From assembly GCA_000310025.1 (NCBI GenBank), contig FN649752.1, positions 1,517,751-1,560,462 of the forward strand: a stretch of DNA of 42,712 nt, given 5' to 3'. Positions within the stretch are counted from its first letter, which is position 1; every line of letters begins with the position of its first letter. Shown here piece after piece: positions 1 to 42,712 of the stretch. The position numbers and the translations under genes are program-made. A model generated the notes under the pieces. It searched no databases, had not been told where the DNA came from, and saw nothing but the letters and a program-made list of their open reading frames with translations. Source of the stretch: Ectocarpus siliculosus (Eukaryota > Sar > Phaeophyceae > Ectocarpales > Ectocarpaceae).

Positions 1-323
1 TCAGCTCCGGAACCGCCCCCGGCGGTGTATTGACCGGGCCAGGCCGTCGCGGCGGCGGCTGCCGCGGCAGCCGCTGCGGAGGCGGCCGCGCCAGACGCGC
101 TGCCGCCGCCGGACGAGGTGGACAGGCCGGGCTGCTGCTGCTGCTGCTGCTGTTGTTGGAGCATGCCTCCGCTCGCGACCTGGTGCTGCTGCTGCTGCTG
201 CTGCTGTTGCTGCTGCAGCTGCCGTTGCTGGTGCTGCAGCTGGTGTTGGCGCTGTTGTTGCTGCTGGAGGCGCTGGTGGTCGAGAGAGTCGAGTTGCTGG
301 GACGGGTCCTGCAACGAGGCTGC

Positions 324-365
<42 letters not shown>

Positions 366-2139
366 CTGCTGCATGGCCTGCTGATGCCGGACCTGCACCA
401 ACGGCAAACGGAGGCGGAAAAAAATCATTAAGCTTTAGAACTGGGAGTGTAAAATGTCAGTGCACAACAAAACACTACTGTATGCATCTACACCCGCGAC
501 GCACACTGCCGGCTGCAAACGCAACGCGCCCGCAGGACAAACATGGGAAAAGAGGGATACCGGCGGCCGGCCCATGGCCGGTGTGACAACCACATGACCA
601 TCAAGACATGGGTCGTGACAGATCATTTTTCATGTCTTCACAGGATCTACAACAGTAGTGAACACCGCTGTACTTTGTATGCATATTCTTGACGGAGCAT
701 GTGCAAGAACCATCCAACTACAGCTCGCTGTTCATCGCGCCGGATACAACACGGAACAAAAAAAACGAAGTCCCCGTCGGCAACCAGAGCTTTCCATCGA
801 CAACAGCAGTGGGACATAAAACGGCGGGTGGCGGCTTCGTGACAAAGGCGACCGTGATCCAGCGTTCTATAATAGTTAAATAGGTGCCCAACGTCATACA
901 CTCGCCTTCTGGACCTTGCTCAGCTTCTTGTTGATGCGGTTGTTGTAGTCCTCCACGTTCATCGCCGCTGTGAATATCTGGTTCTCGAACTTCTGGGCAA
1001 GGCCATGCAGGCTCCGGTCCTGCTCAAGCATAGCAGTTTGGCCGACGGAAAACGGCGACATACTTTTTTATTGTTATTGCATTTATGCGTACAAGTACCA
1101 GTACCAGTACAGCAGGTACACCCAAAAGTGCGGAATACAGGGGAGGCAAACACCACGTGGAGCCGCGAAGCGCACAGCAGCAGGAGGGTGTGACGATGGA
1201 CGAGAGCTCACGAGTCTAAGGAAAATAAATCAAGCAACAAAGATGATGCCAAACGAGTCTGTCCGTGGAGGCGCACAAATATGCATGCAACCATGTGAGA
1301 GGATAAAAAGAAGATAGAGTGGCGGACAACCCTGCGGGTCATGTATGCATACGAGCCGATCTCGTGGAAAACCAAACCACGCGGTAAAAAATAAATCGTC
1401 GGTTCAACACAACACACTCAGGCGGGAACCATCGACCGTTTTATTCCCGCTGCTATCGCCACTCCCCCGGGCTATGTTACTCGCTGAATCCCTGCGGTCT
1501 GGCACAACAGGTTGGCGTTGTTGCTACGCACTCGCGTGTCGCAGCACACCGCCACGTCACGAGGAGATTGACGGCAAACCCAAAAAGACTGGGCGCGGGC
1601 GCTCCGACAACAAAAACTCCACCCGCACTCTCTCTACCGAAAAAAAATGCGAGAGGCCAGCTGCATCAAGTGCCGCAGGACAGAAGACAGACGGGCTGTT
1701 TTATCAGAGAAGCATATCAAGGGTGAACGCCCCGCATATATACCAGCGGCGCGCTGCGCCCGGAGGAGACGTACAAGCGATGCACACCCACGTTCTAGGC
1801 GCTTGCGAGGAGGGGGGGCGTGCTCTTTGACCCGCAAAACCGCAACATCCAAGTTAACATTCCGAGAGGTGGCGGAGCGAGACAGAACCCCGCAACAAAA
1901 AAAATGTCCACAGCTGCTGCTGCCTGTGCTGAAAAAAAAGCAAACACACACGATGAATCGCTGCCCTGCATCAGGACCCGAAATACTTGTGGGCACCCTA
2001 GCCATCTTGCTATTGGGATTCTCGCGTCTCCTACCTGCGGGTCCTTCCCCTCTATCTGAGCCAGGAACGCTGCGATCTGCTGAATCTTGCGCACGCGAGT
2101 GTTCCTATCGAGGAACAGCTCGCTCCCATTCGCCGCCAT
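1..2139 (-). CDS. MED15: Mediator complex subunit 15 (KIX domain, polyQ), 3' end outside window
   Basis: Three exons on the minus strand: 2139-2035, 1019-906 and 392-1, all joined in phase 0; the reading frame leaves the window. The start ATG (2139) sits in AAACATGG. Residues 1 to about 73 form a KIX-like domain: RVRKIQQIAAFL, then LAQKFENQIFTAAMNVEDY, then NRINKKLSKVQ. This has the spacing of the MED15 KIX fold (R-K-I-helix, A-x-K-F-E-x-x-I-F, D-Y, I-x-x-K). The third exon is Gln-rich with several CAG/CAA runs, then Ser/Gly and a poly-Ala tract, as in MED15 proteins. In other eukaryotes MED15 is a tail-module subunit whose KIX domain binds activators in the nucleus. Intron 1 (1020-2034) has CAG|GTAGGA and GAGCAG borders. 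Intron 2 (393-905) most simply uses a GC donor (AAG|GCGAGT); a GT six bases further on also keeps frame and would add two residues. Identity is by motif recognition only; another KIX/polyQ coactivator is the main alternative. Confidence 0.82.
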
Positions 2140-5100
2140 GTTTCAATTTTTGTTTTGTCAAACAAAAAAAAAAGACAGGGCGAAATGCTGCCGCTGCTGC
2201 GTCGTTGGTGCGCGCCTGATATTGTCTACCGGCGCGTGGCCCCCTCGCAGCCTGGGCCAGAGAAGGTAGCCACCGCCTGGAGGCCACCGCCTGGAGGTAG
2301 TCGGGGGGGCGAGCGACGCGGGGGGCGGGTGGTGGTTAGACGAAAAAAAAGAATGTATGACAAAGAAAGGTGGTGGGTGGGGTAACCAAAATGTTGTGTG
2401 TTGGTGTGTTGGAAATTTTGAGACCTGCTTATCGCTAGATGGTGTACATGTGGTGGTGTTGTTCAACGAAAAACGTTCCAGGACCCGGAAATGGACGGAG
2501 ACTTCCGCTCAACCAAAGCCGCGCCCATTCTATGGACACCGATGACCGGACGCAAAAATCGCGGCCGGCACATCCCGCAGCGCAGCATCGGCACGACCCG
2601 CGGGTTTCGCGCGAGGGAGAGCGAGAGAGCGAGAGAGGGTTGGTTACACGTAGGCCAAGACGAGACTTGGTCCTTGGGCTTCTCTCCACACAAAAAAAGA
2701 GACAAGACAAAAAAACACCACGTCGTGTTCCTACCACCAACACCAACACCGCGAACACAATACATGCCGCCGACTTCACCCCGCACAAAAACAAGGCGCG
2801 ACGACTGCAACCGGGGTCTCGTTCGTGCCCACGATCGCCACCGGGGGGAGGCGCGAGGTTGTAGGTGTGCGTGGTGCGCCAGGGGTGGGCGCGTGTGGGA
2901 AAGGAAGGTAGAAAAAGACTCCGCAAAAAAACACCACAGCGCGCCAACACCAGGAAAGTTTTTCAAGAGAAAAGTTGTTTGCGAGACGAGTATAATCAGG
3001 GTGGGGTGGAGGTGTGAAACCATGGAGGAAAGGCAGCACGCCACGCTCGAGGCGCGCATGCCCAGAACGGCTGTGCGAATGCCAGCGGTGCGTGCAGTTT
3101 ATAAGCTTCATTCGGAGACCGAGGCGTGCGCGTGTGTGCAAGGTGCAAGGTGGGATGAGAGAAGGCGAGGAAACGCGCATCTAATTTGTGTGTGCTGGAA
3201 ATCACACCCGCAACCAAAGGCAAACCGGCCTGAAGGCTCTTGCCTCCCTCTGGCGCCCCCGCTGCGTTGTCAGCACAACCTAGAGTTCTACTTCCCCCTC
3301 CTCCAACACAAATCGCACGCCGTTAGGCACCTCACCGTCTTGCCTCCTGCCGCTCTCTCTGTGCTCCCCTTTTGCGTGCAGCTGTCTCTAGCCTGCTGCC
3401 CCCGTCTCGCCTTCGTAGTTGCGTATTTGCTCCTAGTTCCCGAAGCGCCCCACACCCCAGCTGCCCTTTCCCGTCTGGCTCTGCCAATCCGGGCTTCACG
3501 GCACACTACTCTCCGACTTCTCCTAGAGCAGGCTCTCCGTTCCAAGCTGAGTTGCTCTCCAAGGCTTTTCGGGAAATCTCTCCCCCGGCCTCTCTGCGTC
3601 GTTATTGAGGGAGAAAACACTAACAGCAGAAAGTCGACGACTCTCCTGGTATGTTCAACCCGACGCCACCGCGGTCAAAGGACTCTATAGTCAGCGCAGA
3701 GGTTTTACGTTGGCCGTTCGCCACCGCCACCGCCACCTCCCGTTTTCAAAGTACCCAAGGTCAGTGCGCGCTAGTCTGCAGAGACAGAGAGAGGCCTTCG
3801 GGCGTTACCGTGGTGCTTTATTAAGTGCTTGTCTCCCGCACCCTGGCGTTAACCAATCAACGATCCTGCACCATAGCCGAGCTTCATTGGCCAAACAATC
3901 GCAGACTAAAGCCGGTAAAACCGCTGCAGGTTTTACAAACCCGGGGAACTCCTCCTGGTGTCCCCACAGTCAGAATTTTCTCCCTGATGAAGCTGTCTCG
4001 CTCAGCCCTGCGTGCAGGACTAATGGGCGTCGTCGTCCTCTTGTTGCTTGTTGCTGTGTGCGCAACCTGTGTGTATGGCACACTCACTAATCAGGCGGCT
4101 GCAATCAAGCAAGCGTTGGTCTACTGGAGAATCGTCGCAACCATCTTTTTTACTCCGACGGCGGCTGACTGCCCCTACACCGCCGTAGACCTGAAACGCG
4201 CAGGTTTTCCACGACCACACAAACAAACCCCGGCGGGAAGATACGTATGCACGCATGCACGCGTCTGCATCTTGGGTTTTGATTGAGACAAACATAGAGC
4301 AGCGCTCGCAGCGCTCGCATCGTACATGAATGTGCGCAAAATTCAAATTCAAAACTCGATCAACCGAGCAGATACATACTTCCACAGACAGCAGTCCCGC
4401 AGTCCCCACCACACGTCCGTTCCCATCACGTCAATGAGATGGCACACCGCTCAAGCAACGGGATTGGTGCCGGAAGGTGTGGGGCATCGCTGGAATCAAT
4501 CGTGTGCATGGCGACAGCAGTTGTTGCGCGTGAGGTCGTTGCGGCTGAATCTACAGACAACAAGGGCCGGTGCGTGTTAACGCCAACCTGGTCCTGCTGT
4601 ACAACTGCATGTATGGATAGCACAGCAGTGTAGACCACGAGAACGTGTGTTTAAGTTTTTTTTATTATTAGCATCGGGTGAAAACCAGTAACACTTCTAA
4701 ATGCCATTTTTGTGTTCGCACCATCGAGACAAGATCCGACATGGGCACCTTGGCACAATCTCTACACAAGAACGGGGATTGTGTCGCCGCATGCTTCACC
4801 ACGTTCGCTGCTTTCAAGTGTCAACACTTTTACATTGAGCACTCCGGTCCCCCCAAAACCAGCACCTCCCAAAGGCAACAACTACCCGTTCCTCCTCCTA
4901 CCGACCCGCTTCACTACGCCCGCCCCCTTCTGTAGCTGTTCGTCTTCGTCCGAAAAGTCTTCTTCGTCATGCGAAGCTCTCCTCCAACAACACTTTCTAC
5001 GTTTATTCCGAAGTCACTGCCGTTCCAGCCGCATAACGTAGAGAACGTCATCACAAAGACAGCGGCTTGCAGTATGTATGGAATTTCCTTGTCTTCAACA

Positions 5101-5492
5101 CGGTAGTCAACAAGAAGAGTAGACTATTTTTTATACTTCAGCGTCGGCAGCAAAACCCAAGCCCGGATAAACGCCGCCCCGGAGGGCTCCTCTTCCGCGC
5201 CCCGACTCTACCCCTAAAACACCAAGCACAACGCCGCAAACGAGTTCGTCTACGCACAATACTCTCTCATACATTTCCTTTACTGTAGCCACCTCTCCTT
5301 GTCCGAAATGAGCGTAAGCTAAACAACTTTGCCAAATGACCCTTACAATTTCGTTAATTGTTTCGGCTGGTCGTTTAGGCAAAAACACCTCTCACCAACA
5401 AAGCACGGAATTGAAACGCTTTCGACCAACGCCTGTACTCTCTTCAACACTACGTACTAAACGCGAAGGCAACACCGCGTTGTACACACAGC
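2140..5492. other. Intergenic region between MED15 start and Nup98-96 stop
   Basis: No gene could be supported in these 3.35 kb. The left end holds the MED15 promoter, which is purine- and A-rich with no clear TATA box. An uninterrupted plus-strand reading frame from ATG 2491 to 3690 (399 codons) has no recognisable domain. Its first half is Arg/Lys-rich and its second half Leu/Ser/Pro-rich, matching purine-rich then pyrimidine-rich DNA. A second plus-strand frame, 3987-4286, starts with a signal-peptide-like stretch (GVVVLLLLVAVCATCVYG). Both are noted as doubtful. Confidence 0.6.
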
Positions 5493-8400
5493 CTACACCG
5501 CAGCAGCGACCGGGGCCACGTTCTGCCAGAATGTCTCCATGGTCTGGTGCGCGGCGGCGGCTCCCACAACCCTCGAAGCGGACGGCTGCACGATGCGCCA
5601 CATGCGCTCGAGCCTGTCCACCTCGTCTCTCGACCACTGCACCGCTGCTGCTGCTCCCCCCGCCCTCTCCTCCACCGCCGCCTCAACGATTTCCTTGTAC
5701 GCGTAGAACTCCTTGCCGACCCCGGCCCCGCCGCTTTTCCTTCCCTCGCCGCCAAGCGAACCAACCTCCTCTTGTTTCCCTCCCTCTTCCACGAGCCACG
5801 CGATTTCACCCAGTTTCTCGGCCAGGAGCGAGAGGGCCTCCCCGCCCAGGAACATGCTGCTGGGTGCCAGCACGCACGCCTCCTTCGCCGCCTCCCTGGC
5901 CAGCTCCGCGGACCCGGCAGAGGTGAGGAGCTTCAGCTTGGTGTCGTGGTCGCTGCCTACTGCCGGGACGGCGGAGCCTGACTCGCGGGGGTATGTGGGG
6001 CTCGGCACGGCCGATTTGTGCTCATATCTGAAAAAAAGAGAACGCGCAAAAGGTGAAGGGCATGGACAGGGAACGGTTGAGGACGAACACATGGATCGAA
6101 AAATGTGCCGGGCGCTTGGGACATCTAGAACATGCTCCGCACGGACGGTGACTCTATAACATTAAGCAAAGAGTACACAGCCCTCAGGGTACGCGATATC
6201 AGGCAAGAAGACAGGGCTATATGTACAGAATGCTACGGGCATGATGGGATACATAAGTTCACAGCTCAAGCAGCCCATAGAGGCCTCCCTGATGCGCGTG
6301 TCGCAAGGCCCTCGAGGACGCAAGCGCGGACCCATCCGCCATGCACTCCGAGCGGAACCCAAAAGCACCGCATGCGATGCGAACACACCGCTCACACGCC
6401 ATGCAACATCGACAAGGAAGACCAGACACAAAACTAGTGCTACAGACTTGTTGCCTCGGGGCGGCGGGATCCCCTTACCCTGCACGGACGGCCGCGGCCT
6501 CGTGCAGCCAAGCCCCCGGAATACCCAAGCCCTCCAAGAAGCGGCCGCGCTCCGCGTCCGGCGAGTTCACGGGCGCCCCGAGCACCCGGTACCCGTGCCG
6601 GAGCACCAGCTCGCGAGCGGTCGCCGCCCGGCGGTCGGGGTCCCCCTCCGCCGTCAACGTCACGTACACGGCCCACTCCCAGAGGCCGACGGCCACGAGC
6701 TGGAAGCGCAGGCCCTCGGTTACGGCCGCAGCCTTGGCGCGGTCCTGGACCTCCGCCACCCCGAGCGCCTCCACGACGTTCATCAAGTGCCACGAGTGCC
6801 GGTAGTCCATCACGTCCGGGGTGACGGCCATTGGCTCTAGCGCCGACAGCAGGGACACGCCCGACGCGCCGCCGACGCCGCCCCCGGCCTTCCTCGACGG
6901 GTACATCGCTAGCAGGCAGCGCAGAACGCAGCGGTCTCTGCCGGATCCACGGTCCTCGCCGCCGCTCTTCTCCAGGGACAGCCCGGCCGGCGGCGGCGGC
7001 GGTGGCATGTACACCCTCCTGAGCTCGGCGCAAACCTTGTCCAGGTGGGCGCTTTCGTGGTGGGTGGGCTCGAGGAAGTAGCGGGCGGTGGGCGATAGCG
7101 CTTCCCCGTCCGCCACAAGGGTGTCGTATGCCTCTATGGCGTTGGCAACAACGCCGCCGCCGCCGCCGTCGCGATCGCCATCCTCCCCGCCGATGCCGGC
7201 AGAGGCACCCGCCCCAAACCACAGGCACAGGCCGAGCTGCCGCATCCAGTCCAGGGAAGGGCGCAGAGAGCCGCCCGGGCCCTTGGAGATCAAGCCCCTG
7301 AGCCCGACGTCGCGGAAGCCTTCGCGCCCCAGCAGCTGGACCACGGAGAACGCCTCCTGAGGCATGCGGGCGTCGGCCCCCGCCGCCTGCCACTGGGCCG
7401 CCTGCTGCGCGAGGAACTTGCTCCCGTAGCGCGCCGGGGGCCGGCCGCCGCCGCCGCCCTGGGTCGCCACCGCCGTCAGCATCACCGCCAGGCGGGGCAG
7501 CCCCGCGGCCATGGCCGCGACGGCGGCGTCGTGGACCAGGCGCACGCTGAGCAGCTCGAGCACCCTCCGCCAGGTTTCACGGTCCGCGTCGCCGCCGCCG
7601 CTCCCGCCGCCGCCGCCGCCGCCGGCAGAAGGGTCACCGCTGGGGGAAGGCACGCAGGACGAAACGGCGCGCGCAAGCCAGTCGCCCACCGCCGCCTCCC
7701 GGCGGGCGGCCGGGGAACCCCCGTCGCAGTCGTCGGCGGGCGTTAAGTCAGCGGCGCGCTGAAGGTCGCCCGGCATCGGGAGGTCTTGCGCCCTGCCCAC
7801 TCCCTCCTCCTGGCCCCACATAGCGCTGGCCAGACGCCAAGACTGCTCCAGCACCCACTCGGGGCTATCTTCGGTCGCCGCCCCCGCCTCTCGCGACGAC
7901 GTAGTAGCAGCGGCGCCCGCCGACCTGTGAACTTCCACGTACCCGTGAATGCAGCGCACGAGAGTGTCGTAGTTCTGCGGGCGATCATTCCTACGCCTTG
8001 GCAGGGCCCACCTGGGAGGCGCCGCCGCCGCCGCCGCCCCGTGGCGCTCCGCCTGTGGTTCAGCAAGCGGACCGGCGGAGCCTAGGTGATTGCGCAGAGG
8101 CTCGACGTACAGCCTGTGCACGTCGCGGTCGGACGCGGACGGGGTGGGGTCGAACCGCGACACCCTCACGCCGTGGAACCCATTCCTCGCGCCGCCGCCC
8201 ATGGCGCGGGGACAGAACAGCTTGCCGTCGGGCCCCCAGCTCGCGCGGAAGCCCCTCCCCATGCGGAGCCCAAGGTCGGCCACCGCCTGCCCCGCCCGAA
8301 CGGCCCCGCGCGCGGCGGCGTCCGAGACCACTTCCCCCGCCGAGGGCTCCCAGGCGTTCGCCAGCGACCGCAGCACCCTACTCTCGAGGCCGCCGGCTGC

Positions 8401-8745
8401 GGGTCTGAAAGCCGCCGCCGCTTTCGCGTCCTCCGAGTTCCGGAGCGCCGGCGGACGGGAGACCTGTTCTGGCTGCAGCCTCGCCCACGACAACGGGCGG
8501 CCGCCGCCGCCGCCGCCGCCGCCGCCGCTGTCACCAACATCGGCCGCCTTACGCGTCGTCCGGCGCTCCTCTTGGCCAAACAGCGACGACCGCATGTGCT
8601 CCATCTGCGAAGGGTCTCTCTCGGGGAAGAGATTACTCGTAACGCGTTGGGAGTCGGGCCAGGCAGTGCCGTCATCGCCGTCCACCACAACCTCCGGGGT
8701 GTCGGTGTCCATCGAATCAAACCCCGCGGCGTCTGAACCCGCCAT
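5493..8745 (-). other. NUP98: Nup96 alpha-solenoid part of the Nup98-96 gene (exons 9-10)
   Basis: Exon 9 (8745-6479) and exon 10 (6027-5493) are joined in phase 2 (GCAGG|GTAAGG ... TTTCAG|A) and encode about 930 residues. Nup96 landmarks in order are GRGFRASWGPDGKLFCP near residue 1285 of the precursor (the family's F-R-V-x-W/F-G-P entry motif), LLAMYPSRK near 1730, VMDYRHSWHL near 1775, GLWEWAVYVTL near 1815 and LGIPGAWLHEAAAVRA at the exon 9 end (the W-I/L-H-E-A-K-A turn of the family). Compared with metazoan Nup96 there are many Gly/Ala homopolymer insertions from CCG/GCC repeats. The acceptor of exon 9 (GTTAG|ATGG) is the weakest splice site of the gene. Confidence 0.9.
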
Positions 8746-11700
8746 CTAACGTACAGCGTCATGTTGATGGGCGGCGGCGGCGGCGGGGGCGCAGCAGCCA
8801 AAACAGCACACACGAGGCGCACGCGTAGCCACGGTCGGAACATGGACCAGCTTTTTGAACAACGCTTGATTTAATCTATCTCCGATCCAAAAAACACACG
8901 TACATCGATTCGGCAGAAAAAAAGGTAGAGATGTACAACAATCATTTTTGTTTTTTTTGTCTTCACTTCAAATCAGCGCTCACATCACTAGTGCCGTTTA
9001 CTACAACCCGTGGACACACAGAAGAGCCCCTCTCTACCCTCCCCTCCTGCGGTACTTTGCCTTCGACTTTTAATGCGAGAAGAGTTCAGCACTCTCTTCC
9101 CTCTGTGTACACACGAACTAGCGCTATCCACTAGGCCAGGAGCGGAAGCGAGAGAAAAACTCACTTTGCAAGAAAAGCTCGCTTACGCCGGGATTCGAAC
9201 CCCTGACCTGACCTCTAGAAGGTTCCGAGGTTACCACCTAGACCACCGGGGCGACCAATCATGGGCCGAGGGCGAAATGAAATCAAAAGCAGCCACGTCT
9301 TCCGTCGCCCCCCTCTTCTTCGTAAATGCCTCTACCCTCTTTCTATCTCTCTCGTCGTCTCGTCTGATCGCCGCACCTTGCTCTCGCCCTCGACGCCGGT
9401 GCGGCGGCGGGTGATGGAGGCCTCCCTCGCTCCGCCGCCGGCGTCTGAAGCGTTGTCGGCGACGCTGCCCTCGTCATCAGTGTCGGGCATGGCGAGCTTT
9501 GTGCTCCTGCGGCCTTCGGAAGCAGCCCTCTTCTGACCTGAATCCCCCCCCGGGTTTCAGCCCCAATCCCAACAACAACGCGCCCGATGAGTCAAGGGGA
9601 AAAGAAAAAGCGCCACCGGCACGCGGGCGGAAATTTTTTTCCAATATTACCTTCCTGAATCTCAGGAAAAAAAACACACACACAAGGACGTTCGAGACAA
9701 GAAGCCAAAAAAAAACATGCTACGCGAGAAAGCCAAAAAGCACGGACTCTCTTTGGCAGGAACGAAAAATGCATCAAGCAACAACGCACCTTTCGACGGC
9801 GTCGTCCCACGAGCAGGGCGGGGCACCCTTCCCGCCCGCCCAAGCGCAGGCGGCGGCGGCATCTTCTTCGCGCTGTCGGCGTCCTTCTTGCTGGCGGCGC
9901 CGGGGTCCTTGTCGTCGTCGTCGTCGTCGTCGTCACTCATGGCGTAGCGCGACCAGTGGAAAGTCTCGAACACCCACTCTCCGATGTCCACGTCGTAGCT
10001 CACAAGCTTCGCGCCTTCAAAAATCCACAAAAGCAGCGAAGGTGGGTTTCGATTATCGAGGTAGGCCGAGCAAAAAACGGGGCGCACATGGGGTAAGGAG
10101 GGGGGGGGGGGGGTGTACTCATAGTCGTGCATGCCGTAGTCGTTTGACCATTGACCTCGCATCCCTACAAAGCCGGGACGGAGCACGCCGGGTTCTCACC
10201 GGACCAGGCTCTCACATCACCAAGCGCGAAGCGCCGTGAGGTATTTGGCGAGTCGCATGAAGGGTGAGCTGCATCCTGCTAAGGGTGTTCGGCATCTTGT
10301 GCTTACTTCCTTGCGTACGGATGACAGCTACGTATGACTTAATTTATTTTCTGGTGCTTTCACTTCCAGAGACAGTTGTAAGCACTGTGTAACTGCCTCG
10401 AGGAAGCTTGACCATTTTAACACAACGTGGTGCGATCATCCCCCGTTGCGCGGAGTGAGGTTTCTCGACCCCGCACAACATGATCTACTCGACCACCATT
10501 ATGGTTACCGCCAAAAAAAAAAAACGAGGTAAAAAAAAAAAAACGGTAACCTGGTTGTCGAGTTCACGAAGTGAATTGGCTTGTTTTACAACGTCGTTGC
10601 CAAGCGACGAAAACCCAATCCCGATGGCAAACACCGAGTGGGGGGCTTGTTTTACAACGTCGTAGCCAAGGGAGGAAAACCCAAACCCGGAGGGAAAACC
10701 CGGGGGGGGGGGGTTTTTTTTACAAGGTGGTTCCCAAGGGAGGAAAACCCAACCCCGAGGGCAACCCCCGAGGGGGGGGGGGGGGGCATGGGCGATTGGC
10801 AAGGATGAGTTTATGTATAGTATCACAACACAAGCTGAGGACAAACCAAAGGGAGAAGAGCCCATGCCTGGGAGAGCAATCAGCGATGAAACGATTGGCA
10901 TGCAACTCTTGTCCGCCGGCTAGTAAGCCGCTTCCAAACAACAAAGCTACGACCGAAGCCTGGGCAAGCTCCATGAAACAACACAAACGGCCACAGGAAG
11001 CAAGTAACCAGCATCCACAGCCGAAGCAGCGAACTCATCTCGTGTGTGTGTGGCTACTATTAGCATCGACCGCGCTAACCGGCAGACCAATCAAAAAGGC
11101 GTCAGCGCTAGCGGGTAAAAGTTGTGTCTGCGTGTTTTCTTAATTGGCATCGACCGCGAACAGGCTGACCAATGAACAGACCTCAGTCCTGCAGCGGGAA
11201 ATTAACACGAACACTTTCTAACCGAAGGGTAAAGGTCCTACCGACAGGGGGGGCGCAGGAGTTGGATGACAGTGTCCTACCTCCGACGTACAAGGAGGGG
11301 ACTCAATCCTATCAGGCGGCACTGCTGCTCGATCTGTGTGTGTGTGTTTCGACTACTCAGACCCCAACCAACCTCTCACCAATCTTCTCCGTGTTCTTGC
11401 TGACCCTGGCCTCGTAACGGCGTTTTTCAGCGTCGGACGGGTCCGCCGCCTTGGGGAAGATGTTGTAGAGGGTGACCCTGGTGGGCTTGTTGAGCCCCTC
11501 GCCTAGCGCCGGCTTCTCTTCCCCTTCGGCAAGCTCGTCGTACACAGACACCGACTTGTGCTCGATCGCGACCTGTTTCCGCAAAGACAACCACGTCAGG
11601 GGAGGGGGAGACGTCAACGACCGGGGGGGTGAGGGCGGAGAAAACGTCAGGGGATCAACGGGAAGCAGAGAGGAGAGCGCACATCTTCCAACATCAAAAA

Positions 11701-14700
11701 TGAAGAAAAAAAAAAAGCTAGAACCCTGTGGTTGTAATTCTCGAACGAATTGTCTTTTGTGATATTTACATCTCTAAAATAAACCACATAAAAACATTCT
11801 TCCTCTCCGAAATGGGTTCTCACGTCCGGCGTACTCCCTCTCGTACAATCTTTTTCCCAACGCGTTCGTAGATCTTACCCGACAAAGAAAAAATCCCTTC
11901 ACCGCAAGCACACAAAAAGCATACTCCACTCACCACGCTGCCGATGTCCACGCCACGAAGGTCCACCGGTTCCTTCCAGGCGATGCTGCCGTAGCCCTGC
12001 CGGGTCACCACGAACCCCGAGACCGCCGTCAGCGCGTCCTTCGTCATCTTCGCGAGCTCCGCCATCGACGGCTCCGTCTTGTACTCCTCGAGATCCAGCG
12101 TGGGAGCCAAGTCATTGCCGCCGCCGCCGCCCCCGACTCCTTCACCTTGGAAGAGCCGGCCGTTTCCGGTGGCGGGGGAAGCGTCTAGCAGGCTCTCGTC
12201 GCCCCCGCCCCCCGCCGCCGCCCGCACGTCGGTACCGATGCCGCCGGTGCTGGGCGGCGGCGACACCACGCCGCCGCCGCCGCCCCGCCCCCCGCGGGCG
12301 TCGTGGCGGGCGCTGCCATCAGGGGAGGTGGCGGAGAAGTCCACCCTGTTCGGGCCACCGCCGTTCATCTCGGAGGAGGTGGCGGGTACGGCAGTGGCCG
12401 GTTCGCCCTTGGACTCTTCCACACCAGACCCGTTGGCAGCGCCGCCAACAACATCCGGCTGAGAAGAAGAAGTGCCCCTGTCCTCCGCGGGAGGGGCAGC
12501 AATAGCCGCGGTGGCGGGGCTGCTCCGGACGAGCGGCCTCGACGACGAGAAGCGCTCGCGCCTCTCCTCCGTTTCGGTGGGGATGTTGAGCCGCTTCACG
12601 CCGCCGCTCAGATACGCGTCCGGGCTCAGGATGCCTGACTTGGGGCCCGGCGTGAGCGCCCCCTCCGAGAGCAGCCGGGCGGTGGACGAGACGGCCGCGC
12701 CGCCGCCGCCGCCGCCCTTGCCGTCCTTCTTCCCCGAAGCGGTGACGCCTCCGCCGCCGAAGCCGCGGGGCTGGATGTAAGCGTTGGAGCGCGGGGTGCG
12801 GCGGTAAGCGAAGCCGAGGGACGGCGACGCCTGCCCGGCGCCGCCACCGCCTTGGCTGCCGCCGGAGGAGCCAGCGTGGTGGTGGCGCTCGAAACTGATG
12901 GCCAGCTGTTGGCTGCTGTTCTGCACGCCCTTGATCTGCAAGATAAGGGGAGGGAGGAAGAAAGAGATTGTGTGCGCGCGTGTGTTTGTGTTCGCAAGTA
13001 GGTGCTCCCTGAGGAAAAAGAGCAAGAGAGCGGACGGGATAGTAGGGGATAACGTTGACGTTCCTGCGCCACGGGTGTTTCTCGTACACCCGTGGACAGA
13101 AGGTTCACCCCGCGAAGGGATACTTGCCGTGGGGACGACGGCGCTGTGATTCCTAAACGTAAAATTCCGAGCCGTTGGTACCAGTCCAATATTACCAGTC
13201 CAATATTGTCAGCATCAAAATTCTCAACAACTGCTGTCCTGTCATGGCAACAGAGCAGCAGCACACGATCCGACGTCACATAGTGGTGGAACACTCACAT
13301 GAGCAGACGCACGACGATAGATCCAAACCATCAAAGAGAGCCGCTCGCTGTTTATGTTCTCCGCCCTCACCATGGCCTTGACATGGGGACGGGCAACCTC
13401 CCCATGACATGGCCTGCCATAGCGAGAGAACAGCGCGCGAGACTGCCATACGTACGCCCACCCCACCCCCAACAAACCATGCTAGAAATGTCGCGCGAAA
13501 GCTCCAACGTCACCACACAACCGACCAGAGAGACACAAGAGCATCCCACCACAAAACGACTACACAAGGCGGTGATTTTTATTGCCGAACGCTCTACCTT
13601 ACCGAGACCTCGCGCAAGCGAGCTGCGTAATAGAAACCGTCGCCGTGCAACCCGCCCTTCCCCCACGCTTACCTTCTGCTCCAAAGCTCCCGACCCGAAC
13701 GCGGGATTGCCAGCAGCGCCGTAGGGGTCCTGATTGTGAAGGGCGACTCGCTGCTGTTGCTGTTGCTGCTGCTGTTGTTGCTGCTGCTGCTGTTGGGTCG
13801 TCGCACCAAACAGCCCGCCGGTCGGCGCCGCCGTCCCAAACAGCCCGCCAGAGGCAGGCGCGCCAGACATAGCACCTGGGGCGGGAGCAGCGGCCCCAAA
13901 AGTGGTTCCGAGCCCACCAAACGCGCTGGTGGTAGCAGGCGCAGGTGCCGCGGCGGTTCCAAAGCCGAATGCACCGGGGGCAGGGGCAGCGGCGGTCGAC
14001 CCAAAGAGCCCCCCGGGGGCCGGCGGCGCTCCGAACGCACCGGTAGCAGCGGTCTTCGTGAAGCCCCCGCCAAACGAGAACCCCCCCGCCGCTGCGGGCG
14101 CGGGGGCGGGGGCCGGGGGCTTCGAGAAGCTGAAACCTCCCGCAGCGGGGGTGGTGGCGGCGGGCGTCGATCCGAAAAGGCCTCCTCCCGCCGTCCCGCC
14201 AAACGCCGACTGGGCGGGGGCGGGCGCGCCGAAGGCGGGCTTCACCGCGGGGGCCGGCGCTCCGAAGCCGAACCCGCCCGTCGCCGGAGCCGTGGCGGCG
14301 GGGGTCGCTCCAAAGGCGGTGGCGCCAGTCCCGGCGGTGGCCGGAGCACCGAACGAGAATCCTCCCGCCGCTGCCGGAGCGGGGGCGGGCGCGGCTCCGA
14401 AGAGCCCTGTGAACCCCGTGGCGGCGGGCGCCGGCGCGGCGGAGGCGGGGGCGCCGAAGCTGAACCCGCCGGCCGCAGGGGCGGGGGCTGGAGCGCCGAA
14501 CAGGGTGGCTGGGGCCGCGGCCGGGGCTCCGAACAGGCCGCCCGTGGCACCGGGGGCGGCGGTGGTGGCGCCACCGACGGTCCCGAAGCCTCCCGCGGTC
14601 GGTGCGGCTGCCGGTGTCCCGAACGTGGTTCCGAAGGGCGAGGCGGAAGGAGCCGCCGAGGTAGCGGCCGCTCCGAAGCTAAAGCCTCCGGCGGCGGCAG

Positions 14701-17700
14701 GGGCAGGAGCGGCGGCGACGGACGCCCCGAAGAGGCCGCCGGCGGCAGGGGCAGGAGCGGCCGCTCCGAAGCCGAAGCCTCCGGTGGCAGCAGGAGCGGC
14801 GGCGGCAGACGCACCGAAGGTGGTCCCAAAGAGGCCGGTGCTTGGGGCGGCGCCGGCGGCGGTGGCGCCGGCTGTCACGGCCGAGCTGTTCTTGCGGTTG
14901 AGGAGGTAGTCCTCGACTCGCAACTCCTCGTGGCTCTTGCCGTCGTACTCCTGTGGAAGATGCATGCGGGCGACGGGTGGGCGGACAACAAAGTCAAGGT
15001 TTGGCGAAGGCACCGCGGAGGCCGGAGACGGCTGGGCGTGCATACTCCTACACAGCTGGCGGACGGCATCTAGAACACAAGCGGATAGGAGTCCGCTTTG
15101 GGCATAACGACAGACAGGCCAAGCTCGGTAAAAAAAAAAAAGGCAGTCTATTGAGGAGGCGTGTTCACCCTTTTCTGCTGCTTCATCTATTTAGTGGCAC
15201 ACCTACTGCTATACCTCTCTACCCGGCCAAAGGATGGCACATTTCGGCCATACACTGCTGCAAAACAGGCGGAACTCGAACCAGCTAGACAGATACAGTT
15301 TCACTTGCCCGCAGGTGTCGACTAATCTGTACGCAGGGGAACCCAAACGCGTGCACGCGGTGTGCCCCACTGCTGTTGCTGAGTTACTTGGGTAAAGTTT
15401 ATCTGATGCGACTTATCTTCTCGCGATAAAAATAAAATTCAGCACGCACCGCAGAAGTGGGGCACGAAAACAAATACAAAAAGAAAAATGCTCTGGTGTT
15501 TGCCCCCTCCTGTGTGACCCTGGATGGTTGTAGTTGTACGAAAAAATACACTGCGAAGTCTAGTACTCTACACGTCTCACCACGAAAAATCCACGAAAAA
15601 TGGGGGGACTGATGCCATAGTAAATAGAACGAAAACACACGCACAAACCGACGGCATCGCCCCCTTGTTTGGTCGTCCTCGGAGACCTCAACGCTTGCCC
15701 ATGGGCGCGAAATGGTCGACAGGCCAGCACAAGCGAGAGGCTTGCTTGACCCGACCTCCAGCACGACCGCCATCTGATCCCGAGACAGACAGTAACGGAG
15801 CGTCTTGCTCGAGTGGCTCACAACAACAACACCGCCCTGTCCCCCAGAATCCCGGGTGAACGTAAGTCACGAGCAGAAAAGCGGACCACAAGACAACTCC
15901 GGTTTGTTGAAACTCAAAAAAGCAAACAGCTAAGGGTGCACACAAAGTCGAACCCCGCGGCGCCTGCCTCTGATGGCGGACGAGTCCTACCTATGTAACA
16001 GTCTCACCTTCATCGCGGAGATCGACTGGAGCATGCCCGGGTTCGCTCCAGCCTTGCCTGTCGGGTCCTCCGCGCGAGTCTCTCGCCACGCGGGGTTACC
16101 CGTCCCCTGCCGCTGCTGCGCGGGCGCGCCGAACTTCGCGGCCCCGGCCCCAAACCCCGTCGGCGCGGGAGCCGCTCCGATGAGCCNNNNNNNNNNNNNN
16201 NNNAACGCGTAGGTGGCGGGGACCGCGGCGCCGAAGGCCGGGGTGGCGGCCGGGGCCGCGGCGGGGGCGCCGAACACGCTGGGCTTTGCCGCACCGAAGG
16301 CGCTCGTGCCGGCCCCGAAGCCGCTGGTAGTGGTGCTTCCGAACGTCTGTGGGAGAGGAGGGAGGGGGGGCGGGGAGGGGTACTCTCATGTTTTGCATGC
16401 CTCGGCGGTTATAGAATACTGACAGGGCAAGGGAGCTCCGTGGGCTACGAAGTATTTGCTTCCTGCAGGGGCGTTCAAGCGGAGCGCTCTTGGATGCCTC
16501 TAGCGTCGTCGCTCAAGTGAGCGGTTGCATTGTCTCCTCGCATGTCGTCGAATACGTGGGCACAGAAACACAGATGTTACTGGGTTCCGATCCGTCGGTT
16601 CAACCCGAAGCGGAATGGCAACAACGGACTGTAGCAACGCGCGTGCTCGGTAGGCAATTTTACATGCGATTGAGATTCCATTCCATTCTCAGTACAATAA
16701 CTCAAATCGACAAAAACAAATACTCCAAGGCACTTGCCTACCGAGCACAAGCCTGCTAAAAAAAAGAATGAAAACGCGGAATCCTACACAGCTACAGGAG
16801 TAGTCTTACCGGCTTGGCGCCGAAAGCGCCGGTTGTGCTGGCGCCGAACGTCGTCGACGCTGCCCCGAAGGCTGGGGTCTGTTGCTGAGCCGTGTTGCTG
16901 CCGAACGGGGTCGCTGAAGCGGAGAGCAGCCGCACCGAGGAACAAGAGAGCGGTTGTAGCGGAGGGTAACGGGCGCGCGTGGAAAGGGGGTCAGTTGTTG
17001 AGGGGATGCGTTGTAAGGATCAATGCGTGGTACACACAGGGATCAAACCGTGGTGTAGAGATAGAGATCAAAATGTCGTGTCAGTAGACGGGGGGGCGCG
17101 ATTGAACGCGGTACCCAAAGCCGCAAGATGGACCTCATATCACGCTCCAGTTGTATACTCTATTTTTCCTTCTGTATGCATATTCTTTTCATCATTGGTG
17201 GTGTACCATCCGGCCATTCGAGTCGTGTCGGGGCCTCTGTTTCACCTGCCGGCGCCCCCGTCCGGTTCAGCAGCAAAGGTGGGGAACACAACATGAATTA
17301 TCTTGTGTTTCATTTGTAGAAAGAAAAAAATCTAACGCAAGAGCATTCTCGGAGGGGATGTGATGGAAGCCTGTTTAGCAAGGGTTGGGTGACCCCTGCT
17401 GGATGCTGGGGTGCTGCGTCTGTGTGTAAGTCCTTGCACAGCAATCACCCATGCCAGCTGGAATAGAAGCCTACAGAGTGGTACAAGTCTCCTGCCGGGT
17501 CAACGCCAACTTGCTCCATCCTGATTTTCGCATGTATTCTTCTCGGCAATTTTTTTCTTGCCCGGCCTTGCCAGAGGTTACAAAACGAAAAATTAAAGAG
17601 AAACAACACGATACACGACTTTTATGTAGGTCGGCGAGGCAAAGAGTCGGTTCGAACTTTCTTGCGATAGCAAGCACGGCAAGCACCGCCGAGGGAAGGC

Positions 17701-18999
17701 GGCGGGGAAAAAAACATCATCCCGCGTAGTCCACCTCGCCTGGTGCATCCAAACATCCAAACGCAACCGAAGGAACTGACCTTCAGGACGGATACGTAGC
17801 GAACCAAAGAAACAACAGCAGTCAAGACATCACGCTTGCATCGTTCCTACCCTTGTCTCTGTATTTTCTAGGCCGGACCTACACATGTTAGGTGTGTGTG
17901 GAGAAGTGATGTGACCGGTGCCAACCAGGCCGTGATTACACCCCTTTGTAGGGGGCTCCCAAGACAAGGCATAGGCCATAAACATACAGTAGTTTGGTGA
18001 ACACGAAGATCACCTACCGAGCAACAGAGAGGGGGACGCGTGCATGCCGTCTACTCTTCTTCCAAATTCAGGACAAATCGGAGGTAAGAAAAAGACGAAA
18101 AGACCACTACTTGCTTCCGTGCCCCACAAACCAACAATCATCAGGACATGACTTTCATATGCCTGGTTCCATGCTGCAAACCGTGATGACATGTGCAGAT
18201 GTGTGCTTGTGCTGTACAGCAGCATGTGTCAAGATACGCCGTGCGAGCGACGACGCTCGGAACGTGCCGCAAAACATGAAAAAAAACAAGTGGAAGCTAA
18301 TTAATATTATGTGCAGAAAAGGGTTGTTTCGTCCTGCCACCCCGTGTACTCTGCATGCTTGCATTCCGTGTGCATGGGGGACAGAAAATATAAAATAAAC
18401 TGACAGCACCAACAGCAGCATATGTGGTTCGGGGTATCCGCCATGGCGGTTGCAAGCACATGGCGCATCTATTTAGTTACATGTCAATGACGCTTTGAAC
18501 TACTGCTGAACATATCTGGTACACCCATACAGCATTAAACGTCGGGATATCTCATCATCTGTCAGAGATGATCAATTTTGGTTGTTCATTTTCCCATGTA
18601 ATTCGTAGTGTAGAGGCCGACAAACACGAACGGAAACAACATGTTTGGTAGGGCGAGAGCAGCACAGCACTACACAACACCGACAGAGCAGCAAGGGTGC
18701 ACATGGCATGGCATGACGCCAGCGTCTACGCGTGTGAACTTCACACCCCCTTCGCCCCACCACTCTGCTGTCGCCTGGTTGTGGTTTGATCGGACTCCCC
18801 CCTGTACGATGATTCAAACCTACAAGAGATACGGACCGTTATTAAAAACAGAGTCAGTCGCAGCGTTGCAAGAGGAACGACGGCCTCTTGAATAGACAAC
18901 AAGCCTGATCGGCAGCAGCAGGTCACACCCGCCAAACTCACATGTCCCGAAGCCCGCGTTAGAGGTGCCGAAGCCCCCTCCTCCCCCTGCACCAAACAT
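5493..18999 (-). CDS. NUP98: Nucleoporin Nup98-Nup96 precursor, ten exons
   Basis: Exons on the minus strand: 18999-18942, 16913-16810, 16346-16008, 14950-13673, 12935-11934, 11572-11380, 10014-9790, 9537-9377, 8745-6479, 6027-5493. All introns are GT-AG and every junction keeps frame, giving about 2053 residues (the human precursor is about 1800). Order: FG-rich start (MFGAGGGGGFG), GLEBS end motif EYDGKSHEELRVEDY, GLFG/FSFG repeats, Lys-rich linker (GGVKRLNIPTE), autoproteolytic domain (QGYGSIAW, GEGLNKPTRVTL, GEWVFETFHWS), then the Nup96 alpha-solenoid (FRASWGPDGKL, DYRHSWHL, GLWEWAVYV). In other eukaryotes the precursor cuts itself into Nup98, a mobile FG nucleoporin that binds RAE1 and forms the pore barrier, and Nup96, a scaffold subunit of the Y complex. 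The cleavage triad here is His-Trp-Ser (residues about 1011-1013) rather than His-Phe-Ser. A 17-N gap lies in exon 3 and preserves frame. Intron 1 is about 2 kb and could hide a small exon. Confidence 0.95.
9184..9256 (-). repeat. tRNA-like element with pol III A and B boxes (pseudo-tRNA or SINE head)
   Basis: Read on the minus strand there is an A-box match (TGGTCTAGGTGG, 9245-9234) and, about 33 bases on, a perfect B box (GGTTCGAATCC, 9201-9191). The loop TTCTAGA between them lies where an anticodon loop would be. The acceptor halves do not pair (GCCCCGG against CGTAAGC) and the T stem has only about three pairs, so this is not a functional tRNA. It lies in Nup98-96 intron 8, in the same direction as the gene. 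A tRNA-derived SINE is the best reading. Confidence 0.4.
9950..9958 (-). other. NUP98: Nup98 autoproteolysis site, His-Trp-Ser variant
   Basis: Codons CAC TGG TCG in exon 7 encode His-Trp-Ser after GEWVFETF and before RYAMS and eight Asp codons. The alignment with the family is unambiguous: a Trp-Val-Phe strand, His, an aromatic residue, Ser, Lys/Arg-Tyr, then an acidic run. The nucleophile Ser and the His are kept, but the P1 residue, normally Phe, is Trp. Cleavage would be between Trp and Ser. Confidence 0.9.
10115..10290 (+). repeat. Dispersed repeat family 1, copy A
   Basis: About 175 bases that align, in opposite orientation, with 21558-21740. Shared blocks include CGTGCATGCCGTAGTCGTT, CCTCGCATCCCTACAAA, CACCGGACCAGG, CCAAGCGCGAA and GCCGTGAGGTATT. 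Identity looks like 75-80% with small indels. It lies in Nup98-96 intron 6, directly after a long G run. No coding capacity or terminal inverted repeat was seen, so the element class is unknown. Confidence 0.7.
10581..10786. repeat. Three-copy degenerate tandem repeat of about 65-70 bp with G/T runs
   Basis: Three consecutive units start with (C)TTGTTTTACAACGTCGT or a decayed form, continue CCAAG(G/C)GA(G/C)GAAAACCCAA, and end in growing G runs. Starts are near 10581, 10645 and 10713. The third unit has the longest G and T homopolymers. It lies inside Nup98-96 intron 6. The homopolymer lengths may not be reliable. Confidence 0.75.
11056..11262 (+). repeat. Dispersed repeat family 2, copy A (two sub-repeats)
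   Basis: It contains two sub-units about 84 bases apart, each carrying GCATCGACCGCG then C(T)AACCGGC(A/T)GACCAAT or a close variant (11062-11095 and 11143-11176). It then continues with AAATTAACACGAACAC and CCGACAGGGG. The same order of blocks is found on the opposite strand at 23612-23835. It lies in Nup98-96 intron 6, making that 1365-bp intron largely repeat-derived. Confidence 0.65.
13673..16346 (-). other. NUP98: Nup98 FG-repeat and GLEBS region (exons 3 and 4)
   Basis: Exon 3 (16346-16008) encodes FG repeats and leads into the RAE1-binding GLEBS segment, which ends across intron 3 as ...SAMK then EYDGKSHEELRVEDY. Exon 4 (14950-13673, 426 codons) has about eight GLFG and four FSFG motifs in Ala/Pro-rich spacers, then a run of about 15 Gln (13745-13796) and DPYGAAGNPAFG. 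FG repeats on both sides of GLEBS are the arrangement of Nup98 rather than of other FG nucleoporins. The spacers are unusually Ala/Pro-rich for Nup98, in line with the GC-rich exons. Confidence 0.92.
16187..16203. other. 17-base assembly gap (N) inside Nup98 exon 3
   Basis: Seventeen Ns interrupt the coding exon 16346-16008. Counting from the acceptor, the downstream frame is kept if the gap is exactly 17 bases, so the size may be real rather than arbitrary. About six residues of an FG spacer are unknown. Confidence 0.99.
16914..18941. other. Nup98-96 intron 1 (2 kb)
   Basis: This is the longest intron of the gene, between ACAT|GTGAGT and CTTCAG|CG. I see no additional FG-coding exon, no repeat above background and no RNA gene. 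The junction gives an uninterrupted FG sequence (GFGTS then TPFGS), so no exon need be missing. Confidence 0.6.
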
Positions 19000-20788
19000 T
19001 GTGTGCCGGCGGCAAACGCCAAGCAGTCTTCTTCCCGTCTACCTCGAGTCTTCTTTCTAATAGCTTCGACACCCCGTCTCTCTCTCTCTCTCTTAGTGAT
19101 ATCTAGCTGGGCTTTCAACCTCCGCTTCCTTGCCTCTCGCGCCCCTGCTCCTTGGGTAACGGCGAACGTTTTGCGCGCCCGTCAGATTATCACGAGAGGG
19201 GGCACACTGGAAGATGAGAGGTTTTGATGAGGTGTGAAGTGGCAGGGGGGGGGGGGAAGAAAAAAGGTACCGTTTGAGGGGCGGCGGAACGGTTCGGGAA
19301 AATTCTGAGAACCAGTTCTGGTTCTGCCACCAAAAAAGTCTGGTTGTCTGGTTGTCTGGTTGGTCGTTGGTGCTTCGGAGCTTGACAGCAAGTGCATCTT
19401 CGCTCCTTTGCAGTATCTCCGGCCGGTGTTCTCGTACTTAAACATGTCTTTGTGTTTTGTTTCGGCCACGAGCGACCGCGCAAAATGTTTGAGATTTGAA
19501 TTTTTACCCTTCACTCACCCGATCAACGGAGTGGTGATCATGTCGGATCATGTTCCTTGTTAGCGGCTGCTTCACACTGTAAAATCGTTGTGACCTCTCT
19601 CTAACGCCCCTTCTCCTCTAGCCTATTCTTCAAGAAGACAAGGAACAAAATTTCCTCGGTCATTGGACTAGAGTTGAGCTAAAGGTCCAACCATTCCTCA
19701 TGGTCGCACAGGTGACGTTGCTGTGTCTCAGAGGTTTCGATGTTACGAACAGGGGCTGCTTTTCTCTCCGAGGGCTGTTGTAACTCCGTCCCGTAGGTAG
19801 GCTGGGCGCATTTTCCTCATTGGCTGTTTCACGAACGCGAGTGTATGGTTCCTCTTGATGGAGACCCGGCACGAGAAAACCAGCTTGTGCCGGTACAGTG
19901 CTCGACGGATATCATCTGTTCATCGATCACATTACGAAGGACCTCCCCGCTTCTGATCCCTAGTCTAAGCCTTTCTAACAAAGGATACACGCACGGGTTC
20001 GAATCCCGGCTGGTCACTTTTACTAGCACCATTAGTTCTTTTTCCGGCAGCGCCTGGCGAGGGGTCCGTCCCCGGAGATCCCTACTTCTAAATCTCAGTG
20101 ACCAGCCGGGTGGCTACGAGCCGAGAGTAGACTATATCTTTTGCTGACTGAGTAGTCTAATGGGTAAGCCTTTGTAACACCCTACGACAGCCAGTGCCAC
20201 GGGAGACTAGTGAAACGGAAAGGAATGGAAAGCATACCTGGTTTCAAGCAACACAAACGATTGGGATTCGGCGATAACCACCACCAAAAAAAAAAAAACA
20301 TCCATCCCCCTCGGACCTAAAGCCAAACTATTGTAAGAATCGGACTACATGATCTCAAGACCCCACATGGCAACGCGGCACACCGTTGCAAATCATTCGC
20401 CCGTACGAGAGAGAATCGAGACGGCTTCCCCGGCCAAGCTTGGTAAGTTATCGGGAAATTACTTGCTGTGCAACCCGAAGCCGGCGATCGCCTCCCCGGC
20501 TACTGTAGACGAACATGACAACAGAATCTCGCACCCAAACCAGGTGACGCGCTGCGCAGCAGTGGCGTGCGGCATCAGCAGCAACAACGACGGCGGGCGG
20601 GGGGGGCGGGGGTGCTCCGGAGAAAAGAGAAAAGGACAGCCGGCAACTGAAAGCAACTAGCTATCTACAGCTTTCAGCAATCCACGTAATAACGGGTTTC
20701 CAGGGCCAGAAGAGTGCCGTGCACAACGGGGGTCCGATGGCAAGCAGCAGCGAATAGGTGTGACAGGGCGGCCGCCGCGCCTGACTAG
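19000..20788. other. Intergenic region upstream of Nup98-96
   Basis: It holds the presumed Nup98-96 promoter, with a CT-rich stretch (19078-19095) and no clear TATA box. It also holds a TCTGGTTG short tandem (19335-19360), the tRNA-like pair at 19950-20180, and an A run at 20288-20300. Gene 3 ends at 20789 on the same strand. No reading frame here resembles an exon. Confidence 0.6.
19950..20180 (+). repeat. Two diverged tRNA-like units and a 13-bp inverted repeat
   Basis: The first unit has TAGTCTAAGCCTTTCTAACA (19961-19980) followed by a perfect B box GGTTCGAATCC (19996-20006). The second has TAGTCTAATGGGTAAGCCTTT GTAACA (about 20152-20178), clearly related to the first but with a fuller D-arm-like loop. 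Between them CCCGGCTGGTCAC (20005-20017) is perfectly inverted as GTGACCAGCCGGG (20098-20110). Neither unit folds as a complete tRNA. These look like decayed tRNA-derived elements. Confidence 0.4.
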
Positions 20789-23700
20789 CTACTCAAGCAT
20801 CCCCGGCCCCAGCGGCTGCTCGGGGCAGGCGGCCTCTATTCGCTTGCAGAGCTCCGACAGGAACTCGGCCTGCACTCTCTGGGCCATGCTGCCGTTCTCC
20901 TGCTGCAAGATCACCCTCTCAACCGCCACCTGTTGTCGTGTTTCGCGCACACGGGCGGGGGTCGGTTGGCAACGGCAGAGGCGGTCGGACAAAAGACAAG
21001 AGCGCTTTCTTCGTCGCCATCTATCCATGCGCAACGTGTGTGTGCATCACAACACACCGCACTATCCATGCGCACCAAGCAACGTATGTGCACGCATCAT
21101 CACAACACACACCGTAGAACTTTTTGAGGCCGGAAAGAAAGGTCAAGGGATGTGGAACACGTGCACGCACACGGATGTGTAAGCCAACTAGTTCCTGCTC
21201 TCCCTGTTTGCGTGTGCGCCCTCCTGCACGTTGGGCCGATCGGATAGCACAAAAAAAGCACAAAAGAAGACCATATGGGCAGTAGCATGATGTGGCAAGT
21301 TTGCCCTCATGCAACGTCGTCGACAAAAGCACCCCTCCTCCGCGAGAGACAGTACAGCGGAACACCATGCGATACGCGTGGTGGAGCCGCCCGAGCTATA
21401 CAACCCGCACACCGTCCGTTATGGCCGATGCCCACTGTGGTCGAGCGGCGGCCGCTCAGCTAGCGGCCGACGCTGCCTCTTCCTCCAAAATCTAATGCGA
21501 AAACGACCCGCTTCTGACCCCATGCGCGACCGGCAAAACCACCGTTCAGTCGCCCCCCTCGCCGCCTCTCTTAGCATGATGCAGCGCAACTCTCGCCGAA
21601 TACCTCACGGCAATTCGCGCTTGGTCATGTGCTATTGCCTGGTCCGGTGCAAAACCTGGCAAACCGCTCTGCCCCGGCTTTTGTAGGGATGCGAGGCCAA
21701 TGGAATAACGACTACGGCATGCACGGCGATGAGCACACACACCCCTCTCGACGCCTCAGCCCAACGACCCTACAAACAAATCCACCTCTCACCTGGATGG
21801 CCCCCAAGAGCCCGTCCTTCGTAACGCCCCCGGTCATGCCTCGCCCGACCGCGGAAAGGCCGGCCAGCACACCGTCCCACTTGTCGGCGTCCATGTTCAA
21901 GATCTCCTCCAAGAGGAGCTGGGCGGGGGTGCGCTTCTTGGGCGCGGCGGCGTCGGCCTCGCCGGCCTCGCCGGTAGCGCTGGGTTCGGCGCTGCCCAGG
22001 AGAATTTCTTGCGACGCATACATCTGGAGGATCTGCGTGAAAACGGCAATTCAGGGCGGGGACATAGTAGTGGAATGTTGCAGAAACGGGCGAGGGGTTG
22101 GAGAGTGGTTGGGAAGCGCGCCGATTTCGACGTTGTACGAAGTTTGATCGCGAGACGCGGCAAGGGCTATATGCAGGCGGAAAGGGCTAGGTTTGGCCTT
22201 CGGGGTATCACATGTAACCTGAATCTCCACAGAGCATATATCCCCGGTGCTCCTTACAGATGAATGAATGCTCCTTTCGAGCTCGTCGTGGTCAGCGCAA
22301 CATAAAATTCTATTCTTCTCGCCTCCGGAGAAGTCAGTCATGGTTATTCGTGTCTGACACACAGAGAGAGTGTTGTCCATAAGCCTTGCACACGGCCTTC
22401 CGTGACCCCCTGAGTGCACGAACATTACACAGCATACCGGCAGCATACTGCCGTATTCCAGCACACGCTAAGCGCAGATGGGAAGAAAATTGTATCATCC
22501 ACGACACGCCATACCCTCAAAAACGCATACCCGGAACAAGCCCCAACTTGCGTCCTGCCGTGTCTCCTTTTACAAACCGCCCAAGAAAAACAAAAACTAC
22601 AGAAGTGATCTCCATTCTCCATACAACAACGTTGAGCGACCCAGCGAAGAAGCGGCTGATCATGCACCACAGCACTCTACAGACAATTAGCCCCAACTTT
22701 GAAAGGTAAGGTCTCTTTCTGCCTCATGGTTGCACCCGAGGTCGCATTATGACCGTTCGGCAAAGGGTTGACTTGCATGAGTAGAACATGCCAACAGACA
22801 GAAAATACGAAGCGAAAATGCAGCACCGAGCCCATGTCCAAGCACGTCTCAAAGGTCCACCGAAAAAGTCACGCCAGCCGTGAACTGCTGCAAAACGCTG
22901 CTGCTGTAAATACCTTCTGAAGGATGACGACCATGCCTTGCATCTCCTCCTCCTTGCCGCTCTTCTCCATCCACGCTTGGACCGTAGCCTTTCGCAAGGA
23001 AGGGAGGAACGTCGAGCGGATGATGGCAAGCGTTTGTTGGTGCGAGGGTGGTGGTGTTCCAACGGATGGTGTGGGACACATGTAGGGTTTTTCGGTCATG
23101 TTTAGGGTGTTAAATCAATGTTGGACTTCAGGATATCATGAAGTTGCATTTTCTCTTGTATTTCCAGATGGTGTACACCCATTTGCAATGCGAACCTAGG
23201 TGCCACGTTGTATTGGGGTAGTGCATTGCAAGAGGTGATCGCGTGGTCGGTGGTTGCGCGAAATTGACGTACGAAGGCAGAAACATGGAGCCGCCAGCAC
23301 CGGGCAGAGCCGAGGGCTGGTTCCCACAAGACAACTCCCGCTACATTCCCAACAGCAACATTATTGAACCTCTCAAGTAAAAGCGGTGCGATATGGATTG
23401 GGGGGGGAACGATAAAAACCTGCGACAACAACGTCTTGTGGTGAGAGACAGACACACATACAGGAATAGATGCCGCAGACGGAACGCTACGGAATGGTGT
23501 GTCGCCTCCTTTCCCTTTGCAAGTAGTGTGAAGACAACAACACCAACAGCAACAACAACAAACTCTCATTCAGGAGACTGAACCATGCCATCCAATCTCG
23601 TCCGCGGCTACCCTGTCGGGGGAGTCCGCTCAGCAAGAAAGCGTGTTCGCGAATTTACCAACGACCTCTCATTGGTCAGCCGTTCATGCGGTGGATCCCA

Positions 23701-26700
23701 ATCAAAGAAACACACACAACACACGACTCAGCCCGCTGGCTAGAAAGAGAGGACGTTAGCGAAATGAAAAACGACCTCTCAATGGTCAGCCGGTTAGCTC
23801 GGTCGATCCCAATGAAAGGACACATGCAAACAAAAAGGAGGAGGCTCAAATTACTACATAACACATCCCCTGGACCGATTTTCAAAGCTCGATTACTCCA
23901 CGACCAAGAGGATGTATAAACGAAACGATACGTTTTCGGAGAGATCTCGACCAGAAGGCCTCAACACCGCCGTTTTCGGCACCCCCACTCCTATTGCTGT
24001 TGATAAATCCAGCTTTGAAAATCGGACCGGGGTGTGTGTTATCTTGTGTCGTATACGGTATTTCTCCCGTGTCTCACGAGGAAGTTGTTGTCGAGCTGGT
24101 CTCGGTGAATCTTCATGCTTTGGCGCAGCGCGGTCAGGCGTTCCTCGGAGAGGGGCACCAGAAACTCTCCGTTCTTCTCCGCGGCGCTGCGGAAACAAGA
24201 CGCGCACACACAACAAGACATCAACTAACAAAAACACACAAACACGAAAAAGACACCACAAAACAAACACCTACACGTCGACTCGTACACGCAGGAAATT
24301 CAATCAGTTCACACGTCTACTCGTACGTCAAGGGAGTTAAATCACCTCACCTACTACGTATGCCTACTCGCGCATCAAGGACATCAAATCAGGTGAACTC
24401 CTACATGTCTACCCAGTCAGGAAATTCAATCAGTTCCGGCTGGGGCGATCGACGTACTACGTTTCTTGGCAGCGCAAGCTGCTGGTGCCACCCGAGCCTC
24501 GCCACGGCCATGCGCTGCGTTGATCGTCGAGCAACATGAACCTATCGAATGCCTTGAGGTATACTGGAGTACCATGAGGGCACACACCCAAGAGGTATTA
24601 CCGCCCGGTATAGCGAGGTCACCCCCAGCAAACCCGCGACGTATGAACACGTGTAGACGGGACCCCAGACTCAACGCACCTGGTGACTACGATCTGTAGA
24701 AGGGACGAAGAATCGTCCATTTTTTCCTCCGCGAACTCCACCAGCCTCTCGAGCACGCTGGTAACCTGCTCCACTCGCGAGGGTTAGCGGTGGTGGCGAT
24801 GACGACGCGTAGCGACAAAACAGCGAGTGAGAGCAAACAACCCAGAAGGTCCGTAAATACTTTCGCACCACTTCGGTTACGAAAAAAAGGTCCTAGATTT
24901 GTGTGCAGACACACAGCAGGTCAGATCGGTCCGCCTAACCACACATCCACGAGGAACTGCTGCTGTGTACATCTGTTGGAAATGTGACCAAACGCCACGC
25001 AGAGCGGTGTTGCACCATGATGGGCACCGTGATGCCACAAACAGAAACGTAACGTACAATTCATCGCTGGGAAACCTCGGGCACACGTTCACTTCATAGC
25101 TGGGAAACATGAAAATCCCAGGCACAAACTTTATTGCTGGGAAATATTGAACCTCAGGCACTCTTGTCGCACAATACACAACTGGGTCTCTGAATCAAAC
25201 GCCATCGGTGGAGCAGAGCGCACCTGTGTGGCGAGGTTCTCGAGTTTGACACGCTGCTGTTCGTCCTCCGCTGTCTCCGCAAGCTCCGCTAGTCGGAGGA
25301 AGAAAGCCGGCTGTGCCACCTGCTGGACGCACTTGGAAACTGTTTGCCAAGCGACGGACGGAAGGAGGGATGTGGGGGCACGTGTTGTGTTACTGTAACG
25401 AAAACAAAAGGTGTCATCCCATGCTCGAATCGTGCAATTTTCTGCCTTAAGACACATATGGTGCAGCGAAAGAGGCGTTTTCAAACCACCTCCAACGAGC
25501 TTGCTCGGCCTCGTGTGCTACTCAATGTCCGGCCTAGGCAGCACCCATTCTTTTTCATCCCAAGATAACCTCTTCGCCGGCTGTCTGATCCTGTAGCAAT
25601 ACCCATGTCCCGCGCATGATGCGGCTATCAGAAGAGAGTCCAGTAGTCTACGAGGAGTTGGTGACCTCCAAAAGTACCTTCTGGCGGTCAGGTTGAGAGT
25701 CGCGGTGAGGTTGTGTGTTTTGTGCGTTTTGCGAGTTTCGAACCCAAAGAAAGTATCGCACTTCGTCGCAGAGTGCACTCGAGGGAAAAGAGATGCTGAA
25801 ACCTTCTCGCGATAAACACAACAAGAGGCACCGCAAATGGCCTCACCCGAGTTGTCCCGGAAGGAGGTCTTCAATCAGAGAGAGAGAGAGAGTGCGAACG
25901 ACGACGGTCATGATATGACCACCAGGTAGTCTATACTCTAGCCTCTGCAACGACGGAATGAACACAATCGAGCGGATGTAGCCAACCCGTCCTTCTCTGT
26001 GGCGCTTAGACTAGTCTACGAGCCTCCTCTGCAATGACGAGCTCAACAGAGCGAGCGGATGCAGCCAACCTGCCCTTGTCTGTCACGTGCAGTCTGCTAT
26101 ATAAATAGCCTCTGCAACCATGAGCTAAATCAGAGCGAGCGGATGTAGCCAATAGCCAACCCGCCCTTCTCTTGGGTGCAAGGGCTGAAAAGTTGAAGCC
26201 GTGGACGGTAGGTAGAAGTTCACTGGAAACCCCGAAAATCCCTGCTGGTGATCGATCCTCGACTCAGTACGGCCCTACTCTTGATCAAAAGGCAAAAGCA
26301 TTCGGCGCACGAAATTGCACAGCTGCCGGCCTGTGCTCCAAGCAATTCAAAAAAATTGTGAGCCGGTGTTCCTACACCCATACGGTAGATAGCACCCGTG
26401 GTGTTAGCCGCACAAAGAGTAGCTCCCACCTTTGAGCGTCAAAACCTCGACATCTGGCGCCTCCTTCAGGTCGTTGATGATCGTGTCCATACCCGCCGAA
26501 TCGGACTGGGCAGGCACCAAGGGAGTACAGACCGCAAGGAGCAGGGGTGGGGGTTTTTGAACGGAAATCGTAGCACAGAGAGCACGAGTTGGCTGCCTCT
26601 TGGTTGGTGACGTACCACACCGAACCCACATGCGGACGGAACATGTTGATGTTTTCCGCCGATGCTGCAACCAACTGGATGTAAAACAAGCACGATGCTG

Positions 26701-26916
26701 AACCACACTTACCATACGAATGCTACCGACGGGAGCTGTCCTGGTTGACACTGGTGATCGTCGGCATCCTGTGCGCGAAACAGCGGCGTCATGTTTATTA
26801 CCTGCCGCTGCTCTTGCAACAAAATGTTGGCCGTGGCTAGGCGTGAGAAAACCCCTCGCTACGACTGCAATCATGACCACAGATAGGGCTCTGAGTGCCC
26901 GAGTTCCCCCTGCCAT
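20789..26916 (-). CDS. Unknown helical protein with probable plastid-targeting leader, eight exons
   Basis: Exons on the minus strand: 26916-26713, 26505-26430, 25339-25224, 24765-24680, 24186-24078, 22988-22914, 22032-21793 and 20929-20789. All borders are GT-AG, the frame is continuous and the product has 348 residues. The ATG is in a CCATGG context. Residues 1-22 are a hydrophobic signal-like segment (LSVVMIAVVARGF) ending in Gly-Phe, followed by a Ser/Arg/Ala-rich, acid-poor stretch to about residue 66. This is the bipartite signal-plus-transit pattern with Phe at the cleavage point seen in algae with secondary red plastids. The mature part looks almost entirely alpha-helical and charged (LRLAELAETAEDEQQRVKLE, VLERLVEFAEEKM, ALRQSMKIHRDQL, LLLEEILNMDADKW). 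I do not recognise the family and see no catalytic motif. The weakest acceptor is that of exon 6 (CGAAAG|GCT). Confidence 0.8.
21021..21110. repeat. Two-copy direct repeat, period about 41 bp
   Basis: CTATCCATGCGCA begins two similar units at 21021 and 21062. Each runs on through GTGTG/CATCACAACACAC. It lies in intron 7 of the unknown plastid-protein gene. Confidence 0.6.
21558..21740 (-). repeat. Dispersed repeat family 1, copy B
   Basis: The reverse complement aligns with 10115-10290 through several exact blocks of 10-18 bases (for example GTGCATGCCGTAGTCGTT and CCTCGCATCCCTACAAA). It lies in the last intron of the plastid-protein gene (20930-21792), so both known copies are intronic and mutually inverted. 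Confidence 0.7.
23612..23835 (-). repeat. Dispersed repeat family 2, copy B (two sub-repeats)
   Basis: On the minus strand it has ATTGGGATCGACCGAGCTAA then CCGGCTGACCATTGA (about 23815-23781) and a second unit ATTGGGATCCACCGCATGAA then CGGCTGACCAATGA (23703-23669), about 110 bases apart. It then has AAATTCGCGAACACGCTTTCT and CCGACAGGG. Blocks and order match copy A at 11056-11262. It lies in intron 5 of the plastid-protein gene. Confidence 0.65.
24277..24440. repeat. Four-copy degenerate tandem repeat, unit about 38-47 bp
   Basis: Units start near 24277, 24315, 24362 and 24407 and share GTC(T/G)AC(T)CG then a run like TCAAGGAAATTCAATCAGTT. The last copy restores GGAAATTCAATCAGTTC exactly as in the first. 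It lies in intron 4 of the plastid-protein gene. Confidence 0.65.
25926..26180. repeat. Three-copy tandem repeat, unit about 84 bp
   Basis: Three units share AGTCTA.., AGCCTC(C)TCTGCAA, CGAGCGGATG(T/C)AGCCAA and CC(G/T)(C/T)CCTT(C/G)TCT. The GAGCGGATG anchors lie about 84 bases apart. It lies in intron 2 (25340-26429) of the plastid-protein gene. Confidence 0.8.
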
Positions 26917-29900
26917 GGTCAACTGCTTGCGTCAGACGCCAGACACTGGCACACCGCACACAGCACAGCCCAACAGCGCAGCATGAGCCAATGTCGAGGG
27001 GGCACCGCAACTTCATGACCGCTATCTGTGTACCCCCCTGACCGGGCGGGCTTGGGGCGGGGGACATTGGGTAACCTAACTGGGCCGGCTGGGAGACGAC
27101 ATACGGAGGGAGAGCAAGATCCGTAGAGCTGTCAACGCATGGAATCCTGAACTCCGGCTCGATTCTTTAGCACTGCAAGAATGATCGAATTGTAAGGCCC
27201 TTCTTACAGCACAGCAATATTTGAGAGGGGCACATAAAAAAAACAAAACAAAAAGAGATGAAGTCTATGCGTACGAGTCAAGATATCATGATGTATGTTC
27301 ATCCACCGGCTCATCCCGCATACCAGTATCTTTTTTCCGCATTAGGTCCAAGGATGTGAAGCGTGTACTTCTGCATACTACGCCCGTATATGCAGGGTTC
27401 ATATGTGCTCTGTATATGAGAGGTGACAGAGTATTGCCAGAGACATAAATGACTGACGACACAAAACGAAGAGAAGAGAGGTTATTACTATATTTTCTGC
27501 CACCACTGCCACCCCTCTCGTCGCTCTGTAGTCTATTACTACCGGCCGGCAGCAGTCTCAGCCATATGAGCGCGGCATTCCGGCCGGCACCAATGTTAAA
27601 CCCTTGCTGCAAGAAGACGTGGGGCCATAATTCCCCTATGAGCCCCATATAGTCAGGTGGGAGGCCCTCATTTGATGTTTGCGTCCGCTAAAAATAGACA
27701 GCGATGTGTGTTGGAACGAAAATAAACGAATATACATCGTGGGTATTTTCCACGGGATCGATCACAGAAAACAGAGGAGAGGTGCTCGTTTATCCGCTAA
27801 ACAGGCGCGCATTGTTGCAGAGATACACAGTAGTTGATATATTAGCCACGCACCTTTTCCCGAGCCCATCGCGTCCAACGGGAGGTGTTGCTAACAAGAC
27901 AACGAAGAAAACAGTTAGTTGTATCCTCGGCCCGATCTATATATATCGCGTGATGCAGCAACGAACAGGAGTCAGTCGTCTTCTCCCCAAGAGCACGTGT
28001 AGGGAATATACCGAGCATTCGATCCGTTCGCTCTTCTACCTGGATGCACGCGCCACGCGCCGAGAATCTGAGGCGCGGCGAAAATATATGATCTGCTCGG
28101 AAGGGTAATGGTCGAAGCGCAACATGCCGCTTTCCTCCCTTCGGTGCTGCACGTGACCGTGAGAGTCACTCCCACGATCCTGACAGGTTCGATGTTGGGC
28201 TATTGGTTGAAATTGGAAATAACGATTCATACACTATTACCTTTACCGAGCTGCGTGGAACACAACAACTCAGTTTTCGACAAAAAAAATCACAAAATTA
28301 CGCGAGAAAGAGAGGAGGCAGCTGTGTTCCATCCATCCCCTTCCTCCCTTTCGCCCCCCCCCCTCACGACAGTAGCAGTATAACATCCGTTGCAGCAATT
28401 GGAGATACGCTCATCCAAAAGAAAAGTAGAACCAAAACTTGATGTTGAAAGGACGGTCGGTATCACAGCCCCCAGAATCGATGCACCACACGGGTAGGTG
28501 TCTGGCGCACCTGAACGCCGTGCGTCCTATTGGTTGTGAGCAAAGCGCGTGTAGCCAAAACCAGCCACACCCAAAGTGCAAACAGGCAGGCAGCTGCACA
28601 CGACGAAACGACTTGAAAGCAAAAAAAAACGTAAGGACCGGCCGCGTCAATCCAGCCGGCCCACGAGACCAACAACAGAGTCGGGAACAACCCCACCCCC
28701 CCACCCGCCCCTCTCAGCAGGACATCCCGAAGGCGTCCGCGCCGAGTAAAACATATCACAACCGCAACCTCGTAAGCGAGAGCTGCGGTATTTAAAGCAG
28801 AACGTTCGATCTAATCATTTGGTTTCGACCCCGCCCTTCTTGTAACGCCAAAAAAAGAAAAAAAGCACAAGAACGACGGACGGACGGACGCTGCTGCTGC
28901 CCGGGTGCGGCATGACAAAAAAAAAGAAGAACGCCCGCGGAAATCTCGCCCCATATACACGCGCGTACTGGCTTCTCGGTCCTGTCCCGCACACCCTCGT
29001 TCACGCCGAGCGGGTTGTCAGGTGGACGCGATTTCCCGAGCACAAGCCTTTCAATGTGTATTTCTGCGCCGCGGGTGCAGAAGCCACCCTTACTACACGA
29101 CGATTCAAGAACGAACCATGCATAGACACCAAAAGACCCAAAACTTATCAGGACAAACTAATCTTCAATGGACCACAAAGATAGCCGAATGCTTCTTTTG
29201 CCTTTAGATCAAATCTCTTGGGTTGATGACAAAAAGCCACGTTGACTACGCAACAAACCACACAAGGCGGCGTGCTTGTCTTGCAGATGCTCCTATATAT
29301 TCCCGGCTAGAAAAAAACTCAAAAACATTTGACAAAAATGAACACAGAAATAGGAGTGAATAAAGCACAACGACAACCCCGAGGGGCGCACACAAGCAGC
29401 CTAATTCCAGATTGCTTGGTGGTGAGAGATCTATATCGTATCCCCTCTTACTCTCCTCGTTTTCATCCCCAGTACCGTTCGACACACTCTGCGCCTCCCT
29501 CCCTCTCTCTATGCGAACCTGCACAAGTTCCAGACAGGCAGCCTCCCCGGCCTTTGGGGTCACGGGCAGAAGAGCTATACAATCAACTCTGCCAACGATC
29601 GTATCAACCACAACAACCAGTCGTTGGACGTACGCGGCGGCAGATGGCGAACAGACAAGAGAGGGTTTCGCAAGCCAAAACTTCTTCCCCGCCTGATCGT
29701 CTCGGACCACCCTTGCGGGGGCCCTCCCCCTTCCGTACCTGAGGGTGGGGGGGTCCCTACTTCTCTACAGCTCGCGGCTTCTAATCCGAGCCGTATGAGC
29801 AAGCGACATACAATGGAGCGACGGAAGACGTGAGGGGAAGCAGGCCCCCAGAGAATAAAAAGGCTGGAACGAAGCCCAAAAACGCTTGCGTGCAAAACTC

Positions 29901-30206
29901 GGCAACAGGCTAGCAGCACGAGGCTGTACAGACCCGGCTCTGCGGCCAGGAGGCCAACCACTCCGTCATGCTCGCACCCCTGTCGACCGATTTTCAGGCT
30001 GCTATCCGTCCCCTCTTCAACCCCAACCCCCGCTCCATTGCCCTACAGCAGCCGCTCCCTTAACCCCCGTGGCCTATCTCCCTCAACCCGGTTACGCCGT
30101 CGGTGTCACGTAGTCGCCCCCCCCCCGCCCCTCCCTCCCTCCTGTGCTAATCCCGTGCTGTGGTTGTCTCTACCGTTGTTGGCGGCACGGTTGTTTTGGG
30201 ACAACT
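26917..30206. other. Intergenic region between plastid-protein and tetraspan genes
   Basis: These 3.3 kb hold the plastid-protein promoter and the 3' flank of the tetraspan gene. I found no chain of exons with consistent splice sites and no RNA gene. A minus-strand frame at 29710-29246 (155 codons, no ATG start) ends in a hydrophobic segment, but no family was recognised. GC-rich and pyrimidine-rich tracts occur near 29700-29760 and 30100-30140. Confidence 0.55.
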
Positions 30207-33200
30207 TTAGACCGGGGTCCCCGGGGCCATGCCGTCAGTGCCGGGCTCGTCCTGCCACTCGCCCTCATCGTTGCTCGAGGCGGTTCCAGGGGTGTTCATC
30301 ACCGTCGTGCGGTAACGGCCCAGAACGAACGAAAAGAGGCCCTGTTTGGTGGTGGGTAGTGAGGGGGGTAGGCAGGGTAACAAAAAAAAATGAGGGGGAT
30401 TGGAACTTATTTCATATTTTCCGCCAAAGAGCAAGCAAGGTTTACCAGTGACGCGTACGCTCGTTAGTGGCGACCGCAGCATGTACGCTTTGAAGAATTT
30501 CACGTGGTCTGCAACTGATGGAACAAACTAAACTCGTGAAAATGGAAACTGAACCCCTCTTCCGCCGCCCGCAGCATGCTCTCCCCAACACAACCGCCAT
30601 ACAACGATGTCATCAGCAACCGAACCATACCTACCACCACATTATCACCACCAAAACCAAAAAACAATCTCATTCATGACACATCAACACTGCTCCCCGC
30701 AACGCCAACAGCAGTGAACACAACACCCGACACCGGTGCTATTACTCACGTAGAGGAGGAAGAGGAAGAAGGAGAAAACCGCCATCGTGCGGTCCCCCGT
30801 TGCCAAGCCGGGCTCGTCCGCGTACTCGGCGAGGGCGAGGAACACCGCGAACAGCACAAACATGAACTGAGACATCATGGTCGTCAGGCCCAGCAGCGTC
30901 CCCACGGCCAACGGGGTGTGGTACTGCAACGTAGTGTTACAAAAAAAGCAGCGTCGAGGTGAGGTACGTGTGAATGGCTTTTGGAAGTACGATGGAGGGG
31001 ACGCCGCGGGTATACGGGTGTACACAACCACGCGAAAAACAAGCTCATTCGCATTAAAACAACGGGTCTCGAAAGGAATCAAATGCTTCGTAGATAGTCC
31101 CTCGACACGGCGCCAACAGCAACACAGCGACCCCCCAACAAAGAAAAAAACCACCGCATTTTCGGGAGCACAACAAAAGCGCTAAGAGACGTGGGCACCT
31201 CTCGAGATGGGGCCACAGAACCAAACGCACGCATGCGCACGGACGCAGTTTTTATATCGCGCAACACTTCCGGCGTCTGTTCATTGGTCAGACGGTTCAG
31301 GGCGGCAGATGTTCGCTCAAGCGAAAAGAAAAACATCAACACCCACCACCATTCCAATGCAAGACACATAACCTTACCCCAAGCACACCATCGTACAGCA
31401 GTAAACAACCACAAAACGACAAAACACACACCTTCTTGAGGATGACTGTCCCCGCCACGGACACCCCAAGCACCATGAACAGCGTCCACACGGACGCGAA
31501 AGACGCCGCGTGCGAGCCATTCGCGGAGGAGTCGTTCGTGCTAGCGTTGATCAGCGCCACCAGGACGTCAACGGCTGCGAAAATCTGGTGTTTCAAGCGG
31601 CGGGGCGGGGTAGAGATGGTGGAGGCCGTGAGGAAGGCGAAGGGGGGGCACACGCGCGTATTAAGGCGTTCCGAGGAGAGCAGCCGCCTTAACTTGAGGT
31701 GGTAAGCAGGATGGAACAACAGGGCAAAACAGGCTCTCGTTCATGAGAGTGCACATGGCAGGCAGCACACGGCAGCGGCAACATGGAAGGTGTCGAGCAT
31801 AACATGCAACCTTCTTTGCAAATAGTACGTGACGCCAACAGCAACGTTCGTGCACCTCGGAGCTAAAACGTATGTATAATCGGCCACGTAGCAATACCCA
31901 CCCACCCGCACGCCCTCCCCCAGCGTATCGGCAAGAAAAACGTTGATCGTGCTCGCAAAGGCCGTTGGGACAGTGTCCGCTCCCACCAACTCAGCGCAAA
32001 GCTGGGAAACAAAGCTGGTCTCTGCAGGTTTCTCTCTATTTTTCGTACTTGCTGTAGCACAAGATCCCACGAGCAAGATCAATGGGACAACCAACGTCAA
32101 CACTTCAACTCTCACCGCCAACTCAGAAGAGGGACGCGAAGCCTCGCAGGTATCTTCTCGCACTCACCAGCACAAGATACCACGAGTAGGAGACGACCTT
32201 GGAGGGGTTCTTGTCTGCGTGCTCCACCGCAGCCCGGATGTTGTCCATGGGATCTTGAGACTGCATCGTGGAAAAAACGCGCGATCTCCCCCGTCTCCTT
32301 GGTGCTGGACGCTCGCTAGCTAGCCGGTGTGGACTAACTGTTATAGCGTAGCGCCACCGTTGTTGATGTCGAGACCGCAAACCCCACAAAGAACCGAACA
32401 AGAGCGACAGGACGTGTACAAATTGTGGCGGGCGAACGGCGAGAGTCAATAAAGGTCGTCTGTATAATTGATATTCTCGACACCGACAATGAGTAGATAC
32501 CTGAAACGCCATTACATGCATGTGAATATGTGTTCGTCCCTTTTACTCTGGCGCCTGTCTACACACCTCTCGGTGACATGCTTGACGTATGTATCAGCCG
32601 CGGCCACGCACGTATTGGAAATATCAATATAATCCCTGTTTCCATCTGAGCAAGACTGAGAGAGCAAAGGGTAATTGTAGTCATACTCTAGTCTTCGCCG
32701 CATTCTGGACGAATTAGAAAATGCTTCTACAATCAAGTGAAGAAGAGATATTTGTGAGCGAATTTCTCTAGCGCATCCAGCCTTCGGCAGGTGTAGTGGT
32801 GTCATGATAGCAAACTACATGGCGACTTCCACACATGGTTCCAATACCCCCCCTCTGTCAGTACACCAGCCACAGCGCACTTACAAACAGCTCTTCCTCT
32901 TTTATCTCATCGATCCCGAATTTGGACGGACGGAAAGAGCTCGTGCACAATAACACATAACCGCGATCCTGTAGGTCTAGTAGGTCTAACGTAGGGAGCA
33001 AGCCGAACATCTGCAGAAGCGTGCCCTGCACACCAACCCCATCGAAAAAAAAAAAAAACAAGGAGCCGTAGAGAGCAGCAGAGGGTTGGGTCAAGCTGGC
33101 AAAATACAACAAAAAAAAATTGTTTTGGAACGGCTGTTCTTTTGTGCAGTAAAGTATTCGAACACGAAATAACGTACGGCGAGCGTTTTCGCCGCTGCAA

Positions 33201-33240
33201 AGAAGGCGTTGTGGGCCTTGAAAAGTTCAACCCCAACCAT
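30207..33240 (-). CDS. Tetraspan membrane protein of unknown function, six exons
   Basis: Exons on the minus strand: 33240-33178, 33025-32885, 32260-32168, 31584-31432, 30923-30750 and 30341-30207, giving 252 residues. All five introns are GT-AG and in phase 0. The N-terminal 90 residues are soluble (MVGVELFKAHNAFFAAAK, then DRGYVLLCTSSFRPSKFGID). Four hydrophobic segments follow at about 91-112, 126-147, 155-183 and 197-221, and a Gly/Asp/Glu/Pro-rich tail. The short loop between segments 1 and 2 carries three N-glycosylation sequons (NAS, NDS, NGS), so it is probably lumenal or extracellular, with both ends in the cytosol. This topology resembles MARVEL or synaptophysin-type tetraspans, but no diagnostic motif was seen. 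It is divergently paired with the plus-strand gene at 33712. The first exon is the least certain, as upstream exons cannot be excluded. Confidence 0.75.
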
Positions 33241-33711
33241 GCAAACGGTCGTTGCGCCTGCAAGGGCGTGCTAGGTTGGGGCAAAGCTCCTTCGGGCTGC
33301 CACACGTTCACCCAACACCAAACCCACAAATTTCGTTGCCAGCGAGACCTTCCGACAAGTTCCAACAGAAGCTTTGACTTTGCAAAGGAAGACAGCCGGC
33401 AGAGATCCGTGTGCAACTGTCGCAACCTGGTGCCGTTCGAGGCTTGCACGCACCTGGCAACGAAGAGGAGAGGAAACAGCGCAGGAGACGAGTCGAGGCC
33501 GGTGCTTGCGCGGTGTGTGTGTACACAGACAGGGGGCTGAGGGAGCTGAGCTTGCGCGCCAAAGGAGGGGCCCCGTGGATGCAGAATACCCCCCTGCGCG
33601 AACCACCTCGCACTCGCCGTTCCGAACCGACCCACTCCACTCACCTGCTCACCTGCTTCTCCTTCTTGACTTGCAAGTGTGCCTTGCACTGCTGTTGCAC
33701 TGCTGTTGAGA
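33241..33711. promoter_or_regulatory. Shared divergent promoter region (471 bp)
   Basis: The two flanking start codons point away from each other, 471 bases apart. No TATA box is visible on either strand. Close to the plus-strand start there is a pyrimidine-rich stretch (33630-33670) and a doubled GCACTGCTGTT. The bidirectional role is inferred from layout only and depends on the first exon of the tetraspan gene being right. Confidence 0.4.
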
Positions 33712-35318
33712 ATGAACGAAGGCTTGAATGGCGGCGACCCCGCGGATGACTTCGACTTGTTCTGGGGCATGCCGCGGTCAGGTGGGGGAGACGGCGGCAG
33801 CAGCGGGAGCGGCATCAATCATGAGAGTCGCGGGGGCGGAGGCCTCACCGACGTCACCAGCGGCGGCGCCGGGTTGATGTCGTCTCCGACCCTCAGCGGC
33901 AGCAGCAGCCGTGCCGGCAACCTGAACACGGCGACGCCGACGCTCATGGGAAGCCTCTGGTCGCACAGCAGCATGCCGCCGGAGGCGTACGGCCACTCTC
34001 TGCACGTGCACGCCAGCCAGGCCGAGGGTCCAGCCCCTACTGCAGCCGGCCTAAACGCCGACCTACACGGGGGCTCACCGCCGCCGCCCGCGAGCTCCCG
34101 GCGGCCGGTCTGGCTGCCGCCCCCCAGCCAGCACCACCAGCACTCGGCAGGAAGAGGAGACGGCATGCATGTTAGCAGCAGGCAACGCCAGCAGCACCTT
34201 CCCGCTACTAGCCCCCCGCGGCAACCGGCACGCCCAACTGCTGTGACAGATGCAAGGGGCCGCGGTAGAAATGGCGGCGAGACTGGCGTTAGCGGCAGTA
34301 TCGTCGAGTACAAGCTGGAGGAGCTCGCGGCGGTGATCACCGCGTCCGTGGTGGGCAAGCTCGAGGTCGACGTTAGGGAAGCGCTGTGGGCGGGCAACCA
34401 GCAGCAACACCATTCGCCTGCTCCTCCTCCTCCTCCTCCTCCTCCTCCTCCTCCTCCTCCTCCCCCTGCCGCTGCTGCGGTTCCTAGCCACGAGGACGAC
34501 CAGAGACGAGTGGCGGCGGCAGTGGAGGCGACGGTGGCACCTCTACGCTCTAGACTCGCGGCTCTCGAGGAACAGATGATTCGGCTGTCAGCCGCAAGCA
34601 GGAGCGGCAGCGGCAGCAGCGGAGATGGCGGTCGTGATACCCCTAGAGGGGTCCGTGGTAATAGCAGCGGTAGCGGTGGGGGCGTGAAGGGCGGGGCGGG
34701 TGGAAACGCTGCGGCAGAACCAATCGCTGCCCTCACCGCGCTCGCTCAGCGCACGGGGACCCTCGAGGGCAGGCACAAGCAGCTCCAGGCGAAGGTCGCC
34801 CTGCTGGACAACTCTTTCGGCCCCAAGGCGTCGGACTGGGCGCAGACCATCAAGGCGTTTCTCCAAGAGCGCGTGTCGGAGCCGGCTGCCGGGGCGGCAG
34901 GAAGAGCAGCGGTCACGGTCGGAACCCGCGGCAAGGGAGGAAAGCGAGGCTTGGGTATCGACGCGCCGGCGTTTGTCCCTCAATCAGCAGCGCAAAGAAG
35001 CACTGCTGCAGTGTGCGCCAGCGCTAGTAGCGGCCCCGGCCAGGGGGCAGCAAGAGCAGCGCCGCCAGCACCAGCACCCTCCGTTGATGTCGAAGGCGCA
35101 AAGCACGAAGAAAGCGCGCCCGAAGTCGTAGGGGCGGTGCAGGGAGACTCTACCGCCGCTGACAAGCCAACGGCAGCGAAAGGAGCGGCGACGGCGACGG
35201 CGGCAGCTGCAGGGAAACTTCAGCGCTGCGCGGGGTGCGCGGAGACGCAGGAACGCTGCAGCCGGCTCGAGAAACGTGTGGCAGAGTCGGAGCGAGCGCT
35301 GTCCTTGCTGCAGAGCCA

Positions 35319-35350
<32 letters not shown>

Positions 35351-36878
35351 CGGAGGCTACCGCGGCGTTGGAGAGCAGGCGAACGGCGGCTGCCGCGGCC
35401 ACGGCGGCCGCAGAAAAGGCAGCGTCATTGGATCAAAAGGCGGCGGCTACGGCTGCGGCGGGGGGAGGAGGGAACTGGGCATCGAAGACGTCCGTGGAGA
35501 AGCTCGCTGCCGCGTTGAGGCAGCTGGCGGCGCGGACAAAGGACGGGGAGGACGCGCTGGCCCTTGTGGACCACGGCCTCAGGGGTGTCCGAGAAGAGGT
35601 GCGGTGTCGGTGATCTACCCGTAGTTAAGAAATGTTTCGTGAAGAAACAGAGGCTTAAAAAAATCACGAAAAACAAGGTAGGAAACACAGCTCAGCTGGA
35701 CCCTCGACTAAAAACTCCTTGTAACAACTGTGCTCGACAGCAGCGGCGATGAAACAAGAAACTCAGCCTCCCGACCCGATTTTCACGATTCTTTTCTCGG
35801 GACCCGTTCTGTATTGTAGCTAACAGTGCAGTCGTTCGCTGTTGTTCTTGTTGTTCTTGTTGTTGTTGTTTTGTCGGAGTTTCCCGTTGCAAGCGGCTGT
35901 CTCCCTCACCATGTACCCGTTCCTTCTGCCGGGGTATTCGGGTTGATATGTGGGCTTGGCTGTTGTATGCATACAAAAGGGCAGTCAGTGACAAAGAGGC
36001 CAATGAAGTCTTATCGCAAGGAATGCGTGGTAAAGGTCGCATCACTACGTCTCGCAAGTAACACATGAGTACCCCTCCCCCCCCCCTCTCACAAATTTCC
36101 CTCCCTTTCTTGGCTTCTCTCGGCACGTTGCACAGATGGCGCCGTTATCCCGGTCTGTGTTGACACTGAAGCGGCTGGTGGAATCCCAACTGAGAGAGAA
36201 AGACCAGGCGGCGGAACTCCTCAAGGGTTACGTCACCACCATAACGAGGGAGGCGAGTGTGGTCTTCCGTCGCCCCATGTATATTCGTCGCCCTTTTTTT
36301 TTATGTTTTGTGGGAGGACGCCCTCTGTCTCTCCCGTCTCGTTTCGCCCCTATAACCTGAATCGACCAGACCAGCTGCCGCTGGTACGAGGCAAGATTCA
36401 GCGCGAAGATTCCTCCTTTCTCGGTATCCACGCAACAGCATGTAGAGGGAGAGCGAGCGCCGAGGGACATTCCCGAGGGCCGGTCGCCACCACAGGGCAT
36501 GTCAAGCTGCTGTTACTCATTCGCCATCTCACCAATAACCCCTGCGTTTTTTTTGCGCCATGCACGCAACGCTATTAAAAAAATCGAAAGGTGGCTGCGA
36601 TCTCTCGGCAGTATATAGTGGGGCTGATGGTCCCCGGGGGGGTCGCCGCCGCTGCCGCGAACAGCAACAACCACAGCGGCGGGTTCAACGGCGACGGTCG
36701 AGTCGAGCCCGCTGCTGTAGCTGCTACCACCATTCCTGCTGTAACCATCACCCCCGTTACCACTACGCCGGTACCTCCGCTGGTCGGTGATTCGTCTCCC
36801 GCTGCTGCGGCTGGCGGCATCAGCAGCAGTAGCAACGTGATTGCGGTAGAAAAAGAAGAAAAGAAGGTAGACAAATAA
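33712..36878 (+). CDS. Low-complexity coiled-coil protein of unknown function, three exons
   Basis: Exons on the plus strand: 33712-35598, 36136-36252 and 36591-36878, joined in phase 0 for 763 residues. The N-terminal half is Gly/Ser/Pro/His-rich, starts MNEGLNGGDPADDFDLFWGM and carries a 15-Pro run (34423-34467). Helical, coiled-coil-like stretches follow: VEYKLEEL-type near residue 200, EATVAPLRSRLAALEEQMI near 275, ALTALAQRTGTLEGRHKQL near 345, RLEKRVAESERALSLLQSQ near 520 with an Ala run, and LTLKRLVESQLREKDQAAEL in exon 2. The C-terminus is Val/Thr/Pro/Ala-rich and ends VEKEEKKVDK. Intron 1 uses GAG|GTGCGG. Intron 2 most simply uses a GC donor (GAG|GCGAGT) with acceptor CGAAAG. A GT six bases later also keeps frame. 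No domain family was recognised; a scaffold, cytoskeletal or ciliary protein is possible but unsupported. Confidence 0.75.
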
Positions 36879-39800
36879 CCAGAAGAAAGTTTGTGAAACC
36901 GCCGTTGCTCCCCTAGCAGAACAATTTTTTTTGGAACACGACTTCAGTCTTGCAGGCGACGAAACAGAGCCTTGGGGCTATGTGTGGTCAGTGGGGTTAG
37001 CTTCCCTTTTAACCCCAGGAACAACAAGGACCACTACTGTGTTGGTGTGTGCCTTGAACACAGACAGCGGCGTAGATTGAACGAGGCGGCCAGAGAAAAT
37101 TGGTGGTGTGGATAGAGATGGCCTTGGAACCTGTTTTGGTTCTGGATGGCTGTTTTGAGTGTTTGGTGTCTAGTACGCCATCGTCAGTGGTGCGGTGAAA
37201 ATGGTGGTGGTGGTGGTGGTGGTGGTGGTGGTGGTGGTAATGATGGAATGCCAACTGATGACAATAACCGACGAGATGTGTTGTTGCTGCTGCTGTTTCG
37301 AAGTGTTCGACCTGATGTATGCATACGGCAACGAATGTTGATGTTGTAGAAATGGTTGGCGTGCAAGTACATTGTTGTTCGTGGTGTTGTGGTAGACAAG
37401 CAGTTATAGATGGAACACGGCCGTTCGCATTCGCTTTCTTTTTTCCTCGAAAGTACATTGTTTACTCCTAGTATTGTGGTGGACAAGCAGTTACTACACG
37501 GAACACGGCCGTCCACTTTTTTCTTTCATCTTCTCGTTTTTTTTGCAAGAGAAAGCGACGCATCGGGTGTCATGTTGTTTCCCTCCTGCATGTAGCAGGC
37601 ATGCCCGGAAAGTCGGTGGGAGTATTTGAGTGGTCCCCACGACAACAAGCCAGAGGCCACTGCTGTTTCGGGGCAGACGGACGATTTTGTCAGAACATGA
37701 CACAGATGGACGGCCCGTGACAATGCTTAGAGCGGATGCGGTGAACAAGTGTTGCTTGACGCAATCATCATCGAGCTGCTCGAAAATGTTCGCCTGCTGT
37801 TGATTTGCCTACATCTTTGAACTGCAAGAAATATATGCGTCTGTGCGGAGATGTAGGGGGTCAAGGACATGCCAAGGACACAGTTTCCCGTGCAGGCGAA
37901 GGAGAGAACGTATTATGCAGATGTGTTCTTGGCGTCAAGCTTGATGTGAACGTGGGCAAACGACTCACGTCATCATGTGCTTTTGATTGTTTTCGATGGG
38001 ACTTGTGACACAATCGTTTTGAATGTTGGCGTTTCACCTCTGATACACCCCCCCCATCCTCTCGAGGAAAGTGTTCAATGGTTTTTACAGCTAAGGCATG
38101 CAAAACTTGAGGAACCCCCCTAGGTCGGCCCTTGCTCGCAGCACCAGGTTGGAGCGATGCCTCAAAAAGCTGTTGCGTGTTGATTTTCGATCGGCCCGCC
38201 CGTCACAACTGCCTTCAAAGTTACCGTAAACGAGCACAGTACCTGTCTTGGTTTCATTCTTCTTTCAGCAGCAGTGTCTACATGAACGTCTTCTGTCCTC
38301 AGTTCAAAGCAGGCGACTTCTCTCTCACTTTCCCCCTTGGTTTCCTTCCTACTGTAAGGTATCCGAATTTTGTGTTCGCGTTTCACGGCATACTTCATCT
38401 TCCATCCAATCCAGGCACTGCAGCGCTGCTAGTCCACGCTGTTGCGAGACGATCATCATTTTGTTCTGTTGACCTAGTGTAAGCGTTTCACAGCCGTTTG
38501 CTTTGCCTTCTGTTGCTGTGCTCTAGGAGCAAAACTGTCTTCCCACGTTTTTGCCATCTCGTGACGGGAAAACATGCCCCGGTGAAACGAGATCCCAATG
38601 CTGCACTGCAGCTTTGAACGCGTCTGACTGATGCGGGGGATCAAACCGCAACCCTGTGCGGATCAATGAAATGTTGTGAACCAACTCCGGGGCGAAACTT
38701 CTCTTGTTCGATGTATCTACCGCAGCCGAAGACGAGCAACTCTCCCTCATGTAAAAACTTGTCGCATCTCGACAAGCAAAGGACCACAAGAACGATTTAC
38801 ATATCCCGTCCGGCAGATTTGCCACCTGAGGGGCGATACCACAACGTCCCCCCTCTCCCCTCTCTGCCGCCTGCCCATGCACAGCAGCTGAAACAACCAT
38901 GCGTTCGGTTTGCAATAAAAAAATGCGGAGCCCTCAGCACCCCCGCGGTTGGACCCGTTCAACAAGACTACGACAAAACGACAGAAACGACAGATCCAAA
39001 GTGCTAGGGGCTCTAAAGACACATGCGAGGAGTGTGACCAAAATCAAAGAGATGCCATCAACGCACACTGCCTGGCACGTTAACCTGAAAACTTGAGAAT
39101 GGGCGGTCTACCCCCCGCCCCCCAGCTTCTGTGAAGAACCTGTTCTATCTATGTTCACAACAGAGCCAAAATGCACATGCCATACACAACGACACACAAA
39201 TAAAACACCAAGCAATAAACAATTCATTCCGACATCCCCGGACGTCGGCGCATCAACCTCCATGCAAGGGAAAAACCAAGACTAGACTTCCTACTTACGA
39301 GACATACAAGTATACGACAAGTGATCTAGCTTTTCGCTTAAGATGGTTTCACAGCAGTAGGTGCCCAGCCGGGGCAAGGGGAGCCGCGAGCAAACAAGGC
39401 ATCGCCACACGCCACCAACGCTACGTCTATAACTGTGCTGCAACACAGGTGGTGGGCATGCACTCACCAAGTCGGTGTTCGATATCCACAGATCAAGCAA
39501 ACCCACGCGACGGGGGCGTGGCGGCATCACAGCAACCGGTAGTAGCACCGTTCCCTATCAATCCCCCCGTCCGCGGGTGGAATGCAGACAACGCACCCAC
39601 CCCATATTATTTTGTCCCGACATGGGTACAGCAGTAACTCCAACGGCAATCGCCACCTGTGCCAAACACGATGCAAGCCACAGCTGACTACTAGCTCAAG
39701 CCTCGCTTCACTTCTCGCCAAGTACCGGCGCACCGCACGACGACAAAGACAAAGCCACGCTATCCTTTCTCCCTCAGATCCATGCTTCGAGCCCACCCCA

Positions 39801-40958
39801 CCTCCGCATGTATGATGTACATGTTTTAGGAACGTTCCGTGCCTACCCGTGATTTACGCGCCAAGGTTTCGACAGATCGAAAGTGCCCCCAACTGCTTCT
39901 TCCTTCGACCGCCGGCGTTCGGTTCTCTCCTTTCTCAAATGCCTGATTGTACTAATAAGCAGTTTCTTCCATAAACAAAGCGCTTCGGAAACGGGGTTGC
40001 ACACACACACACCCCTGACCTCCTAGATATCCAGATCATGCTTGTCAAACAAATAAAACTCCTTAAGTCTCCAATTCGTGCACTAGAGTGTGGCACATAC
40101 AACCGCCGAGCCAACGCGGTACCAGCTGCAGCAGCAGCAACGCCATGTCTAGCGAGGTTTATGTTCCCGGTGATTCCTCGCTCGCACACGTCGCGTAGGC
40201 AAAACGGACGGCGGGTTATCTGCTTCCGCGGTAGGAGCAGCCCTCACAGACAGAGAAGGGCTTGCTCTCCTGCTTCTTCCGCTGTCATTGCGCGCGGTCA
40301 TCAATGTAGCCTCTGCAGCATCCTCACATACAGATGGGATCTACGGCAGAAAAACAGGGGGCCTGTTTTACTCCGTTGGCTGCCTACACCTACAAACCAG
40401 TCTTAGCCTACAATGAACCAAACGTAGCGGCGAGTTGCAGCAGCAGCAGACTCAAAAGCAGCAGAGCATGGAGTGATGGAGGATCTCATCAGCTGCCGCC
40501 AGTCTATGACGCATCATGAGCGCGGCCGTTGCAAGGGAAAAAGTCCAGCGTCTTGAACGCCTTTGGTCTCCGGAGCCCACACGACTACCGCTGGAACTAC
40601 TGCTGCCGTTCGACTAAGAGCCCACCCGTGGCTCTCTCAGCGTGCAGCCCCCCGCCGCCGCCGCCGCCGCCGCCGCCCGGCCCGGCTCGGAACTACTACA
40701 CATGGACCCAAACCTTTATGGCCAATTACGCCTACCAGCCTAGGCCCGCTACTACTACCATACCGACCCTTGGTAAAAGCAATTGATGTCACTGCAATGC
40801 GTGCAACCTGTAGCCACCGATATGCTACTGCTGGACGCGTGGTAAAGTTGGTGCGCCATTGGCCCGAATCTGTACTAGTCACCAATACTGCTGGGTTCCT
40901 GTAATAAAGTGGGGGCGCCTGAAAGCCACCAAACTACTGCTTGCTGGACTCTTGTCTT
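36879..40958. other. Intergenic region between the coiled-coil gene and the inhibitor-3 gene
   Basis: No gene could be supported in 4.1 kb between convergent genes. It holds a (TGG)12 run (37202-37238), an 86-bp direct repeat (37366-37530), a CCG run (40649-40679) and the start of the tandem repeat that overlaps the inhibitor-3 stop codon. Plus-strand frames at 38132-38482 and 39131-39637 have no exon-like borders or recognisable content. Confidence 0.55.
37366..37530. repeat. Two-copy direct repeat, period 86 bp
   Basis: AGTACATTGTT starts two copies at 37366 and 37452. Both contain TTGTGGT(A/G)GACAAGCAGTTA and GGAACACGGCCGT(T/C)C, then a T-rich end. It follows a (TGG)12 microsatellite at 37202-37238. 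Confidence 0.8.
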
Positions 40959-41000
40959 TCATCCGTGGTAAAGTTGGTGCGCCTTTGGCCTCCCGGGCTT
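40830..41000. repeat. Tandem repeat of about 62 bp overlapping the inhibitor-3 stop codon
   Basis: GTGGTAAAGTTGGTGCGCC occurs exactly at about 40840 and again at about 40965, each followed by (A/T)TTGGCC. A more decayed copy (GTAATAAAGTGGGGGCGCC) lies between, near 40903. On the minus strand the right-hand copy encodes the last residues of the inhibitor-3 protein (PKAHQLYHG), so the C-terminal codons are duplicated in the 3' flank. Confidence 0.75.
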
Positions 41001-41104
41001 GGGCTGCGCCCAGCGCCGCTCACGCTCCTCGTCGTCCGCGTCCGAGTCGCTCTCGTCGCTGTCGCTCTCGTCGAAGTTCCTCTTCTTGTGAAAAATGCAG
41101 CAAC
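40959..41104 (-). CDS. PPP1R11: Protein phosphatase 1 inhibitor-3 family, last exon only
   Basis: A minus-strand exon follows acceptor CCAAACAG|GT in phase 1 and encodes 47 residues plus stop. It begins CCIFHKKRNFDESDSDESD, most likely with a further Cys at the junction, then ADDEERERRW and a short basic/Pro tail. The Cys-Cys-(Cys)-Ile-Phe/Tyr-His-Lys motif followed by Phe and an acidic Ser/Asp/Glu cluster is the signature of the PPP1R11 / YPI1 inhibitor-3 family, small disordered nuclear proteins that bind and inhibit the PP1 catalytic subunit. The upstream part with the PP1-docking V-x-W/F motif and VDNE region was not found up to 42712 and may lie beyond the window. The 3' end overlaps a tandem repeat. 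Confidence 0.6.
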
Positions 41105-42712
41105 CTGTTTGGTTTGGTTTGTCCGTCGTGTGTCGAGAAAGTTTCTCAGTGGAGGGTTCGGTCGTAACAGCAAGCTGTCCGTCGTTTGTGGAAAAAAGTT
41201 TTTTTAATTGGTTTTCGGAGTGTACTATCATAAGACAGCTGAGCTCGCGGTCAATTCTAGGGCTTTACTAAATGTTCGTTGCCATACGCTGAGAACTGGC
41301 AGTCACTCCATTGTGGGGTTGGTATCGTTCGTTGGAACTAGAGGTTTCACAAGTGTGTTGTCGTACGCTGAGCTTGCAGGAATAACTTGCTTCCCTAAGA
41401 AAAAGGATGACATGGGAGGGCGAGAGAGTAGCGGTAATGATGCGGGGAGTTGGGCGCGATATGAGGGGGGGGGGGGGGCACCATCATGGAGACAGACAGG
41501 GACAAAAAAACGAAACAAATGCGGGGAAACTTATCCGCGCGGACGAGTTCGGCACGACGCTTCTTTTTTTCACACGTGCTGAGCATGACGAACATGGTAT
41601 GCATAGGTAGGTGCCGTGATTCCTTCTCGAGAGTTGTTGTCGATTCGGGGGGTCGATCTGAGGGGAGTGAGTGCGAGGCCTTTGCTGCCTGGCACAAAGA
41701 CTTGAGATTCTCACTGCTGGGCCGATCGCACGCACTATTTAGGTGTTCACTCGTTATCAGGTCCAATGAAGAATTTTGACGTGGCCGAACCAAGCAAGAT
41801 GCTAACCGGAGGAGCAAGTGGATCACAGGAACCGCTGGGCAAGCACCCTCGTCGCAACCACCGTTTTTACCCAGGAGTGGCCGTCGCAGCACACGTATGT
41901 ATAAAAGCGTTGCTGCCCGAAAGTAGAGCACAGACAACACGTGCTACAACAAATATGACCAGGAGCGGAAAAACATATACCTCGAAGCTTCGAAGTGTAC
42001 ATACAGCTTGGTCATACCGCAGCAGTGGTTGGCAAAACAACCGTGGGTTGGACTCTCGTCTCGCAGTCACACCAAAGTGGGATTGTTTCGAAGGCTTCGT
42101 GCGTACACGCAGCAAAAAGAAAGAAAAAAAAAGCGACTCAAGCTTCACGGTCAATCGGAGAAAGGAACGGCCGAAGAATCATCCCGCCGTCTCGCGACGG
42201 AAAGTTACGCCCAGCACCGGCCAAGGAATGCGGAGTTATCAAAAATAGGTAATCATCCAGTGACGCTTCCCCTTCCCTCCTGTTGCGACCCGGGCGGGCG
42301 CATCGATGCACCCGGAAACTACATGCCGCAAGGCATACAGACGAACATCAAGAGTAAATGGGGATGAAACACGTACGGCAGCAAGCGCGAGCAACCCGGC
42401 CAGCGACATTCAGAATAGATGGGGACGACACACACACGGCAGTCAAGCGCCCAACATCCCGGCCCGTCACTGAATGTGTGCTGCCTTGCGGGGGGATTGC
42501 CCGGGGGTGAAAAAACGCGGTAGAATACCAGTGAACGCCGTTGTATCCACAGAGCAGATGATGAAGGCAGGCCGGCCGAACTTCGGCACTTTTTCAACTA
42601 ATTCGTTGCTGGTCATGACTTTATGACGGCACCCTTTCAGTGGGGGGGGGGGGGGGGGGGCTGTGATTGAAAAGATTTTAAAAACCCAATTCACCCCCCC
42701 CCCCCCCCTTTG
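41105..42712. other. Right end: probable intron or 5' flank of inhibitor-3, with G/C runs
   Basis: No further inhibitor-3 exon could be recognised on the minus strand. A G run at 41467-41478, a 19-G run at 42642-42660 and a 15-C run at 42694-42708 near the window edge could form a hairpin around an A/T-rich 33-base spacer, or mark poor assembly at a contig end. Several frames were inspected without an exon-like result. Confidence 0.5.

Follow-up and report, generated by a model that had tools for sequence, protein, structure and literature searches.

Nuclear-pore proteins of the Nup98 family that cut themselves do so within a short triad, and at the corresponding site of yeast Nup145 this triad is His-Phe-Ser. 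Sun and Guo (2008) reportedly found that a conserved hydrophobic pocket grips the side chain of this Phe, so that the bond is strained, and the residues Tyr-Gly-Leu past the Ser are said to hold the tail. The yeast Nup145 precursor, whose domain is homologous by PDB sequence matches, is cut co-translationally into two nucleoporins, Nup145N and Nup145C (excerpts of PMC5653651). In the excerpted text of PMC3210808, the Phe in the HFS of Nup98 is likened to the deeply buried Phe of CARD8, and a polar change of Phe to His is reported to abolish cleavage in both Nup98 and PIDD, while altering the triad His of Nup98 has a slight effect only; this reported loss of cleavage concerns Phe to His and not a swap to another aromatic. 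The Toxoplasma protein TgNup302 resembles that of Ectocarpus siliculosus in joining an FG region and an autoproteolytic site in one precursor, but its triad is HFS, whereas that of Ectocarpus is HWS (PMC6062611, in part). The ZU5/FIIND (PIDD, CARD8, NLRP1) and GAIN domains also self-cleave before Ser or Thr and have a hydrophobic residue ahead of the cut, but they are other families with other motifs, namely HFS in PIDD, SFS in CARD8 and NLRP1, and H-X-S/T in GAIN (extracts of PMC3210808 and PMC13062082).

We analyzed the Ectocarpus gene within a stretch of 42,712 nucleotides, hereafter referred to as the window. A scripted join of five minus-strand exons (12935-11934, 11572-11380, 10014-9790, 9537-9377, and 8745-6476; the FG exon further upstream left out) gave four GT-AG introns with agreeing phases and a stop-free frame of 1283 residues. 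The exon at 11934-12935 encodes a low-complexity linker together with the first part of the autopeptidase domain (YKTEPSMAELAKM...), that at 11380-11572 the middle of the domain, including GEGLNKP and VTLYNIFP, and that at 9790-10014 the last autopeptidase strand, HWS, RYAM, and the acidic run that opens the Nup96 half; all three were assigned from their AG and GT borders, phase, and the PF04096 match. Borders and phase likewise define the exon of the Nup96-half linker (9377-9537), while the exon of the Nup96 core (6475-8745) was placed by its acceptor, phase, and a PF12110 match at approximately 7566-6484. The latter exon ends in GGGTAAGG (6475-6480), which fits both a stop and a splice donor, and it either stops at the TAA at 6477-6475 or is spliced onward at the overlapping GT at 6478-6477. 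Upstream, an FG-repeat exon of the Nup98 half lies at 13673-14950 (minus strand; PF13634), its start provisional and its borders and phase set by eye; the CAG at 14953-14951 is a plausible acceptor for it. Both the 5' start and the last exon of the Nup98-96 gene are provisional in the present model.

The spliced domain matched PF04096 (Nup98-96 autopeptidase, S59) with 130.5 bits, the cut-off being 28.4 bits, and covered positions 2-148 of the 148 in the model. Downstream, in the same reading frame as the autopeptidase, PF12110 (Nup96) matched at 155.1 bits (model 2-295 of 295), and the FG region PF13634 was detected upstream of the autopeptidase at 51.5 bits (cut-off 32.2). A partial match to PF21240, the profile of the Gle2-binding GLEBS motif, was also observed at 14906-14953 (QEYDGKSHEELRVEDY; profile 24-39 of 39), where 21.9 bits fell below the cut-off of 27, and the first half of this motif may lie in an upstream exon. 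The combination of an FG exon, a PF04096 domain, and a downstream Nup96 domain identifies a precursor gene of the Nup98-96 type.

On the minus strand, positions 9958-9950 read CACTGGTCG, which encodes His-Trp-Ser (codons CAC TGG TCG). The His (CAC, 9958-9956) stands two residues ahead of the Ser (TCG, 9952-9950), which is the predicted nucleophile, and the Trp (TGG, 9955-9953) occupies the position preceding the predicted scissile bond, which is expected between Trp and Ser. In the phmmer alignment the query ...GEWVFETFHWSRYAMSDDDD was matched without gaps to ...GSWVFKVNHFSKYGLQDSDE of Xenopus (7fik_G) and ...GSWVFKVSHFSKYGLQDSDE of human (7f60_C), placing the Trp opposite the Phe of HFS in both, in agreement with MAFFT. 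Among the PDB matches listed, Phe was found in all aligned sequences covering the site (5 of 24 and 5 of 23 matches, all vertebrate). One PDB entry, 2q5x, is a human domain in which the chain continues across the site and the Ser is replaced by Ala. The human and Xenopus domains (S59, PF04096) are alike to that of Ectocarpus over the whole length (36-37% identity, MAFFT) and share with it the triad position, the His and Ser, the Tyr two residues after the Ser, the acidic run, and a downstream Nup96; Tyr and acidic residues past the cut are retained in the phmmer alignment. They differ from it in having Phe rather than Trp before the scissile bond and in the residues after the cut, which are RYAM in Ectocarpus and KYGL in human, so that the tail reads YAM instead of the YGL of human and Xenopus. 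Replacing YAM with YGL added 2.2 bits in PF04096, which indicates that the Ectocarpus tail is also slightly off-consensus.

These observations confirm what the original prediction saw in the sequence and partly support its interpretation; it had claimed a Nup98-96 gene with an intact autoproteolytic domain, HWS in place of HFS with the catalytic Ser and His retained, and alignment of the Trp with the usual Phe position. The domain match and the joined frame establish the gene and its domain, and the minus-strand reading, the intact exon, and the agreement of phmmer and MAFFT against human and Xenopus Nup98 establish the triad and its alignment. It is highly improbable that TGG replaces a Phe codon through an error in sequencing or assembly. 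The assembly is imperfect, as shown by a run of unknown residues elsewhere in the window (ORF 15999-16520), but TGG lies two bases from the Phe codons TTC and TTT, and a one-base error therefore cannot convert one into the other; two substitutions would be needed, in a setting where the flanks and the frame are intact and where Trp itself seems to be in use within the family.

We further scored the pre-scissile position against PF04096 after substituting it one by one with 16 of the 20 residues (Asp, Lys, Pro, and Gln left out). Trp (130.5 bits) ranked third of the 16, behind Phe (132.9) and Tyr (131.3), and the other 13 ranged from 125.4 to 129.0 bits (His 129.0, Met 127.8, Leu 127.7, Ile 127.3, Val 127.2, Cys 127.2, Asn 126.9, Thr 126.6, Ser 126.5, Ala 126.3, Arg 126.2, Gly 125.6, and Glu 125.4). 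Substitutions of the other triad residues lowered the score by 6.6 bits for His to Gln, 2.6 for Ser to Ala, and 0.8 for Ser to Thr. HMMER columns of known composition were built and matched to the observed score differences between residues, a procedure that presumes a Pfam model built with the HMMER default prior. At an effective number of 1.8, a pure-Phe column predicted Trp to score 4.2 bits under Phe, as against the observed 2.4, and a coarse and a finer grid both favored about 2% Trp. The refined best fit at this effective number comprised 91% Phe, 6.5% Tyr, 2% Trp, and 0.5% Leu (summed squared error 0.030, versus 0.527 with Trp fixed at 0); the corresponding errors were 0.037 versus 0.680 without Trp at an effective number of 1.7 (92% Phe) and 0.048 versus 0.571 at 1.9 (90% Phe). 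Overall, the column appears to hold approximately 90-92% Phe, 6-6.5% Tyr, and 2% Trp, these being weighted frequencies that carry no member names and are silent on cleavage by Trp-bearing members, and a Trp-free column fitted 12 to 18 times worse. A control column, the Phe of the nearby W-V-F (12 residues), was fitted best at 0% Trp, its error rising from 0.265 to 1.435 at 2% Trp (effective number 1.8), with a looser fit than that of the triad column.

Because the column scores fit about 2% Trp and a Trp-free column fits worse, HWS probably represents an infrequent aromatic variant that is tolerated and already present in the family. Phe, the commonest but non-exclusive residue preceding the scissile bond, is replaced by Trp in the Ectocarpus protein, and the family does not seem to demand Phe strictly at this position. 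The suggestion that Trp would block cleavage finds no support here, nor does the view that Trp is foreign to the Nup98 family, since about 2% Trp and 6% Tyr among its members account best for the scores. The Pfam seed may include non-cleaving paralogues, and a Trp-bearing member is not necessarily a self-cleaver.

We consider it likely that the gene encodes an ordinary Nup98-96 precursor with Trp for Phe, a conservative aromatic change tolerated at low frequency, and that self-cleavage of the product between Trp and Ser most likely persists. We infer this tolerance from the Pfam scores. In the expected reaction, the aromatic side chain would be seated in the hydrophobic pocket with the loop strained; the Ser would then attack the preceding carbonyl (N-O acyl shift), and hydrolysis of the ester would yield a Nup98 ending in His-Trp and a Nup96 starting with Ser-Arg-Tyr. 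Continued cleavage appears likeliest because Trp is a large hydrophobic aromatic, the column accepts Trp, and the His, Ser, and Tyr are kept. The slightly off-consensus tail speaks against this reading, as does ADGRB2, whose GAIN domain is comparable to the Nup98 domain in mechanism only and which keeps HLS yet was crystallized uncut, its half-life being about 100 days (PMC13062082, in excerpt); a correct triad is thus no guarantee of cleavage. It is conceivable, though unlikely, that Trp slows the reaction and that part of the protein stays a Nup98-Nup96 fusion, with the FG domain of the permeability barrier covalently tied to the Y-complex. Trp is bulkier than Phe, the tail is YAM rather than YGL, and the Phe at this site is described as deeply buried, where a bad substitution (His) abolishes cleavage (passages of PMC3210808), but about 2% Trp is apparently present in the family already, and the His and Ser are retained. 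A blocked or slowed reaction is possible but not favored.

A second aromatic difference was observed within the domain, where Ectocarpus has IFP (VTLYNIFP) and human and Xenopus have VWP (VTL..VWP), with Phe for Trp at 11458-11456 (MAFFT). Placing Trp instead of Phe at 11458-11456 added 2.8 bits in PF04096. The Phe at 11458-11456 and the Trp at 9955-9953 form a reversed aromatic pair, which could be compensatory if the two side chains touch. One might imagine that HWS became fixed in the lineage with slowed or conditional cleavage, that Nup98 and Nup96 persist as one chain linking the FG barrier to the Y-complex, and that the pocket co-adapted, for example via the Trp to Phe change at 11458-11456; we regard this scenario as quite improbable.

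Outright loss of cleavage is doubtful to a similar degree; here Nup98 and Nup96 would form one chain, or splicing would supply a separate Nup98, and the Ser and His would be kept by chance or for binding. Precedents come from a putative Plasmodium Nup100 without the HFS site (extract of PMC6062611) and from trypanosomes, which are said to lack the mechanism (extract of PMC8421043). Unlike these processing losses, the Ectocarpus gene retains the domain, the His, and the nucleophile; the Tyr past the Ser, the acidic run, and the match over the whole domain are kept as well, whereas in Plasmodium the site is gone. If HWS cleaves, as we favor, the strain-inducing residue need only be a large aromatic, which would refine the recognition of Nup98-type sites in protists; if it is uncut, the gene would offer a natural test of an uncut Nup98-Nup96 at the pore.

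The literature searched yielded neither cleavage data on any HWS protein nor a relevant account of a Nup98 with F863 or HWS. A Trp at the site was absent from the available portions of PMC6062611, PMC3210808, PMC13062082, PMC2674657, PMC10449503, PMC3482391, PMC11148069, PMC8421043, PMC5450191, PMC524472, PMC6371224, PMC5653651, and PMC8907234. Scans of viral contig and prokaryote genome contig collections gave no confirmed relative. A DNA-pattern scan of the prokaryote genome contigs matched at least 118 stretches, and all 80 of those listed had bacterial titles. When three A1 sequences were compared with the 118 stretches by tblastn, four matches were obtained with E up to 1 (the top match, L104, had E 0.016 and 28% identity over 99 residues), and none was accepted as a relative.

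Several further features were noted in the window. On the plus strand, positions 33670-35613 hold an open frame of 647 codons that includes runs of Pro, Gly, and Ala and matched nothing in Pfam at E values up to 0.01. The intron that separates the two Nup96 exons contains GGTTCGAATCC at 9191-9201 (minus strand), which we take to resemble a tRNA B box; this site might be a tRNA-derived repeat, and ARAGORN reported no tRNA anywhere in the window. The intron preceding the HWS exon includes a 66-base unit repeated three times in tandem (10578-10777), the copies being 82-83% identical to the first. One arm of an inverted repeat pair (10106-10171 and 21680-21745; 66 bases, 86% complementary) lies in the same intron, and its two arms look like copies of an interspersed element.
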